A stretch of 64,000 nucleotides of DNA from Xanthocytophaga flava (GTDB taxonomy: Bacteria > Bacteroidota > Bacteroidia > Cytophagales > 172606-1). Below, piece by piece: positions 1 to 64,000 of the stretch (positions within the stretch are counted from its first letter, which is position 1; the number at the start of each line of letters is the position of its first letter). The notes below the pieces were generated by a model. The model was not told the origin of the DNA and did no database searches. It saw only the letters and a program-made list of their open reading frames with translations. The position numbers were made by a program, and so were the translations under genes. Location: the NCBI GenBank assembly GCA_030068525.1, contig JASJOS010000008.1, positions 1 to 64,000 on the forward strand, read 5' to 3'.

Positions 1-134
1 GAAAATTGTCAGGTGCAAAACCAGCCCTGGAATTTCCCACAATTCACAGCCTTGGTAGTAGCAATTAAAAAAAATAATTAATTCAAATTTTCTATCTCAA
101 ACCTGTTTGAAAACAGGGGAGCCGACAAATATAC

Positions 135-1970
135 TTGTGGGTTGAAAATCATATCAATTTCAAAGAACAAGGATTTACTTTTGGAGGAGAATTTCAAATA
201 AGCACTTCTAATAATGAGAAACTAATCACCTTGAGTATTAGTGACAATCCGCACTATTTTCCTTACGAATTTGGCGGAGTAATAACAAGTGTTACTGCAA
301 TTTTGGGAGAGAATGGAGTAGGTAAAAGTAATTTACTTGATTTACTAAGACATATACTTACAAATCAAGCTGAAATAGGGGAGGATTGGATTGCAATTTT
401 TAAGAATGAGCTAAAAGATGAAATTATTCCTATCCATAGCTTAGATAAATATAAAGTTGAGATAAATGGGAAGCTAAATAGATACAGGTGCCTCAAACCT
501 AAAAAGATTAGAAGAAACCACAACATTTTTGATGAGCCACTTTCTGCAAACATTGATTTTCTAAACCAAACACGATTGATATACTATAGTCCCATACTAG
601 ATTTTAGAAATTATTCATTGCCTATAATAAACAAGTTTGAATTTAATATTTCCTCAAACTTTCTTCTCTATAATGATAAGGATGGTAATTACGATATTGA
701 CCCAGTAATTATGCATCGACGAAAAAATATTGAACGACAATATGACTTTTTATTTTCGGCTTTTGGATTAGGAATAAAAAATAAAAGAAAGAAGAAAGAA
801 ATAGATCATACAGAACTAGATATTAATATACCGGAGCATGTACAAATCATTTTTACAAGGCAGAAATTTAACGAAGACAATTTAAGTTTAGAAACAAGAG
901 ACCTACTAAAGTGGTTTAGAAATAAGATTGGTATCGCATATGGCAAAGTAAACAGTATGCCAAATGAAGCACATGAAAAATTGTCTATCGACTTTCTTTA
1001 CAGCTTTTTACTTAGTCTGTTTTCAAGCTTGGCATTAAGACAGGATATCAGCCAAAAAATTCTTACATTAAATTTTCATTCCTTCAAAGGGGTTGAATTT
1101 CAGGATATTGCACTTGAATTTTTTGAGAAGCAAAAAGTAATCTCTAAAAATATTGTTGTACCTTTTATAGAAGAAGTACTTGCTATAATCAGAAGTACAC
1201 CGTTTGAGAAGATAAATATACAAGATTGTAGTTTAAGCATTCCCTTTGATGAAGCTTTTGAAATATGGAGGGCACACAATCGCTATTTGCAGTTTCTGAA
1301 AAAGTCGGAGTATTCAAGTTTTATTAATCTTGATTGGAGAGACTTAAGTTCTGGAGAAAAATTAATGCTTGACATATTTGCTCGACTTTATGAGGTGTAT
1401 TCTAACAATATACAGGCATGTAAATCGATAAAGTTTGTATATATTTTGTTAGATGAAGGAGAGGTTGGTTTCCATCCACAATGGCAGAAAGAATATTTAA
1501 ACAGGCTTTCTTCTTTTTTTCGTTATAGATTTCAGCATAAATTTCAATTGATCATAACTTCTCATTCCCCTTTTGTAGCCTCAGATCTACCAAAATCTAA
1601 CATTATCTTTCTTCAAAAGATGGAAGACGCTAGACTATCCGTTGTATGTTCAATGAGTAAACAAGAGGAAACATTTTGTGCAAATATTCACACCTTACTT
1701 TCAGATGCTTTTTTTCTAAGAGATGGACTAATAGGTGCTTTGGCAAATGAGAAAGTTCAACGTCTAATAGACTGGCTTAACAATAAAAGCAATGATGCTT
1801 TTGACCCCGTATCGGCTAAAGCTCTTATCAACATTATAGGAGAACATATTATTAAACAAAAGCTTCTTGAAATGTATAATAATAAGATGGGTATTGATGC
1901 AGATATAGAAAGGGCAGAGGAGGAAATAAAAAAGCTTCAAGAATATGTAAAAAAGCGTAGACAAGAATGA
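135..1970 (+). CDS. AAA/ABC-type ATPase, Septu PtuA-like
   Basis: Predicted ATPase subunit of a two-gene defence system. Walker A GENGVGKS lies near residues 58-65, an SSGEK signature near 404-408, Walker B LLDEGEVGFHP near 437-447 and a SHSPF switch near 475; this is the SMC/RecF-like layout of PtuA and OLD-type ATPases. The C-terminus is lysine-rich coiled coil. The next gene starts in a 4-base ATGA overlap and encodes an HNH nuclease, the PtuA/PtuB arrangement. Start is uncertain: the frame opens after a stop at 108-110, no ATG precedes the conserved LWVEN strand, so TTG at 135 is taken; an AGGGGAG ribosome-site-like sequence (115-121) is better spaced for the ATA at 129. The gene is more AT-rich than the second ATPase pair downstream, suggesting separate acquisition. 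Family assignment is by motif and context. Confidence 0.75.
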   Translation: MWVENHINFKEQGFTFGGEFQISTSNNEKLITLSISDNPHYFPYEFGGVITSVTAILGENGVGKSNLLDLLRHILTNQAEIGEDWIAIFKNELKDEIIPIHSLDKYKVEINGKLNRYRCLKPKKIRRNHNIFDEPLSANIDFLNQTRLIYYSPILDFRNYSLPIINKFEFNISSNFLLYNDKDGNYDIDPVIMHRRKNIERQYDFLFSAFGLGIKNKRKKKEIDHTELDINIPEHVQIIFTRQKFNEDNLSLETRDLLKWFRNKIGIAYGKVNSMPNEAHEKLSIDFLYSFLLSLFSSLALRQDISQKILTLNFHSFKGVEFQDIALEFFEKQKVISKNIVVPFIEEVLAIIRSTPFEKINIQDCSLSIPFDEAFEIWRAHNRYLQFLKKSEYSSFINLDWRDLSSGEKLMLDIFARLYEVYSNNIQACKSIKFVYILLDEGEVGFHPQWQKEYLNRLSSFFRYRFQHKFQLIITSHSPFVASDLPKSNIIFLQKMEDARLSVVCSMSKQEETFCANIHTLLSDAFFLRDGLIGALANEKVQRLIDWLNNKSNDAFDPVSAKALINIIGEHIIKQKLLEMYNNKMGIDADIERAEEEIKKLQEYVKKRRQE

Positions 1971-3157
1971 TACAAATAAAACGTGAAAACCTTCCTGAAA
2001 TTGCTAATAAACATTACGAAGGAGTAATGTTTTGGACTGAATCTGCGTTGGACTTTTATTCGACGATTATTGGTGTATGGGGAAAGTGTATCTGTGTTGT
2101 AGAATCTGAGAATTTAGATAATTATAAGTTGAATATTAAATCTCTTCAATCATTCACAAAACTAATTATTAAGACAAAAAAAACTACTCAAAAAATAAGG
2201 AAAGAAGATATAATCGGGTTGCTGAAAGGTAGATCTATCTTTAAACCTAAACCTTTCTTTACAAAAGAAAACTGCGAAAAGTTATTTGAACTTCTTCACG
2301 AAGTTAGAATCAATCTTAAGAAAATTATTGTTGGTCAACCTCTCGAAATATTTGAGCTTGAAAGAATTTTCCGGCAAAGATTTTCTAGTTTAGTTGAAGA
2401 AAATCAGTTTGTTCCCTCTGTCAGAGTGATTTTAGAAAAGATATTTAATTATGATAAATTTACTGATAAAACTGGCTTTGCATTAGAAAATAAGAAATAT
2501 TGGGAAGCTTATGATTTAGCCAAAGAACTTGATGTTAATGTTTGTCCTTACTGTAATAGAAATTATATTTTTGTTGTTTTAAAACAATCGAAAGATAAGG
2601 TAGACTCAAAAAAAATAATCAGACCTCAGTTTGATCACTTTTTTAATAAGTCAAAACATCCATTATTTGGCCTATCATTTTATAATCTAATCCCAAGTTG
2701 TAGCACCTGTAACTCTACATTGAAAGGTGTAAGTATTTTTGATCTATCTACCCATTTGCATCCTTATCTGAATTCCTGCACTGATCATGCATATTTTGAT
2801 TATACTCCAAACACGACTGCAGCAGCAGTTGGAGAATCTCATGATTTGCAAGTGAGCTTAAAGCCCAGAGAAGGAGGTCAATTAGAAACTCAGATAATAA
2901 ACTCATCTGAAATCTTCCAAGTAGATATTATATATTCTAAACATGCTGATGTAGTAAGTGAATTAATTCGGAAGAAACACATTTCAAATGACAAATATCT
3001 TGAGACTCTTCAGGAGCAATATAAAGATCTGCATCTTACAATGGAAGAATTATATCGTCTTGCATTTGGAAATTATTATCATGAAGATGACTTCGAAAAA
3101 AGACCTATGGCAAAGTTGACTAAAGATATTTGCAAGCGATTAGGATTGATAAAATAA
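1967..3157 (+). CDS. HNH endonuclease, Septu PtuB-like
   Basis: Predicted zinc-stabilised HNH nuclease, partner of the ATPase it overlaps by 4 bases. CPYC sits near residues 192-195, the QFDHFF histidine motif near 220-226, and a second CSTC near 245-248 within an N-L-I-P-S-C-S-T-C context, the usual zinc-knuckle plus beta-beta-alpha metal order. The N-terminal ~180 residues are charged and helical and carry no recognised motif. At 396 residues it is longer than the simplest PtuB proteins, like nucleases paired with the larger AAA ATPases. In Septu, the ATPase is thought to sense phage infection and license nuclease cleavage; that role here is inference from synteny. Confidence 0.75.
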   Translation: MIQIKRENLPEIANKHYEGVMFWTESALDFYSTIIGVWGKCICVVESENLDNYKLNIKSLQSFTKLIIKTKKTTQKIRKEDIIGLLKGRSIFKPKPFFTKENCEKLFELLHEVRINLKKIIVGQPLEIFELERIFRQRFSSLVEENQFVPSVRVILEKIFNYDKFTDKTGFALENKKYWEAYDLAKELDVNVCPYCNRNYIFVVLKQSKDKVDSKKIIRPQFDHFFNKSKHPLFGLSFYNLIPSCSTCNSTLKGVSIFDLSTHLHPYLNSCTDHAYFDYTPNTTAAAVGESHDLQVSLKPREGGQLETQIINSSEIFQVDIIYSKHADVVSELIRKKHISNDKYLETLQEQYKDLHLTMEELYRLAFGNYYHEDDFEKRPMAKLTKDICKRLGLIK

Positions 3158-3239
3158 AGAAATCTACTTGATCTAAACAGCTTTCTTTATCATGAATTTA
3201 TAATCAAATGTATTCATGATTGCTGATTATCAGTTTTCT

Positions 3240-3312
3240 TGCACCTCCGCACACCCGGATCAACAACCAATTCAGGTTCACTTTATAAGTCACTGCAGGT
3301 TGTAGAAAAAGA
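3240..3312 (-). repeat. decayed XRE-gene tail fragment, copy 1
   Basis: Read on the minus strand, this stretch translates as LFLQPAVTYKVNLNWLL..., matching the C-terminal LFSMHITYNVNLNWLMTG of the intact XRE regulator at 16168-16413. No helix-turn-helix part remains. It is the only recognisable content of the 420-base gap between the two ATPase/nuclease pairs; a 62-codon open frame at 3383-3571 has no coding support. Confidence 0.55.
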
Positions 3313-3576
3313 AGCTAGGTAGACCTTAGACTACCTGTTCATTAAAATAAATGTTTCCAGCAAATTCTACTGAGAGTAAAGTATGTCCATTAGACAGTGC
3401 ATCTCGTCTCATGATCTCCTTTTTCGTTTTTTACATCCTTTCACACTTTCCAAAGTAGGTAAAGTCCTTACATTTGTGGCTCCTGACTACTACGAGACAG
3501 GATTAGTACGAATAGATCATTATTTTTATCCTGGAATATTCTTTCAGCAGCAGCTCAACCTGAATAGTTAACGCAC

Positions 3577-4866
3577 ATGTACATACAAAAAGTAAGTATC
3601 AAAAACATCCGATCCATTCAGCGCTTTGAAATGGAGTTTGAGAACCCTGCCGGCTGGCATGTGCTTATTGGAGATAATGGTGCTGGAAAGTCAAGTATCA
3701 TTCGCTCTATTGCTTTAGGCTTGGTAGGTCCGGAAGAAATACTGGGAATCAAACCTAACTGGAATAACTGGATCACCTGGAAGGAAGACAATGGGAGTGT
3801 AGAATTAGGTATTGAACCAGAAGAGGGGATTGATAGTCAGGATAGTACATCCGGTATAGGCAGGAACTTTACGCTACAACTCAATTTCAGGAGAGAGCCG
3901 GAAGGTAATGTGTTTTTTGACACAACCACAGGTGTACAAAATCAGGTGCCTGCTGCTCTCTGGAAAGGGAAGGAAGGTTGGTTTTCTGCCGGATATGGCC
4001 CTTTTCGCAGATTTTCAGGAGGCTCAACCGAAATGGAAAAGGTATTTGAAAACCCAGGGTATACCCGATTAGCTTCCCATCTGAGTTTGTTTGGTGAAGA
4101 TGTGGCCCTTACAGAGGCCACCCGATGGCTGGTTACTGTCAATTATAAAATGCTGGAACAGCGGGCAAACAACGCTACCTACCGGGACTGGCTCGAAGAT
4201 TTGAAACGTCTGATTAACTCTACTGATTTTTTACCGCACAATACCAGCTTACTCCGCATTAGTTCGGACGGTGTTGTATTTAAAGATGGAAATGGTGCTG
4301 AGATTTCGGTTATGCAGATGAGTGATGGATACCGGTCTATTCTCAGTCTGACACTTGAGCTAATCCGGCAAATGGTACGAGTATATGGGGAGGATAAAGT
4401 ATTCAAAGATATCCGGGAAGATAAGATGATTATCAACTTGCCCGGAGTAGTGCTGATTGATGAAGTAGATGCCCATCTGCACCCAACCTGGCAAACCCGC
4501 ATCGGGCAGTGGTTTACAAAATATTTTCCCAAGCTACAGTTTATTGTTACCTCACATAGCCCGCTGGTGTGTAGGGCAGCTGAAAAAGGAAGCATCTGGC
4601 GGCTGGCAGCTCCGGGTAGTGGCAATGAATCGGGTCCGGTGACAGGGCTTAACCGGGAAAAACTGATTTATGGCAATATCCTGGATGCGTATGGGACAGA
4701 GGTATTTGGAGCCTCACCTGTACGTTCGGCAGAATCTGATAAAATGCTTGAGACACTAGGGAAACTTAATATGTTATCTGCCTTTGGTAAACTTTCTGAG
4801 GAAGAAGAAAAACAAAGAATCCAACTACAACAAATCCTGGCTACCGATGATCCAACTGGACTCTAA
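3577..4866 (+). CDS. AAA ATPase, second Septu-like PtuA
   Basis: Predicted ATPase of a second tandem ATPase/HNH pair. The N-terminus MYIQKVSIKNIRSIQ is the typical opening strand of RecF/OLD-like ATPases; Walker A GDNGAGKSS is at 32-40, Walker B VVLIDEVDAHLHP near 289-300, and the SHSPLV histidine switch near 326. Length 429 residues is shorter than the first ATPase and the sequence is clearly a different subfamily, so the two pairs are not a recent tandem duplication. It overlaps the downstream nuclease by 20 bases if that gene starts at 4847, implying coupled translation. Base composition is close to the surrounding genome. Confidence 0.75.
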   Translation: MYIQKVSIKNIRSIQRFEMEFENPAGWHVLIGDNGAGKSSIIRSIALGLVGPEEILGIKPNWNNWITWKEDNGSVELGIEPEEGIDSQDSTSGIGRNFTLQLNFRREPEGNVFFDTTTGVQNQVPAALWKGKEGWFSAGYGPFRRFSGGSTEMEKVFENPGYTRLASHLSLFGEDVALTEATRWLVTVNYKMLEQRANNATYRDWLEDLKRLINSTDFLPHNTSLLRISSDGVVFKDGNGAEISVMQMSDGYRSILSLTLELIRQMVRVYGEDKVFKDIREDKMIINLPGVVLIDEVDAHLHPTWQTRIGQWFTKYFPKLQFIVTSHSPLVCRAAEKGSIWRLAAPGSGNESGPVTGLNREKLIYGNILDAYGTEVFGASPVRSAESDKMLETLGKLNMLSAFGKLSEEEEKQRIQLQQILATDDPTGL

Positions 4867-5716
4867 AACTTTACCAGCTGCTGTCCAACGTCAACTTACG
4901 CAACTGCAACAGAAAGTAGATACGGAAAACACGTTTGCTGAAAAAGCAGCCAAGGCGCAAAGTCTATGGGATTCGAAGGGAGGAAAGAAAGGGAAAGAGG
5001 CCTTTGAGACTATTGTTGAAACACTCTACAGCCTATGTGTGTTTGTGGGTGTTTGTAATTATTGTGAACAAAGTGAAGCCAATGATGTAGAACACATTTA
5101 CCCGAAATCCTTTTTTCCGGAACATGCCTTTAACTGGGACAACTACCTGTTGGCCTGCAAACAATGTAACAGTGGACTCAAACTGGATACGTTTTTTGTA
5201 CTGGATGCCAGTGATGAGCCAATAGAATTACAAAGAGGACAAGCTCCCCCTTTTACCAAGCTGGCGTTTATTAATCCCCGTATTGAAAATCCCAATACAT
5301 TCATGCTATTGGCATTGCCTGGATTTACATTTGAATTACTGCCTGGTTTATCCAAGGGTGATCAGAATAAAGCCCTAAAAACGTTAGAAATCCTGCAACT
5401 AAACAACCGGGATATATTACTGGCTGCCCGTAAAAGTGCTGCAGAATACTATTATCTGCGTATGGAGTTGCTTATCAGGCTACTAGATGCACCCAGTATA
5501 ACAGCCATTGAAGCACTTCTCCCTCCATATTATGGTAATCTGGATCCGGCATTGACTTTGGAAGAGTTAAAACAGAATTTTAAAGAAAGTTTTAAAATTC
5601 ATATTACCACCTATCAGCATCCTTCGGTATGGCATGTAATTAAAGTCATAGGCAGTCAACTCAGCCCTAAATGGAAACGCATCTTTGCTCAACTGCCAGA
5701 GGCTCTAAACTGGTAA
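4847..5716 (+). CDS. HNH endonuclease, second Septu-like PtuB
   Basis: Predicted HNH nuclease, 289 residues from the ATG at 4847. That start is chosen because MIQLDSKTLP... is the usual N-terminus of this family and an earlier in-frame ATG at 4784 only adds residues inside the ATPase. CNYC at about 70-73, the VEHIYPK histidine motif near 81-87, and CKQCNS near 104-109 give a complete CxxC-H-CxxC HNH core. The C-terminal half is helical and unassigned. Placement directly after an ATPase with overlap is the PtuA/PtuB signature; a DNA-cleaving defence role is inferred. Confidence 0.75.
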   Translation: MIQLDSKTLPAAVQRQLTQLQQKVDTENTFAEKAAKAQSLWDSKGGKKGKEAFETIVETLYSLCVFVGVCNYCEQSEANDVEHIYPKSFFPEHAFNWDNYLLACKQCNSGLKLDTFFVLDASDEPIELQRGQAPPFTKLAFINPRIENPNTFMLLALPGFTFELLPGLSKGDQNKALKTLEILQLNNRDILLAARKSAAEYYYLRMELLIRLLDAPSITAIEALLPPYYGNLDPALTLEELKQNFKESFKIHITTYQHPSVWHVIKVIGSQLSPKWKRIFAQLPEALNW

Positions 5717-5845
5717 ACCAGTTACTAATTCTACATTTATACATACAATTAAACAATGTGTATTTTCCAGTTAGTAAGTATGAATAACTACCATCTTCAA
5801 CTTACTGACTGGATAGGCTATAAATACTTTTATTTGAAAATAACT

Positions 5846-6787
5846 ATGAGCAAACACTCAATTGAATTAATCGAAGAAGAACTAGGTGCCTTTTATCCGG
5901 AAGATTTTAAACAGTTTATACTAGCTATTCAGGCAAAAGGGAAAATTCAGCTAAAAATTATAGGTGAAGACTTCAAGCTTATGGAACATTTGGTAGGTTT
6001 TGGTACTATCGCAGAAGACATGGATGATGTACTATACGTTGCCCATTCTATTAATAAAGATTTTAAAGAAGAAGATCCCGGTTATATCAAGTTACCCTTT
6101 GCAAAGTCTTTAGATGAGTACGGCTTTGATTACTTGTATTTTTTAGCTAAACCGGGTTTAACGGCTTCACCTGAAGTATATTATAGGGATGCTGATTGGC
6201 GTGAACACAAACGAATACAAGTTGCCTCTAACTTTACTCAGTTAACGGATTCTTATTCAAACTTACTCAATTTCATTGCTAATAGCCGTACTTGGCCGGT
6301 AACCATTATTACATCCAATCCTGCAATTTCTAATTTCTTGCCTCCGGTTCCCCTACCCGAAATAATAACTCTCGATAGTAAAGATGGGCTCCAAATAGTG
6401 AGTAGATCCTATCCTGTACTAAACTCGAAGAATGAATGGAAGCTTGAGTTCAATTTAGAGCTTTGTCGAGTAAAGGTAAAAGAGATGGTATATTATAGTA
6501 TTGTCCATATGAATAGTATGATCTGTATCAATGGTTTGTGTTTGAACAGTGACATCCATTTCTGGATTGAAGGCAAGCTCCTTCAACCTGCGTTGGAAAT
6601 TGATTCATTTGCTGTCATTTACTACTACCGGATGGCCATGATCTTGAATGCCGTTGATAAAATCTTAAGTGATCTACCTGAGGGCTGGACTAAAGAACAA
6701 GTGTTGCAAGTAATGGACCAGCAGTCACTGGATGATATATGCCGGACTCCAACCACTCAAATAGATTATAGTTACTATGATAGCTAA
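5846..6787 (+). CDS. SUKH/SMI1-KNR4-like domain protein
   Basis: Unnamed protein of 313 residues. The first ~140 residues (ELIEEELGAFYPEDFKQF..., a mid-domain PFAKSLDEYGFDYLYFL, then a helix ending NLLNFI) resemble the SUKH/SMI1-KNR4 fold, best known in immunity proteins and contact-dependent toxin systems. The C-terminal half is unrecognised. Start: the ATG at 5846 is preferred over one at 5756 because the SUKH helix begins immediately after it. It lies 130 bases after the second HNH gene on the same strand and could be co-transcribed; whether it belongs to that defence unit or is a stray immunity gene cannot be told. A strong terminator follows. Confidence 0.5.
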   Translation: MSKHSIELIEEELGAFYPEDFKQFILAIQAKGKIQLKIIGEDFKLMEHLVGFGTIAEDMDDVLYVAHSINKDFKEEDPGYIKLPFAKSLDEYGFDYLYFLAKPGLTASPEVYYRDADWREHKRIQVASNFTQLTDSYSNLLNFIANSRTWPVTIITSNPAISNFLPPVPLPEIITLDSKDGLQIVSRSYPVLNSKNEWKLEFNLELCRVKVKEMVYYSIVHMNSMICINGLCLNSDIHFWIEGKLLQPALEIDSFAVIYYYRMAMILNAVDKILSDLPEGWTKEQVLQVMDQQSLDDICRTPTTQIDYSYYDS

Positions 6788-6855
6788 AGATTATTTGCCT
6801 TAGCAGAATATGTAGCATTTATCTTCAATAAAAGAGATATCAATAGTTACAAATT

Positions 6856-6890
6856 AAGAAAGCTGGAAGTATATTCCAGCTTTCTTTTGT
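6856..6890 (+). terminator. Rho-independent terminator
   Basis: Perfect 13-bp inverted repeat AAGAAAGCTGGAA / TTCCAGCTTTCTT with a 5-base loop, followed by TTGTT. It closes the SUKH-like gene and probably the upstream run of plus-strand genes. Confidence 0.85.
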
Positions 6891-6924
6891 TAAAATAACT
6901 ACTCATTACTAAGCTCTGTTACCT

Positions 6925-6985
6925 CCCTCCCCCGTTATCAACTAATTTGGGTTCATAGTGTAGGTTACTTTCTGGCCCGCTTCGC
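6925..6985 (-). repeat. decayed XRE-gene tail fragment, copy 2
   Basis: Minus-strand translation reads VTYTMNPN-stop-LITGEGG, aligning with ITYNVNLNWLMTGCGQ of the XRE protein at 16168-16413; the conserved Trp codon is a stop. It abuts the 5' side of the first RAYT copy, so that transposase is flanked on both sides by fragments of the same family in the same orientation. Confidence 0.55.
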
Positions 6986-7010
6986 AGATACAGGTTAAAA
7001 TATCTGTATC

Positions 7011-7605
7011 TTGTCTGATCTGTTCGACACACCTGCCATCCATCACCGCCGCTCTATCCGGCTGTCAGATTATGATTATAGTCTGGCTGGTTTGTATTTT
7101 GTGACCATCTGTGTGAAGAACAGGCAATGTTTGCTTGGGCACATTGAACAGGGGCAAATGGTGTTGAATGAGGCGGGGGATAGCCCATCAGGAATGGGAA
7201 AAATCGGTCGAAATCCGACAGGGAATTGCATTGCATGAATTCATTATCATGCCCAATCACATGCATGGCATTGTCGAAATTATGGATACACAATGTAGGG
7301 GCGACTGGCAGGTCGCCCAGACCATTACCAAAGGCTCGGATCAAACCCATCGTTCGGCTGGGAATCAGGGCGATCTGCCAATCGCCCCTACAGGATTAAA
7401 TCCGAAATCGTTGGGTGCTATGATTGGTGGCTATAAAGCCAGTATAACCAAAAAGGTTAATGATACTCGGCAGACCTCAGGTTCTGTCTGGCAACGTAAT
7501 TATTATGAACACATCATCCGCAATGTCCATTCCCACCAGCAGATTGCCGAATACATCACTGCAAACCCTCTGCGATGGGAACAGGATACGTTGTATGCGT
7601 TATAA
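7011..7605 (+). pseudogene. RAYT (REP-associated tyrosine transposase), frameshifted copy
   Basis: Broken copy of the intact RAYT at 8559-9170. The first part (RRSIRLSDYDYSLAGLYFVT...) matches it nearly identically up to codon ~58; at about 7179 the bases TG present in the intact copy (GGGGGTGATAGCC) are missing (GGGGGATAGCC), shifting the frame. The second part, in the other frame, keeps the HUH motif IIMPNHMHG and the catalytic tyrosine context QRNYYEHIIRN. The ATG of the intact copy is ATC here, leaving only TTG at 7011. A REP-like inverted pair is nested at 7293-7398. RAYTs are Y1 HUH transposases of the IS200-like superfamily thought to move REP elements. Confidence 0.85.
7293..7398. repeat. 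REP-like inverted pair inside RAYT copy 1
   Basis: Left hairpin GTAGGGGCGA...TCGCCC and right hairpin GGGCGA...TCGCCCCTAC face each other across ~50 bp, like a BIME. The same GTAGGGGC/GCCCCTAC ends recur at 8865, 13168 and 21638. Confidence 0.75.
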
Positions 7606-7627
7606 GGATATTGCCTTGTACCTGTCC

Positions 7628-7686
7628 AGCAAGAGTTATCAGCCGGTTCATACCTCACATGCAGGTTGTAGAGGAAGAAAGTAAGC
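7628..7686 (-). repeat. decayed XRE-gene tail fragment, copy 3
   Basis: Minus-strand FFLYNLHVRYEP matches FFLFSMHITYNV of the XRE protein. It begins ~30 bases after the RAYT stop, in a stretch conserved after the second RAYT at 9171-9240, so the fragment travels with the transposase unit. Confidence 0.55.
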
Positions 7687-7713
7687 TATCAACCTGCATG
7701 TGGGGTATACTTG

Positions 7714-8370
7714 TTAATACAAATTCGTTTTCTCATCCTTTTTTATGCGATCATCCAGTTCTTCGTAGGAGATGTCGAGCTTTCCATGGTCAACTAGTAC
7801 CTTAGCCAGTGAGGGAACCGAATGCTCCTGTGTATAATCCGGATTTCTCCATAGGTTCGACCGGATCATACACTTGGCACAATGCATGAAGGCTTCTTTG
7901 ACAGTTACAATGATGGCAAATGAGGGTAGCTTACCTTCACAAGCTAACTGTTCCAGCACCCATTGGTCTGTGACTATTTTGGCTTCTCCATTGATCCGTA
8001 ATGTTTCCCTGACTCCCGGAATTAAAAAGATCAGACCTATATGCGGATTTTGAATGATGTTTGTGAGGGTATCTGCTTTACGGTTTCCTGGCCTGTCTGG
8101 GATAGCCAGTGTTTGTTCGTCCAATATTTTTACAAAACCTGCAGGATCTCCTTTGGGAGATACATCAAAATTGTTGCTCAGGTCAGCGGTGGCAATGGTA
8201 ATAAAAGGGGATTGTTCAATAAAGCTCCGGCAATGCTCATCAATATACCGGATTGTTTTTCGGGTAACGATCTCGTTGGGATATCCCATAATGTCCCGGA
8301 GTTCTTTTTCAGTAGTAATAATGTTGTCGAATGTCCATTCCATTAGTTTAGGGGTTTTAGATTCTGACAA
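7714..8370 (-). CDS. FMN-dependent PPOX-family flavoprotein
   Basis: Pyridoxamine 5'-phosphate oxidase-like protein of 218 residues, close in appearance to the MSMEG_1061 family. The split-barrel core is visible: FITIATADLSNNFDVSPKGDP, then VKILDEQTLAIPDRPGN, NPHIGLIFLIPG and ETLRINGEAKIV. These proteins bind FMN or F420 and reduce or oxidise small molecules; the substrate is unknown. It sits alone, convergent with the first RAYT unit and divergent from the second. Alternative start at residue 10 (MEWTF) is possible. No regulatory site is seen. Confidence 0.8.
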   Translation of the reverse strand: MSESKTPKLMEWTFDNIITTEKELRDIMGYPNEIVTRKTIRYIDEHCRSFIEQSPFITIATADLSNNFDVSPKGDPAGFVKILDEQTLAIPDRPGNRKADTLTNIIQNPHIGLIFLIPGVRETLRINGEAKIVTDQWVLEQLACEGKLPSFAIIVTVKEAFMHCAKCMIRSNLWRNPDYTQEHSVPSLAKVLVDHGKLDISYEELDDRIKKDEKTNLY

Positions 8371-8558
8371 AACGAGTGAAACTGTAGAAGTGTCTAATTT
8401 ACATTTAATTTTTGAGGGTCAACATTTTTTATGTTTTTTTCTGTTAGTCAGGAGTGTATTTCGCTTTGGGATAAGGAATAGTATAGCCCTTTCCTGACTA
8501 TCCGTCCCTGCTGGTTACCTAATGGTCTGTTGAACAGATACAGGTGTAAAATGTCTGT

Positions 8559-9170
8559 ATGTCGTCTGATTCGTTCTATAATCCTGCCATTCCTCGCCGC
8601 CGCTCTATCCGGCTGTCAGATTATGATTATAGTCTGGCTGGTTTGTATTTTGTGACCATCTGTGTGAAAGACAGGCAATGTTTGTTTGGCCACATTGAAC
8701 AGGGGCAAATGGTGTTAAATGAGGCGGGGGTGATAGCCCATCGTATTTGGTTTAGTCTGCCAGACCGATTTCAGACAATCAGTCTGGATGCATTTATTGT
8801 TATGCCCAATCATATACATGGCATTGTAGTGTTGAATGAGGTCGTAACAGAGAATCCTGTAGGGGCAGGGCTCGCCCCTGCCCAGTCTGACTGGGTGTTG
8901 CCTGTGTCTAAACCCGAACATACCGTTGGGAACGATCGGGCAGGGCTTGCCCCTGCCCCTACATTATCTGCGGTGATTGGAGCCTATAAATCATTGGTTT
9001 CTAAAGAATGCCTGACGATTTTTAAATCCAGGAATGAAAATATGGGCAAATTATGGCAACGTAACTACTATGAACACATCATCCGTAATGCCCATTCCCA
9101 CCAGCAGATTGCCGAATACATCAGCACCAACCCTCTGCGATGGGGACAGGATACGTTGTATGCGTTATAA
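8559..9170 (+). CDS. RAYT transposase, intact copy
   Basis: Y1 HUH transposase of the REP-associated family, 203 residues. The N-terminal RRRSIRLSDYDYSLAGLYFV strand, the HUH motif IVMPNHIHGIV (about residues 84-94) and the catalytic tyrosine in QRNYYEHIIRN (about 167-177) are all present, followed by the usual NPLRW end. Residues ~110-150 (VGAGLAPAQ...RAGLAPAPT) are not part of the family: they are the in-frame translation of a REP-like palindrome pair inserted in the gene at a multiple of three, so the frame survives. RAYTs cut and move REP sequences as single strands; this one may act on the GTAGGGGC elements in the window. Upstream bases 8537-8558 are shared with the broken copy at 7011. 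Confidence 0.9.
   Translation: MSSDSFYNPAIPRRRSIRLSDYDYSLAGLYFVTICVKDRQCLFGHIEQGQMVLNEAGVIAHRIWFSLPDRFQTISLDAFIVMPNHIHGIVVLNEVVTENPVGAGLAPAQSDWVLPVSKPEHTVGNDRAGLAPAPTLSAVIGAYKSLVSKECLTIFKSRNENMGKLWQRNYYEHIIRNAHSHQQIAEYISTNPLRWGQDTLYAL
8865..8963. repeat. REP-like inverted pair inside intact RAYT
   Basis: GTAGGGGCAGGGCTCGCCCC... and GGGGCAGGG-type complement GGGCTTGCCCCTGCCCCTAC form two facing palindromes within the coding frame. Stem bases differ from the 7293 copy (GGGGCAGGG versus GGGGCGACT) while pairing is kept. Confidence 0.75.
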
Positions 9171-9189
9171 GGATATTGCCTTGTACCTC

Positions 9190-9285
9190 TTCAGCCAAGT
9201 CGTCAGCCGGTTCATAGCATAGGTTACATGCAGGCTGTAGATAAAAAGATGCCAACAGGGAGGCTTTGACCTTTCTCTGGTATGG
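9190..9285 (-). repeat. decayed XRE-gene tail fragment, copy 4
   Basis: Minus-strand ERSKPPCWHLFIYSLHVTY aligns with EKGQSLPSCFFLFSMHITY of the XRE protein; the longest relic, extending into the third helix region. It follows the intact RAYT exactly as copy 3 follows the broken one. Confidence 0.6.
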
Positions 9286-9351
9286 ATGTAGGGAGTAAGG
9301 GATGTGTTCATACAAGCATGATAAATAGATAAAAAATAATCTTTACTAGCA

Positions 9352-9807
9352 ATGACAGCACAAGAAAAAGAGGAAAAACGCGAGAATTTTGTAGCTTGGG
9401 TAACATTCATTGAGGATCGTGTGGATGAATGGAAAGCGGGTTTACCAGAGTCTATATCCAGTAAGCTTACCTACAAGATTGATTCACTGGATGTGATCGA
9501 ATCGTACTTTCTGGCAAATTTTACACGTGATTCCATAAAGGATGTAGCCAACAAATATGCTATCGATGCATTTGCCTCCTACATAGGTGAAACCTTACGA
9601 CTCCATTGGCCAAATGCCAAATGGGTGATTGAATTAGATGACAAGGATAGTGTAGATTTCAATACGCCTGTAATCAAAGTGCCTGTCGGATCTGGCATTC
9701 CGCCCTATGCATTGGTGAGAAGAGTACTGCTGGAAAATAGAGGCAACTACCTTACTCATTTTTATCACCTGCGTCTTGGGTTCATTAATGATCCTGGTAC
9801 ATTGTGA
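9352..9807 (+). CDS. hypothetical protein, 151 aa
   Basis: Not recognised. A soluble, acidic protein with no signal peptide or membrane segment. It has an N-terminal amphipathic helix (EKEEKRENFVAWVTFIEDRV) and a central FASYIGETLRLHWPNAKWVIE stretch, similar in feel to small immunity-like or housekeeping proteins with a YIGE-type helix. It stands alone between the second RAYT unit and a lipoprotein gene 112 bases downstream on the same strand. Codon use looks native. Function cannot be assigned. Confidence 0.6.
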   Translation: MTAQEKEEKRENFVAWVTFIEDRVDEWKAGLPESISSKLTYKIDSLDVIESYFLANFTRDSIKDVANKYAIDAFASYIGETLRLHWPNAKWVIELDDKDSVDFNTPVIKVPVGSGIPPYALVRRVLLENRGNYLTHFYHLRLGFINDPGTL

Positions 9808-9919
9808 CAAACCGAAACGCACTGATAGAAAGATACCAACAGTTATTCACTACAATAGATACACAATGGCGGATTATCTTTTTATCTTTTCACCTTCTAA
9901 AACGATTGCTACAAAATAG

Positions 9920-10495
9920 ATGAGAACCAAAACGATAAAGAATGTAGCAATATTTTTTTCATTTTTTCTCCTTCTTTGGGGATGTGAAGAATTTTTCAGG
10001 AGGGAGATAGGAGGCTTTGCAGGGAGTTATCCATTTGTAGAGTATTGGGAGATAGAAGCCACCGAACAGGAAATCCTGGTGGCTATCAAAGAATTAAAGC
10101 AAGAGGACACTTTATTACAATCTCCTTATGACAAGGAATTAATCCCTGAGAGAAATTCTGAATATGACTGGGATTCTCCGGAAATGATTGAATATTCCAG
10201 GAAGGTGCAGACAGACTCCCTCTTACCACTACCACCTAAAACAGATGCAAACACAAAAGGCAGCTATTGGTTATACATAGACTTTTACTATAGTGATACC
10301 AGAGAAGTTGTTCATACCTGGACACGACCTGGCTTTGGTGGCATAACAACGTTTGCCTTAGTGAGTCTAAACGATAGGCTTATCAACAGAGACTATTGGT
10401 TCCTCGCGAATAAGTGGGAGATACATAAATTTAAAAAGCGAATCGTTGATAAAATTCAGGAAAAAATAGATAAAAAACGAGAGGCTACCAGCTAG
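9920..10495 (+). CDS. putative lipoprotein, 191 aa
   Basis: N-terminal hydrophobic helix ending LLLWGC is a lipoprotein signal peptide with the lipidated Cys near residue 22. The mature part starts acidic and contains repeated Trp/Tyr-rich strands (SYWLYIDFYYSDTREVVHTW), ending in a lysine-rich helix. No family recognised. Likely membrane-anchored and periplasm- or surface-facing. It follows the 151-residue hypothetical gene on the same strand. Confidence 0.65.
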   Translation: MRTKTIKNVAIFFSFFLLLWGCEEFFRREIGGFAGSYPFVEYWEIEATEQEILVAIKELKQEDTLLQSPYDKELIPERNSEYDWDSPEMIEYSRKVQTDSLLPLPPKTDANTKGSYWLYIDFYYSDTREVVHTWTRPGFGGITTFALVSLNDRLINRDYWFLANKWEIHKFKKRIVDKIQEKIDKKREATS

Positions 10496-10602
10496 TCAGT
10501 TAACCTGCTTTCTGGGTAATTGGGGCTCCCACTGAGTAATTGCCCATTTTGGATGTATCAGAAAAAACTGAAAGTATGTAAATAGAAGATTTGTACAAAG
10601 TA

Positions 10603-10638
10603 GTACACAAATGCCTTCTATAAAAGGTATTTGTGTAC
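10603..10638. terminator. strong hairpin, probable terminator
   Basis: 15-bp arms GTACACAAATGCCTT / AAGGTATTTGTGTAC with one mismatch and a 6-base loop, 108 bases after the lipoprotein stop. It lacks a clean T-run, so a processing or other structural role is possible. Confidence 0.6.
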
Positions 10639-10719
10639 ATTATTTCATTATTTCATTATTATTATCCCATTTACTTATTCTCATCTCTCACCCTCATCAT
10701 CGCACTCCCCTTCAGGTTT

Positions 10720-10800
10720 ATAGCATAGCTCCTTGCAGGCTGTAGAAGAACAAGCAGCCAGACAGGTTCATGCCTTTTTCCAGCTAGGAGATAGGAGATG
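10720..10800 (-). repeat. decayed XRE-gene tail fragment, copy 5
   Basis: Minus-strand GKRHEPVWLLVLLQPARSYAIN corresponds position by position to the KGQSLPSCFFLFSMHITYNVN region of the XRE protein. It lies in the 400-base gap before the HxlR gene, which otherwise holds only the hairpin at 10603. Confidence 0.5.
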
Positions 10801-10898
10801 TATAAAACTGGTATTGTCGGTACTATCCCATTAATTTTTAGACCTATACTGAAAAGAAGTAGTTTTTGACTTACGTTTCTCTCTATGTCATAAGTGCT

Positions 10899-11249
10899 CT
10901 ATTTGTAGTCAGCCTCCTTCGGCATTGTCACTACTTCATATTTTGAATTCCATTCTTTTATGCTTTCTAAAATTGGCAAAAAAGCCAATCCTTTTTCAGA
11001 CAACTTATACTCTACCCTTGGCGGTGTTTCTTTATACGCCACTCGTTCCAGTAATCCATCTTCTTCCAGCTCTTTTAACTGTTCGGTTAGTACCTTCCTT
11101 GAAATGTAGGGTACAATGGCATCTAACTGACCAAAACGAATGGTACGGGTGCCAATCACATTTATAATCATCGGCTTCCATTTATTACTAATCGTGCCAA
11201 TAGCTCTTGTAAAGGGGCAATTCGAATTGCAAAATCTGTCGTCTCTCAT
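10899..11249 (-). CDS. HxlR-family transcriptional regulator
   Basis: Winged-helix regulator of 116 residues. The family hallmarks CNSNCPFTRAIGTISNKWKP, RFGQLDAIVPYISRKVLTEQL, LEEDGLLERVAY and the wing PPRVEYKLSEKG are all present, with N-terminal cysteines that in related proteins sense reactive electrophiles or oxidants. It is divergent from an SDR gene (11357) and probably controls it through the shared 107-base intergenic region, which contains the dyad AGTTAC-N6-GTAACT. This gene/SDR arrangement recurs at 32183-33510 and 54089-55324. Confidence 0.9.
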   Translation of the reverse strand: MRDDRFCNSNCPFTRAIGTISNKWKPMIINVIGTRTIRFGQLDAIVPYISRKVLTEQLKELEEDGLLERVAYKETPPRVEYKLSEKGLAFLPILESIKEWNSKYEVVTMPKEADYK

Positions 11250-11263
11250 AGTGTAAAACTTGT

Positions 11264-11281
11264 AGTTACGAAATGGTAACT
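11264..11281. promoter_or_regulatory. candidate HxlR operator
   Basis: Perfect dyad AGTTAC-GAAATG-GTAACT in the divergent HxlR/SDR intergenic region, 15 bases upstream of the HxlR start. Spacing and symmetry suit a winged-helix dimer; assignment is inference. Confidence 0.45.
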
Positions 11282-11356
11282 AGAATAGACTATTATAGTT
11301 TCAAAAATAAATTATTGATAGTTCCTTTGTGAAACAAATACAAAAATAAGCTAAAA

Positions 11357-12115
11357 ATGAGTAAATTAAAAAACAAGGTAGCGATAGTTACTGGAGCATC
11401 AAAAGGAATTGGTGCAGCTATCGCTAAACACTTTGCCAGTGAAGGGGCAAAGGTTGTGGTCAATTATGCTTCTAGCAAAGAAGGAGCAGATAAAGTAGTG
11501 AAAGCCATAACCGACAATGGAGGTATAGCCATAGCAGTACAGGGCGATGTATCAAACGAAGCCGATGTAGCGAGGCTGTTTGCCGAAACAAAGAAAGCTT
11601 TTGGCACGTTAGATATTTTGGTAAACAACGCAGCTTTTCAAGGATATACACCTATTGAACAGGCATCGGTAGAAACTTTTCATCAGCATTTCAACGTCAA
11701 TGTTTTGGGAGCTATACTTGCTATTCAGGCGTCTTTGAAACTGTTTAGTGAGAAGGGTGGCAATATCATCAATATCAGTTCGGGTGCAAGTAAAATGCCT
11801 CTCCCTGCAGCTTCGTTGTACTCTGCAACAAAAGCAGCATTGGATGCCCTAACGATTGCATTGTCAAAAGAACTGGGTGCAAAACACATTCGTATCAATT
11901 CGATTTTGCCGGGTGCTACCCAAACAGAGGGGGCAACGAGTGCAGGTGTCACTACAGGCAGTGAGTATGAAACAATGTTTATTGCCAAAACACCACTTGG
12001 TCGTAGAGGTCAGCCCGAAGATATTGCGAAAGCTGCCGTATTTCTTGCTTCCGATGATGCAGCCTGGATTACCGGAGAGCAGATTTCCGTTTCGGGTGGT
12101 ATGTATGGGTTTTGA
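11357..12115 (+). CDS. SDR-family NAD(P)-dependent oxidoreductase
   Basis: Classical short-chain dehydrogenase of 252 residues. Cofactor motif TGASKGIGAAIA at about 13-24, NNAA near 87-90, catalytic Ser in INISSGA near 140 and YSATK near 155-159, and a C-terminal AAWITGEQISVSGGMYGF end typical of 3-oxoacyl-ACP-reductase/glucose-1-dehydrogenase-like members. Retention of Asn-Tyr-Ala-Ser after the second strand suggests NADP preference. Substrate unknown; the HxlR partner suggests a role in detoxifying a carbonyl or quinone. Paralogous to the SDR at 54572. Confidence 0.9.
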   Translation: MSKLKNKVAIVTGASKGIGAAIAKHFASEGAKVVVNYASSKEGADKVVKAITDNGGIAIAVQGDVSNEADVARLFAETKKAFGTLDILVNNAAFQGYTPIEQASVETFHQHFNVNVLGAILAIQASLKLFSEKGGNIINISSGASKMPLPAASLYSATKAALDALTIALSKELGAKHIRINSILPGATQTEGATSAGVTTGSEYETMFIAKTPLGRRGQPEDIAKAAVFLASDDAAWITGEQISVSGGMYGF

Positions 12116-12169
12116 ATGGATAAACTCCAAAAGAATGTCAATGGAGCCGCATCCATTATGCACCAAACT

Positions 12170-12198
12170 AAAAGCCGACTAACTACAAGTCGGCTTTT
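12170..12198 (+). terminator. Rho-independent terminator
   Basis: AAAAGCCGACT / AGTCGGCTTTT stem (11 bp) with a 7-base loop followed by GTATTTT, 55 bases after the SDR stop; it may also serve the convergent amidase gene. Confidence 0.85.
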
Positions 12199-12236
12199 GT
12201 ATTTTATTTCTTCCCGGCTAGTCTGAAATAGTGTTC

Positions 12237-12725
12237 CTACCTAAACAGATTACGCCATTCGATGGTATGTTCGGGAATGCCTAGTTGTTTAAGCCAAGTA
12301 GGAACAAAGAAGCTTGGACAGGCTTTGTTGGCAAATTGATTGTGTCCGGCAATCTTGATGTTGGGCGCATAGGTGAGTACTTCATGGATAATGGTTAGCA
12401 TGGTTTCGATTTGCTGGAGGGTGCGGGTGTCCTGGGCTTTGTGAAAGGTTTTGTCCAGACCTCCTACATAGCATAGGTGGCGGGAAATTGAGTTGATGCC
12501 TGCTACTCCATTGGTGATCTCGAAAGGGTCTATGGTCAGGTCGTTGTTATGCTTGACGAACTGGTGACGCGAGCCGTCTAGCAGGATCAGATCGGAGTAG
12601 CCGACTTGCTTCCAGCCATTGCCGTAGGGAATGGGAGCGGTGTGCCAGCGTTTCACATCTTCAGGGGAGACCCATCGTCCGGCAGGAGTGGCGGTGCAGT
12701 GAATGATTAGGTATTGGAAGTGCAT
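12237..12725 (-). CDS. phage-type N-acetylmuramoyl-L-alanine amidase (PGRP/Amidase_2)
   Basis: Peptidoglycan amidase of 162 residues, the endolysin type common in Bacteroidota phages. HFQYLIIHCTATPAG carries the first zinc ligand, then DVKRWH, GNGWKQVGYSDLILLDGS, and GHNQFANKACPSFFVPTWL with the second His and the Cys ligand. The ATG at 12725 is chosen because MHFQYLIIH is the normal domain edge; an upstream in-frame ATG at 12851 adds unrelated sequence. No signal peptide, so export would need a holin; a small membrane protein lies just upstream. It heads the lysis end of the phage-like block. Confidence 0.85.
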   Translation of the reverse strand: MHFQYLIIHCTATPAGRWVSPEDVKRWHTAPIPYGNGWKQVGYSDLILLDGSRHQFVKHNNDLTIDPFEITNGVAGINSISRHLCYVGGLDKTFHKAQDTRTLQQIETMLTIIHEVLTYAPNIKIAGHNQFANKACPSFFVPTWLKQLGIPEHTIEWRNLFR

Positions 12726-12912
12726 GGGTTTGTTATGTGTCGTGGTTTTTTGAAAGTGAATAGGACGTGTCGATACGTTGTGCTCTTCCCCAGGTTGTGT
12801 GTTATCACCAACCTGAATGGTGGGAAACAGGGTCGTTGGTGATAACACCAACGACGGGAACGAGTGGTTTATTGAAAGAGAAAAGGATGGGTTGTGAAGC
12901 CGTCCTGTTTTG

Positions 12913-13098
12913 TTATTTAGGATCTCTCATGGAGAAGAAACCTACTGTTGAAATGAAGGCTAGCAGCGAAACGAAAGCTTGTGTGTCGATGCGATTCAGC
13001 AGCCAGAGAATGTATCCTGAGAAAGTGAATAAACCCAGGGTCGAGGTTTTCCAGTTGTCTAGTACAAACTGGAGGTAGTCGTATATTGATTTTGCCAT
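12913..13098 (-). CDS. small holin-like membrane protein, 61 aa
   Basis: Two hydrophobic helices (TLGLFTFSGYILWLL and QAFVSLLAFISTVGFFS) joined by a short polar turn, with an amphipathic N-terminus and a basic end. Size and position immediately upstream of the amidase on the same strand suit a holin or holin-like pore. No sequence family is recognised with certainty. Confidence 0.5.
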   Translation of the reverse strand: MAKSIYDYLQFVLDNWKTSTLGLFTFSGYILWLLNRIDTQAFVSLLAFISTVGFFSMRDPK

Positions 13099-13167
13099 AG
13101 GGTTTTAAGGGTTAGGGGTGATATAATTGCTTGTTTGCCATCCGAATGATTGGGGTTATTTCGACCC

Positions 13168-13361
13168 AATGTAGGGGCGAACCCGCGTGTTCGCCCAGAT
13201 TGTCGCAGACCCTGTATGTGAATTTCCGACAATGTAGGGGCATCCCCTTGCGGGTGCCCGTCTTTCCCCACATGAATTATTGGATCAATCCGAAATGGTT
13301 CTCTGATATACCCAATCATTCGCGTATGGAACCAGGGCGATCTGCCAATCGCCCCTACAAG
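13168..13361. repeat. REP-like cluster (three palindromes)
   Basis: GTAGGGGCGAACCC..., GTAGGGGCATCCCC... and the facing GGGCGA...CGCCCCTAC. Fills most of the 300-base gap between the holin-like gene and the next; the spacer (ATCAATCCGAA...CCAATCATTCG) is shared with 21660-21730. Confidence 0.75.
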
Positions 13362-13401
13362 ATCGGATTATCCCATACATCGTTTGTGACATTCTGGCGA
13401 T

Positions 13402-13656
13402 TTACGGACCTTTGCAGGTATCCATAACCTGAAAAACAGGTGCATAGGTAAAGCTCTTCACATGTTTGATCTTCTCTACATCCAATGCTTGCACTGTGTG
13501 AGCTGCAACCTGTTTGGCTACAATCTGCTCAATCTGGTTATAGTCTATTACCTCACAAGTATACACCTCATCCGGGTTAAGCCTATGCTCTGTAAAGACG
13601 CCTACAGCTAAGCCGAGCACAAAACATAGGGCACTGAGTAAAATACGTATCTGCAT
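13402..13656 (-). CDS. small membrane-anchored protein, 84 aa
   Basis: N-terminal transmembrane helix (LLSALCFVLGLAVGVFT), then a polar domain with a helix EQIVAKQVAAHTVQALDVEKI and two cysteines (YTCEV, MDTCKGP). Resembles small spanin- or Rz-like envelope proteins in layout and lies in the lysis end of the phage-like block, but no family is recognised. Possible role in host envelope disruption is speculation. Confidence 0.45.
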   Translation of the reverse strand: MQIRILLSALCFVLGLAVGVFTEHRLNPDEVYTCEVIDYNQIEQIVAKQVAAHTVQALDVEKIKHVKSFTYAPVFQVMDTCKGP

Positions 13657-13787
13657 ACAATAGAATCGTTAGATCGAAGAAATGGAAACGGAATTATACG
13701 GTGTACTGAAAGTATGGCCTGAAAGAAAGAAGCAGTAGTAGTCTACTGCTTCCCTTTATCATACAAACTCAACAGTACTACCTTGGG

Positions 13788-14204
13788 TTAGGCAGGTAGT
13801 GTAGCCTTGTGAGTAGTGATAGAAGACATAGAGCCATCAATCACAAACAACCGTTGCTCGATCTCGTCCAGCTGCGATTCGTAGAGAATGACCGCTGTGG
13901 TACCGTATTGCAACTTGCGTTGCTCAGCAGTGAACAGCTTGTATTCTGCCTTCACTTTACGCGTTTCCATCTCGGTCTTGGTAGAGCCTTCGGGTAATAC
14001 AGCGATGATAGCTGTCAGTGAGTCTACTTCAGCAGTAGCAGAGGCTAGATTCGCTTCAATATCACTGGCCCGGTCAGAGGCATTGCCACGACTGCGGGTA
14101 ACTGCAATCTGCTTGTATTCCAGTTCGCTTTTTTGTTTGCTCAGATCGTCGAGTACTTTGTCACAATCTGCTTTGGATGTCAATAAGGTTAGCGTTAATG
14201 CCAT
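13788..14204 (-). CDS. coiled-coil hypothetical protein, 138 aa
   Basis: Unrecognised. Starting at the ATG at 14204 (MALTLTLLTSKADCDKVLDDL), nearly the whole sequence is predicted coiled coil: two long helices rich in Glu, Lys, Ala and Ser with an apex near LPEGSTKTEM, suggesting a helical hairpin. It resembles tail-fibre-chaperone or scaffold-like small phage proteins only in general composition. It is the first gene of the minus-strand group running toward the amidase. Confidence 0.55.
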   Translation of the reverse strand: MALTLTLLTSKADCDKVLDDLSKQKSELEYKQIAVTRSRGNASDRASDIEANLASATAEVDSLTAIIAVLPEGSTKTEMETRKVKAEYKLFTAEQRKLQYGTTAVILYESQLDEIEQRLFVIDGSMSSITTHKATLPA

Positions 14205-14394
14205 AAATGTATAAGTAGTTGAATAGTGAAACCTAATCACCAGTCAGTGTCCGGACTACTTGCTGATTGACTTTACAAATATCGGCATTAAATACATGCG
14301 TTTTTGAGCGTAGTTTTGATTATCAGAACTACGCTCAAAACACAGGTTTGATTTACTTTTAGTTACTTTGACTTACTGTTTGTCTTACAAGACA

Positions 14395-14465
14395 CTTCCC
14401 CTGTACCTGTCATGATCCAATTCAGGTTTAGGTCATATGTGATATGCATACTGAAAAGCGGAAAG
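14395..14465 (-). repeat. decayed XRE-gene tail fragment, copy 6
   Basis: Minus-strand FPLFSMHITYDLNLNWIMTG is the closest relic to the intact FFLFSMHITYNVNLNWLMTG and still open, but no helix-turn-helix coding precedes it. It lies in the 370-base gap upstream of the cupin gene; the rest of that gap (14205-14394) shows only an AT-rich divergent promoter-like region. Confidence 0.6.
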
Positions 14466-14577
14466 TGCTGATAGTCAGTTGTAAAAAGGGTTATAGACAA
14501 TCGTTTTCTGATTAGCTATCTTTCCTGAACTTTATCTATTCCGTAACGGTACTTGTTTTACTTAGCTAATACCTTCT

Positions 14578-15120
14578 ATGAACCGCCGATCCTTTCTTTC
14601 ACTGCCCGCACTGGCCCCTTTTTCGTTTATTCCCCTTTCGTTTGTCCATGATCGACCTGACAAAGGAATTCGGGTTGATGCTGGAAAGGACCGTTTTAAT
14701 AAAAGCTTTACCTATCTGGGTGCTCGCTTTGATCTGAAAGTTTCCGGAAAGGATACAGATGGCGCAATGTGTATCTATGATACTCTCCGGTTTGAGAAGA
14801 TAGGGCCACCTTTGCACAAACATACCAACCTGGACGAATGGTTTTTTGTGATGGAAGGAGAGTTTAAAGTACAGATTGGACAAGACATCTTTCGGCTTAA
14901 GGCTGGTGATAGTGTATTGGGTCCTCGCGGAGTAGCTCATACCTTTGTCAAAACCAGCGACACCGTTGGCCGTTTGCTGCTGATTCATCAACCAGCGGGA
15001 ACCATGGAAGAATATTTTGCACAGGTTATCCAGCTGAAAGATCCAACACCAGAGCAAAAGAAAGCATTGCTGGTAAAACACAACATGGAAGCAGTAGGGT
15101 CTGCTTTGTCGCCGGATTAA
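14578..15120 (+). CDS. cupin-domain protein with Tat-like signal
   Basis: Single cupin barrel of 180 residues. MNRRSFLSLPALAP resembles a twin-arginine signal start, so periplasmic export is likely. Cupin motif 1 is PPLHKHTNLDEWFFVMEG with two His and a Glu for metal, motif 2 is GDSVLGPRGVAHTF with the third His. A conserved C-terminal helix (PTPEQKKALLVKHNMEAVG) follows. Enzymatic role is unknown; related proteins are often quercetinase- or sensor-like. It runs with the polysaccharide deacetylase 118 bases downstream; both are on the opposite strand to the surrounding phage-like genes. Confidence 0.8.
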   Translation: MNRRSFLSLPALAPFSFIPLSFVHDRPDKGIRVDAGKDRFNKSFTYLGARFDLKVSGKDTDGAMCIYDTLRFEKIGPPLHKHTNLDEWFFVMEGEFKVQIGQDIFRLKAGDSVLGPRGVAHTFVKTSDTVGRLLLIHQPAGTMEEYFAQVIQLKDPTPEQKKALLVKHNMEAVGSALSPD

Positions 15121-15237
15121 TTGATTACCAGGTAGTAGAATTACAACATCTTCCTTCAGGAATTGATAAACATACTGACAAGAGTAGTCACATTCAAATT
15201 TATCCGGAACTTTACAGCATCACCAGGCAGCGTCCAA

Positions 15238-16047
15238 ATGAAACAGGTTATCTTTCTTTCTTGTGTGATATTTTCTGTGAGTGCGTTTTCACAAACGAAT
15301 AGCTCTCCCAAAAAGTCTGCTGCAAAAGCGATCATCTGTCTTACCTATGATGATGGCCTGGCCTCTCACTTGTCGGTAGCTGTACCACAACTGGATTCGG
15401 CTGGTTTAAAAGCAACCTTTTTTCTGAATTCCATTGCAGGCTCATCAGATGTGATCGGGCAAGCTTCTGTAGCAGTAGTAGGCTGGCAACGGGCTGCACA
15501 GAAAGGGCATGAACTGGGTAATCATACCTTGTTTCATCCCTGCCCTGAAAAACTAGGGTGGGAAAAGCAAGTGGCTATCGAGCAGTATACCCTTAAACGG
15601 ATTCTGGAAGAAGTGACGCTGTCCAATGCTCTGCTATCACTACTGGACAATAAGAAAACCAAACGAACATTTGCCTATCCTTGCAATAATGTGATAGTAG
15701 AAGGAAAAGACTATTCTGCTGAACTAAAAAAGACAGGTCTGATTAGCTATGCCAGAGGCGGCGGTGATCGTACCAGTATGGTCGCTGATTACAAAGCCCT
15801 TAATCCAATGCAGGTACCGAGCTGGCTGGTGGAAGAGGGAACTACACTGAATGAACTCATTGCCTTTGCCGAGAAGGTGAAACAGGCAGGTGGAATGGGC
15901 ATTTATCAGTTTCATGGCATTGGTGGAGAGTTTTTTCAGATAAGCAAAGAGACACACAAGCTTTTTCTACAGTATCTGAATGCGAATAAAGAGCATTACC
16001 AGGTGGCTACCTTTTCAGAGGCTATGAATAGTATAACGACTCGTTAA
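15238..16047 (+). CDS. polysaccharide deacetylase (NodB domain)
   Basis: Secreted carbohydrate de-N-acetylase of 269 residues. The ATG at 15238 is chosen because it gives a clean signal peptide (MKQVIFLSCVIFSVSAFSQ). NodB motif 1 CLTYDDGLASH carries the catalytic Asp pair, ATFFLN follows, and motif 2 ELGNHTLFHPC holds the metal histidines; TFAYPCNN and the late YQFHGIGGE supply motifs 3-5. These enzymes remove acetyl groups from chitin-like polymers or peptidoglycan and may act on cell wall or dietary glycans. It forms a likely two-gene unit with the cupin and ends before a strong terminator. Confidence 0.85.
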   Translation: MKQVIFLSCVIFSVSAFSQTNSSPKKSAAKAIICLTYDDGLASHLSVAVPQLDSAGLKATFFLNSIAGSSDVIGQASVAVVGWQRAAQKGHELGNHTLFHPCPEKLGWEKQVAIEQYTLKRILEEVTLSNALLSLLDNKKTKRTFAYPCNNVIVEGKDYSAELKKTGLISYARGGGDRTSMVADYKALNPMQVPSWLVEEGTTLNELIAFAEKVKQAGGMGIYQFHGIGGEFFQISKETHKLFLQYLNANKEHYQVATFSEAMNSITTR

Positions 16048-16109
16048 TTCCTCTGTTTTTTTTTGGCAAGCATTGAGCTGATGAGTGTTCGTTTGTGTAC
16101 TAGTTTTTG

Positions 16110-16153
16110 CCAGATACAGCAGAGACATAGGATCGTGCCTCTGCTGTATCTGG
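16110..16153. terminator. bidirectional terminator hairpin
   Basis: Perfect 15-bp arms CCAGATACAGCAGAG / CTCTGCTGTATCTGG with a 14-base loop, between the convergent deacetylase and XRE genes. No T-run, but position fits termination from both sides. Confidence 0.7.
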
Positions 16154-16167
16154 ACTCATTCACAAAA

Positions 16168-16413
16168 TTAACCCTTTACTGGCTCTGGATTACAGGTAGC
16201 CTGTCCACATCCGGTCATTAACCAATTCAAGTTTACATTGTAGGTGATATGCATGCTAAACAGAAAGAAGCAGGAGGGGAGGCTCTGGCCTTTCTCCAGG
16301 GTAGAGATATTGCTTTGATTAATTCCCATCCGGCGGACGAATTCGCGTTGAGAGAGCCCCGTTATTTCAGTACGTACATGGTGTATGCGTTGGCCTATTT
16401 CCTGTAAGTTCAT
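16168..16413 (-). CDS. small XRE-family regulator, 81 aa
   Basis: Helix-turn-helix protein consisting of little more than one HTH_3 domain: MNLQEIGQRIHHVRTEITGL, then SQREFVRRMGINQSNISTLEKGQSLPS (scaffold, recognition helix) and FLFSMHITYNVNLNWLMTG closing helix. The ATG at 16413 is used; an upstream frame to 16533 runs through the repeat array and is not credible coding. Its 5' region contains eight 18-bp palindromes at 28-bp period (16463-16689), so it probably binds them and regulates itself. It sits in the phage-like block like a repressor or Cro. Fragments of its C-terminal coding region are scattered over at least six other sites in the window. Confidence 0.85.
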   Translation of the reverse strand: MNLQEIGQRIHHVRTEITGLSQREFVRRMGINQSNISTLEKGQSLPSCFFLFSMHITYNVNLNWLMTGCGQATCNPEPVKG

Positions 16414-16462
16414 GGTCAAAGTTTTTAGATGAATTGATAGGTAAATGAATGGATATGTGTGT

Positions 16463-16689
16463 TGCGGTTTATTCACCGCACGAAATGTTTTGCGGTAAAT
16501 AAACCGCATGGACACTTTTGCGGTGAACTCCACTCACTGTCCCTGTGGCTGATAGCATCTGCGGTGTATTCTGATCACCTCTGTGTTTGCAGTGAATAAA
16601 CCGCAGTTTTATTTATGCGTGGAATACACCGCAAATGTTCAGATGCGTGGAATATACCGCAAAATTAGCACTGCGGTAAATTCCACGCA
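16463..16689. repeat. 28-bp-periodic array of 18-bp palindromes, array 1
   Basis: Eight sites start at 16463, 16491, 16519, 16560, 16588, 16616, 16644 and 16672: spacing 28, 28, 41, 28, 28, 28, 28. Each is 18 bp, begins TG, ends CA and has a GAATTC-like centre, e.g. TGCGGTTTATTCACCGCA and TGCGTGGAATACACCGCA; the 10-bp spacers are unrelated. Twenty-eight is not a multiple of three, so this is not coding. It lies 50 bases upstream of the XRE start and just beyond the end of the 149-residue phage-like gene. Most likely an operator array; iteron or recombination function is possible. Confidence 0.9.
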
Positions 16690-16698
16690 GGACTTGGT

Positions 16699-17148
16699 TT
16701 ACCGAAGTTTAAATCCGAAACTTTGCTGGTCTTCTATCCAGGTGTCGAGGGCTGTGAATGCCAGCTTGAAGGCTGCCGTTTCAGCATCGTATCGGGTAGA
16801 GTAGCCACGTTTGCATGCCAGGTCATCGGGATCAGTGATCTGGTAGTTGGCATTGGTGTCTTGTAGGATCTGGAAGGTATAGACGATCTGCTTGTCTTGA
16901 AGCTGACCAAGGATGTTTATTACTACCCCTTTGGACTGGAAGAACTCATAAACCATACTGGAATAGCGTCTGTTCTTGCCTGTGATCGATAAGCGTATCG
17001 GTGACTTTTGCGGATCTGGATGTTGCAGGCCCCATTCGAGAAAATGCAGGTAAGCGTTTTCATAGGTCTGGGAGGCTCTGCGCCAAAAATTAGTCGATGA
17101 TTTGTGGTTTTGTTCGTATTGCTCGTAGGCTTCAGCGTCAAAATACAT
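16699..17148 (-). CDS. phage-block hypothetical protein, 149 aa
   Basis: Unrecognised soluble protein. Features: acidic Tyr-rich N-terminus (MYFDAEAYEQYEQNHKSS), central strand-rich region (SPIRLSITGKNRRYSS...VVINILGQLQDKQIVYTFQI) and a C-terminal helix (DAETAAFKLAFTALDTWIED) typical of small phage or satellite accessory proteins acting with replication genes. It follows the ASCH-like gene by 39 bases on the same strand, so it is probably part of the same operon. Confidence 0.6.
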   Translation of the reverse strand: MYFDAEAYEQYEQNHKSSTNFWRRASQTYENAYLHFLEWGLQHPDPQKSPIRLSITGKNRRYSSMVYEFFQSKGVVINILGQLQDKQIVYTFQILQDTNANYQITDPDDLACKRGYSTRYDAETAAFKLAFTALDTWIEDQQSFGFKLR

Positions 17149-17187
17149 AGGTATCAGAAAATTAAAAGTGAATAAAAGGAAAAGGTG

Positions 17188-17595
17188 TTAGTTAGAATAG
17201 CGGTGTTGGGTCCAGTGAATAATCTTGCCAAAGAAGTTTTCCGAATCGGTCAGAAACCAGCAGTAAAACTCTTCTGTGGTGAGTCCGTCGTTGTGGGCTA
17301 GCTGTCGGGTCTGAGCAGGTGTAAGCAGCTTCCAGGTAGTGCCATCCTGGCTAACGGTCACAACATAGCCCACTTTGTGCTCACTTGAGCGGGTGATGGC
17401 AATGTATTCTGTACCATGACAGACCGCTTGATTAAATGCATACGGATGGCTGGTTGTATGGCGGGGATTACCCAGCCAGAAATCTATCTTCCGACCAGGC
17501 TTCCACCGATTGGAAAAATCCTGACGGATGGTATGTATTTTAGAACCTTGTGTGATTTTATCTATAAACTCCGGTTTTGAAAAGGTCAGTATCAT
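17188..17595 (-). CDS. ASCH/PUA-like phage protein, 135 aa
   Basis: N-terminal MILTFSKPEFIDKITQGSKIHTIRQD and RWKPGRKIDFWLG match the ASCH-type pattern (K-x-H-T-I-R and the G-x-x-hydrophobic strand), a PUA-like fold seen in RNA-binding or nucleotide-handling proteins and common in Bacteroidota phages. The C-terminal part includes LAHNDGLTTEEFYCWFL, a frequent companion in those phage homologues. It starts inside the upstream VRR-NUC gene with a 4-base ATGA overlap, so they are translationally coupled. Biochemical role unknown. Confidence 0.65.
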   Translation of the reverse strand: MILTFSKPEFIDKITQGSKIHTIRQDFSNRWKPGRKIDFWLGNPRHTTSHPYAFNQAVCHGTEYIAITRSSEHKVGYVVTVSQDGTTWKLLTPAQTRQLAHNDGLTTEEFYCWFLTDSENFFGKIIHWTQHRYSN

Positions 17596-17960
17596 AATGC
17601 GTTTGTAGGGATAGTTTGGATAGTCTGTGTATGGATAGTGGTGATCAATTGTTTAAAAGCCTCATAGCTGCGAATAATGTGGTAGTATCCCCCTTGTGCT
17701 TCAATTCTGGACTGGAATAGTTTCTGTTCTTCGCTCTGGATGCCTTCTTGTGATTTTAACTCTATAAAATGGCCTGTAGAGGCAAAGAAGTACTCCAGGT
17801 CTGCTACTCCTTTGACAACTCCCATTGAGCGGTTTAAAGCGCCTTTAATGGCGTTTTGGGCGGTGTTGTTGTTCATATGTAATAAGCCTCTGTAGTGAGG
17901 AAATGTATTCCAGTGCCATTGAAAGCATAGGCCTTGTAAACGAGATTCGGTTGGTTGCAT
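17592..17960 (-). CDS. VRR-NUC domain nuclease
   Basis: Small stand-alone VRR-NUC (PD-D/E-xK superfamily) protein of 122 residues. SRLQGLCFQWHWNTFPHYRG opens the fold, then GVVKGVADLEYFFAS with the catalytic Asp, FIELKSQEG with the E-x-K motif, and a closing helix FQSRIEAQGGYYHIIRSYEAF. The N-terminal 28 residues belong to the family, so the ATG at 17960 is preferred to an internal one. Phage VRR-NUC proteins act as structure-specific endonucleases, probably resolving recombination or replication intermediates. Next to the origin-like region and the primase gene. Confidence 0.85.
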   Translation of the reverse strand: MQPTESRLQGLCFQWHWNTFPHYRGLLHMNNNTAQNAIKGALNRSMGVVKGVADLEYFFASTGHFIELKSQEGIQSEEQKLFQSRIEAQGGYYHIIRSYEAFKQLITTIHTQTIQTIPTNAL

Positions 17961-18015
17961 ATAGGTTTGTATAGTTTAGAAGATAAATAGCTGATAATAA
18001 GATTAGTTGCACTTA

Positions 18016-18268
18016 GTTACACAGGGTTACACAGTCTGTTACACTTCTAACTGCTTGTAAATGTGGAGAGTTACATAGGTTACACTGATTTCTTCTATAC
18101 ACGTGTTTTATTATATTATAATAATATATAAAAAGGGGGTATAGCTATTGCTCTATTCTTCCTAGGGACTTCTGCGAAAATGGCAAAACTGTGTATCTAT
18201 TGTAACTCGCCTCATTGTCAATGTGTTAAGGTGTAACTTTACGTGTAACGGACGTGTAACGCTGTAAC
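18016..18268. other. iteron-like candidate replication origin
   Basis: Three GTTACAC (18016, 18026, 18038), a GTTACAT (18070) and a fourth GTTACAC (18079) on the left; an AT-only stretch near 18108-18130; then the reverse complement GTGTAAC at 18231, 18243 and 18254 plus TGTAAC at 18263. Inverted iteron clusters around an AT-rich unwinding region, directly downstream of the primase-helicase gene, look like a phage or satellite origin. No gene lies here (17961-18268). Confidence 0.5.
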
Positions 18269-20464
18269 CTACTTGAGTGTGTGTAGCTTTTCAGCATCAC
18301 ATAGCACCCAGAATCCCCTGACAGTTTTACCTTGTAGTTTGACTGGTTTGCCATTGTTATTGTCAAAACCAAGTGATTTCATAGCCCTACCAATCTTATC
18401 CGGGCTCAGATTTTTATAAGAACTGTAGATCTGAAGGAAGTTACCAATACTTGTAGCCGATACGAAGACGGCTCCATCGGCTCCCGGAGTGCATTGGGTA
18501 AAGTGTCGGATAATCAACTCCTCTTCTTTGGAACGCAATCGGTATTCTTCGGCTACCTCATTGATCTGTGCCATTTCCTCGTCGGTCATGTCTGTATCAA
18601 TACCTTTTATATACAAGTGATAAGCTTCTTTCCAGACCTCATATTTGTCTACTGCATTGTAGATGTCCCAGTTGATTCTTTTTGTGAGTTCAATCACCCC
18701 AAAACGTCTGTTACCTGTACTGTCTTCCAGAAAGTCCACCTCATTAGCACAACCGGCAAAGTTGACCAGACGTGGTTTATTCTGACCTCGTCTGTCGTAG
18801 TTGTAGCGCATGTAGATGGTCGGCTGGGTGATCATGGCTTTCATGCGTTTGTAGCCCATCTTCTCAATGCTGACAAACTCCTCATCAATGGCTATCCAGG
18901 ATGAGCTCATGACCAGATCATCCTGGTAGGTGCGTACTCCGAAAATGTGTGGGGTGATTAACTCGGTACGACAATGCAGATTGTCGGGCAGCAGTTGTTT
19001 AATCCACGAACTTTTACCCGCTTTCTGCTTGCCCGCCAGTACCAGCATCACACTGCTGTACTCTTCAAACGCCGATCCTACACACCCTACCAGCCATTTG
19101 CGTAGCACCGTAGCGGCAAAGTCATGACCATGCTTACAGTCCAATGATTCGGCCAGACGCTGGATATGGCCTGTAGTGGCACTTCCCATGCCTTCAAAGA
19201 ATACCCGCAGCGGGTTAAACTCGACAATACCTGACGACTTCATGTAGTCATTTGCTATATCTTTGGTGACAGGCGAGAGTGTTTTTCGGGCAGCATCAAT
19301 GGTAATGTCGATCAGGTCTTTTTCGGTCAGACGGACATAGTTGCGGTAGATCTCCTGATTAAGCACATTACGTTTGAGGTCAGGCTGATACTCTCTGAAA
19401 TAGGTTTCCAGTTTGACCCAAAGCGGAATGCGGTCTTCGTCCACTTCATTCGACCCGGCATAGACCTGCTCTACGATAGGGCGTGTAATCGCAGGGTCCA
19501 TGCCATATACTTCCTGCAGTACATTGACAGTACCCTCTGCTGTATTGCTTCCATTCTTACCCAGTTTGGCTGACTGCACAATGGCTTTGGTCTGGTCGGA
19601 AATAATGCTGATACCTTGTTGTTTGCAATACCACAGAAAGGTAGCAATAGTCACTTTCTTTAAGCTGGTGGCATTGTGTCTGAGACAGGCTGTAAACTGC
19701 AGGTCCGCCTTTTTGGCATCATACAAAGAGGAGAACTGACTTACAGCCAGAAAGCGGTCGCGGCCTGCTTCCCCAAAATAATCAGCCAGGGCAAAGGCAA
19801 TGTTACACCACTGATGATACCCACCTGTGACGTCTATCTGCTGGCTCTGGATCTGGTCAAACACATGATCTATGTCATGGGTGCTAAAGTAGATATTACG
19901 TGTATCCGGGCGTTTCTTTTCCTTTTCGGGATAGATTTTAAACACCTTCGGCTCTTCATTGAGAAACAAGTCTGGATCATAGCTGACAAACCGTAGACGC
20001 GAAACATTACGACCCGATGGATCGACAATCTGGCTGTAGAGCTGAAAATAATACTGTGTCAGTCCATCAAAGGCCAGTTTGTGTTTTTTGCCTTCAATCT
20101 TCACTACAATACACAACCCTTTGCCCCGGCAACTGGTAAAGACAGCATAGGTGTAGGGGTCTTCTTCCAGAAAGGCTTTGACTTTTTCCACATCTGTTAC
20201 ATAGTCCAGGTCAATCGCTATAAAGTTGGAATGCTTTTGCAGGTCGCTGTCACTTTTCCCCCCTGTGAATAAGCCCGAAATAGTCACGGCATTCAGTTTC
20301 TCCTTTAGCTTTTTCTGCGTCTGCTCATTTTTAGATTCGCGTACTTTCTGTACAGCATTTTTCCAGGTTCCGTTTTTGATGTTTTCCAGAAAAGTGTTCA
20401 GGGAGTATTCCTGCCCGGTTTTGGCATAAGCGTCTGAAAATAGAGTGATCGTATGGTTAGTCAT
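18269..20464 (-). CDS. primase-helicase fusion (BT4734-like + VapE)
   Basis: Replication protein of 731 residues. The N-terminal ~200 residues are a BT4734/BF3469-type domain: ISGLFTGGKSDSDLQKHSNFIAIDLD, YAVFTSCRGKGLCIVVKIEG, and RLRFVSYDPDLFLNE, resembling archaeo-eukaryotic primase small domains. A middle linker follows. From ~420 a VapE/virulence-associated helicase domain begins, with Walker A LAGKQKAGKSSW near 475-486, Walker B-like WIAIDEEF near 523, and arginine-rich FAGCANEVDFLEDSTGNRRFG. This architecture primes and unwinds DNA in phages and satellites. A paralogous stand-alone N-domain lies at 21062. Start at MTNHTITLFSDAY. Confidence 0.85.
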   Translation of the reverse strand: MTNHTITLFSDAYAKTGQEYSLNTFLENIKNGTWKNAVQKVRESKNEQTQKKLKEKLNAVTISGLFTGGKSDSDLQKHSNFIAIDLDYVTDVEKVKAFLEEDPYTYAVFTSCRGKGLCIVVKIEGKKHKLAFDGLTQYYFQLYSQIVDPSGRNVSRLRFVSYDPDLFLNEEPKVFKIYPEKEKKRPDTRNIYFSTHDIDHVFDQIQSQQIDVTGGYHQWCNIAFALADYFGEAGRDRFLAVSQFSSLYDAKKADLQFTACLRHNATSLKKVTIATFLWYCKQQGISIISDQTKAIVQSAKLGKNGSNTAEGTVNVLQEVYGMDPAITRPIVEQVYAGSNEVDEDRIPLWVKLETYFREYQPDLKRNVLNQEIYRNYVRLTEKDLIDITIDAARKTLSPVTKDIANDYMKSSGIVEFNPLRVFFEGMGSATTGHIQRLAESLDCKHGHDFAATVLRKWLVGCVGSAFEEYSSVMLVLAGKQKAGKSSWIKQLLPDNLHCRTELITPHIFGVRTYQDDLVMSSSWIAIDEEFVSIEKMGYKRMKAMITQPTIYMRYNYDRRGQNKPRLVNFAGCANEVDFLEDSTGNRRFGVIELTKRINWDIYNAVDKYEVWKEAYHLYIKGIDTDMTDEEMAQINEVAEEYRLRSKEEELIIRHFTQCTPGADGAVFVSATSIGNFLQIYSSYKNLSPDKIGRAMKSLGFDNNNGKPVKLQGKTVRGFWVLCDAEKLHTLK

Positions 20465-20548
20465 TAGTTTTAGTTTGGATGGTTAGATGTATTTCTATTT
20501 TTTTCTACTATGTTGGTTTATTGTCTCCTAGATCGCTCTTTCACAGGC

Positions 20549-20712
20549 TTCTTCATTTTTTGCTTGCCCAAAAAACAGGGCACCAAACGAGAGTTTGGTG
20601 AGCCAGATCTGTGCGTGAGCAAAAAAGGGCACCTTTTCCCGATCCTTCCGCCCACAGGCCAAGGGCCAACCTCGCGGGAAAAGGATTGCCAACGCACCTA
20701 CACTACCACACA
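20549..20712 (+). repeat. dispersed structured repeat, copy DR1
   Basis: ~165-nt element. P1 is the hairpin CACCAAACGAGAGTTTGGTG at 20581-20600 with a GNRA-type GAGA loop; P2 pairs CCTTTTCCCG (20632-20641) with CGGGAAAAGG (20675-20684); P3 inside it is GGCC-aag-GGCC. It ends ...AACGCACCTACAC. With DR2 it fills the gene-free 597-base gap between the two primase-domain genes, as an inverted pair. Confidence 0.85.
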
Positions 20713-20814
20713 CGATTGAAGTGACCATTATTTTCTTTGTGCCATGTGCTAGAGGTAAGGAATAATCAGATTATCTTTTGGTACAAGGAGAGCAAAATTG
20801 ACTTTCAACGCGAA

Positions 20815-20974
20815 CGGTTGTAGCTGTGCGTTGGCAATCTTTTTGCCGCGAGGAAAGCCCCCGGCTTTGCGCGGGGGAGGATCGGCAAAAAGTGCCCTTT
20901 TTTGCTCACGCACAGATCTGGCTCACCAAACTCTCGTTTGGTGCCCTGTTTTTTGGGCAAGCAAAAAATGAAGG
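20815..20974 (-). repeat. dispersed structured repeat, copy DR2
   Basis: Inverted relative to DR1. P1 at 20924-20943 is identical. P2 reads CTTTTTGCCG / CGGCAAAAAG and P3 AAAGCC-ggg-GGCTTT on the minus strand: both differ from DR1 in both arms so that pairing is kept. Confidence 0.85.
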
Positions 20975-21061
20975 AGCTGCAAGAAGAGTGATCTAAGAGA
21001 CAGTAAACCAACATAAGAAGAGAGAGATTTTTATGAATAGACTAGAAGATCATTGGCTGAT

Positions 21062-21595
21062 TCAGACATGGAAAACTTCTGCCTGTGGATTTGCTCTCAG
21101 ATCCGGGTCATAGGTGACAAACCGCAGCTTGGTAACCAGCTGATCCCTCGGATCGGTAATAAGTCCATAGACTGCCTCATAATACTCGCTGAGCGCCTGA
21201 TAAGCTAGTCCATGTTCATACCCCTGTCCTGGCTTAGATGCGCCGATACGGACCAAAACTGTAAGGCTATTACCCGAATAATTGTCAAACACGGCATAGG
21301 TATACCGGTCTTCGGCCAGCATCTGTTTGCCCCGATACAAATCACGGAACCCTTCTACATCGATGCCGATGAAGCCCGAATGTCTGTTTAGTGAGATACC
21401 GTCTTTATGGATAGTAAACAGCCCCGACAAGGCTACTACCGGTAGCGAGATTTTTTCATCTTTTTCAGGGGACAAGTGTACCCCTTCTACCATCGGACGC
21501 CAGGCCCCATCCTGCACATGTGACAGGTATAAGTCTAGTGGATAGGATTGGGTAGTAACCGCATCGATAGAGGAAAAGAAACTAATTGTTGACAT
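21062..21595 (-). CDS. stand-alone BT4734-like primase N-domain
   Basis: 178-residue protein homologous to the N-terminal domain of the VapE fusion at 18269-20464: matching blocks are LSGLFTIHKDGISLNRHSGFIGIDVEG, DRYTYAVFDNYSGNSLTVLVRIGA and KLRFVTYDPDLRANPQAEVF, after which it stops where the fusion continues into its linker. The ATG at 21595 is preferred; a frame back to 21688 runs into REP-like sequence. It may modulate priming or be a relict of a second copy. Oddity: the two domains are separated by the inverted DR1/DR2 pair. Confidence 0.75.
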   Translation of the reverse strand: MSTISFFSSIDAVTTQSYPLDLYLSHVQDGAWRPMVEGVHLSPEKDEKISLPVVALSGLFTIHKDGISLNRHSGFIGIDVEGFRDLYRGKQMLAEDRYTYAVFDNYSGNSLTVLVRIGASKPGQGYEHGLAYQALSEYYEAVYGLITDPRDQLVTKLRFVTYDPDLRANPQAEVFHV

Positions 21596-21637
21596 ATGAT
21601 TGATAAGAGAATAAAAGGGTAGAGAATAGAATTTTGG

Positions 21638-21760
21638 TAGGGGCGACTGGCGGTCGCCCACATTCCTGTAGACCCTGTCTGGAATCAATCCGAACGATTA
21701 TCTGATAAACCCAAACATTCGCGTTCGGAACCAGGGCGATCTGCCAATCGCCCCTACAGG
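21638..21760. repeat. REP-like inverted pair
   Basis: GTAGGGGCGACTGGCGGTCGCCC and, 70 bp on, GGGCGATCTGCCAATCGCCC plus CTAC: a BIME-like pair between the BT4734 gene and the helicase. Spacer bases match those of the 13168 cluster. Confidence 0.75.
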
Positions 21761-21795
21761 GTCGAAATTTTACATACAGAATTCACTCTACAGGA

Positions 21796-23388
21796 TTACA
21801 TATATTGCCTGTAGGCATTTTCCTGCATGAACTTGTCTACCCAGCCGGGGCGGTAGCCTTTGATGCGGGCAAATTCTTCCAGCAAGGGACGCGGATTTTC
21901 CCGCTCCATAATGCAATACAGAATCCATTGCTGCTTGTAGGGTCTGCCTGTGCGTGGATTGCCTAACTGTGCGCGGAGCATAAGCTCTTTGACACTCATC
22001 TGTGACCAGCTTTTTTGTTTGAGAGATGGCCAGTTTACCTCCACTTCCTGAGTGTGAACTTCTACTTTATCCTGTTGGTCCTGAGTAGTGCGTTCAAACA
22101 CATAATGACAATGAGGACAGCTAACACTGCTTAAGGCAATGATCGAGTCACAGACCGGGCATTGTCGGGTGGGTGCTATATCCAGCGCTTTTTGACTCTT
22201 CCCATTCCAAAACAGCCCGCTCCAGTCACGTACATCATGCCACAGCCCATGTTCTGAGAAGTTATTGCCCATGTCAATCAGAATGAATTCCTTCTTCTGA
22301 GCTGTAGTGCGTGAACCTCTGCCACACATTTGTAGGTATAGAGGCAATGACTGAGTAGCCCGGTTGAGGATGATACATTCTACTGTTGGTTCGTCGAACC
22401 CTGTTGTGAGAATGCCACAGTTAACCAGAATGGCCTCCGGAGTGTTCGCAAACCAGTGCAGAATAGCTTGCCGTTCGGGCTCCGGGGTATCAGAAGTCAG
22501 CGTGCGTACCTGCTCATGCACCTGAGCGAAAGCCTGGGCAGTATGAAACGTATGGGCCATATTGACACAAAAGATCAGTGTCTTTTTACCTGCCGCATGC
22601 TTTTGCTGATTGGCTACACACCCCTGATAGAGGATACTCTTATTAAAGTCATTATATAGCTCACTGCTTTTATAATCTCCGTCATGGCCTTTCGAGGCGG
22701 TGATTTCCATCGGTACAGCAAAGTAGCGCGGTTTGGCCAAATAGCCTGATTCGATCAACAGGTGGATCTCAGTACCGACTACGATATCCTCAAAATAGTC
22801 TTTGAGTGGCTGTTGCTTACTGGCAGCCACGGGCGTTGCAGTAGCTCCGATAATAGACAGCTCCGGATGCAAGCCAATCACCTTACGGAAGTTGCCTTTG
22901 TGAGCTTCATCTATAATGATAAGGTGAAGATTGGGCATCGTCCAGCCTTTCTTGGCTCTACGGTAGTACGTCTCGACCATCGCTACGACCACTCGCTGAC
23001 GAGGCATCGCTTTGGCTCCGGCGCTGAGTATACCCACCTGTAAGCCTGCTTTCTTTAATGTCGCGGCTGCCTGAGCTAATAGTTCAATCCGATCTACCAG
23101 AATCAGCACGCGACCTTTCGCCACTGTTTTCAGGGTACGTCGGGTAATCTCAGAGAAGGTTACGGTTTTACCTGCACCTGTAGGCAGGCACAGGATCACA
23201 CGTTTCTTGCCCCCATGCTGCTTATTGGCAAGGGTCTGGATACACTCGTGCTGATAGTCCCGCAGAGCCAGTTTGTTTTTACCTGCCTGTACAGACACAC
23301 TAGATACAGGCGCAACATTTTCGTTCGGTAAGGGCAAAGCTCCGTCACTCACGCTACTAGCGTGATGTAAAAACATATCCTGTCTCAT
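21796..23388 (-). CDS. DEAD/DEAH-box superfamily 2 helicase
   Basis: SF2 helicase of 530 residues with both RecA-like domains: Q-region RDYQHECIQTL, motif I LPTGAGKTVTF, motif Ia VLVDRIELLAQ, motif II IIIDEAHKG, motif III GATATPV, motif V TTGFDEPTVECIILNRATQS, motif VI QMCGRGSRT. After the core comes a CPVCDS...CPHC zinc ribbon (about 409-427) and a C-terminal domain with LMLRAQLGNPRTGRPYKQQW seen in phage RecB/UvsW-like helicases of Bacteroidota. Likely role is remodelling of phage replication or recombination forks. It starts 3 bases after the HTH gene stops, so the two are co-transcribed. Confidence 0.9.
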   Translation of the reverse strand: MRQDMFLHHASSVSDGALPLPNENVAPVSSVSVQAGKNKLALRDYQHECIQTLANKQHGGKKRVILCLPTGAGKTVTFSEITRRTLKTVAKGRVLILVDRIELLAQAAATLKKAGLQVGILSAGAKAMPRQRVVVAMVETYYRRAKKGWTMPNLHLIIIDEAHKGNFRKVIGLHPELSIIGATATPVAASKQQPLKDYFEDIVVGTEIHLLIESGYLAKPRYFAVPMEITASKGHDGDYKSSELYNDFNKSILYQGCVANQQKHAAGKKTLIFCVNMAHTFHTAQAFAQVHEQVRTLTSDTPEPERQAILHWFANTPEAILVNCGILTTGFDEPTVECIILNRATQSLPLYLQMCGRGSRTTAQKKEFILIDMGNNFSEHGLWHDVRDWSGLFWNGKSQKALDIAPTRQCPVCDSIIALSSVSCPHCHYVFERTTQDQQDKVEVHTQEVEVNWPSLKQKSWSQMSVKELMLRAQLGNPRTGRPYKQQWILYCIMERENPRPLLEEFARIKGYRPGWVDKFMQENAYRQYM

Positions 23389-23391
23389 GGA

Positions 23392-23793
23392 TTAGCTGTT
23401 TTGGGTGGCTGATGGGTTCCCTTTTGCCTGATCCGGCTTGTCATAATCCGGTTTTTCCGGATTACCTTCTTGCGGATTACCGTTGTCAGACAGATGGCGC
23501 TGAATTTCCTCTTCCAGTTCGTAGAGCGTTTGCAGGGTGCCTTCCAGAATCCAGGCCTCTAATTGTGGCTTGCTGAAATACAGCTTGCGTCCCCGCTTAA
23601 TATGCGGAAACCTGCCTTCGGATATCAGATTATAAATAGTAGATTGTGCCAGGCCGGTAATCTGCATGGCGAGTTCGATGCCACCAAGCTGCTTGTCAGT
23701 TGGGGCAACAGGAATAGTCACGGATTGGAGCTCTAATAGTATAGCCTCCAGGCGAATAAGCCTCAGTTGAAGCTCTTCAAAGGGATTAAACAT
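23392..23793 (-). CDS. excisionase-like HTH_17 protein
   Basis: 133-residue protein with a MerR/excisionase-type winged HTH: GIELAMQITGLAQSTIYNLI, then EGRFPHIKRGRKLYFSKPQLEAWI. A short N-terminal coiled coil (LQLRLIRLEAILLELQSV) precedes and a hydrophilic Pro/Asn-rich tail follows. Proteins like this direct excision or act as early regulators in Bacteroidota phages and mobile elements. It is the promoter-proximal gene of the minus-strand replication operon; a divergent promoter-like TACCTTTG lies at 23964. Confidence 0.8.
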   Translation of the reverse strand: MFNPFEELQLRLIRLEAILLELQSVTIPVAPTDKQLGGIELAMQITGLAQSTIYNLISEGRFPHIKRGRKLYFSKPQLEAWILEGTLQTLYELEEEIQRHLSDNGNPQEGNPEKPDYDKPDQAKGNPSATQNS

Positions 23794-23977
23794 GAATAGA
23801 TGAGGTTGTGGTAAAAATTAATTACACAGAACCCCCTATTGTGAGGATAACCAGAAACAGGGCAGATCAAAACGCAGGCAACTCCGATCAGCTCAGCAAA
23901 TAGCGACTGTTGCCTTTTCGACGAAAAAGCGATACGTCTATTTACTTTTACTGACAATGTTGCTACCTTTGTTTTGT

Positions 23978-24210
23978 CCTTGCGACATTGGCTACTACAA
24001 TAGTACTATGTGTCTCCATTGACATTCCAATAGATTTTTACTTCCTATATATAGCAGAGCAATACTCTTTTGCTTTGTTTCTGACTAAAGATAAAGCAGC
24101 CTTTCTGTAAAACAGAAGGTTGATTCTAAGTCCAACTGTAGTTCCGTCGCCAAACATCACTACATTGGCCTACTATCAGGATCTCTCACAAAAGGGGAGG
24201 TCCTTTTTTT
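23978..24210 (+). ncRNA. candidate small RNA
   Basis: A TACCTTTG sequence at 23964-23971 matches the Bacteroidota -7 consensus TAnnTTTG; about 230 bases later a 10-bp hairpin AGGATCTCTC / GGGGAGGTCCT (two G-U pairs) is followed by seven T. No open frame lies between. A further stem AGCCTTTCTG / CAGAAGGTT occurs at 24097-24123. Promoter plus terminator without a gene implies a short transcript, divergent from the phage-like operon; identity is not recognised. Confidence 0.45.
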
Positions 24211-26058
24211 ATTGTTTATGCGTAAGGTTTTTTACTGGATAGTCACTAGCCATTAGGGGCTGTATACAATACCTGTACAAATAGATATGCAATGAAAGCG
24301 TATAAGAAAAATACGGTTTGAGGTGAAAAACACCAGACCAGAAACCGGAGGTAAGAACTCTAAAAATCATGCAAAAAAACTGTAAAAAGTAACGAAAAAT
24401 TTGAAAGTAAGCGGTGTGTTGAAAGTATGCGTTGAGTTACTTCGATTCTTTTTAACTAAAAAGCCAGCCGGATAACAGGCTAGTTTGGTTGTTTTTGTAC
24501 CAGAATTCCTGCAAATGCCTTCTGAAATAACTCGACAGCAAATTTACACATGAAAAGAGAGTTTGCAAATTCACGAATATAAATTTTCGCAGAAATAAGA
24601 AAAAATAAAAGGACTAATTATGGATTCCGCTGTTACACAGGAAACTAAAAAGTTGGATACTTCGATCATTATAATAATTAAGATTCCTGTTGTGCTTTTA
24701 TTCTGATAAAGGTGCGGAGTATTAGTGTATTGGAAAAATAGCTGAATTGCATTTATTTTATAAGTGAATCTATTTTTGGTTTCCATTGGGAGTTATGTCG
24801 GAAACGGTATACGGTTTTTAAATCGGATTTGAGGCCTCATACAGGCGCTATAAACGATTATCACCCCACAGGCTATGTCTTACAGGTACTTTTCCTCAGA
24901 TGCGTTCTAATGCCTTCAAAAAGCGAAATACGCTAAAATGAGTTCTCCCTAAATCCTGTTCTGAGGGGTACACCTTTCAAAGAATAAAAGCTTCTTTGCA
25001 AGCTTCTACTGTACACTAAAAAAGTCCTTCCTGTGAAAGAAAGGGCTTCTTTTCCTGATAGGAGTACCCTCTTCTTATTCTAAAATACTCTTTTGTTCTT
25101 CTGAAAGAATATTTCCGCCTTTACCTTGTCTCATTTCTTTTCTGGAAATGACGTTTGTAAATAAAAGAAAACCCTTTTCCTGTCCTCCTGAAAGGATCAT
25201 CTACTCTCTGTTCTTCTGAAAGAATCCCGTGACAAGACCGGCGGCCTTTCCTTTTGGGGATATTTCTCTCTCAGAGAACAAACATCGCTCTATTTGTCAC
25301 AGGATTCTTTCAGAAGGACAGGGGTTCTATATAGAAGAGCTGCAAGGAAAGGCGTGTTCTTTCCAGGAGTACAGGGAGGAAGTGTTCCCGATATAGGGAC
25401 AGAGAAGGGTAACCTTTTAGTGGGACAACTTCTTTCTTTTGTGAGCACAAAAAAGAAAGAAGTTATCGCAGCTTTAAACCGTCTGAGAATGGAGTATACG
25501 CGTTCTGGGTCAGGATTTCTCTCAGATACGTGATTCTGATGCGTTTCAGATTAACTGTTTTTTGAGAGGTCTGCATGATTTAGTTCGCAAATGTGATTTA
25601 AGGCATGACAAATCGTTTATAAGCCATTTTTCATGGCGAGTCGATTAGTAATGCCAAAATCCAACAAAATCGCTCTAATCGCTTCTAAAGCGCTCTTAGA
25701 AGGAGAGGGATTGGGATATGGGAAATAGCCGGACTTTAATATAGGTATCTGTAACTGTCTGATTTTTAAAACTTTGTATTTTCGCTGGCTCGGTGTTTAT
25801 ACAGTGAGTTTTTTGAAGGGATATTTTTATGTCTAATATATCATTTAAAAATAGAAATTTCGTTGTTTTTAATAAAGAGTTTTTTATCCTGCACTCCAGT
25901 GATTTGAAAGGTTTGCTCAATTTCCGGATTAGTTAGTTGATCTTTACTCAGACGTATGAATGTATCTGATTGACAAAACAAGAAATCATGTTCGGAAACT
26001 GGAAGAAAAGACTTTTAGTAAGTCAGGGGGCATTATAAATACTATCTGATTTATGATT
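24211..26058. other. gene-poor region
   Basis: No convincing gene. Open frames at 24571-24786, 25294-25533 and 25696-25920 lack start context and family resemblance; the last could be a gene remnant. Seen instead: a terminator-like AAGTCCTT / AAGGGCTT hairpin near 25020-25056, solo TTCTGAAAG motifs near 25093 and 25184, the MITE-like element at 25211-25318, and a hairpin ACTTCTTTCTTTT / AAAAAGAAAGAAGT at 25427-25463. Confidence 0.6.
25211..25318. mobile_element. MITE-like element, copy 1
   Basis: 108 bp bounded by inverted repeats TTCTTCTGAAAGAATCC and GGATTCTTTCAGAAGGA (16 of 17 paired), extended inward by GTGACAA / TTGTCAC. No coding capacity. A second copy in inverse orientation is at 59351-59459; both share GACCGGCGGC and a TTTCTCTCAGA block. 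Confidence 0.75.
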
Positions 26059-26460
26059 TCAAAATATGGCTCGCTTCAAAGTACCAAATACATATTTTGA
26101 ACCCCTGGCTATAGTAGACTTTGCAGGTATCAAAAATTGACTTCTCACATTAGGAGATTTCTCAACCATAAACAGACCCTGGTCTTTATTTGTTGGTAGT
26201 ATTTCTTTGCAAGTCTCAAATACAAATAATGTGTCCAACTGGTGAGCAATTTTAACCTTGTAAACAGTAGCAGTTAGCATATCTTGTTTACAAGGCACAG
26301 CTTCAAAACTTTCCAAGATAACAACAGGAATAACATCGTCAGATGTTGGGAACGGTTTTAATCTCTTAAGATCAGCTTGTATCATTTTTATATTCTGATC
26401 AGAGCAGCCCACTAAGAAAAGAGCTACGCAATAACAAAAATGAACTACTTTAGTCTGCAT
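26059..26460 (-). CDS. putative lipoprotein, 133 aa
   Basis: From the ATG at 26460 (MQTKVVHFCYCVALFLVGC) a lipoprotein signal with lipidation Cys near residue 19 is seen. The mature part has strand-rich segments (VIPVVILESFEAVPCKQDMLTATVYKVKIAH, LFVFETCKEILPT) with two further cysteines that could pair. No family recognised. The gene follows a 230-residue envelope protein by 118 bases on the same strand; both could be one unit. Confidence 0.6.
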   Translation of the reverse strand: MQTKVVHFCYCVALFLVGCSDQNIKMIQADLKRLKPFPTSDDVIPVVILESFEAVPCKQDMLTATVYKVKIAHQLDTLFVFETCKEILPTNKDQGLFMVEKSPNVRSQFLIPAKSTIARGSKYVFGTLKRAIF

Positions 26461-26578
26461 TGAATGGGGATAATTTTTCTGTTCAATTTCCATTTTTATA
26501 AAGTCTGTATATCCTCTCGAACTGTTCTTTGGTTAGCCAACCCACCAACGGATTCAAAAGTTTGAGGCCTATATTCTA

Positions 26579-27271
26579 TTAATATTTCCTTTCAAAAACT
26601 TCTGTTAATTCAAGGTTAGAATGCTGATTTGTCTCGAACCAAAGCTTCAAATCACTAAGATGAAACTTCTTATATTCTTTTACACACTTGTTATATGAAA
26701 GAGGATCTGCAATTTTAGCATGTTTTTTAGGGATTGAAAGAGATAATTCAACAGACATACTATCTACACCCTCAGCAGGATAGGGTAAATACAACTGAGT
26801 GGTAGTATTACTTTTTATCCGATACATCATCTGTTCATCATAATGAGGGCTGATCTGATCTATAATCCGTTTTCGTCCAGTATACATTACACTATCCTTC
26901 GCAATATATTTTCCGATGTATTGTCCATAAATCATATACATACTACTTGCCAGGCAAGAATCAATACTTATAAAGTAAATATCATTCGCTGAATTATTTT
27001 TTATGGAGAGTAAACAAAATTTATCTTTTCCAGATAGAAGGATGTTCAGGCTTCGTGTCTCTCTGAAACGTTTCTTCAGTGACAGAATATCGTTGTCAGA
27101 TGGATTAATTACTTTAAATCCTATCTGACCACTAAATATATAGTTATCCTCATCTATTCCTTTGGAAATATACTCTTTGTTTCTGAAGCTGGAGTTGCAC
27201 AGCAATAGGAATATCCATACCAGTTGATAAGGTAATCGGAGTTTTGATGAAATAAGTTTAGAATTCTTCAC
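26579..27271 (-). CDS. envelope-associated hypothetical protein, 230 aa
   Basis: N-terminal basic stretch and hydrophobic helix (LPYQLVWIFLLLCNSS) indicate a signal peptide or anchor; the rest is a beta-rich globular domain (FSGQIGFKVINPS, FCLLSIKNNSANDIYFISIDS, TTQLYLPYPAEGVDSMSVELSLSIP), suggestive of an immunoglobulin-like periplasmic or surface domain. No family recognised. It precedes the small lipoprotein gene on the same strand. Confidence 0.6.
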   Translation of the reverse strand: MKNSKLISSKLRLPYQLVWIFLLLCNSSFRNKEYISKGIDEDNYIFSGQIGFKVINPSDNDILSLKKRFRETRSLNILLSGKDKFCLLSIKNNSANDIYFISIDSCLASSMYMIYGQYIGKYIAKDSVMYTGRKRIIDQISPHYDEQMMYRIKSNTTTQLYLPYPAEGVDSMSVELSLSIPKKHAKIADPLSYNKCVKEYKKFHLSDLKLWFETNQHSNLELTEVFERKY

Positions 27272-27584
27272 CTGTCCTTGGCTTTGCGTTTGGATACTTA
27301 CATTACACTATTTTTTGGGTAAGATACTATATTTTCAGCAAGCCCTACACGAGTGGGACTAGGTTTAGCATAAGAAGGAAGTACACTACACCCTAACAGA
27401 CCTCGTTGATTTAGAATAAGTACGGAATCATTATAAAACCATCTTCCGGATTATATTTGCTATTGGAAATTTGGCGAAAAGAAAATATCACTATAAACCT
27501 TTCGTTATAGCCACAAGTATTTTCGCCATCGGAAGTGCGAAAGAATCCATTCAAACCCTACACTACATACACGTACAAACCCGT

Positions 27585-29465
27585 ATGCTTACAGACCAAA
27601 AGAGATGTCTCCTTCTTTATTTTTTCTTTTTATCCCATCTGCTTGTTGCGCAACAGGTTTCGCTTCCAATAGCAACCAACTTAACCAAAGCATACACTAC
27701 GCATACCCGAAGTTTAAGTGGTTCGCCAGGCAAATCCTATTGGCAAAATAAAGCAGATTATCAGATTGAGCTTACCTTTGATCCCCTTACAAGACAACTG
27801 GCAGGAGATATGACTATCTCTTATCAAAATAATAGTCCGGATACACTGAAACAACTCGTATTTAAGCTCTTCCCTAATCTATACAAAGCAGGGTCCATGC
27901 GAAGTACTTCACTTCAAGCTAACGATATTACAGATGGCGTTGAGATAAAGTCCCTGCTACTGGAAGGACAATCTATCGCCTCCAAAAATCAGGTAATCAG
28001 GGGCACAAACATGTATATCAGAGGTACAGAGATACATCCAGGAAGGCTTACACAGATTAAACTATCTTTTGCGTATGTGGTGAACAAAACTTCATTTGTT
28101 CGAACTGGCCAGGTTGATTCAGGTGCATTTGTGATCGCCTATTTTTTTCCGCGTATAGCTGTGTATGATGATCTGGACGGATGGGACCAATATCCCTATA
28201 CCGGAAAAGAAGAGTTTTACAATGACTTCTGTAATTTCCAGCTCACTATTACCCTGCCCGGAAATTACCAGTGTTGGGCAACAGGGACACTACTCAATCC
28301 ACAAGAAGTCTATCAACCCACCATTCAGCAACGCATTGAGGCTGCTCTCCATAGTGATGGCATTACAGACATTATTACGACAGAGGATCTGACAAAAGAG
28401 GCTGTTACTCAAAAAAAATCAGTAAATACCTGGAGTTTTGAAGCCAAAGACGTATCCGATTTTGCCTTTACGGTCAGTAATCACTATATCTGGAAGGCTT
28501 CTGGTATAACGGTGGATACACTCACGCGTAGGCGTACTCGGGTGGATGTGGTCTATAATCCCGAGCACAAAGCCTTTGAGCCTGTCATTGACTATGCCCG
28601 AAAGACAGTAGAACTCATCAGCTATTCGCTTCCAGGTATTCCATTCCCCTACGCTACACAATGTATATTTGAAGGATTGGATGCTATGGAATACCCAATG
28701 ATGGTCAATAACCTTCCTTTTGAAGCCGATGAGGCTATTTACTTTACTGTTCATGAAATCTTTCATTCGCTATTTCCCTTTGTGGTAGGGAGTAACGAAA
28801 CCAAGCATTCTTTCATGGATGAAGGCTGGGCAACCTGGTCAGAATTTACGCTGGCACCTATGATAAAACCGTCACTGGCCGATACATACGATATAAGTTC
28901 TTTCACCAGCAGTGCGGGCTCGGATCAGGATGTGCCTGTTATGACGCTTACCCCACAGTTATATGGGAAAGCCAGATATTCCGATAAAGATCTGAAACCT
29001 GCTTTAGGCTTGCATTACGTTCGGGAAATGTTGGGGGATAGCCTTTTTCTAAAGGCTCTTCGCTATTATATCCAGCAGTGGCAGGGGAAACATCCGAGTC
29101 CGTATGATTTTTTCTATAGCTTCAATACAGGTTCCGGTAAAAACCTGAACTGGTTCTGGAAAAACTGGTTTTTCGAAAAGTTTACTCCCGATTTAGCTAT
29201 TGAACAGGTAGTCAGGAAACGTAATCAGTATAAGGTAGTCATTCTGAACAAAGGAGGATGCATGCTACCCATTCATCTCACGGTTCTATTTACAGATGGA
29301 ACTAAGCAGGAGGTAAGTTCGAGTATAGCCAGTTGGTCTGACGGGAAGGACAGGCAGACACTTACATTTAAATCTACCAAAGAGATACAGAAATTAGTGC
29401 TTGGTAAGCCATATGATGCAGATAGCAATTTGTCGGATAATATATGGGAACCCGCCAAGCATTGA
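27585..29465 (+). CDS. M1-family metallopeptidase
   Basis: Secreted zinc aminopeptidase-like enzyme of 626 residues. The ATG at 27585 gives a signal peptide (CLLLYFFFLSHLLVAQQ); a longer frame from 27471 adds an implausible leader. The N-terminal beta domain contains KADYQIELTFDPLTRQLAGD; the catalytic domain contains AMEYPMMV in place of GAMEN, and the zinc site HEIFH near residue 390 with the third ligand Glu in FMDEGWATW near 412. C-terminal WFWKNWFFEK is typical of Bacteroidota M1 peptidases that trim peptides at the envelope. It is followed at 63 bases by an LRR protein gene on the same strand. Confidence 0.85.
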   Translation: MLTDQKRCLLLYFFFLSHLLVAQQVSLPIATNLTKAYTTHTRSLSGSPGKSYWQNKADYQIELTFDPLTRQLAGDMTISYQNNSPDTLKQLVFKLFPNLYKAGSMRSTSLQANDITDGVEIKSLLLEGQSIASKNQVIRGTNMYIRGTEIHPGRLTQIKLSFAYVVNKTSFVRTGQVDSGAFVIAYFFPRIAVYDDLDGWDQYPYTGKEEFYNDFCNFQLTITLPGNYQCWATGTLLNPQEVYQPTIQQRIEAALHSDGITDIITTEDLTKEAVTQKKSVNTWSFEAKDVSDFAFTVSNHYIWKASGITVDTLTRRRTRVDVVYNPEHKAFEPVIDYARKTVELISYSLPGIPFPYATQCIFEGLDAMEYPMMVNNLPFEADEAIYFTVHEIFHSLFPFVVGSNETKHSFMDEGWATWSEFTLAPMIKPSLADTYDISSFTSSAGSDQDVPVMTLTPQLYGKARYSDKDLKPALGLHYVREMLGDSLFLKALRYYIQQWQGKHPSPYDFFYSFNTGSGKNLNWFWKNWFFEKFTPDLAIEQVVRKRNQYKVVILNKGGCMLPIHLTVLFTDGTKQEVSSSIASWSDGKDRQTLTFKSTKEIQKLVLGKPYDADSNLSDNIWEPAKH

Positions 29466-29528
29466 AAGCCCTTTTTTCCTATGTTTATCTGTAGAGTCTG
29501 AACCCATTTTTCTACCGAATAACTCCCC

Positions 29529-30863
29529 ATGTCACCAGAACACAGCAAAGAAGAAAACCTAATGAGACTATTATTTTCCGGTCAACTGGAAAGTATAGAA
29601 CTTGGATTGATTATTGCGCAGTCGTTACAAATGAACTACGAAGAATTGACGCGGGATATTGAGTTGGTATGTAGTTGGTTTTCAATAAAAACAGAGTTGA
29701 CTTTAGCAGAAAAATTCCAGTTTGTTTCTTCGCAAAAAATTGTGAGTTTGCCAGATTGTGACTGGAAGGTTATTCCTCCCCAGATTAAATATCTGATCAA
29801 TCTACAGGAATTAAGCATTTGCCGTAGTCAGGCAACGGAAGTACCTGCAGAGATCGGAATGCTCACCAATCTGATTCATCTGGACTTGTCCGGCAACCAG
29901 ATCACGCACTTGCCTGCAGAAATTGGCAACCTTAGTCATCTAGTAACCTTACGGCTACATTTTAACAAGTTACAGTCATTGCCAGCAGAGATAGGTAATC
30001 TGAGTAAGCTTACCTCCTTAGATTTAAGATCTAATCAATTGAGCTCATTACCCAGAGAATTAGGTGGTCTAAGTGGACTTGTCACGATGGATTTAAGTTC
30101 GAATCAACTCATTTCACTACCTAAGGAAATAGGGAACCTGACTGAACTTTTGTCTTTAGATATAAGCTATAATAAACTAACTCTGCTTTCCGCAGAAATA
30201 GGAGGTCCTACCAAACTGAAGACTTTACGGCTCTGTTACAATAAACTAACAGCTATTCCTTTAGAAATGGCTAATTTAACCGAACTTGAGACATTAAATT
30301 TAGACAGAAACAAGTTAGTTGTTTTTCCAGCTGCAATACATGGTTTAAAAAATCTAACAACATTGAATCTAAGTCGCACCCATCTGGCCGAATTACCCTC
30401 TGCCATCAGCAATCTTACCAGACTTACAGGATTATTCTTGGAAAGCAATAAATTAGTTTCCTTACCTGCTGAGATAGGAAAGCTGAGCGAACTTACTATG
30501 CTGAATATAGACGATAATCAGATTAGTTCTTTGCCTAAGGAAATAGGGAAGTTAACCAGACTTACCGGACTGTATATAAATAAGAATCAGCTGAGAGAAT
30601 TACCTTCAGCAATAAAAAGACTGAAGAAACTGACTCATCTGGAAGCAAGAGGGAATCAGTTAACGACTATTCCTGTTGAGATCAGTTACCTGGTTAAACT
30701 GGAAACCCTCTCATTACGAAACAATGAACTACCACATATTGGAGAAGAAATCGCGGCATTGACCAACTTACAGGAATTATCATTGGAAAATAATCCGCTT
30801 TCGACAGAGCAAAAAGAGCAGATTAAATCCTGGTTGCCTACCTGTAAGGTCACATTTGACTAA
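29529..30863 (+). CDS. leucine-rich repeat protein, 444 aa
   Basis: After an N-terminal ~85-residue helical cap (bacterial LRR proteins of this size often share it), at least fourteen 23-residue repeats of LPAEIGNLSxLxxLxLxxNxL run from ~100 to the end, the plant-type/PIRL-like consensus. No signal peptide, so it is probably cytoplasmic or a surface protein exported otherwise. LRR arcs bind proteins; the partner is unknown. Repeat units keep high similarity in DNA as well, implying recent internal expansion. Located just after the M1 peptidase. Confidence 0.85.
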   Translation: MSPEHSKEENLMRLLFSGQLESIELGLIIAQSLQMNYEELTRDIELVCSWFSIKTELTLAEKFQFVSSQKIVSLPDCDWKVIPPQIKYLINLQELSICRSQATEVPAEIGMLTNLIHLDLSGNQITHLPAEIGNLSHLVTLRLHFNKLQSLPAEIGNLSKLTSLDLRSNQLSSLPRELGGLSGLVTMDLSSNQLISLPKEIGNLTELLSLDISYNKLTLLSAEIGGPTKLKTLRLCYNKLTAIPLEMANLTELETLNLDRNKLVVFPAAIHGLKNLTTLNLSRTHLAELPSAISNLTRLTGLFLESNKLVSLPAEIGKLSELTMLNIDDNQISSLPKEIGKLTRLTGLYINKNQLRELPSAIKRLKKLTHLEARGNQLTTIPVEISYLVKLETLSLRNNELPHIGEEIAALTNLQELSLENNPLSTEQKEQIKSWLPTCKVTFD

Positions 30864-30950
30864 ATACAGCTTCTTATAAAGAAACAGCCTAAAGTTACTT
30901 TGTGTGAATGCACTCTTCAATTCATGTTCTCGGAGATCTATCAGTTAAAG

Positions 30951-31316
30951 ATGCCATACCTGTCGTTAAACAATTCAAAAAAAATGAGATACGATTATTT
31001 GTACCTGGTTTGTGCAGGGATACTGGGAATGTTTATGATTTACTTTACAATCGAAGCTTTCCAGGGATTTAAAGTCCCAAAGAGAAATCTGATTTTGCTG
31101 TTACTAAACTCCGTGGTTTTAGTGATAATGATACATCAATTCAAGAAAGTATTCTTTGGCGGAGTTGGTGTATGGGGCATTAATCCAAAGGCAAAGAACC
31201 ATGGTCTTATAGACATGCTTCCTTCACTAAGCACGTTCTTACTTATTTCAATTATAGTGACAGTATTAACATGGTTATTGATAGGAGTGCGAACAATTCA
31301 ATTGATGTGGAAATAG
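30951..31316 (+). CDS. small three-helix membrane protein
   Basis: About 121 residues from the ATG at 30951. Three hydrophobic helices are visible: LYLVCAGILGMFMIYFTI, LILLLLNSVVLVIMI and FLLISIIVTVLTWLLIG, with basic loops (KKVFFGG, NPKAKNHG) between. No family recognised. It is a single gene after the LRR protein; inner-membrane location is inferred. Confidence 0.6.
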   Translation: MPYLSLNNSKKMRYDYLYLVCAGILGMFMIYFTIEAFQGFKVPKRNLILLLLNSVVLVIMIHQFKKVFFGGVGVWGINPKAKNHGLIDMLPSLSTFLLISIIVTVLTWLLIGVRTIQLMWK

Positions 31317-31539
31317 AAATAGAGGATATCCAAATGATTGCTCTTTTTCAAAATCGTTTCCCAATCTCAATCCAGCCTGATTGATCTCTAAAATCAACAA
31401 GACATTCTCTATCTACTTTTCTTTGATATGATAAAAAGAACATGCTTCAACCCGGATTTTGAGGAAAAGAATATCACATCCTTTAGAAAAAGAGAAGCAG
31501 AGGAATTGAAAAGAGAGCAAAGACAACTTCAATCGCGGG

Positions 31540-31700
31540 TGGTGGTGTAGGTGCGTAGGGATAAAAATTCCGCGGGCCTAGCGTTAGACCTGTGGGTGAA
31601 GCTTTGGAATTTTTTGCCCTTTTTTGCTCACGCACAGATCTGGCTCACCAAACTCTCGTTTGGTGCCCTATTTTTTGGGCAAGCAAAAAATGAAGAAGCC
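31540..31700 (-). repeat. dispersed structured repeat, copy DR3
   Basis: P1 intact at 31646-31665. P2 arms on the minus strand are AAAAATTCC / GGAATTTTT, unlike DR1 in nearly every base yet still paired. Located in the 519-base gap 31317-31835, which also holds a gene-free AT-rich stretch at 31317-31530. Confidence 0.8.
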
Positions 31701-31759
31701 TAGGGAAGAGTCAAGAAAGTGACAATAGACAAATCATGAGAGATTAATTCTCATAAATT

Positions 31760-31798
31760 AACCCAAGCCCACACTTATAAAAGGAATAGACTTGGGTT
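31760..31798 (-). terminator. terminator
   Basis: AACCCAAG / CTTGGGTT 8-bp stem 38 bases past the stop of the SnoaL-like gene, in the orientation of that gene. Confidence 0.6.
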
Positions 31799-31835
31799 TT
31801 ACTCACATCCAAAATTGGATGATTCCTGTTCCTGC

Positions 31836-32159
31836 CTAAACTGTAGTTTTCAATGACTGTATCAATTCATCAGCTATTTCAAAATGAAACGTCATTAAAA
31901 TTGGACTTCCGGGAAACGTTCCTGAAACTTCTGCTTTTAAAAGGCTTTCCGTTTCGTTTTTTTCAAAGCTGACGGGCTTCATGACAGCCTTGTATCGTTC
32001 GTTGGCATCGGCAATCCAATGTTCTATTTCTTTTCTTCCTTTGTGCGTTTTTCCCTCATCAGATACTACCGCTGTTTCGGAAAAACAATTGGCATAGGCA
32101 ACACTATCAAAGGTGTTCTGTGCTGCGACTAAGTCGTCTACTACTTTAGGTAAGGTCAT
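31836..32159 (-). CDS. SnoaL/NTF2-like protein
   Basis: 107 residues with the cystatin-like alpha+beta barrel signature of the NTF2/SnoaL superfamily: N-terminal helix LPKVVDDLVAAQNTFDSVAYANCF, then TAVVSDEGKTHKGRKEIEHWIAD and strand pairs SLLKAEVSGTFPGSPILMTFHFEI. Many are small isomerases or ligand-binding proteins. It ends the minus-strand unit with the SDR gene 23 bases upstream, and probably acts in the same pathway. Confidence 0.8.
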   Translation of the reverse strand: MTLPKVVDDLVAAQNTFDSVAYANCFSETAVVSDEGKTHKGRKEIEHWIADANERYKAVMKPVSFEKNETESLLKAEVSGTFPGSPILMTFHFEIADELIQSLKTTV

Positions 32160-32182
32160 TTTTGTACACTTTTAAATTAAGA

Positions 32183-32974
32183 TTAAATTGTTGGTACTGT
32201 GCCACCGTCAATGACGAAATTGGTTCCCGTTAAGTAGTTGGCTCTGGGTGAAACCAAAAAGCCAACAAATTCGGCTACTTCTTCCGGTTCGGCGGGTCTG
32301 CCGTAAGGTATTCCACCCAATGCATCCATGACACTTTGCTGAGCTTCTTCTACAGTACTATTTGCATTTCTTGCAATCTCGCCCAACCAGGCTATCGATG
32401 CTGTGGTATTTATCCATCCTGGCGAAACAGTGAGCACGCGGACACCTTTCGGCGTAACTTCATTCGATAAACTTTTACTGTAATTGATCAACCCTGCTTT
32501 TGAAGCTGCGTACGGCAAGGTAGAATCGTGTAGAGGCAGTTTGCCTTGAATAGACGCAATGTGGATAATGACACCGTTTTTTCGTTCAATCATTTGCGGT
32601 AAAAATCCTCTGTCCAGCCGAACGGGGGCCAATAGGTTCGCTTGCAGGGTTGACTCCCAATCTTTATCCGTTAATGCGGCAAAACCGCCAGCGGGTGTTT
32701 CGGAAGAACCAAGGTTGTTCACTAGAATATCCAGCCTTCCATAAGTCGATAGCACTTCGCTGACTACTTTTTGTGCTCCGTCTGCCTTACTTAAATCGGC
32801 GGCAATAAAATGCAGTTGGCTGTTTTCTTTTTCCGGTGCGTTTCTTGCGGTAATGATAACCGTTGCCCCCGCTTGTAAAAGCCGTTCTGCAATGGCTCTT
32901 CCGGCTCCTTTTGTACCCCCTGTTACCAAGGCAATCTTGCCTGATAACTCATTGTTGAAATTAAATTGTTCCAT
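32183..32974 (-). CDS. SDR-family oxidoreductase
   Basis: 263 residues from the ATG at 32974 (MEQFNFNNELSGKIALVTGG); an upstream frame to 33046 runs over the promoter. Cofactor motif TGGTKGAGRAIAE, NNLGSSETPAGG in place of NNAG, catalytic Ser in IHIASIQG, YAASKAGL, and a C-terminal YLTGTNFVIDGG. Divergent from an HxlR gene at 33103 and followed by a SnoaL-like gene; probably regulated by that HxlR protein. Intergenic bases contain TAGGGA...TCCCCTA near 33047-33070. Distinct subfamily from the SDRs at 11357 and 54572. Confidence 0.9.
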   Translation of the reverse strand: MEQFNFNNELSGKIALVTGGTKGAGRAIAERLLQAGATVIITARNAPEKENSQLHFIAADLSKADGAQKVVSEVLSTYGRLDILVNNLGSSETPAGGFAALTDKDWESTLQANLLAPVRLDRGFLPQMIERKNGVIIHIASIQGKLPLHDSTLPYAASKAGLINYSKSLSNEVTPKGVRVLTVSPGWINTTASIAWLGEIARNANSTVEEAQQSVMDALGGIPYGRPAEPEEVAEFVGFLVSPRANYLTGTNFVIDGGTVPTI

Positions 32975-33102
32975 GGTTAAGAATCGTTTATAAGGGCAAA
33001 ATTGGCGTGTAAAAACAGTTTGCACAAGTACGGAATTACGATTCATATAGGGATAAATTAGTCCCCTATTGCACTAATGGGAACATACGTTTAACTTGCA
33101 AC

Positions 33103-33510
33103 ATGTATGAAAGGAAAACACTACCGAATCTGAATTGTGGACTTGATCTGATAGGTGAAGTCCTTTACGGCAAATGGAAGATACGTTTGCTTTGGTTTAT
33201 CCATCAGGGTCATAAACGCCCAAGTCAATTGCAACGCCGAATCCCCGATGCAGCAAGGCGTGTGTTGAATATTCAGCTGAAAGAGCTGGAAGACCACGAA
33301 TTGATTACACGAAAAATTTATCCTGTCGTGCCTCCAAAAGTAGAGTATGATTTAACGGAATTAGGTAAAACCTTAATTCCTGTAATTTCTGCATTGGGAA
33401 ATTGGGGTGATACAAATGAGGAGCACTTACGGTCAGTTATTTTAAAACGGCTGAATTCAGAAAGCGGTAGTTTGATTTCGGAACATGAGGCCGAAAGTGA
33501 TAGCCGCTAA
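33103..33510 (+). CDS. HxlR-family transcriptional regulator
   Basis: 135-residue winged-helix protein: LIGEVLYGKWKIRLLWFIHQG, RPSQLQRRIPDAARRVLNIQL, LEDHELITRKIYPVVPPKVEYDLTELGKTLIPVI. A single Cys near residue 8 sits where sensing cysteines of the family occur. It is divergent from the SDR/SnoaL unit and likely its repressor. The C-terminal ~25 residues are extra. Confidence 0.9.
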   Translation: MYERKTLPNLNCGLDLIGEVLYGKWKIRLLWFIHQGHKRPSQLQRRIPDAARRVLNIQLKELEDHELITRKIYPVVPPKVEYDLTELGKTLIPVISALGNWGDTNEEHLRSVILKRLNSESGSLISEHEAESDSR

Positions 33511-33570
33511 CGTAACTGCTACCAATCTATTCATACTACAGCATATACTTTTTAGTTTATCCGTTCTTGT

Positions 33571-34626
33571 TCAGGGGCGGGTTACAAAAACGTCTATAGC
33601 TTCAGTATTGATATTACCAGAAAGTTTGATTTGTTTTCCGTTCTTCCAATACCTGGCTGTTACTACATCAAGAGCCTTAGATAGTTCACTTCCTACTACA
33701 TACACATCATTTCCGGATACATAGATGGCATTGGCGTCCATAATGCTCCTGCCATCACTCAATTCAATCATTTTTCCATTCTTCCATATTACTGCCTTAT
33801 CTCCATAACGTCCTGCCACATACACATCCTGTCCTGAAACAAAAACTGAACTGGCAGAGGCATCTTTTGTTCCATCAGTTAGCAGAACTTCCTTCCCGTT
33901 CTTCCAGTATTTGGCTATCGAAGGAAATTCAAAGCCTGATCCTGCTACATATACATCCTGACCAGAAACATACACAGAAGCAACCAAATCATTTTTGTTC
34001 TTCCCCGAGAGTCTGATCTGCTCACCATTTTTCCAGTACATGGCCACTGGTGAGCTAGCTTTAGACAATGGAGGTTCTAGCTCCAAAACCCCCACCACAT
34101 GTACCTCCTTATTGCCGACAAAAATAGCATTGACCCATTTCATATTTTCACCATTTGTCAACCTAATCTCTTTACCATTTTTCCAGTATTTGGCAGTACG
34201 TGAATAAATGGCAGGATTCGTTATTTCAAAATCATCACCAGCCACATATACATCCCCTTTCTCTACATGGATCGATGTAAGGGTGCGTTGCGTCTTCACT
34301 TCGGCAGGTAGGGACTTGTCTCTGGTAATGGGCAAGGCAATGGCTTTACCATTCTTCCAGTATCTGGGCTTTATGTTGGGTCGCCATTCGCATGTGTCTT
34401 TTACAGGCTCTGCTACCTCTTCATAACCTACTACATACACATCATCCCCATCAACAAACAAATCTCTTGCTATGAGCTTGCCTTCTGCTATAGGTTTTCC
34501 TGTGCCATTTTTCCAAACAGTGCCATTCATACCCAGGATATAGACATCCGGCTCTGTTTTGGTTTTACAGGTAGTAAATCCCACTATCAGACAGGCCATT
34601 GTACTCAGAAGCAGAATAAATTTCAT
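33571..34626 (-). CDS. WKNGK-repeat lipoprotein, 351 aa
   Basis: Lipoprotein from the ATG at 34626 (MKFILLLSTMACLIVGFTTC, lipidation Cys near 20). The mature part is seven or eight repeats of about 40 residues with consensus AxxVxVSGxDVYVAGxxxxxxxxxAKYWKNGKxIxLxxG, evidently a beta-propeller in which each blade carries a surface tag DVYVAG and a strand YWKNGK. Similar repeats occur in other Bacteroidota surface proteins of unknown function. The start at 34692 is rejected since it lacks a signal. Confidence 0.8.
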   Translation of the reverse strand: MKFILLLSTMACLIVGFTTCKTKTEPDVYILGMNGTVWKNGTGKPIAEGKLIARDLFVDGDDVYVVGYEEVAEPVKDTCEWRPNIKPRYWKNGKAIALPITRDKSLPAEVKTQRTLTSIHVEKGDVYVAGDDFEITNPAIYSRTAKYWKNGKEIRLTNGENMKWVNAIFVGNKEVHVVGVLELEPPLSKASSPVAMYWKNGEQIRLSGKNKNDLVASVYVSGQDVYVAGSGFEFPSIAKYWKNGKEVLLTDGTKDASASSVFVSGQDVYVAGRYGDKAVIWKNGKMIELSDGRSIMDANAIYVSGNDVYVVGSELSKALDVVTARYWKNGKQIKLSGNINTEAIDVFVTRP

Positions 34627-35073
34627 ATTATTTGAGAGAAACTCCATTTTAAATAGGTCTCTGTAAGATAAAACCCTTGTTTGGGATAGCAATTATTTCT
34701 AAGGTAGGATCTTCAACCTTCTTATTGAAAGAAGGTTATAACCTTCGATAAGGTACTTTGGCTTTGTCTGTTAGATCTGCTTTCCAGAAAGTGAGTACTT
34801 CTTCTGGTACTTTATCTGCGGCTTCTATTAAAAGTGTTAATATCCCAGAGCTGAATCTAAACCAACTTATTATATAAATACAGCTTTGTTTCATTTACTA
34901 AGCAATGTGTACCAAATTCAGGTCTGATAATTTAGTATTTTATGTACCCGGAATAGCACCTTTAAAGTAGCTGAACGAGCAGATTTTGTAGCCTTTACCA
35001 GCTAACCATCTTAAACAATTTCTATCAAACGAACCATTATAGTCTATTCTATGGCTTTAAATAAGCAAAACAT
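34627..35073. other. gene-free region
   Basis: Contains the 5' region of the WKNGK-repeat gene with a hairpin AACCTTCTT / AAGAAGGTT at 34715-34737, then AT-rich sequence without an open frame. A weak match to the XRE-tail family near 34905-34940 is too short to call. Confidence 0.5.
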
Positions 35074-35110
35074 GCCTCCTGCCAATTCCAAATAGGAAAG
35101 AGCAGAAGGC
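35074..35110 (-). terminator. terminator of the TonB receptor gene
   Basis: GCCTCCTGC / GCAGAAGGC arms (one mismatch) followed on the minus strand by TTTTG, 35 bases after the receptor stop. Confidence 0.65.
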
Positions 35111-35144
35111 TTGTTTAAGAAGGTTTTGACGATTGCGTTATCCC

Positions 35145-37691
35145 TTATAAAGAGTAACGCAACGTAATGCCATATGTAGCAGGATCACCCAGTACAGCTG
35201 CATAATGACCTGCGTTACCGGCAGCAGGAAGTAGTTGTTCGAAATAATTTTTGTTAAGTAAGTTGCGTGACCAGATAAAAACAGATAATCCATCTGTTGC
35301 CCGGAACCCTGCTCTGGCATTTAACAAGGAATATCCGTCAATGTTAAGATAACGGGAAGGTGAAGGGCTAGAAGAGAACGAAGAACGAAAATATCCATCT
35401 GCTGCGATAAAGAATTTACCTGCCTGGTTAAGGAGGCGTTTTGATCCGGTACTAAGTTCTCCGCCTACAGATCCTGCCCATTTGGAAATACCAGGTAACT
35501 CTCCACCAGAAATATCTTTAAAGGAAGACGATGCACCTGTTTCTTCCAGAGGTACAGGTGCATTCGGGAAGGAAATGTATTTTCCTATAGTATAAGCAGC
35601 CGCACCATATAGAGAGAAATGAGAACCTACCCGAATATTTCCATCCAGCTCAATACCATACACACGCACCTTATCCGCATTAGCCAGATAGCCCCGGTTT
35701 ACACCCACTTCTGCTGTTTGTACCTGAGTCTGGTAATCACGGATATCCGTGTTATGGAATACGAGATTTAATGACGACTGTGGTGTTGGAGCTGTCTTGA
35801 TACCAATTTCTACGTGATTTACATATTCCGGTTTGATACGTGCCAGATTAGTTAGTATTTCTCCCTTGTCAGTAGGCAAGCCTCCCAGGTTAACCCCTAC
35901 CGGTTTGTAGCTGGTTGAGTAAGTCACGAAAGCATTGATACCTTTATTAGGTCTGTAAGCTACTGTCAGTTGACCTGATAGGTTAGACTCATCCACATCT
36001 GCCTTAAATGCCTGATCTGTGTATACCAGTCTCTTTAAAGCTATCAGGTCTGGATCGTCGGTCTGTAGCCCTCCATAGGTCTGGCGGTTGAAGTCAACCT
36101 CTTTCTTATCATAATTATAACGTAAGCCAGGAAGCACATGGATGGTCGGAGTAATAGCCCAATCCAATTGTCCGAATACGGCAGCGCCAAAAGTTTTCAG
36201 TCGGGAATAGGTCTTTATACCATACCCATCAAAGAGGCCAGGGGTTTTCCATTTCTCACTGGTAGTACTTTGAGAGAAACGCCACTGTGCGGCACCAGAT
36301 TCTTCAATGTGGTAAGGATCTGTTTTCAGGTCTTGTCCAATGACAAAGGCACCAATGACACCACTCAGATTAGACGTCACATTACCGGCATAACGTACCT
36401 CCTGTGTCCACTGCTGGTGTTTGGAAGTTGCCTGTGACAATGTCAATACAGGAAGCCCTGTAAAGTCACGGTCGTTGGATGGATCCCAATTCCAGTATCT
36501 CCATGCTGTAGTAGAAGTCAATGTACCTGATCCGATTGAAGCTTCAACATTCAATGCAACACCCCCCAGATCATTGCCAGAACGCCAGGTTGTATTATGG
36601 TCTATCTTCCTGTCAAACGGATTGCGGCTTGGCAGCTGATAGTTCAGATCTGCAATAATCTGATCAAATTGACGATAAGCCGCACGCTGAGTTTGTACTA
36701 CTCCTGCTACTACCTGTGCATAGCCTTCAGGACGTTGGCGTGATGCATCACCAGTCAGTGTAATCTGTACGGTAGAACTTGGGATATAAAGCAATTGTGC
36801 CCGGAAACCGAGGTTGTTCAGATCATTTATGTGTTTCTCAGAGACTACATTATAGATTGTACCATCCCGCTGTGTTCCTGAAAACGATAAACGACCAGCA
36901 AACTTTTTACCCAGAGGCCCTGTCACCGCACTTTTTGCCTGAATGTAGCCGTAATTTCCATAGCTGACCTCAAAGCTGGCGCCAGGTGTAAAGCTGGGTT
37001 TACGGGTGGTAATATTAAACGCACCGGCTGTTGTATTTTTTCCAAAGAGCGTTCCTTGTGGGCCACGTAATACTTCAATGCGTTCGATGTCAATAAAGTC
37101 CAGTGTAGTGGCTGCCGGACGGGCAAAGTAAACTCCGTCTACATAGAAACCTACACCTGGATCAATACCGTCATTGGTAAGTCCGAAGGTTGAACCCACT
37201 CCACGAATGTTAAGGGTCGTATTACGTGGATTGGAGGAATATAGCTGTACGGTAGGTACCAGTTCCTTTACACGGTTCACATTAAATGCACCCGTTTCTT
37301 CCACTACAGCTCCACCTACTACAGAGATAGGAATAGGTACTTCCTGTGCTGTTTCGCTGCGTCTGCGGGCGGTCACAACTACTTCGTTTAGGATATTGTC
37401 ATCCACAAGGCTTATTTCCAGTGGGGCTGCGGATACTTCAGCTACCTGAACCTCCAGGGAACGATAACCGACAGAACTGATACGAAGTGTAAAAGGAACT
37501 TTGCTGGCAGTTATTTTAAAGGCTCCCGTGCTATCAGCGGCTGCATGGGTGTTGGTTCCTTTGATTGTTACATTGGCGCCAGCTACGCCTCCGCCTTTGC
37601 TGTTTTTAACAACTCCGGAAATGGTTTCCTGAGCAAATACATTGGCTATCCCTATGAAAACCAGGAAAGTTACCAATAATGATTTTTTCAT
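35145..37691 (-). CDS. TonB-dependent outer-membrane receptor
   Basis: 848-residue receptor. Signal peptide MKKSLLVTFLVFIGIANVFAQ, then a carboxypeptidase-regulatory-like domain (ISGVVKNSKGGGVAGANVTI), a TonB-box/plug start NEVVVTARRRSETAQEVPIPISVV and plug motifs NIRGVGSTFGL, YVDGVYFARP, IERIEVLRGPQGTLFGKNTTAGAFN. The barrel ends in AVLGDPATYGITLRYSL with the terminal aromatic/Leu. No SusD partner is adjacent, so this is a stand-alone type; the substrate is not evident. Upstream bases 37692-37950 hold no gene. Confidence 0.95.
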   Translation of the reverse strand: MKKSLLVTFLVFIGIANVFAQETISGVVKNSKGGGVAGANVTIKGTNTHAAADSTGAFKITASKVPFTLRISSVGYRSLEVQVAEVSAAPLEISLVDDNILNEVVVTARRRSETAQEVPIPISVVGGAVVEETGAFNVNRVKELVPTVQLYSSNPRNTTLNIRGVGSTFGLTNDGIDPGVGFYVDGVYFARPAATTLDFIDIERIEVLRGPQGTLFGKNTTAGAFNITTRKPSFTPGASFEVSYGNYGYIQAKSAVTGPLGKKFAGRLSFSGTQRDGTIYNVVSEKHINDLNNLGFRAQLLYIPSSTVQITLTGDASRQRPEGYAQVVAGVVQTQRAAYRQFDQIIADLNYQLPSRNPFDRKIDHNTTWRSGNDLGGVALNVEASIGSGTLTSTTAWRYWNWDPSNDRDFTGLPVLTLSQATSKHQQWTQEVRYAGNVTSNLSGVIGAFVIGQDLKTDPYHIEESGAAQWRFSQSTTSEKWKTPGLFDGYGIKTYSRLKTFGAAVFGQLDWAITPTIHVLPGLRYNYDKKEVDFNRQTYGGLQTDDPDLIALKRLVYTDQAFKADVDESNLSGQLTVAYRPNKGINAFVTYSTSYKPVGVNLGGLPTDKGEILTNLARIKPEYVNHVEIGIKTAPTPQSSLNLVFHNTDIRDYQTQVQTAEVGVNRGYLANADKVRVYGIELDGNIRVGSHFSLYGAAAYTIGKYISFPNAPVPLEETGASSSFKDISGGELPGISKWAGSVGGELSTGSKRLLNQAGKFFIAADGYFRSSFSSSPSPSRYLNIDGYSLLNARAGFRATDGLSVFIWSRNLLNKNYFEQLLPAAGNAGHYAAVLGDPATYGITLRYSL

Positions 37692-37952
37692 TGTATTTCT
37701 TTTTAGGGTTAAAATTTTGGCTAAGTGTTAAAAAAAAACAGTAGCTGATTGTCTGTGCGGCAGCAAGTTAGTAGAATTATTTATAAATCTATAGATTTAG
37801 TAGAGATAAGTTTTTTAAAGTATTTTTTCTATTGTTTTTTATTGCTTCTGATGTTATTTCAGATTTGTGATTACTATCCTTCTTGAGATCTCTTCATTTT
37901 TTTACTTGTCTTTTCCTGAGTTAGTTCATTATCCCCTGCATAATTCTTCCAC

Positions 37953-38123
37953 AAGCCTCTTCATTTTTTGCTTGCCCAAAAAACAGGGCACCAAACGAGA
38001 GTTTGGTGAGCCAGATTTGTGTGTGAGCAAAAAAGGGCACTTTCTGCCGAATCTCCCCCGCGCAAAGCCATGGGCTTTCCTCGCGACAGAAAGATTGCTA
38101 ACGCACAGCTACAACGGTTCGCG
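37953..38123 (+). repeat. dispersed structured repeat, copy DR4
   Basis: P1 at 37989-38008 identical to DR1; P2 CTTTCTGCCG / CGACAGAAAG (one mismatch) and P3 AAAGCC-atg-GGCTTT. Located in the 844-base gap upstream of the TonB receptor. Confidence 0.85.
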
Positions 38124-38241
38124 ATTTAAGGAATCTTAGATCTCTTTGTAGCTAGATGATCATAGATTATTTATTGGTTATTCCTTATAATCTCAACCAG
38201 CACATGTCACAAAGAGAGTAATGGCTACTTCAATAATGGAA

Positions 38242-38431
38242 GGTGGTGTAGGTGCGTTGGGTTTCCTTTTCCCGCGAGGTTGGCCTTTGGCCTTGCGGGC
38301 TGAAGGATCGGGAAAAGGTGCCCTTTTTTGGTTACTTTTTTGGGCAAGCAAAAAAGTGACAAGGCGATAAGAAGGGAAATGTTCTGGATTTTAAACTAAC
38401 ATTAAATACAAACAAGCAAAAAATGAGGAAG
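38242..38431 (-). repeat. dispersed structured repeat, copy DR5 (variant)
   Basis: Has P2 (CCTTTTCCCG / CGGGAAAAGG) and P3 (GGCC-aaa-GGCC) but P1 is replaced by GTTACTTTTTT / AAAAAAGTGAC; a separate tail fragment CAAGCAAAAAATGAGGAAGC lies at 38413-38432. It forms an inverted arrangement with DR4. Confidence 0.7.
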
Positions 38432-38470
38432 CCTGTTTAAGAACAATGAAAGGGAATATAAAAAAACGAA

Positions 38471-38506
38471 GAACAGAGCCTATACAAAACAACATAAGCT
38501 CTGTTC
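38471..38506 (-). terminator. terminator
   Basis: GAACAGAGC / GCTCTGTTC 9-bp stem 30 bases after the anti-sigma-like gene stop, in its orientation. Confidence 0.7.
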
Positions 38507-38535
38507 ACATTTATAATTCAGTCTACCAAAAGTTA

Positions 38536-39714
38536 TTATCGTAACACAGAAACACTACCCTGCGTCTGCTTTCCTTTTCCTTCATCAAACAAGAACCGGT
38601 ACTGTCCCATTGGTACAGGTATCCCCTGATTCCCTTGCCCGTTCCATTCGCCTGGAAATCCATTATGAATTTCTGTGCGATACACCAATACACCCTCTCT
38701 GTTAAAGATGTGTAGGGTACCCTTTGTGTCATTCCCAAACGGAAAGGTCCATACCTGTCCCAAATCAGGAGAAAAGGCATATTCCTCAGGAGCAGCACAA
38801 TCTTTGGCCTGGATTTCAATGCCATCCTTCAATGTATACTGACATCCACTGGCGTCTTTGATCGTGAGGTAGTACATACCGGGTGAGAGGTAGTCAAACT
38901 GACGTGTCTTCCGAAAGGAGGCGCCTTTATTGATAGACAGTTGATACGGTGGTGTGCCACCTTTTATCGAGGTCAAGTCACAGATAATTTTCCCCGTAGA
39001 GCCATCTGAGCAGCTTTCTTCTGTCTGAACGGCTACCGTAAATTGTATGCCTGCACAATTTACCTCTGTCTCCTTGGACCCTTCTGAAACTATCTTAGCA
39101 GGCGTATGACTAACGGCTTCTTTGGTAACAGAATTTTCGAGTGGTTTTACAGGTTCCTTTACTGGAGCAGGTATAACCGATACCGGAGTAGATACCAACG
39201 CTGAATCTTTTGTCTTAATCGAATTATTTTTACTAATGCTAACAGCAGGATTTGGTACAGATTTCTTTTCTGTGTTATCCTGAATCTCTTTTTGCTTTGA
39301 TGTACTTAGTTCTGGTACAATCTCAGTTGGCAGTGAGGCAGGTTTTTCCGTTTGAGGAATAGGTTGTATACTTATCTCTTTTGAGCCAGATGTGGACTGG
39401 CTTTTGAAATAAACTATACTTGCTACCAATGCCGAAAGTACCACAATACCTGTAACCAGCCAGATGCTACCTCGTTTTCCTCCTAAGTAGTTCGTTTGCT
39501 GATACTGAGGTCGGTATTGAGTGATCATTTTGGTCTTCAGATCAAGCAAGGCATGATCTATAATAACGTCATTTGCCATCCGGTGGAGTTCCACTTCCTC
39601 GGCCAGTGTAGGGTCTGTCTGAAGTTGTTGTGTAAAAGCAGCTTTCTGCTCAGGTGACAGGCTATCTGAAAGATAGGCTTCAATCCAGTCAATACGTTCG
39701 TTTTCTGTGTTCAT
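38536..39714 (-). CDS. anti-sigma-like membrane protein with SprB repeat and CHU_C end
   Basis: 392 residues from the ATG at 39714, which overlaps the sigma-factor stop by 4 bases (ATGA). N-terminal ~75 residues resemble the cytosolic part of Bacteroidota anti-sigma proteins (ENERIDWIEAYLSDSLSPEQ). One transmembrane helix is near 84-103 (SIWLVTGIVVLSALVASIVY). A Pro/Ser/Lys/Val linker of about 110 residues follows, then a SprB-like domain (CSDGSTGKIICDLTSIKGG...GMYYLTIKDASGCQYT) and a C-terminal gliding-motility/CHU_C-like domain (LHIFNREGVLVYRTEIHNGF, GQYRFLFDEGKG). Such fusion of an inner-membrane regulator to a type IX secretion-type C-terminus is odd. Probably binds the sigma factor and reads envelope state. 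Confidence 0.75.
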   Translation of the reverse strand: MNTENERIDWIEAYLSDSLSPEQKAAFTQQLQTDPTLAEEVELHRMANDVIIDHALLDLKTKMITQYRPQYQQTNYLGGKRGSIWLVTGIVVLSALVASIVYFKSQSTSGSKEISIQPIPQTEKPASLPTEIVPELSTSKQKEIQDNTEKKSVPNPAVSISKNNSIKTKDSALVSTPVSVIPAPVKEPVKPLENSVTKEAVSHTPAKIVSEGSKETEVNCAGIQFTVAVQTEESCSDGSTGKIICDLTSIKGGTPPYQLSINKGASFRKTRQFDYLSPGMYYLTIKDASGCQYTLKDGIEIQAKDCAAPEEYAFSPDLGQVWTFPFGNDTKGTLHIFNREGVLVYRTEIHNGFPGEWNGQGNQGIPVPMGQYRFLFDEGKGKQTQGSVSVLR

Positions 39715-40316
39715 CCTCTGAGTATTTCCTGTGTATACGGCGTGTTTTTTACCAATTGAATAAGTCGTTGCTTGCATTTATAATGCTTTGTCTTAGCAAC
39801 GTCTTCTGAACTAAACTCCATTTTCTGGCTGATCTCCTTCATCGATAAACGATGGAAGATAACATAGGTCAGTAACCGATGGCAGGTCTCTCCCAGTGAA
39901 GAGAGTAGTTTGACTACCAGGTCTTCCCGTTCCTTTGTCATAAGCTGAGTCAGCATGTTGTCATCCAATTCCAGGGGTATTTGGGAATCTGTTATTTCTA
40001 TGCTTCGTTTTTTTCGTTTTACCTGATTGATCCACAGGTTGCGACTTATGGTATAGACAAAGCCGGCAATAGAGTAGGCTTCATTAAAAGAGTTCATCTT
40101 TACCTGTTTATAGAAGATCAGAATGGCATCCTGAAAAATATCCAGTGCGTCATCCTGCCCCCCTCCATTTTGTCGGATCAGGCTCTTTATTTTGGGCAGC
40201 AGATTCTTATACAAGGCTGATAATGCCTTGTCATCCTCTCCGGAACGAATAGCCTGAAGTATTTCTTTGTCTGAATAATTCACTAATGAGCGTAGTTGTA
40301 TAGAGGTACTACACAT
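39711..40316 (-). CDS. ECF/sigma-70 family RNA polymerase sigma factor
   Basis: 201 residues with region 2 (ALDIFQDAILIFYKQV...IAGFVYTISRNLWINQVKRKKRS) and region 4 (LLSSLGETCHRLLTYVIFHRLSMKEISQKM... VAKTKHYKCKQRL). Unusual in its N-terminus (IRSGEDDKALSALYKNLLPKIKSLIR) which is the Bacteroidota-type. It is co-transcribed with and translationally coupled to the anti-sigma-like gene. Divergent from the PorP/SprF cluster at 40499, which it may control. Confidence 0.9.
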   Translation of the reverse strand: MCSTSIQLRSLVNYSDKEILQAIRSGEDDKALSALYKNLLPKIKSLIRQNGGGQDDALDIFQDAILIFYKQVKMNSFNEAYSIAGFVYTISRNLWINQVKRKKRSIEITDSQIPLELDDNMLTQLMTKEREDLVVKLLSSLGETCHRLLTYVIFHRLSMKEISQKMEFSSEDVAKTKHYKCKQRLIQLVKNTPYTQEILRG

Positions 40317-40498
40317 ACAAAAAGTAAAAGTAACCCATGAATCTAATCTTTTTCAAAAAATGATAGATTGTAGTGCAAATACTACATTCAGATATTTTTT
40401 ACTTTTTTTTCTTCAAAAGGGTTACTTTCTATTGTTTTATTTGTAATACCTTCACCCGCAATAGGGTTTAGTCATTTTGTGAACAAAAGATTTTTTTT

Positions 40499-41431
40499 AT
40501 GAAGGCAATCTGGGCGTGCATTGTCCTGTTTCTGCTCTGTATACAAACTTATGCCCAGGAGGTAATTGGTGTGCCAATTCCTTTCAACCAATTCACTAAC
40601 AACTACTTTCTAATTAATCCAGCCAGCATTTCTACAGAATCAGATATGGCTGTCACTATCGGCAGGCAGTTCAATACCAATGCATGGAGTGATATTTATA
40701 CACATTATGCCAATGCCACGCTAAAACTTACATCCTCCAATACACAAGAAGAGCATTTTCCGCGCCATGTGGTAGGCTTTAACTTCATTGGGGACAAAGA
40801 AGGACAGTATCTGAGTCGCAACCGGATGTATGCATTGTATAGCCTGCAGGTTCGCCTTTCCGAAAAACTATTTCTTGCCAGTGGTGCCTCTGTAGGCTTT
40901 GCTTCCTATACCGTATCCGGAACCAGTGTGAGTTCTTCTGGGTCAGCTACTACACCCGATGCGGGACTGGGTTTGTGGCTATTCGACAAACAGAACGGAC
41001 ATATAGGGGTATCGGTCAACCAGCTGACAGAAGGAAAGCTCCGACCCATTGAGGAAACTACCCGATTGAAACGATATTACACACTAAGTCTTCGCAAACA
41101 TATTCCTCTTAGTTCGCAGGTAAGCTTATATCCGGCTTTGTTGATACGGCATGTGCCTGCCTACCAGACTTTGTGGGAGGGTAATATGGGACTAGTACTA
41201 AATGATTTGTTTATGGCAGGCGTATCGATGAAGTATAAAGAGAATTTTAGTATTCTGGCAGGGATTGAACGGTTGCCTGTGTTGGGAGGCTATGTCAAGA
41301 CAGCTTTTTCTTATACGGCACCTGTACCCAACAGACTGGTGGCCCGCTTTAATTCATACGAGTTTACACTTAGCTTTTATATGTTGAAAAAGAGGAAGAT
41401 AGAAGAAAAAGAAGAAGAGGAAGAAAAATAA
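40499..41431 (+). CDS. PorP/SprF-family type IX secretion membrane protein
   Basis: 310-residue outer-membrane beta-barrel: signal peptide MKAIWACIVLFLLCIQTYAQ, then FNQFTNNYFLINPASISTESDMAVTIGRQFN, the PorP/SprF N-terminal signature, repeated strands with HVVGFNFIGDKEGQYLSRNRMYALYSLQV and GYVKTAFSYTAP. A Glu/Lys-rich tail (KKRKIEEKEEEEEK) is extra. In type IX secretion these proteins tether motor or adhesin complexes to the outer membrane. It heads a plus-strand cluster with two type IX cargo genes. Confidence 0.9.
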   Translation: MKAIWACIVLFLLCIQTYAQEVIGVPIPFNQFTNNYFLINPASISTESDMAVTIGRQFNTNAWSDIYTHYANATLKLTSSNTQEEHFPRHVVGFNFIGDKEGQYLSRNRMYALYSLQVRLSEKLFLASGASVGFASYTVSGTSVSSSGSATTPDAGLGLWLFDKQNGHIGVSVNQLTEGKLRPIEETTRLKRYYTLSLRKHIPLSSQVSLYPALLIRHVPAYQTLWEGNMGLVLNDLFMAGVSMKYKENFSILAGIERLPVLGGYVKTAFSYTAPVPNRLVARFNSYEFTLSFYMLKKRKIEEKEEEEEK

Positions 41432-41512
41432 ATAAAATACAGGGGTTACTTTCAAAAGAGAAAGGATGTAGTACTAGCATACACTACTACTCAAACTTTT
41501 ATCAGTCATTCA

Positions 41513-44419
41513 ATGAAAACTAACTACATGAGGGATTTCTACTCTACCACGAGTGATATGATCCGGTCACTAAACAGAAAGATCTTTGCTGCTTTGTGTG
41601 TAATGATTCTGTTTCTGGCCAGTGCTCAAACGGTGTTTGCCCAAACTGTACCCATTCCGGATGCGAACTTCCGTCAATACCTGCGTGACAGATTTCCCCA
41701 TACCCTAACTTCCAGTGGTGAATTGATTGTCGCCGAAGCCGCTACTATCGATACAATTTTCTGCTACAATCGCCAGATTTCGAATCTAGCGGGCATTCAA
41801 TATTTCACAGGACTGAATTTTCTGGGCTGTGGTGGAAATCAGCTTACTTCTTTACCGGATCTTTCTCCGCTCACTAATTTAAAAAGCCTTGACTTTTCCC
41901 GGAATCAATTTACTGTATTTCCTGCTCTTTCCCAGAATACAGCCTTGATCGAGGTGAATTGCTCTGCCAATCAGATCAGTTCATTGCCAGACTTATCGTC
42001 ACTTCCCAAGTTGGTTTTTCTAAGGTTTGGAAAAAACAAGTTTACCTCTTTTCCTGCATTCTCGTTGCCTGTCAAATCACGTCTGGCATTGATTCAATGC
42101 GACAGTAATCAATTAACCGTTCTGCCTGATCTATCCGATTTTAAAAATCTGGTTACATTGGATGTATCCTACAATCAACTAACACAATTGCCTTCTCTTG
42201 CTGCTCTTACTCAACTGGACGTGCTACAATGTCATGGCAATCAGCTAACTTCATTACCTGATTTATCACACAATCTTGTGTTATGGGGAATTGACTTTTC
42301 ACAAAATCAATTCACTGAGTTTCCGGATATTTCAGCCAATACGAAACTTGGCTTTATCTCCTGTGGAAGCAATCAACTGGATTCATTGCCAGATCTGACT
42401 AACTATCCCGACATGCAGTATCTGCGTTTGGCCCATAACAAATTTACCTCTCTGCCAGATATCTCTCATCTGAATATGGAACAACTTTTTGTCCAGGGCA
42501 ACCAGCTAACTTTTGATGACTTACTGACACTGGTACCTACCCGTGAGAAACTGCTGAAAAAAGGAAATGGAAATGGAAACAATCGTTTTTATAGTTATAA
42601 CCAGGGTGAAATCGGGTCTGCAAAAACGATCAAGTTGAAACAAGGCGATGCATATACTATTGACCTGGATGTAGATGATACCGTTTCAACAAGTACCTAC
42701 CGCTGGTATAAAAATGCAGTACTGGTAGCAACCACACAAACCAACAAGCTGGTATTTTCGTCTCTGACATTGGCAAATGCCGGAGTATACACAGCTAAAG
42801 TAACCAACCCTGCTTATCCTAACGATACACTAACCAGTAATCATGTTACGATTGAGATAGAATCAAACGGTCCCTGGACACCTGTAATTGGCGGAGGGGA
42901 AAATCACCTGATTGTGCTGCCTGCCACACTGACTTCTTCTATTGAAGGCAGTCCGCTGAGTGTTGGAGATTATATTGGTGTGTTTTTTACTGACAATGCC
43001 GGAAACAAGATCAATGGAGGAATGGTAAAATGGACCGGAGCTAATCAGGTACTGAATGCCTGGGGAACAACCGCCACTCCTAAAAACGGGTTTACAACAG
43101 GTGAATCGTTTGTTCTAAAAGTATGGAGAGCTTCTGACCAGAAAGAAATAGAGGTAGTGGCTACCTACACTACAACAAGTCCTTATACCCACACAGGTAG
43201 CTATGCAGCCAATGGCCTTAGTAGCATTGCTGCTTTACACACAGTGGCACCATGTGTTCAGCAGGTCATAGCTTTACACAAGGGCTGGAACCTGATTTCA
43301 CTGAATGTTCAGCCCGCAGATACAACTATGAAAACTATTTTCGGATCTATTCAGAATATTCTGGTAAAAGATGCAGCCGGGAAGATATTGTATGCTCCTC
43401 AGAACGGCATCAACAATGGCATCTGGAATATTCTGGAAGGATACAAAGTACTGGTAGCACAGGAAGAGGTGCTAACGCTTTGTGGTAAAAAGATTGATCC
43501 GCAAACACCTATAAGCATCCCTTATACTACCTATCCGTATTTTCTGCCTTACTTTGGTAATAATCCGGTTTCGCTTACCGCTGCATTGAGTTCAATTGAG
43601 AACAGCGTTACCTTTGTGCAGAGCAACGAATATCCGGTAGGCTCAGTGAATGTAGTCGCCTATAACTACCTGCCTTCTCATATTATAAATCCTCCTATTG
43701 ATCAGATAGGTACACTGAAACCTGGTTTGGCCTATAAGGTTTCGATGAACAAAGCCATTCCTGACTTTCGCTATCCTTCACTGGCAGGCATGAGAACAGG
43801 AGCAAGTGCAGCCAGAGAGAAAAGTACCACTCACTATGATTTGCCTGTAACTACCACAGCTAACAATGCGTTGCTTGTATTGCCAACCGAAATTCTTGCT
43901 AAGGTGCTGGTAGCAGGGGATGAGGTAGCTGTCTATACAGAAGAGGGAACACTGGCAGGAGCCGGACAGTATACTGGCGAAAACCTGATTGTAACCATCT
44001 GGGAAAATGAAAAAATGCAGGCCAATACCCCATTTAATCTGAAAGTATGGAAACAGGATCGTCAGCAGGAAGTAGAAGTGTCCACAACATATAAAAAAGG
44101 GAATGGAACTTATGCCTCTAACTCAATACAGGTTGCCAGCCAGGTTACATTGCATACAGGAGACAAGGTAAACTCACAGTTGCTTACGCTGTATCCCAAT
44201 CCAACCAGAGAAAGCGTTCAGATACGGACATTGACTGAACAAACCGGTCCGGCTACCGTTCGTATCTATACACTGATGGGTACAAAAGTGCTGGAAGTAC
44301 AGAAAAATTCACTGCAAGAGTCTACACTATCGGTAGGGCAACTAGCTCCGGGACAATATCTATGTGTGATTCAAACAGGTGATCAGCAGTTGAGAAGTAA
44401 ATTGATCATTGTAAAATAA
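41513..44419 (+). CDS. secreted LRR/Ig-like protein with type IX sorting signal
   Basis: 968 residues. Signal peptide near 22-44 (LCVMILFLASAQTVFAQ). LRR region ~70-310 in 22-residue units with NQLTSLPDLS-type cores; Ig-like domain ~330-430 (IKLKQGDAYTIDLDVDDTVSTSTYRWYKN...NAGVYTAKV); then two copies of an unnamed module GDYIGVFFTDNAGNKINGG...TGESFVLKVW near 455-545 and GDEVAVYTEEGTLAGAG...PFNLKVWKQDR near 785-860; C-terminal type A sorting domain LYPNPTRESVQIRT...GQYLCVIQTGDQQLRSKLIIVK. Exported by type IX secretion and surface-attached; binding role inferred. An alternative start at residue 6 exists. Confidence 0.9.
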   Translation: MKTNYMRDFYSTTSDMIRSLNRKIFAALCVMILFLASAQTVFAQTVPIPDANFRQYLRDRFPHTLTSSGELIVAEAATIDTIFCYNRQISNLAGIQYFTGLNFLGCGGNQLTSLPDLSPLTNLKSLDFSRNQFTVFPALSQNTALIEVNCSANQISSLPDLSSLPKLVFLRFGKNKFTSFPAFSLPVKSRLALIQCDSNQLTVLPDLSDFKNLVTLDVSYNQLTQLPSLAALTQLDVLQCHGNQLTSLPDLSHNLVLWGIDFSQNQFTEFPDISANTKLGFISCGSNQLDSLPDLTNYPDMQYLRLAHNKFTSLPDISHLNMEQLFVQGNQLTFDDLLTLVPTREKLLKKGNGNGNNRFYSYNQGEIGSAKTIKLKQGDAYTIDLDVDDTVSTSTYRWYKNAVLVATTQTNKLVFSSLTLANAGVYTAKVTNPAYPNDTLTSNHVTIEIESNGPWTPVIGGGENHLIVLPATLTSSIEGSPLSVGDYIGVFFTDNAGNKINGGMVKWTGANQVLNAWGTTATPKNGFTTGESFVLKVWRASDQKEIEVVATYTTTSPYTHTGSYAANGLSSIAALHTVAPCVQQVIALHKGWNLISLNVQPADTTMKTIFGSIQNILVKDAAGKILYAPQNGINNGIWNILEGYKVLVAQEEVLTLCGKKIDPQTPISIPYTTYPYFLPYFGNNPVSLTAALSSIENSVTFVQSNEYPVGSVNVVAYNYLPSHIINPPIDQIGTLKPGLAYKVSMNKAIPDFRYPSLAGMRTGASAAREKSTTHYDLPVTTTANNALLVLPTEILAKVLVAGDEVAVYTEEGTLAGAGQYTGENLIVTIWENEKMQANTPFNLKVWKQDRQQEVEVSTTYKKGNGTYASNSIQVASQVTLHTGDKVNSQLLTLYPNPTRESVQIRTLTEQTGPATVRIYTLMGTKVLEVQKNSLQESTLSVGQLAPGQYLCVIQTGDQQLRSKLIIVK

Positions 44420-44435
44420 GCAAATTGAAGAAACA

Positions 44436-44458
44436 GGCGCAGTCTTTCAGGCTGCGCC
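44436..44458 (+). terminator. terminator
   Basis: GGCGCAG / CTGCGCC 7-bp stem, 9-base loop, then AACTTTT, between the LRR gene and the CHU_C gene; probably partial read-through. Confidence 0.7.
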
Positions 44459-44486
44459 AACTTTTCAAAGTTATATGTGTAACAAG

Positions 44487-45653
44487 ATGACAAACAGACA
44501 TATCTGGGTACTTTTATTCTGGTGCTGGAGCTGTATGCTCACCGCACAGAATATACCCTGGAAAGTACGTCCTACGGGTGTCAATCATACGATATTTATC
44601 AAAAACACCATTCCGCTTACTGTTAACGGAGTAACACTGGAAGCAGGAGATGCCATTGGTGTGTTTTACGATTCTTTGGGTGTAAAAGCCTGTGGTGGCT
44701 ATATCGAGTGGCAAAAACAACCAGCTGCACTAACGGCGTATGGGGATGATGGCATAAACAAGGGATTTAAGACAGGAGAGGTATTTACATTCAGAGTCTG
44801 GAAAAAAAGCACAAACTGTATTAGTGAAAATGTACAGGTCACTTATATCAGTGGAGGTATCATCAGTCATACCAATCAGTTTGCACCGGATGGGATTAGT
44901 GAGTTGAGTACCTTACAGGGCACAGCCAGTACAATTCGATATAACAGTGGTTCTTTTTGTAAAGATGCTGGTTTGCAGGCTCCAGTTTTTACAGGTTCAG
45001 TAAGCCAGGTGATCTATACTTCATCAGAGGGGTTAACTTTGAATGAATCTACGGGTGTAATTGATGTGACTCGTAGTGAGCCAGGTAATTATACAATTAC
45101 GTTTTCATCTCCGGTGTGTCTTACACAGCAACAGATAAGTGTTTCTATTGCTCCTGGTATCAATCTGACACAATTGGTGACTACGTTTATAGATGCTACC
45201 TGTGAGAAACAAAAAGGCACTTTGGAAATTGACATATCCACTATTACAGGTGGAACTAAGCCCTATCGTTTGGCTTTACGGGAAACTAGTCGCAATGAGA
45301 CAATCACCTCTGTTGGCAATCGGTTTGACAATCTGATACCTGGCAGTTATGAATTAATTGTAACAGATGCACTACAATGTCAGCAAATAGCCAGTACAAC
45401 TATTAATGTAAGCACTCCAACAGATTGTGTTCCTGTCATTTCTCCCAATGGGGATGGGGTAGCTGATGCCTTTTACATTCCCTCTCAGGGGGTAGTAAAA
45501 ATCTACAACCGTTACGGACAGCTTCTCAAAACCCTCTCTACGCCTTCCGAATGGGACGCTACCGATGAGTCTGGTAACCTGGTTCCTATGGGAAATTATA
45601 TCCTTGTTGGTAGTAATGCTGCTGATAAAAAAGTAATTACTGTGATTCGTTAA
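44487..45653 (+). CDS. secreted protein with CHU_C (type B) sorting domain
   Basis: About 388 residues; the ATG at 44487 (MTNRHIWVLLFWCWSCMLTAQ, signal peptide) is preferred to 44475. Residues ~25-130 are the same unnamed module as in the LRR protein (PWKVRPTGVNHTIFI, GDAIGVFYDSLGVKACGGYIEW, TGEVFTFRVWKK). A cohesin-like/SprB-like domain ~150-330 includes CEKQKGTLEIDISTITGGTKPYRL. C-terminal PVISPNGDGVADAFYI...VVKIYNRYGQLLKTL...WDATDESGNLVPMGNYILVGS is a CHU_C domain (type B type IX signal, surface anchoring). Likely exported with the neighbouring LRR protein. Confidence 0.85.
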   Translation: MTNRHIWVLLFWCWSCMLTAQNIPWKVRPTGVNHTIFIKNTIPLTVNGVTLEAGDAIGVFYDSLGVKACGGYIEWQKQPAALTAYGDDGINKGFKTGEVFTFRVWKKSTNCISENVQVTYISGGIISHTNQFAPDGISELSTLQGTASTIRYNSGSFCKDAGLQAPVFTGSVSQVIYTSSEGLTLNESTGVIDVTRSEPGNYTITFSSPVCLTQQQISVSIAPGINLTQLVTTFIDATCEKQKGTLEIDISTITGGTKPYRLALRETSRNETITSVGNRFDNLIPGSYELIVTDALQCQQIASTTINVSTPTDCVPVISPNGDGVADAFYIPSQGVVKIYNRYGQLLKTLSTPSEWDATDESGNLVPMGNYILVGSNAADKKVITVIR

Positions 45654-45968
45654 TCTATCATTCCTGTGCATATTTCTACTATTTGACAATTGAAATAACG
45701 AACCTTGGATTTATCCGAGCCTTTCCCGTCAGCATATTTGCTCTATTCTTACTTGGGGAATAACCTTCTTGTGTACTTATATTACACAATTATAGAGTAA
45801 AGACTTTTGGTCTTTGCCTATCTCAACATCTTAAAATATAACATGTTCATTAAAAGCTAAAATTGGTATGTTTATTGTTGTTCTCAGAAATCTAATCTGA
45901 AACCCAATTCAGGCTTGTTATAGTATATTGAATCAGTGTTTTGAGCTATAATCTTTGTTGTCAGAAAT
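45654..45968. other. intergenic, weak XRE-tail relic
   Basis: No gene. Near 45895-45935 the minus strand reads IQYTITSLNWV, comparable to ITYNVNLNWLM of the XRE protein, a weak seventh relic. The rest is AT-rich. Confidence 0.35.
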
Positions 45969-45971
45969 GTG

Positions 45972-46280
45972 ATGAACCAATTACGAAACCTACAGACCTT
46001 ACGTATGGTCTGGCAGTACTACAAAACAATAACGTTTGTTAACCTTCCCTTCTCTGGATTAATAGGCATTCTGTTAAAAAGTATTCCTTTCTTTATTGTG
46101 TCATTCAGCATTTTTGGTTTTGTTCTGGCTGTCCTCTTCTTCCATCTCCGGTATGCCAATCAATATTATTTTTATTTTAATCAAGGCATTTCAAAGTCTC
46201 TTCTCATAGGTATATCATTCGGTATTAATCTACTAATCTGCTTATGCTTTCTTCTGATCTGGCAAATGATACCTCTCTAA
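45972..46280 (+). CDS. small two-helix membrane protein, ABC partner
   Basis: 102 residues from the ATG at 45972. Hydrophobic helices FSGLIGILLKSIPFFIVSFSIFGFVLAVLFF (likely two) and LLIGISFGINLLICLCFLLIW. No recognised family; too small for a permease alone. It overlaps the ABC ATPase gene by 37 bases, so it probably forms the membrane part of that transporter or a lipid-handling unit. Confidence 0.6.
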   Translation: MNQLRNLQTLRMVWQYYKTITFVNLPFSGLIGILLKSIPFFIVSFSIFGFVLAVLFFHLRYANQYYFYFNQGISKSLLIGISFGINLLICLCFLLIWQMIPL

Positions 46281-46954
46281 AAAATGTACTGGAGGTAGAT
46301 AGCATTATGCTTTCTTTTGGTTCCAGAAACATCGTAACAGATTGTTACCTGCAATGCTGCACAGGAGATATAGTGGGTCTTCTGGGGAGAAATGGCTGTG
46401 GGAAATCTTCACTGTTAAAGATTATCTTTGGAACCCTGGAAACAGAAAACAAAAGTATCCGGATCAACAAACAGGTATATACCCATCCGTATAAGGAAGG
46501 CCATCTGATAGCTTATTTACCACAACACGGTTTTTTGCCTCAAAGCCTGACACTGAAAAAAATCATAGATTTGTATATTCACACTAATTCTGGCAAAGCC
46601 ACACTACTGTCAGATGAAAGGGTAAAAAGCCTTTATACCAAACGGGTTTCTGAATTATCGGGGGGTGAACGGAGGTATTTTGAGGTGCTGTTGTTGATTA
46701 GTATGGATGTCAAATTTATCTTGCTGGATGAGCCTTTTTCCTATGTGGAGCCAATATACAGACAAACGATTATGGACCTGATTCGTAAGTACACATCTCA
46801 TATAGGGTTTATCATAACAGATCATGATTACCGGAATATTATAGACATCAGTGATCGGATTGTATTACTTACCAATGGTGTCTGCAAGCACATCAAAGCC
46901 CTGGAGGAACTGGAACGGTGGGGCTATCTGCCTCCAGGTAAACTAGATCACTGA
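46244..46954 (+). CDS. ABC transporter ATP-binding protein
   Basis: 236 residues, complete nucleotide-binding domain: Walker A GRNGCGKSSLLK, Q-loop LPQH, signature LSGGERRYFE, Walker B FILLDEPFS and H-loop TDHD. The LSGGERR signature with a Y-F-E sequel places it in a Bacteroidota subfamily often encoded next to a small membrane protein, as here. Substrate unknown. The C-terminal WGYLPPGKLDH is conserved-looking. An alternative start (MLSFG, residue 22) would drop the overlap. Confidence 0.9.
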   Translation: MLSSDLANDTSLKNVLEVDSIMLSFGSRNIVTDCYLQCCTGDIVGLLGRNGCGKSSLLKIIFGTLETENKSIRINKQVYTHPYKEGHLIAYLPQHGFLPQSLTLKKIIDLYIHTNSGKATLLSDERVKSLYTKRVSELSGGERRYFEVLLLISMDVKFILLDEPFSYVEPIYRQTIMDLIRKYTSHIGFIITDHDYRNIIDISDRIVLLTNGVCKHIKALEELERWGYLPPGKLDH

Positions 46955-47049
46955 TACAATAGACATATCCAGCAAGTATACGTTTTTTAATAGCTCTAAA
47001 AGATACTCTGATCTTGCTGTAATTTCACGCCGGGCAAGTAGTAGAATCT

Positions 47050-47097
47050 ATTGGTATAAACCTGAATTATTTTTGGGTGATACAGATTTATACCAAT
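47050..47097. terminator. bidirectional terminator
   Basis: ATTGGTATAAACCTG / CAGATTTATACCAAT, 15-bp arms with one mismatch, loop AATTATTTTTGGGTGATA, between the convergent ABC gene and the anti-sigma/barrel gene. Confidence 0.65.
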
Positions 47098-47118
47098 TAC
47101 ATACTCTGTTTATATGCT

Positions 47119-48687
47119 CTATTTACCCAGCTTTCGCATTAGTTGTAAGTGAACTCCTACCGAATAGGGACGCAATCCAAATGGAGCTTGCTGAGTATAG
47201 GTAGATTCCAACGAATAATTAAATGCAGGCATGATCGTTAATTCGTAGTTGCGATTCAGCATGTAATTGTAGCCAATACCCGCCAGAATAGTATAGTTTA
47301 CCTGCTTTAATACATTTTCTTTTGAAGGAAAAGTAGTGATTTGATCCAGTTGGCCGTTTACATACTGACGAGTCTGGCCTTTGAGTAACAGATTGACACC
47401 ACTCCCCATTGTCAGATTCAATCGGTGGCGTCCACTCGCCTTAAAATAATAGGTAGCAGCTATTCTAAGTCCGCTATAGGTATAATCGCTTACTACCTGT
47501 CTTTGTCCAGTTTCATATACGGGTGTTACCGTAACCTGATTGGTGCCAGTGACTGTACGAATAAGTTCCTCAATGTGATCTGTTCTGTAGGAATAGCCTA
47601 GCTTCTCACTAAGTTGAGATACCATCAGATGACTTTCCACTGAAAATCTCTTCGTAATGTCTCTGCGAACATTCAGCCCCCATACATACTCCAGACGATC
47701 TTTGAGAGAAGAGTTAGCATTATTCATCCGGATGATCACAATATCATCTGAGGTGGATGGAACAAATGTTCGGAAGGTATAACGTGGTGCGACAAACAGA
47801 CCGACAGACCATCCAGCTCTATTTTCAGAGGGAATAGTAGGTTTAATCGGAGACTCTGCTTGTGGTATACTGTCAGGTTGAAATCTTGGTGTAATAGCAG
47901 GTAGTCTAACGGCTCCGGTTTGTTGAAGTGTAATATCCCGGAATGCCAGGGAATGGATAGAAGGCACAGACAGTTCAACAGAATCGCTACCTGTTCCTTT
48001 TCTGAAGTCATTATCTTTTTGAATAGGAGTACCCTGTTTTATAGAATGTGTGACGGCTGTACGTACTGGTTCATTCAAAACCTTTGCATCCGGTCTTCGG
48101 ACTGAATTACCTCGTTTACGATACAGTTTCTCTCTGGCTGTATTGGCTACTATTAGCAGATCGTCTGATTGAGAATCAACAGGTAATTCTGATAACTGAG
48201 TTCTGGTAACTGTTTTTTGTGTTTTAGGGAGATCCTTACCCATAGTACTTCCTTCTCCGGATGTATCTGATGGTTTAGTCTTGTTTTTAGATTTGGAAAT
48301 AGTTACAGTTGGTTTATTAACAGATCGTATAGGTTTTCTGTTTGCTGATGCTACCTTTTCTTGTTGAGTGGATAATATATGTAAAGATGGTGTATCTGCT
48401 GATTCTGTATTTTGAGTTTTATTGTTTTTATGAGTTGACTCTGTTACCGGACGATTATTTCCTGCCATTTCAGGAGCAGGTTTGTTTAGTGAGATATGAT
48501 CTCTATACTTTATCAGCAAAGCAACTGTTCCTGTGACCAACAGCAGTACTGCCAGCCAGCCAAACAGACGCCAGCGACGCTTAGGTTGTATCTCTGCCTG
48601 AATGGATGCCCATCCTTGTACAGGGGGCTCCTCTTCGAGTTCCATCATTTTGCGACGGATTTCTTCCAGTTCTTTTTCGTTCAGCAT
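47119..48687 (-). CDS. anti-sigma-like protein with outer-membrane-like barrel domain
   Basis: 522 residues; the start overlaps the sigma-factor stop by 7 bases. N-terminus ELEEIRRKMMELEEEPPVQGWASIQ is the Bacteroidota anti-sigma region; one transmembrane helix LFGWLAVLLLVTGTVALLIK (near 43-62). A long Ser/Thr/Lys linker follows, then from ~290 an outer-membrane-type beta-barrel domain (GWSVGLFVAPRYTFRTF...LRIAATYYFKASGRHRLNLTMGSG...GIGYNYMLNRNYELTIMPAFNYSLE...GVHLQLMRKLGK). A common but poorly understood fusion: cytosolic sigma-binding, periplasmic linker, C-terminal OM-like domain. Proposed to link OM status to the sigma factor. Confidence 0.8.
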   Translation of the reverse strand: MLNEKELEEIRRKMMELEEEPPVQGWASIQAEIQPKRRWRLFGWLAVLLLVTGTVALLIKYRDHISLNKPAPEMAGNNRPVTESTHKNNKTQNTESADTPSLHILSTQQEKVASANRKPIRSVNKPTVTISKSKNKTKPSDTSGEGSTMGKDLPKTQKTVTRTQLSELPVDSQSDDLLIVANTAREKLYRKRGNSVRRPDAKVLNEPVRTAVTHSIKQGTPIQKDNDFRKGTGSDSVELSVPSIHSLAFRDITLQQTGAVRLPAITPRFQPDSIPQAESPIKPTIPSENRAGWSVGLFVAPRYTFRTFVPSTSDDIVIIRMNNANSSLKDRLEYVWGLNVRRDITKRFSVESHLMVSQLSEKLGYSYRTDHIEELIRTVTGTNQVTVTPVYETGQRQVVSDYTYSGLRIAATYYFKASGRHRLNLTMGSGVNLLLKGQTRQYVNGQLDQITTFPSKENVLKQVNYTILAGIGYNYMLNRNYELTIMPAFNYSLESTYTQQAPFGLRPYSVGVHLQLMRKLGK

Positions 48688-49223
48688 TTCTCAGAGATTG
48701 AATATTTATGCAAAAGATCCTTTAGATAATTTTTCGCTTTTGCCAGCTGGGACTTGGAAGTTCCTTCGGCAATCTGGAGCATATCGGCAATTTCACGATG
48801 GGTAAACCCTTCTACTACATATAAATTAAATACCAGTCGATACCCTTCTGGTAACTGATTGATGAGTGCCAGCAATTCCTGACTGTTGATCTGGCTTACT
48901 ATATCATCCTCTGCCGGAGAGCTTTCTTCTACCAGACTATAGTCAAGATGATCCTGGTATTTACGGTTTTTGTGGTAATGGTTAATCGCAGTATTTACAA
49001 AAATACGTCGTAACCATCCTTCAAAAGAACCTCCATTGTATGTGCGAATGTTGGCAAACACCCTGACAAAGGCTTCGTGGAATATATCTTCTGCCTCAAA
49101 TCGGGACCGTGTATACCGCATACAGACAGCCATCATCTTACGGGAATAGAGCTGATACAGCTTCTCCTGGAAAGCTGGTTTTTGCTGCTGACATCCCACA
49201 ATGATTTCCTGTTCTGAATGCAC
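48681..49223 (-). CDS. ECF sigma factor
   Basis: 180 residues with region 2 (FEAEDIFHEAFVRVFANIRTYNGGSFEGWLRRIFVNTAINHYHKNRK) and region 4 (LINQLPEGYRLVFNLYVVEGFTHREIADMLQIAEGTSKSQLAKAKNYLKDLL). Classical RpoE-like ECF of Bacteroidota. First gene of a two-gene unit with the anti-sigma/barrel protein. Confidence 0.95.
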   Translation of the reverse strand: MHSEQEIIVGCQQQKPAFQEKLYQLYSRKMMAVCMRYTRSRFEAEDIFHEAFVRVFANIRTYNGGSFEGWLRRIFVNTAINHYHKNRKYQDHLDYSLVEESSPAEDDIVSQINSQELLALINQLPEGYRLVFNLYVVEGFTHREIADMLQIAEGTSKSQLAKAKNYLKDLLHKYSISEKC

Positions 49224-49282
49224 GTAGTTTAAAGTTAAAAAGGAGTAATGTTGCTATTATAGTTGGTTCGATTCCGCTGGTA

Positions 49283-49957
49283 TTAGTTAACTTTCACCTT
49301 TACAATCACCTCCAGATAGGTATTGTAATTCTGGTCCGGATAAACCCGATAACGAAACGAATCTTCACCAGTAAAATCTTTCGGTGGCTGGTATACATAA
49401 ATGGTGTTCTTATAACTACCTGCATACTCAATGGTACGAAATGTGCCCAGCTTCGGTGCATAGACAGACCTGCCAGCCATTGGACAGATAATATCATTTT
49501 CAAATATCCGGATACCTTTGGGTGTATTTCGGGTTGTTTGCAGAGAGTCTGCCCTCACAACATTGGTACAGTTATTGGGATCCAGAGGGACTTCTATATG
49601 AAGTCGTATTTTTTGTGTTTTGCAGGTACTTTCACTACAGGCCTGATAGGTCAGGCTGTCTGTTCCGAAGAATCCAGTATCAGGCTGGTAATAGGTATCA
49701 CCATCGGGTTGTACACTCAGTGTGCCATGAACGGGCTGACCAAAGGTAACAGTAACAGCTGTTTTCAGGCTATCATTTCCGAGTGGATCCATCCGTATAA
49801 TTCCACCTCCACCAAAGGCATAGACATCATCCTCATATAACTCGAAGTTATCAGTTGATCCGGGGATTATATCTTCCGGAGTTGTACACCCTCCCAATAA
49901 AAACAAGAGTACAAGACTTCCCGTCAGGGCTCCCAGACGGCGCAAAGACCTTTTCAT
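49283..49957 (-). CDS. Ig/cadherin-like domain lipoprotein, 224 aa
   Basis: From the ATG at 49957: signal LRRLGALTGSLVLLFLLGGC with lipidation Cys near 25. Two tandem Ig/cadherin-like modules (VTFGQPVHGTLSVQPDGDTYYQPDTGFFGTDSLTYQAC and APKLGTFRTIEYAGSYKNTIYVYQPPKDFTGEDSFRYRV), the pattern GTL...GxY-x-P-x-F-G-x-D-S-F/L. Cell-surface structural or binding role. It precedes the sigma factor by 60 bases on the same strand and might be a target of it. Confidence 0.8.
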   Translation of the reverse strand: MKRSLRRLGALTGSLVLLFLLGGCTTPEDIIPGSTDNFELYEDDVYAFGGGGIIRMDPLGNDSLKTAVTVTFGQPVHGTLSVQPDGDTYYQPDTGFFGTDSLTYQACSESTCKTQKIRLHIEVPLDPNNCTNVVRADSLQTTRNTPKGIRIFENDIICPMAGRSVYAPKLGTFRTIEYAGSYKNTIYVYQPPKDFTGEDSFRYRVYPDQNYNTYLEVIVKVKVN

Positions 49958-50428
49958 TATACTTGACAATTTTAGTAAATTCCAGACACGCACAAATGCT
50001 TTCTGTGAGAGAAGACAGAATCTGTCAATGAACGGTTGCCTGAGAGGATTTTTTATTTTGAAATTTTTTAAGTATTGCAGAGAGACTGGATTGGGTGTGA
50101 TGGCACCTGCTTATTAAAAGGATTACAAAGAAGGATTTCTGCAGGGGAAACCATTCAGAAAATAAAGCAAATTAGTGTGATATTCCTCGCTTCAGCCTCG
50201 TCAGTTGTTAACATACCCTAATTAAGGCCAATCCCTTTGTGGTGAGGCAATTCGCTTTAGCAAGGTCTGTGGAAGGATTAGCGGGTGTTAGGGCGGTTAA
50301 GTATTGCCAAAGGCGGGGTTTTTACCACAAAAGCTCAATTGAACAACAAAAGTTGAACCTTGTGCGAAATCTCCAATCGAAGCGGTTCAGTCCCCCGCTT
50401 TGGGCAATACCTTGGTATGGGCAATTTT
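49958..50428. repeat. intergenic region with 110-bp imperfect palindrome
   Basis: GTATTGCCAAAGGCGGGG (50301-50318) and CCCCGCTTTGGGCAATAC (50393-50410) pair with two shifts; the loop includes GTTGAACC, AAAGCTCAATTG and CAATCGAAGCGG. This pattern resembles attC-like inverted structures of gene cassettes in some Bacteroidota, immediately preceding the SRPBCC/ArsR unit. No gene: the open frame 50239-50487 has no support. Confidence 0.55.
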
Positions 50429-50932
50429 TTATTTCTTCTCTACTGATAAAGTCGTCAGCAACACTGCCAATTCGTTTAGTGTCATAGTGAAACCTCCCTG
50501 GAAACCCATTTCAATCATCTGTTCCATTCTTTCAAGAGATTCGTTGTAAATAGTAATGCTAACTTTAGTTATTCCATTTTGCTCACTGAAATTCAAATCC
50601 CAATTCGAACCTGGCAAATGAGGATTTTCGTCTTTGTCTGCAAATACACTTACATATTTGAAGTTAGTTTTGGGGCTAATGGACGTATAGTCTTGTATTT
50701 GCCAGCTTTCGTGTCCTTCCGGGCTAACCATTGCATAAAATCTTCGTCCGCCGACTTTGAATTCCATTGATTTTGTTTTGGAAACCCACGGTTTGGGTGC
50801 CCACCATTGATCAAGGATTTCTTTTTTCGTAAATGCGTCCCAAACAAGTGAAAGCTCGGCATCAAACTCTCTTGTTACGAATACAGATTTGGTTGATTTG
50901 TCAACCGTAAAGTCAAATAGTAAATTATTCAT
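50429..50932 (-). CDS. SRPBCC/AHSA1-family protein
   Basis: 167 residues, START/Bet v1-like fold: [53 protein letters not shown], and [27 protein letters not shown] then a C-terminal helix. AHSA1-type proteins bind hydrophobic ligands or chaperone partners and are often paired with an ArsR regulator, as here (overlap of 8 bases). Confidence 0.9.
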
Positions 50933-51248
50933 TTTTATTGTTTTTTAGTTTTACTAATACATCGTCTAGTTGATTATATCGAGTCTCCCAGATTTTTCGG
51001 AATTGCTCCATCCACTTGTCTACTTCTTTTAATTTGTCAATTTCAAGTGAGTAGTAGATTTCTCTGCCTTTTTGTTCTTGTTTGACAAGTTCGCATTCTG
51101 TTAAAATGCGTAAATGTTTTGACACAGCTTGTCGTGTCGTGTTGAAGTTGTCGGCAATGGCATTGGGTGTCATTGCCTGTAATGCAATTAAGGCTATAAT
51201 TGCTCGCCTGGTTGGGTCTGCAACGGCTTGAAAAATGTCTCTACGCAT
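50925..51248 (-). CDS. ArsR-family HTH regulator
   Basis: 107 residues from the ATG at 51248: [80 protein letters not shown]. Complete winged HTH without metal-binding cysteines; forms a regulator/SRPBCC operon with the downstream gene. Likely autorepressor. Upstream 51297-51310 is an AATCGGTTTCGC-like partial dyad. Confidence 0.9.
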
Positions 51249-51535
51249 AGGCCTGTTTGTTTTAGTGAAACCGATTGGTTGCAAATATATATGCAATCAA
51301 TCGGTTTCGCAATTCTTTTTTTTAAATTTAAGTAGGTCAACAAATTTACTTATCCTGATACGGGTATATGCTGACTTATCCGCATAAAAAGTTGCCTCGT
51401 AACCTGTAATCTGGCTATCAATAAATTATTTTATTTTTTTTATTCTCCGGGCAACCATCCTTCTTCGCTTCCTGTCTTACCTCCAAATTCATTATTCAAT
51501 ACACCACACAGTTAACAACTTAACACTACACATTT

Positions 51536-52384
51536 ATGAAAACTATGAAGGTACTATGTATAGCAGCAATTGTATTTTCTGCTATCTCTTTTTCATCCTG
51601 CAAGAAAGATTCTATTATTCTGCCTGATACAGAGCACTCGTCAGACAAGCCATGTGATTCAGAATCTCCACAGGATACGATTCCATCCGATACCATTCCG
51701 CAGGACACAATCCCAACTGACAGCGGGGATACGGAACAGCCACAGGGACCAGGCAACCTGTTGAGTCAGATGGGTACAATCAAACTTAGCTATGATGCTA
51801 CCTATCAACTGACCGGATATGATTCGTATAGCAACATAGGATATACCATTGTATATGAGAATGGCCGTCCTGTTCGTCTCAACTTTACCAAACATCCTTC
51901 GTATGCGATTTACATGTATGACGGAGATCTTGTATCAGAGATTGTTACTTACAATGGCTATAATGAGGTATCGTACCGACACCACTTTACCTATGCCAAT
52001 GGGAAGCTTATCCGTGAAAGCCAGCGTAGCTATATCAGTGGCTTTCTCACTGTGGATGACTATAGCTATGACGCCAATGGCAATCTGACCCGTATTGCGG
52101 TTTCCGGAGCTGCCAGTGGGCAGGAGTCGGATCTGAAATTCTCTTACAATGTGCTCTATGGTAATTATGACAGCCAACCTAATCCGATGCCATTGATCAG
52201 TAGTGAGTATTATCTGCCAGGGGTTAAATTGTTTACCAATAATCCAGGTTATCGGGAAACACCTAGTTCTAAAGAATTGTATACCTATGTATATTCTTCT
52301 GCCGGTTTGCCTGTGGAACGTGCTACAAAGCTGGAAGGCTATTCGCATGTGCCAGCTGCTATACATAGATATAGCTATTGGTAA
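51536..52384 (+). CDS. YD-repeat-like lipoprotein, 282 aa
   Basis: Signal peptide MKTMKVLCIAAIVFSAISFSSC with lipidation Cys near 22. Residues ~40-75 are an Asp/Thr/Ser/Pro linker of near-repeats (DTIPSDTIPQDTIPTDSGD). The remaining ~200 residues contain YD-repeat-like strands (YSYDANGNLTRIAV, YANGKLIRESQRS, YENGRPVRLN), as in Rhs/teneurin shells but far shorter, suggesting a small surface beta-structure. No Rhs toxin tip. It stands alone and ends before a strong hairpin. Confidence 0.75.
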   Translation: MKTMKVLCIAAIVFSAISFSSCKKDSIILPDTEHSSDKPCDSESPQDTIPSDTIPQDTIPTDSGDTEQPQGPGNLLSQMGTIKLSYDATYQLTGYDSYSNIGYTIVYENGRPVRLNFTKHPSYAIYMYDGDLVSEIVTYNGYNEVSYRHHFTYANGKLIRESQRSYISGFLTVDDYSYDANGNLTRIAVSGAASGQESDLKFSYNVLYGNYDSQPNPMPLISSEYYLPGVKLFTNNPGYRETPSSKELYTYVYSSAGLPVERATKLEGYSHVPAAIHRYSYW

Positions 52385-52417
52385 ATCCAATAAGTTATTA
52401 GAATAAGAATCATTTCA

Positions 52418-52448
52418 AATGCAAGTAAGAGATATTCTTACTTGCATT
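52418..52448 (+). terminator. terminator
   Basis: AATGCAAGTAAGA / TCTTACTTGCATT 13-bp perfect stem, 5-base loop, 33 bases after the YD lipoprotein stop. Confidence 0.85.
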
Positions 52449-52557
52449 GCTTATTTGTGTATAGCATGAGTGATTTCCGATGTGATTTAGAATGAGATAA
52501 TATGCAACCTCCTTCCTTTCTTTTCTCAAATTTCTGATCTTTATTCTACTTGCAACA

Positions 52558-52680
52558 TGGCACTTTTTTGTCACGCCACGGCGTGATACCCCAAAAAGGA
52601 TACTTTTCTCCAATCCTTCCTCCCGCAAGGCCAAAGGCCAACCTCGCGGAGAAAAGATTCCCAACGCACCTATACGACCA
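52558..52680 (+). repeat. dispersed structured repeat, copy DR6 (variant)
   Basis: P2 CTTTTCTCC / GGAGAAAAG and P3 GGCC-aaa-GGCC present; P1 is replaced by a different hairpin, CACGCC-ac-GGCGTG (52573-52587 region). Ends CAACGCACCTA like the others. Confidence 0.75.
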
Positions 52681-52794
52681 TTAGTGATTGAAGGTATCTT
52701 GCAGCTTCTTAAAGATGATCCATTATGTATGGAATCAAAGTAAAATTCTTTTCCTCAAAATTCAGGAGGAATCGTGTATGTGTAGAGCACCTTT

Positions 52795-53075
52795 TGCGGT
52801 TAATTCCGATCAAATTCTTTTTTGCGGTGAGTTATGCGCAAAGGAAAAAATGATCGGAGTTCTGGTCAAAATTTAATTTGCGGTAAGTTATGCGCATCAA
52901 TGAAAGTGATCGGAATAAAATGCAATTTGTTTGGTGACTGATGAGGTTGGGCTGCCCTTACAAAAAAATAGTTTGCATAGAACTATGCTCAATCCCTTTC
53001 ATGCGGTGAACTCTGCACAGAGAACTTTTTGGCGTCAATTCTCATCAAATTACTTTGTGAGACAAACTAAACACA
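52795..53075. repeat. 28-bp-periodic array of 18-bp palindromes, array 2
   Basis: Nine sites begin at 52795, 52823, 52851, 52879, 52907, then after a 67-base break 52974, 53002, 53030 and 53058. Each is 18 bp, begins TG and ends CA with a GARYTC-like core: TGCGGTTAATTCCGATCA, TGCGGTGAGTTATGCGCA, TGATCGGAGTTCTGGTCA, TGCGGTAAGTTATGCGCA and so on. Spacers are 10 bp and unrelated. Half-sites GCGGT and GATCG alternate. Flanks an 820-base gap without genes, upstream of the nucleotidyltransferase gene; no XRE gene is beside it. Confidence 0.85.
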
Positions 53076-53203
53076 ACATAAAGATATTTGATAAAATACT
53101 GCATCCGGGATGTGTCATTTTTCATCTCTTTTATTCTTATTTACAAGAAGTTATATATCTTGAGTGTTGATTTATCTGGTGTTTTATTTTTCGATTACAT
53201 ACA

Positions 53204-54067
53204 ATGATGATACTTCCTAAGGAAAAGCAAGAGATACTAGACACTATTGTAAACGACTTAAAAGGTCTTACAAATGTCCAGGCGATTGTGTTAGGTGGTT
53301 CTTATGCAACAGGAACAGCAACGGAGACTTCTGATCTGGATATAGGAATCTATTATTACGAAAAAGCTCCTTTTGATATCAGAGAAATACAAGCTATCGC
53401 AAAGAAATATGCAAAAGACAGTAGCCCGACAGTTACTGGTTTTTATGAATGGGGTCCATGGGTAAATGGAGGTGCCTGGGTAAAAACGGCGTATGGAAAA
53501 GTTGATTTGCTTTACAAGAACATCGAACAGATAACGACGACTATTGAGAATGCGCAGGAAGGCTTATGGGAGAACCATTTTGAACAACAACCTCCTTATG
53601 GTTTTTCCTCTATCATCTTTTTGGCAGAAACTCAGGTGTGCATTCCGTTGTATGACCCGGAAGGCATCATTGCCAAGCTAAAATCAGCAGTACAGACATA
53701 CCCTCCCAAGCTAAAACAGTTGGTGGTACAACAATCTTTATGGTCTGCTGAATTTACCATCTGGCATGGTGATTCTTTTGCTGCCAAACAGGATGTCTAT
53801 AACACACTGGGTTGTTTCACGAGAGCAATCAAAAACATAGTGACCGCCTTGTTTGCCCTGAATGAACTCTACCCTATCAGTGACAAAAGAGCCATTCAGG
53901 TCTTGGAACAATCAACCATAAAACCTCCACATCTGACAGATAAGATTAATGCTGTTTTATGTGTTGATATGGATACCCTATCTGAGAATGTGACTCTGCT
54001 AAAATCACTCTTCAACGAAGTAGCAGATCTTGCTCAGGGGATGTATAAGCCTGCTTACCAGTTGTAG
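53204..54067 (+). CDS. nucleotidyltransferase-domain protein, 287 aa
   Basis: Pol-beta superfamily nucleotidyltransferase: VLGGSYATGTATETSDLDIGIYYYE (about residues 26-50) supplies the GS-x9-D-x-D catalytic motif. A helical C-terminal part (SAEFTIWHGDSFAAKQDVYNTLGCFTRAIKNIVTALFALN) resembles the HEPN-like or DUF4037-type companion domain of antibiotic or RNA nucleotidyltransferases. Substrate unknown. Single gene; a possible regulatory influence of the palindrome array just upstream is inferred from proximity only. Confidence 0.8.
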   Translation: MMILPKEKQEILDTIVNDLKGLTNVQAIVLGGSYATGTATETSDLDIGIYYYEKAPFDIREIQAIAKKYAKDSSPTVTGFYEWGPWVNGGAWVKTAYGKVDLLYKNIEQITTTIENAQEGLWENHFEQQPPYGFSSIIFLAETQVCIPLYDPEGIIAKLKSAVQTYPPKLKQLVVQQSLWSAEFTIWHGDSFAAKQDVYNTLGCFTRAIKNIVTALFALNELYPISDKRAIQVLEQSTIKPPHLTDKINAVLCVDMDTLSENVTLLKSLFNEVADLAQGMYKPAYQL

Positions 54068-54088
54068 CATACGTTTCAGAAAGCAGAA

Positions 54089-54466
54089 CTAGCTTTCCAA
54101 ATCTTCATTGTCAGAAAAAATCTTCTTTCTGTGAGTTTGTCCCCATTTTGCCATTTCCCACAGAATGGGTCTCAATGTTTGGCCATATGATGTGAGCGCA
54201 TATTCAACCGTGACCGGTCGGGTGTTCATCACTGTTCGACTGACCAAACCATTGATTTCCAATTCCTGTAGTTCTTTGGAGAGCATTTTGGAACCTATTC
54301 CTTCCACCTCGCGCTGCAGATCCATAAAACGTTTATTGCCAAAACTTAAACAGCCGATAATGGTAATTTTCCATTTACCCTCCAGCAAATCCATCGTATC
54401 ATGAATAGCCCTTAGCTGGCTTGGACACTGGAGCGGCTTTTCGTCTATAAAAATCTTTTTTCGCAT
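54089..54466 (-). CDS. HxlR-family transcriptional regulator
   Basis: 125 residues: HDTMDLLEGKWKITIIGCLSFGNKRFMDLQREVEGIGSKMLSKELQELEINGLVSRTVMNTRPVTVEYALTSYGQTLRPILWEMAKWGQTH. Divergent from the SDR gene 54572; two adjacent 18-bp dyads in the shared region (54482-54517) suit its binding. Cys at residue 14 and one in GCLSF may be sensory. Confidence 0.9.
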   Translation of the reverse strand: MRKKIFIDEKPLQCPSQLRAIHDTMDLLEGKWKITIIGCLSFGNKRFMDLQREVEGIGSKMLSKELQELEINGLVSRTVMNTRPVTVEYALTSYGQTLRPILWEMAKWGQTHRKKIFSDNEDLES

Positions 54467-54481
54467 ACAATATTAGAACCT

Positions 54482-54517
54482 ACTTTCCCAGCGGAAACTA
54501 CTTTCCAATGGGAAACT
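54482..54517. promoter_or_regulatory. tandem HxlR operators
   Basis: Two abutting 18-bp dyads, ACTTTCCCAGCGGAAACT and ACTTTCCAATGGGAAACT, between the divergent HxlR and SDR genes. Their identity of arms and end-to-end packing indicates cooperative dimer binding. Confidence 0.7.
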
Positions 54518-54543
54518 CATATCTAACGTAAAGGTAGTGATAT

Positions 54544-54551
54544 TAATTTTG
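54544..54551 (+). promoter_or_regulatory. -7 promoter element of the SDR gene
   Basis: TAATTTTG matches the Bacteroidota TAnnTTTG consensus, 20 bases upstream of the SDR start and just downstream of the tandem operator, so the bound repressor would overlap the -33 region. Confidence 0.6.
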
Positions 54552-54571
54552 CTTCTACAAATCAGAATCAC

Positions 54572-55324
54572 ATGAAAACAAAACTAGAAGGAAAAATTGC
54601 CGTTGTAACTGGCGCATCCAAAGGAATAGGGGCAGCCATTGCCCAGATTTTAGCAGCACAAGGAGCTGCTGTTGTGGTAAATTATGTAAGTGATCAAACC
54701 AATGCAGATCGTATTGTCAGTACAATTACAGCACAAGGTGGAAAAGCCATTGCAGTACAGGCAGACGTAGCTAAATCTGCTGATGTACAAAAGCTGTTTG
54801 CAAAAGTACAGGAAGTGTTTGGACAAGTTGATGTACTTGTAAACAATGCTGCGATAAGCCGGTTTGGTCCAGTGGAAAGTATTTCAGAAACTGATTTTCA
54901 ACAGCAGTACCACACAAATGTATTGGGCCCGATCCTTACTATTCAACAGGCATTGAATTATTTTCCTCCAGCAGGTGGAAGCATTATCAATATCAGTTCG
55001 GTAGCAGGTCAGAATCCAGGCCCGTATACAAGCTTGTATGCATCTACCAAAGCTGCTTTAAATGCATTAACTATTTCCCTTTCCAGAGAACTTGCACCAC
55101 GTAACATTCGGGTCAATACAGTTGCTCCGGGCAATACAGATACGGAAGGAGCCCGAGCACTGGGTCTGGCAGGCTCAGCTATTGAACAAGCCTTGCTTGC
55201 TGCCACTCCACTTGGTCGAGTTGGCAAGCCGGAAGAGGTGGCTCCGGTTGTAGCGTTTCTTGCATCCGATGAGGCTGCCTGGATTACGGGAGAAAAAATA
55301 GCAGCGTCTGGAGGTATGAGATAA
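54572..55324 (+). CDS. SDR-family NAD(P)-dependent oxidoreductase
   Basis: 250 residues, clear paralogue of the SDR at 11357 (shared TGASKGIGAAIA, VVVNYxSxxxxADxxV, LVNNAA, INISSxA, LYxSTKAALxAL, AAWITGExIxxSGGM). Catalytic Ser-Tyr-Lys and NADP-type Asn-Tyr are intact. Controlled by the divergent HxlR gene through tandem operators. Terminator follows. Confidence 0.9.
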   Translation: MKTKLEGKIAVVTGASKGIGAAIAQILAAQGAAVVVNYVSDQTNADRIVSTITAQGGKAIAVQADVAKSADVQKLFAKVQEVFGQVDVLVNNAAISRFGPVESISETDFQQQYHTNVLGPILTIQQALNYFPPAGGSIINISSVAGQNPGPYTSLYASTKAALNALTISLSRELAPRNIRVNTVAPGNTDTEGARALGLAGSAIEQALLAATPLGRVGKPEEVAPVVAFLASDEAAWITGEKIAASGGMR

Positions 55325-55400
55325 AGAATAACCCAATTCATTCAAAGGTGAATAAGTGGAAAATACCATCAAACCTGTTATGTGGACATGCTGAAAACCA

Positions 55401-55434
55401 AACAAGCCCAACATGGAAGTTTGGGCTTGTTTTT
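55401..55434 (+). terminator. Rho-independent terminator
   Basis: AACAAGCCCAA / TTGGGCTTGTT 11-bp stem and TTT tail after the SDR gene, abutting the 3' end of the tRNA-like locus on the opposite strand. Confidence 0.85.
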
Positions 55435-55556
55435 AACAGAAGGCAGGGCTTGAACCTGCAACTATACTAATAAGGGTAGTCGTGCCACCAACCCCCCATT
55501 GGGGGTCATCCTTTCAGAACTGTATTGAGTGCGTCTTCCAATTGCGCCACTTCTGC
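55435..55556 (-). tRNA. tRNA-Leu-like locus, atypical or interrupted
   Basis: Minus strand shows a 7-bp acceptor GCAGAAG / CTTCTGT, D-arm TGGCGCAATTGGAAGACGC as in tRNA-Leu, and T-arm GCAGG-TTCAAGC-CCTGC with B-box GGTTCAAGCCC. But the locus is ~121 nt, some 30 longer than a type II tRNA, and the middle (a GACCCCC-aat-GGGGGG hairpin and TTCTGAAAGGATGA) gives no clean anticodon arm. TTCTGAAAGGAT recalls the MITE-end family. Either a tRNA disrupted by insertion or a tRNA-like RNA. No CCA is encoded. Confidence 0.45.
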
Positions 55557-55640
55557 TGTTACACAAAGTTACTCAGAAAATGGTTGCTTTTATGCAATTA
55601 GTTATCTGATGGGTTGCAATTGATGGGAAGTATCTTTCCT

Positions 55641-57017
55641 TTATAAAGGATTCTGCGGGATAAATGTTGTGTTGACAATCTGATGAATCACTTCGTCCAG
55701 CTGCATGGACTTTGTTTTTAGATCTGCAATTACATGTTTTTTTTCCGGATCGCTGACATCCTCTTCATCCAGCAGACTGATCAGACCCATAATAGTAGCC
55801 ACAGGCGCTCTTAGTTCGTGTGAACTTAGGGAGGCGATTTCCCGCAGACGTGCATTTTGTTGTCTGATTTCGTCTTGAGCAGCCAGTTGTTTTGTCACGT
55901 CACGAGCTACACAGGCTGTGCCTGTTACCTGGCCTTTTTCATTGTAAATTGGATTAAAGCCCACTTCCTGAATGATCTTAGCCTGTGTAGTGGGATCTGT
56001 AAACTCGTTGTAGGCACGAAAGGAATTACCTTTAAATGCCTTGTCATATAACTGTTTGTATTTTTCTATGTACTGTTGCTGTTCGTTACCACTGATCCGT
56101 TCATGCAACTGCATACCCGACTGGATCTCAACCTGAAATATTCTGAAAACAAACTCTTTATAGGCTTTGTTGGCAAACAGAATACGTCTGTCACAGTCTA
56201 CAGACCAGATATTGTCTTCTGTATTATTGATCAGCGCTTCCAGTGTTTCCTTGGTTCGCTTTATCTCCATCTGAATCAGATGTTGTTTCGTAACATCCAG
56301 TCCAACTCCCTGAATTTCTTTTACCTCTCCAAATTCGTCCTTGACTCCCACAATATCACATTCCAGCCAATGGATCTTTCGGTCTTTGTCCCATCTTCTG
56401 TGGGTAATATGGATTACCTGGCCAGGTTTGTTTTTTGCTTCCTGATAAATTTCTTTCACCTTTCCAGCATCATCGGGGTGCCAGAAGTCTGATATTTTCT
56501 TTCCAATCAGATCCGACTTTTTTTGTCCGAAATCCCGGGTGTAGGTATCATTCACAAATGTATATTCCTGGTCCGGATTGATACGAAACAATAGTGCGGG
56601 ACCCGCATTGATGACCGACTCAAGAAAAGTGATCTTTTTTTGCGATTCTCTTCTATGAAATAAGATATCTGTCACATCTCGAATAATATGCATCAGAACT
56701 TCATGTTGGGTATCTGGCAGTGTAAATCGCACCATTTTTACCTGTACCCATTTTAAGGTACCGTCTGCACTGATAATACGGTGTGTGAGTTTGACTTCTC
56801 CTGATTGTGTCAGTTGTTGTGTACTACGGGCTACTTCATTCAGATCCAGTGGGTCTATGATTTTTTCCCATAAACCGGGCTGCTGCTTCATGTCAGCCTC
56901 ACTATACCCGGTAATCCCCTCTACTGCAGGACTAATGAACAGGTATTGATTGCTGCTGATGTCAAAAGCCATAACGGCATCTTCCAGCGCAGATAATAAG
57001 AAATGTAATAACGGCAT
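55641..57017 (-). CDS. PAS-repeat protein ending in HisKA
   Basis: 458 residues. Three PAS domains (about 8-110, 130-245 and 262-375, each with the H-R-x-x-x-x-G-x-V or L-x-W-V type strand and a PAC segment such as GEVKEIQGVGLDVT). The C-terminal LREIASLSSHELRAPVATIMGLISLLDEE is a complete HisKA dimerisation/phosphoacceptor helix with His in SSHELR, but the protein stops before any HATPase domain. This is a common Bacteroidota type. It could be phosphorylated by another kinase or serve as regulator without kinase activity. No signal peptide; cytoplasmic. Confidence 0.85.
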   Translation of the reverse strand: MPLLHFLLSALEDAVMAFDISSNQYLFISPAVEGITGYSEADMKQQPGLWEKIIDPLDLNEVARSTQQLTQSGEVKLTHRIISADGTLKWVQVKMVRFTLPDTQHEVLMHIIRDVTDILFHRRESQKKITFLESVINAGPALLFRINPDQEYTFVNDTYTRDFGQKKSDLIGKKISDFWHPDDAGKVKEIYQEAKNKPGQVIHITHRRWDKDRKIHWLECDIVGVKDEFGEVKEIQGVGLDVTKQHLIQMEIKRTKETLEALINNTEDNIWSVDCDRRILFANKAYKEFVFRIFQVEIQSGMQLHERISGNEQQQYIEKYKQLYDKAFKGNSFRAYNEFTDPTTQAKIIQEVGFNPIYNEKGQVTGTACVARDVTKQLAAQDEIRQQNARLREIASLSSHELRAPVATIMGLISLLDEEDVSDPEKKHVIADLKTKSMQLDEVIHQIVNTTFIPQNPL

Positions 57018-57269
57018 GTGAAAACCCTGTTTCGCTTACTAAGAGTGTATTCTTAAATCTAGCAAAATTTCTATTTAAAATTTGAAAATCTAAGGGGAAT
57101 ATTGAGATAAATACTATTTCTATTCGCTAATTTCCAGCTAAAACAACACTATCAATAGATTATCAAGAAAATTTATCTGGATATTGAAAAATGAAGTATG
57201 CGGAGATAGGCACATTTTTCAAAGTTTGTTTTCTTTAATTGCCTATCATAAACTTTTAAGTTAATCCAA

Positions 57270-57689
57270 ATGAATAAACTACTAGGGATAGGTATATTTT
57301 TGGTGTTGAGTATTTTGACAGGTTGCAACAAGCCATATTATACCATAAAAAAGCAAACTACAAACAAGCTATTGTTACTCAAGCTGAAGAATGAAACAAT
57401 AGATAGTATTCCATTCTTTTCTGAAAAATATTCCAGATTTTATGTAAAAAGTAATTCTATATTCATTACAGACATTACCTCTTCTACAAATATCATTTAC
57501 ATTCATTTAAGGAAAATTACTATTGAAAATAATAAGCTTTCAAGAGCTTCTTCCAAATCAAAAATAATTCTAAGTATCAATCCTGAATATGATAGATTAA
57601 TTCGTCTGTCCTTTAACAAGGAATCGCTTTTTACGAGGGTTTATAAAAATGGAAAGATGATCGAACAGATTGTACCCCTAACAGATTAG
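57270..57689 (+). CDS. small lipoprotein, 139 aa
   Basis: Signal MNKLLGIGIFLVLSILTGC with lipidation Cys near 19. Mature part is Lys/Ser/Ile-rich strands (TTNKLLLLKLKNETIDSIPFFSEKYSRFYVKSNSIFITDIT). No family recognised. More AT-rich than neighbours. Convergent with the PepSY gene. Confidence 0.6.
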   Translation: MNKLLGIGIFLVLSILTGCNKPYYTIKKQTTNKLLLLKLKNETIDSIPFFSEKYSRFYVKSNSIFITDITSSTNIIYIHLRKITIENNKLSRASSKSKIILSINPEYDRLIRLSFNKESLFTRVYKNGKMIEQIVPLTD

Positions 57690-57713
57690 TAGGGATGAAA
57701 TCAAAGTGTATAG

Positions 57714-59270
57714 TTACCTGGTAACTCGACTCTTTCTTTGTTTTTCTATTTTATGATGTACGTGTTTAGGAGACACTTTTCGTTTGATCCATTTCCAGGT
57801 AAGCACTAAGCCTGTACTACTTGCTAGTAGCCCTCCTGTTAGTAGTACAAACATGATTATATCCCATAATGGTCTTCTGGATCGTAGCCAGCCAAAATCC
57901 AGGCTGTGCAATCCATGATATAGCCATCGTTCCCATCGATTCCGGGTTTCAGATCGGAGTGCTACCTGTCCCGTTTGTAAATCTACATAATACCATGTCT
58001 TCTCTGGTGTATCCATTTTTACCCGTAAAATGGGAAGGTGCTTGTCTCTGTATCGGATTTCATCATGTTTGAGGTAGTAATACTCATCATACTCCGACAA
58101 TACAACTGCTTCTGAAAGGCGAATGCCCGGATTGAGGTCACGGATCTTTTGTACAAAGGACCTAGTTGGAAAATGGATAAAAAAAAGATTTTCAGCAGAG
58201 GAATCAGATGCTGTTAATAAGGCGGTATGTTGTTGATCTTGCCATGCCAGATAATACTGTTTGCCATCTACCTGCAAAAAAGTAATCTCTTTGACATTCA
58301 GTTTGGATTGAAAAATAATAGCAGCTTGTGAAGGAGACAAGGTAAACCGGTTTGGTTGAAAGACTCCTCCATTCCATACCTGACTCTCTTCCGGAGTTAA
58401 TCGGCCAGCAGGTGCCCAGTTCCAGGGAGTCATAGATAATAACCCACTGAATACCCAGGTAAAGACAAAAAGACCAAATACAAAACCGGTATAATGGTGC
58501 CAGAGAAACCACTTTTTCTTATATGGGCTAAATGCCAATGCGGATTTATCCTTTCGCCTATACCGTATAATACCCATGGCAATGCCTGCAATGCACATAA
58601 TTGTTCCCAGAGAAGATGTCCATAGGATGATGTCATTCCATAAAGGACGGTTGCGTAATAAAATGGTTGGATAAATCCAGTGAGGTATAGGTCCTAACCA
58701 TGCCCAGAAACGTTGGGAGGCATTGACCATCTGTACTACTTCTCCTGTTTGGATAGAAACATAGATATAAGTCTGTAGCGAATCATTCATTGTGAACCGG
58801 TGCACTGGTGGCTGATAGCCCATGGACCGGGCTGCAGCCATCCACTGATCAATGGCGGTTAAGGTTTCTACCCTGTCAGGTTGGCTATTGTTGTGTATAA
58901 ATGAAACTGCCAGTTTTTTTGTCAGTATCGTATCCATAGGAGGTAACAGCTCACCCGTATCTGCATAGATCGCCTTATTTTGATTATGAATGGTTGTGAT
59001 ACGGTAAACGGGTCGGTCAAGTAACATACCCAGTCGTACAGTTCGTAAAGTATCTGAGCAATGAATGTGATCCAATGCCTGTTGTAAAGTAAATCTGCAG
59101 TGAGTCAGATTCAGGGTAGGGGAATGCTCGAGTCGTTCCTGTTGTCGCATGGTGGGATAGGTCACATACATCATCACAAAACCCGACAGAAACCAAATAA
59201 CAAAAAGCAGGCTTAAGGCAAAGCCCAGGTAACGATGAACAAGCAGTACAAGTTTAATTATTTGCTTCAT
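57714..59270 (-). CDS. PepSY-associated transmembrane protein
   Basis: 518 residues with four membrane helices: LVHRYLGFALSLLFVIWFLSGFVMMY, LWTSSLGTIMCIAGIAMGIIRY, WHHYTGFVFGLFVFTWVFSGLL and PLWDIIMFVLLTGGLLASSTGLVLTW. The conserved HxYxG in the first (HRYLG) and third (HHYTG) helices and two PepSY-like periplasmic regions (LQQALDHIH..., AAIIFQSKLNVKEIT) mark the iron-uptake PepSY/PiuB family, thought to reduce or process ferric-siderophore or heme. Downstream of a TonB receptor and a MITE-like element in the same operon. Confidence 0.9.
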   Translation of the reverse strand: MKQIIKLVLLVHRYLGFALSLLFVIWFLSGFVMMYVTYPTMRQQERLEHSPTLNLTHCRFTLQQALDHIHCSDTLRTVRLGMLLDRPVYRITTIHNQNKAIYADTGELLPPMDTILTKKLAVSFIHNNSQPDRVETLTAIDQWMAAARSMGYQPPVHRFTMNDSLQTYIYVSIQTGEVVQMVNASQRFWAWLGPIPHWIYPTILLRNRPLWNDIILWTSSLGTIMCIAGIAMGIIRYRRKDKSALAFSPYKKKWFLWHHYTGFVFGLFVFTWVFSGLLSMTPWNWAPAGRLTPEESQVWNGGVFQPNRFTLSPSQAAIIFQSKLNVKEITFLQVDGKQYYLAWQDQQHTALLTASDSSAENLFFIHFPTRSFVQKIRDLNPGIRLSEAVVLSEYDEYYYLKHDEIRYRDKHLPILRVKMDTPEKTWYYVDLQTGQVALRSETRNRWERWLYHGLHSLDFGWLRSRRPLWDIIMFVLLTGGLLASSTGLVLTWKWIKRKVSPKHVHHKIEKQRKSRVTR

Positions 59271-59350
59271 AAATGAGGGTTATAGGGAATATCTTATTTT
59301 CTGCCCTTATACCTTTTTTGTCCTCCTGAAAGGATCTTCTCCTTATATTG

Positions 59351-59459
59351 TCCTTCTGAAAAAAACTTTTGACAAATAGAGCTACATCCAGTTTCTGAGA
59401 GAAAAATACTCTCCAGATCCAAAAGCCGCCGGTCTTGCCACGAGTTCCTTTCAGGAGGA
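59351..59459. mobile_element. MITE-like element, copy 2
   Basis: Inverse orientation to 25211-25318. Ends TCCTTCTGAAAAAAACTTTTG and the complement of TTCCTTTCAGGAGGA; shares CCGCCGGTCTTG, CTCTCAGAAAC-like and TTTGTCAAAAG blocks. It lies between the TonB receptor and the PepSY gene of one operon, so a transcript would contain its hairpin. Confidence 0.7.
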
Positions 59460-59534
59460 AAAACAAGAGGATTTTCTGTGTGTGCTAAAATTTCGAATGA
59501 CTACTATATCCTTCGAAGAATACAGTAGATGAGG

Positions 59535-61880
59535 TTAGATCGAGTATTTTAGAGTTACTAGAAAGTTTCGGGTAGGGCCAGGGGAGAACTGATTGGAGTA
59601 AATCGCATTGGCGAAGTACCGTTCGTTACATATATTGTTAAGATTCAGCCTTATATTGATTCGTCCCAGGCGATACCCAATAGCCACATCAGTCACTGTA
59701 TAGGCTGGAAGAGCATAGGTGTTGGCACTGTTTGTGAACGTGTCACTCATATAGTTGACTCCTGCTCCCAGATTTAATCCTTTCAGTACTGCGTATTGCC
59801 ATTCATAGTTTAGCCACAGATTCAGCATATTGACAGGCGCAAAAGATACTCTTTTTCCTGCAACCGGATTTATCTCACTACCTTCATATGGAAGGTATTT
59901 TGCTTTAGAGAATGTATACCCTGCTGTCACATCCAGTCCTCTGTAAAGACTTCCACTGATTTCTACTTCAAATCCTTTGGATTCTGCAGAGCCAATCCGT
60001 TTGTAGATAGCTCCTGCAAGTGCTTCTACCTGATTGTTTTTTCGCATATAATAAAAAGCAAGACTGGCTGTCCAGCCTGAACGCTCCAGACGAGAGCCTA
60101 TCTCTGCCTGATAACCAGTTTCCGGATCAAACGTTTCTCCATTGGGTGCAATTCGGCGGGAAGGTTTAAAGTAAGTAGAATACGAACTATAAACAGACAA
60201 AGGCTCAAAAGGTTGATATACCAGTCCAAACCGATAGGTCAATGCATTTTTAGAAATAGTGGATTTTGGGCCTTCTTCGGTTACATGCCGGGTTGCGTCT
60301 ACCTGATTGGTATAGTAGCTGCCATTAAAGATGTCATATCGTAATCCTATCAGTGCTTTCAAATACTCTGCAACCTTGATCCAATCCTGTATATATACTC
60401 CATGCACATTTTCCATAGTAGCCCTATAATTCTGGTCTGTGAAGGAAATATACCCCTGATTGAGAATCGGATTATGAATAGGAATTGTAGCGTTTTTTCC
60501 TGGACCATAGACATCTCCGTTATAGGTCTTCCTGTCCAGTATACTGAGTGCATAACCTACTAATACTTTGTGTTCAATACAGCCAGTAAGCCATTCGCTG
60601 GTTAGTTCAAGCTGGTTTTGAAGAGGCTTGGTCAGGTGGTTGAAATAAAACGGAAAGGATCGGGTAAGTGAATCCAGTGAGGCATTGACAGAAAGTTCTT
60701 CTGTTGAAAAATAGTTGATATTGTCATCATAATAGGATAGCTGATCTGACAGTTTTACTTTTTCAGAGAACTGGTGCACATATTTGAGCTGATAGTCGAA
60801 ATGAGTATGCTTTAAAAAGTCAGCAGGGTCATTGTACCGCGTATCGACATCTATTCCAGGTATTTTTTTACTGCCTTCCAGCATAGGAATGCCTGTGTCT
60901 GTATCATAGTTATCGTTGTTTACACCCACTGTCAGATAAAACAAATCTTTGCTGGTAGGAGTATATTCCAGTGCCAGGTAGGCATTGTTTGTAGTAGAAC
61001 CAGAATATCGATACCCTTCTGTATCGGACATCCCAAAGTCAACCCGATACCGCAACTGGTTACTGATAGAACCGGAAGCTCCAGCTCTCATTCGGCGGGT
61101 GTTGTAACTTCCGTAAGTTGCTGAAAATTCCGCTTTAAATTCTTTCGTTGGGCGCTTTCTAACAATATTGATAATCCCTCCCAGCGCTGAATGTCCAAAC
61201 AAAACGGAAGCGGGACCTTTCAACACTTCTATACTTTCTACATTAGCCAGATTAGTTGTAGGGGCACTGGTGGAGATGTTGTGTCTTTCGTCTCTGACCC
61301 CATCAACAAGTAGTACGAAATTGCTGAACCCCCGGATGGTAAAATGCTGAAATCCCCCATAGGTATTATTCGCTCGCACTCCTGTAGTATTCTTCATTGC
61401 TTCACCCAGATCATCCGCTCCACGCTGTTCTATAGTCTTTATAGAAACGGAAGAGGTAGTCAGTGGGATATCTCGCAGGGGAATTGCCTGTTTGGTGATC
61501 GCAGTGAAATCGGATTTTCTGTCGGATGTAATCACTATTTCCGACAACTCATTGGTCTTGCTGTTAAGCTGATAATTTAGCGAAATTCTTTGTCCTGCGT
61601 TTACCACAATAGTTTGTTTTAATGCCTGATAGCCAATGCCACTAATGGATAATACATATTTTCCGGCAGGTATATTTTTGAGTAGAAAGTGCCCCGTTTC
61701 ACTGCTGGTAGTACCATATGCCGTTTCATCCAGGCCAATGGTCATATTAGGGAGTGGTTCTTTATTTTCGGATTGGATATATCCGGAAATACTACCCTTT
61801 TCAGATTGAGCCAGCATACATAAAGGCAGAAATAATAGACAAAAAAATAGAGGCAACTTTTGTTGTAGAGACTTATTCAT
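59535..61880 (-). CDS. TonB-dependent siderophore-type receptor
   Basis: 781 residues from the ATG at 61880, chosen because it begins a signal peptide (MNKSLQQKLPLFFCLLFLPL...AQ); a longer frame to 62129 runs into non-coding leader. Carboxypeptidase-like N-domain (KGSISGYIQSENKEPLPNMTIGL), TonB-plug NELSEIVITSDRKSDFTAI, FTIRGFSNFVLLVDGVRDER, NVESIEVLKGPASVLFGHSALGGIINIVRKRP; barrel ends GPTRNFLVTLKYSI. Siderophore-receptor type by plug motifs; paired with a PepSY protein. Preceded by a cobalamin riboswitch about 470 bases upstream, suggesting corrinoid regulation. Inferred substrate: corrinoid or metal chelate. Confidence 0.9.
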   Translation of the reverse strand: MNKSLQQKLPLFFCLLFLPLCMLAQSEKGSISGYIQSENKEPLPNMTIGLDETAYGTTSSETGHFLLKNIPAGKYVLSISGIGYQALKQTIVVNAGQRISLNYQLNSKTNELSEIVITSDRKSDFTAITKQAIPLRDIPLTTSSVSIKTIEQRGADDLGEAMKNTTGVRANNTYGGFQHFTIRGFSNFVLLVDGVRDERHNISTSAPTTNLANVESIEVLKGPASVLFGHSALGGIINIVRKRPTKEFKAEFSATYGSYNTRRMRAGASGSISNQLRYRVDFGMSDTEGYRYSGSTTNNAYLALEYTPTSKDLFYLTVGVNNDNYDTDTGIPMLEGSKKIPGIDVDTRYNDPADFLKHTHFDYQLKYVHQFSEKVKLSDQLSYYDDNINYFSTEELSVNASLDSLTRSFPFYFNHLTKPLQNQLELTSEWLTGCIEHKVLVGYALSILDRKTYNGDVYGPGKNATIPIHNPILNQGYISFTDQNYRATMENVHGVYIQDWIKVAEYLKALIGLRYDIFNGSYYTNQVDATRHVTEEGPKSTISKNALTYRFGLVYQPFEPLSVYSSYSTYFKPSRRIAPNGETFDPETGYQAEIGSRLERSGWTASLAFYYMRKNNQVEALAGAIYKRIGSAESKGFEVEISGSLYRGLDVTAGYTFSKAKYLPYEGSEINPVAGKRVSFAPVNMLNLWLNYEWQYAVLKGLNLGAGVNYMSDTFTNSANTYALPAYTVTDVAIGYRLGRINIRLNLNNICNERYFANAIYSNQFSPGPTRNFLVTLKYSI

Positions 61881-62349
61881 AGAGAAATACAAGGTCGAGG
61901 TTTTGTAGAGTAAGCGATTGGTAAACAGGCTGGAAGCTGATGAAACAGGTTGGAGCCCAGGTGGAATATTTTTACCTACCACTTTTGCCTCAAGGACATG
62001 ATCTTTTACTATCTGATGGGTACTTGTTGACTCATCATCAAAAATACTCTTTCTGTCTAACGGTATATAGACAGTTAATAGGTGGCTCTGGCTATCAGTG
62101 TGCGGATAGCAGCCATAAGGTGTTTGCATACTTTTAACTGTGTTAAGATGAATAGTTAAAAGCTCTTACACTCCACAATGTAACAAGGGATAAAATCATA
62201 GACAGGGGAGAGATCTGACTGAAAACAGACATGCATCTGATGAGGTTCATCTACGTGAACCGCCTCAGATCCATAGTTTGTAAAAATTTCAGAACAGAAA
62301 ATCACCACACCTGACCGTGCTTCAAACCGCGAAAGCATTGTCATACTGG

Positions 62350-62525
62350 AAAAGGCAGGTCTCCTGACTTGTAACACGTATACCATCCTTCCCATATCAT
62401 TGATACAGTGGACAAACAAGGGTATACGCTTTGAAGGTTACTTACAGTTGCGCGACAGTTCGTGATTTTCACACGATTCCCTATTAATCGGCATTATGCA
62501 GAACCTCTTCCAGAGGGTATAAAGT
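62350..62525 (-). promoter_or_regulatory. cobalamin (B12) riboswitch
   Basis: Minus strand carries the conserved AGTCAGGAGACCTGCC (B12 box, 62354-62369), GAACTGTCGCGCAACTGTAA (62443-62462), GGGAATCGTGTGAAAATCACG (62461-62481) and CCACTG...GGGAAGG features of the adenosyl-cobalamin aptamer. It reads toward the TonB receptor start at 61880; 62349-61881 is a long gene-free leader with a CTTTTAACT / AGTTAAAAG hairpin at 62131-62162 that could be the expression platform. Known Bacteroidota B12 riboswitches repress corrinoid uptake genes. Confidence 0.9.
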
Positions 62526-62712
62526 AAAGAACTTACATGAAGGGGGCGAATATACGTGATTTATCTGATTTGGATGTAGGTTTAGATTAATTCCTCTTTT
62601 GTTATGCAATTCCATGGATAGGAAGATTGTTTGCTATGCGAGGTATAAACCCTGGTTTTGGTATCCGGTACGGATTATTATATTAGGAAGAATCAAGATG
62701 GATTTATTAATG

Positions 62713-62755
62713 AAAAGACACTGATTTGAACCTATAATTCGAATCAGTGTCTTTT
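62713..62755 (-). terminator. terminator
   Basis: AAAAGACACTGATT / AATCAGTGTCTTTT 14-bp perfect stem with 15-base loop and flanking T-runs, 82 bases after the metallophosphoesterase stop; also insulates the riboswitch. Confidence 0.85.
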
Positions 62756-62836
62756 TGTTTCAAATGAGATTTAGGAAGATGAGAAAGTTTCATCGTTTAC
62801 TAACAATTACATGCTGAATTAGCTGACCAGTAAGCA

Positions 62837-63622
62837 TCATGGTGCTACTATCAGATGTTCTACAGGTTGGTTCTCCTTTTCCTGAAGTGGTAATTCATAC
62901 AAGAAGAAAGGATTAGTATAACCCGCATTATGTAATACAGGTTTGGCAACATTGAACACCTTTACACCTTGTTTGGTGGCACCTTCCAGGTGTCCATGAT
63001 GTGCATGCCCATGAAAGGCAACCGTTACTTCCCTGCGATCCAGCGGTTCTGCTAAGTAGGATGATCCAAGAAAAGGGAAAATCTCCTCAGGTTCGCCAAC
63101 CACCGTTTCTTTGATAGGAGAGTAATGTAATACAGCCACTTTTAGTATATCAATATCATCTCCCTCCAGGCGATACAATGCCTGATCCAGTTTCAAGGAT
63201 TCTTCCACTGCCGCCTGTACATACGCTTTATTCATTTCTTCGCCAAAACGGGGTAGCATAAAGCGGTCAAAGCCCCCGCCAAACCCTTTTACTCCTGCAA
63301 AACCCACTCCATTGATAACCACTGATTCTCCATCCAATACATGAATCTTGTTATTACATAAAACATGTCTGATTTCATCCTGTTGATTATCATGATAATC
63401 ATGATTACCCAGTACTGCTATCACCGGAATAGAGCAAACACTCAATTCCTCAAGCAAGATCTCAGCCTCACTGGCTTGTCCGGTATCTGTCAGATCCCCA
63501 CACAGAATCAGCGCAAATGCCTGTTCTGATACAGACTGAAAGCATTCTTTCCATTTGCCACGGTCAGTCGCTTTAATATGAATATCGCCAATAGCAGCGA
63601 TTTGTTTGCTCTTTAAAGTCAT
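62837..63622 (-). CDS. metallophosphoesterase, 261 aa
   Basis: Calcineurin-like phosphoesterase: GDIHIK (motif D-x-H), CGDLTDTG, VLGNHDYH (GNHD), AVLHYSP and FHGHAHHGH give the full dimetal site, so an active phosphodiesterase or phosphatase is likely. Followed by SxxVNxVGFAGVKGFGGG in which the GGG run is notable. No signal peptide. It begins 2 bases after the partial nucleotidyltransferase-like gene stops, so they form one operon. Substrate unknown. Confidence 0.9.
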   Translation of the reverse strand: MTLKSKQIAAIGDIHIKATDRGKWKECFQSVSEQAFALILCGDLTDTGQASEAEILLEELSVCSIPVIAVLGNHDYHDNQQDEIRHVLCNNKIHVLDGESVVINGVGFAGVKGFGGGFDRFMLPRFGEEMNKAYVQAAVEESLKLDQALYRLEGDDIDILKVAVLHYSPIKETVVGEPEEIFPFLGSSYLAEPLDRREVTVAFHGHAHHGHLEGATKQGVKVFNVAKPVLHNAGYTNPFFLYELPLQEKENQPVEHLIVAP

Positions 63623-63624
63623 AT

Positions 63625-64000
63625 CTATACGCTTTTCATTGTGATTGTTTTATAATTCCATTCCCGAACGTCAATATCATACTGCGTCTGATCAATGAGA
63701 GGCCCAAGACACAACGTTTGTTGGGGTGTTGGTAAATCATACTGTTCCTTGGCTTTTGCCAGTAACTCCTCCATTAACCATTGGGGAACCAGATCTCTTT
63801 TTGACGGATAACAAAACTGGAAACTAAGCAGCTGAGCCAAGAGCAGTTGCCAATGTATCTCCAGATGCGTCCATACCCGGTTCCAGTTCAAACGGTCTCC
63901 ATAACGCACAATCAGGTGGTTCAAGTCAGCTCCATCAAACCGCTCCCGGTTTTGTACATAGATTTTACACCAGAACAACTCTTCCGCAGATAAAAACTGA
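63625..64000 (-). CDS. nucleotidyltransferase-family protein, C-terminal part (cut by window edge)
   Basis: The frame stays open through the window end, where FLSAEELFWCKIYVQNRERF precedes a TTG; the true start is beyond 64000. The visible part matches the C-terminal helical half of nucleotidyltransferase-family proteins (QNRERFDGADLNHLIVR, HWQLLLAQLLSFQFCYPSKRD, PQWLMEELL), in which the catalytic motif is upstream, outside the window. Operonic with the metallophosphoesterase, a pairing seen in other bacteria. No claim beyond fold. Confidence 0.6.
   Translation of the reverse strand, partial: QFLSAEELFWCKIYVQNRERFDGADLNHLIVRYGDRLNWNRVWTHLEIHWQLLLAQLLSFQFCYPSKRDLVPQWLMEELLAKAKEQYDLPTPQQTLCLGPLIDQTQYDIDVREWNYKTITMKSV

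Follow-up and report, generated by a model that had tools for sequence, protein, structure and literature searches.

A 28-bp lattice of near-symmetric 18-bp sites beside an XRE regulator gene of Xanthocytophaga flava, a probable operator within a paralog family with dispersed cognate arrays

The DNA analyzed here, referred to as the window, is a stretch of 64,000 nucleotides from Xanthocytophaga flava (contig JASJOS010000008.1, positions 1 to 64,000). It contains a cassette of genes on the reverse strand, in the order VapE/BT4734-like primase (731 aa, 18269-20464), nuclease-like protein (122 aa, 17592-17960), a 149-aa protein without a family match (16699..17148), array 1 (16463..16689), an 81-aa XRE protein with an HTH_19/HTH_3 domain (xre, 16168..16413), small ORFs and, at the far end, a lysis-type amidase (12237..12851). 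No integrase or capsid gene was noticed among the long ORFs, ten proteins of which were profile-searched. Homologs of the 149-aa gene also precede other xre arrays in the corresponding position, as at locus L103. Relative to the congener locus L105, the cassette is interrupted by a stretch (14458-16211) with two opposite-strand ORFs, named by eye as cupin-like (14578-15120) and deacetylase-like (15163-16047). Within the xre 3' end, 53 bp are matched on both sides of this stretch, and a partial second copy of the xre 3' end (14381..14464, reverse strand) lies beyond it. Between the primase and nuclease-like genes, positions 18001-18260 contain many GTTACAC/GTGTAAC words and are 82% identical to positions 377-614 of locus L093, raising the question of whether the cassette has another cis element here. 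Two REP-associated tyrosine transposase (RAYT) genes (7168-7605 and 8559-9170) are located elsewhere in the window, within 7014-9170; a related gene, at locus L113, shows a GTAGGGGCGA...TCGCCC repeat typical of RAYT REPs.

Array 1 consists of eight 18-bp sites starting at 16463, 16491, 16519, 16560, 16588, 16616, 16644 and 16672, with start spacings of 28, 28, 41, 28, 28, 28 and 28 bp. It takes up the greater part of the interval from the 149-aa gene to xre, its nearest site lying 49 bp from the xre start codon. The eight TG...CA sites of the original prediction were reproduced in both place and spacing. The GARYTC core ascribed to them is exact in one site of eight, whereas TG-N5-WRYW-N5-CA fits all eight. 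They had also been called palindromes; they are near-symmetric, but imperfectly so, with 4 to 7 of 9 pairs matching their own reverse complement. Likewise, the spacers are unrelated within array 1, as had been stated, but sister arrays at other loci have spacers in common. The array is genuine and its regular spacing is beyond chance: the 392,576-bp contig holding the window contains 192 matches to TG-N5-WRYW-N5-CA, including 18 pairs 28 or 29 bp apart, while eight first-order Markov imitations of the contig gave 153-177 sites and no such pair. The earlier exclusion of a CRISPR stands, since in CRISPRs the repeats are near-identical and the spacers some 26-40 bp long, and the array has variable 18-mers with 10-bp spacers. 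At the orthologous locus of the congener, L105, about 306 bp (944-1249 of that locus) are extra at window position 16664, inside the array region.

Arrays of this form are not confined to the vicinity of xre. The window itself holds a solitary second array (array 2, 52795..53075) of nine sites, spaced 28, 28, 28, 28, 67, 28, 28 and 28 bp, in which the half-sites are mixed. The pattern TGCGGTNWATWNACCGCA, with at most two mismatches, occurs 46 times in the own genome (G000, 9.49 Mb) versus once for the reversed pattern, and 61 versus three times in the complete congener G002; the related genomes in which the original prediction would have period-28 sites sought thus include one that carries them. 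Counts in the other family genomes, G001, G003, G005, G007, G006 and G004, are 0, 2, 5, 3, 8 and 11 against 3, 2, 3, 0, 7 and 0 for the reversed pattern. G001 is a congener with a completeness of just 72%, and the 11 matches in G004 are widely separated. A blastn search with array 2, which is blind to arrays of other motif, matched two of 39 genomes (G000 and G002), and no member of the array sequence family was found in any other genus searched. Sites 27-29 bp apart are present in 23 of 24 loci (the window, 20 fetched regions and three 3-kb loci, with regions picked around pattern hits); L013 is the sole exception. The contig holding the window has four strict arrays and two G-type arrays (named, as below, after the clades of the XRE family), from which we extrapolate about 100-150 arrays per genome. 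For two further motifs, TGAC (G) is found at 116 places versus three for the control, and YAAC (H) at 42 and 45 on the two strands versus 11 and 12. Array 1 had been regarded as the single operator of one gene. That reading is not supported: just two of the 60 own-genome arrays found by the strict rule adjoin an xre gene, namely array 1 and L073. Across loci L001-L103 and the window, no xre homolog was found except at the window locus and two duplicates of it, L103 and L073.

The XRE protein matches Pfam HTH_19 and HTH_3 above cut-off. Profile matches include the 434 repressor (2.4e-6) and P22 c2 (about 1.5e-3), and the 434 repressor is among the nearest solved structures; a single-sequence AlphaFold model has a mean pLDDT of 47.5. 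The protein belongs to a close family of 23 full-length members with at least 51% identity, 11 and 12 in the two genomes. In a search of 291 genomes drawn from the order, members of this family score E-values of 2.4e-39 or lower and matches outside G000 and G002 reach 7.7e-15 at best. Searches for XRE relatives gave four weak loci in genome_contigs, from which close relatives of the window genome are possibly excluded, and two weak loci in viral_contigs.

Most members of the family have the lattice upstream. It was scored without reference to any motif, as direct 6-mer repeats at multiples of 28 bp in the 450 bp upstream, against a background of 2000 random contig windows (mean 0.8, 95th percentile 3, 99th percentile 7.01; the maximum of 46 arises because the contig's own arrays are included). 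Counts by XRE clade are 12-23 in A, 5-12 in B, 7-20 in C, 16-19 in E, 30-59 in G and 3-9 in H, and 0 in D and F (three of the 23 loci). The 99th percentile is exceeded at 16 of the 23 paralogs and the 95th at 19. An earlier lag test based on palindromes showed lag 28 clearly in A, E, H and part of G only. Remote XREs score low: 0-1 at four loci in the same two genomes and at most 3 at 18 loci in 17 other genomes, where the match may not begin at the start codon. Many arrays depart from the lattice at a single step, of 39-41 bp, which amounts to 28 bp and roughly one helical turn. This step is 41 bp in A, C and H and 39 bp in G, and a step of 67 bp (28+39) occurs at two A loci, in B and in solitary arrays.

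The motif on this lattice varies with XRE clade, with half-sites such as TGCGGT, TGAAC, TGACCGG and YAACCGG. TGCGGT makes up 35 of 56 halves in clade A, TGAAC 12 of 16 in E and TGACTG, TGACCA and TGACCG together 32 of 48 in G; YAACCG, YAACCT and YAACTG account for most halves in H. For E and H, the site rules were chosen by inspection and impose the outer letters; the lattice test is independent of them. Together with the lattice at 16 of 23 paralogs, the change of half-site with clade indirectly supports the original proposal that the XRE protein is the ligand. Since xre and array are linked, part of the match between motif and clade may reflect shared descent. In the paralog alignment, residues 32, 34 and 38 differ between clades and Q33 is invariant; the variable residues align with T27, Q29 and Q33 of the 434 repressor and XRE Q33 with its Q28, four positions which we take to be base-contacting. 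Clades G and H have helix 3 in common, with W for R at residue 23 in H alone, which is also the sole clade with YA in place of TG as the outer pair. Two cases count against a match between recognition residues and motif: clade D has the helix-3 residues of C, yet different and sparse sites, and in L108, of clade A, residue 38 is I rather than T while the motif is unchanged.

Comparison of the two species indicates that the sites are conserved beside xre. Across six xre-linked ortholog pairs (A, B, C, E and two H), substitutions affect 34 of 702 site positions versus 72 of 478 spacer positions (odds ratio 0.29), a divergence about threefold lower in sites, and this contrast survives dropping any one pair. 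There is no contrast in pair E alone (1/72 in sites, 0/30 in spacers) or in an alternative H pairing left out of the six (L124/L125; 3/108 and 4/91). Under a relaxed site rule, the two xre-linked G pairs agree with the six (10/162 and 6/126 in sites, 16/148 and 15/116 in spacers); the strict rule, which picks up only a minority of G sites, gives the opposite direction (6/72 and 26/90 versus 16/210 and 23/275). For 23 solitary pairs, the values are 163/2172 in sites and 127/1325 in spacers (odds ratio 0.77), with 693/12224 in the partly coding flanks. The xre-linked and solitary odds ratios differ (z = -3.9 for the difference of log odds), indicating that sites next to xre are conserved and that those of solitary arrays drift with hardly any constraint.

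On the basis of the lattice at most paralogs, the change of half-site with clade and the conservation of sites, array 1 is most probably a multi-site operator of the adjacent 434/P22-like XRE protein. We infer the following mechanism. An XRE dimer would occupy each 18-bp site. In most of the family the sites have TG/CA outside and WRYW at the center, and the inner bases would be read by those residues of the recognition helix that vary. Binding of several dimers to the 28-bp lattice would be cooperative and would regulate, most likely repress, an xre promoter located within the array or next to it. The xre paralogs number about a dozen in each genome, and most would have an operator version of their own. 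Arrays without xre had spread before the two species split and persist between genes, as potential decoys that would titrate the repressors or as relics. This whole reading, of radiated repressors with their own operator arrays and old dispersed copies, is in our judgment probable.

The solitary arrays, whose loci are mostly the same in both species and rarely lie between divergent genes, are best read as such old dispersed copies, potentially still bound or relics. Of 28 congener array loci, 23 are solitary with an orthologous array in G000. Among the other five (L151, L159, L158, L103 and L164), L151 is xre-linked and orthologous to L073, the flanks of L159 are orthologous and the array between them matches weakly, the flanks of L158 are found at two distant places and L103 is a paralogous cassette. 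Of the 60 own-genome arrays, 55 could be placed and five were too near the locus edge; with genes called as long ORFs only, 28 lie between tandem, 22 between convergent and five between divergent genes, both xre-linked arrays being among the five. By comparison, 107 contig gaps of at least 250 bp comprise 57 tandem, 19 convergent and 31 divergent. Twenty sampled G/H arrays, with no xre found within about 3 kb on each side, are seven tandem, 12 convergent and none divergent, one being inside a doubtful ORF. All 20 of these loci have at least two lattice sites and 18 have at least three, compared with 2.0% and 0.33% of random 800-bp windows. Four solitary G-type loci (L213, L214, L223 and L224) show the spacing series 57, 39, 28... 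seen upstream of xre in L117 and L118, so arrays were evidently copied with their entire layout. L027 (4523-4807) and L093 (981-1265) share a 285-bp repeat with 88% identity, which adjoins arrays at both loci and weakly matches its own reverse complement.

The composition of solitary sites suggests a possible extension of this model. Among 812 halves of 406 solitary sites from both genomes, TGCGGT occurs 157 times, TGATCG 96 times and TGCGCA 70 times. The same inner 4-mer is found on both sides in three of 199 distinct own-genome 18-mers, where 9.7 are expected (P 0.007, a guide only, the copies being related). When 78 solitary arrays were compared with clade profiles, the mixed B profile was best for 43, whose halves resemble A, G and C; the remainder were assigned to G (16), C (8), A (6), H (4) and E (1), with the G and H numbers set by sampling. 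Solitary sites therefore join unlike half-sites, which is ground for considering heterodimers. Tentatively, and with doubt, we suggest a combinatorial half-site code in which about a dozen paralogous XREs form homo- and heterodimers and every monomer recognizes a single half-site; mixed solitary arrays would be addresses for particular XRE pairs, occupied as cooperative filaments on the 28-bp lattice that, throughout the chromosome, titrate repressors or block read-through at gene ends.

The alternative to be taken most seriously, though we consider it unlikely, is a neutral or once-mobile repeat family that stands beside xre by chance or cassette duplication, its lattice inherited from one ancestral array with gain and loss of whole units. 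Such a family would fit the great excess of arrays without xre over the two in 60 that adjoin it, the drift of solitary sites at nearly the rate of spacers, and the failure of any gene to recur beside the 60 arrays at more than four loci; a common neighbor was rejected, as the largest family looks like a general regulator family. Eight of 11 indels of at least 10 bp inside arrays measure 27-29 or 56 bp, compared with one of six outside, and both xre-linked G pairs have one side without a whole 28-bp unit. Slippage between units explains these 28-bp steps, but not a lattice common to different motifs. A repeat family is also at odds with the conservation of xre-linked sites (34/702 versus 72/478) and with a motif that differs by clade on a constant lattice upstream of most paralogs. 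Array ends, judged by eye in checking for derivation from a MITE or IS, differ between copies. No clean empty site was found at the two loci tried (L158 and L159) and no target duplication was noticed in an unsystematic look.

A second alternative, which we hold to be improbable, is that the arrays act as structured RNA or single-stranded DNA, forming hairpin chains (terminators or stability elements) to which xre adjacency is incidental. Five folds from four array stretches, with arrays 1 and 2 on both strands and L008 on one, gave z-scores of -4.4 to -9.8, and placement favors convergent gene ends; palindromes, however, fold well on any strand. Moreover, the inner half-sites of solitary arrays are non-complementary within a site (1.69 of 5 versus 1.95 for background) and to the next site (1.45), and only the second-next is slightly higher (2.27; direct comparison 2.39). 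Very unlikely is a genome-wide XRE regulon in which solitary arrays are operators of neighboring genes. Although 28 of the 55 placed arrays lie between tandem genes, divergent gaps are avoided, at 5/55 and, for G/H arrays, 0/20 versus 31/107 contig gaps. Across 25 ortholog pairs, two of them xre-linked, TG/CA positions changed less than inner positions (19/588 versus 134/1470), but this measure is biased because the sites are defined by those letters, and the inner bases drift. That the arrays are REPs of the two RAYT transposases encoded in the window is scarcely credible, as the sites begin with TG or YA, are without the GTAG foot that many RAYT REPs tabulated in PMC2817692 have, and form no strict array near 7014-9170, the nearest on the contig being about 7 kb or more away.

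No described system with such an arrangement was found in open-licence PMC papers, and several share some of its features. The arrays resemble the REP and BIME elements of RAYTs, as described in PMC2817692, in being regularly spaced, high-copy intergenic composites; they differ in the missing GTAG foot, in their linkage to xre rather than to RAYT genes and in inner halves that are mostly not self-complementary. The original statement that they are not REPs is thus upheld for RAYT REPs, but their intergenic spread is REP-like. According to the account of mycobacteriophage stoperators in PMC9283540, many repressor sites are dispersed in short intergenic gaps of a phage genome, where a monomer binds asymmetric 13-mers. 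The dispersed intergenic placement is alike; here, the 18-bp sites have two halves, are arrayed and extend across a bacterial chromosome, in place of asymmetric 13-mers oriented with transcription, and the stoperator class was therefore rejected. A radiation of paralogous XREs is also seen in Caulobacter and phage phiCbK, for which heteromers have been proposed to account for one strong and one weak half-site; passages of PMC10688885 on these proteins report neither 28-bp arrays nor dispersed array families.

The closest likeness is to the 434 and P22 c2 repressors, which share the small XRE fold with the window protein by sequence. The operators of 434 and P22 are near-symmetric sites, several per control region. 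Array 1 likewise has near-symmetric sites with an A/T-biased center, grouped at the gene of a related XRE protein, and autoregulation would be similarly plausible. In contrast to 434 and P22, up to nine or ten sites stand here at a fixed 28 bp, and a radiated paralog family is accompanied by cognate arrays scattered over the host chromosome. With about a dozen paralogs per genome, the majority adjoining an array of their own, and with the lattice kept and the motif changed, the family is a comparison set suited to mapping XRE recognition residues to bases and to following the co-change of regulator and site. In addition, the scattered arrays make control by decoys (titration) and the mixing of paralogs in dimers testable at chromosome scale. 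What is known is the 434/P22 type of operator; what is new is the common lattice, the changing motif and the genome-wide cognate arrays.
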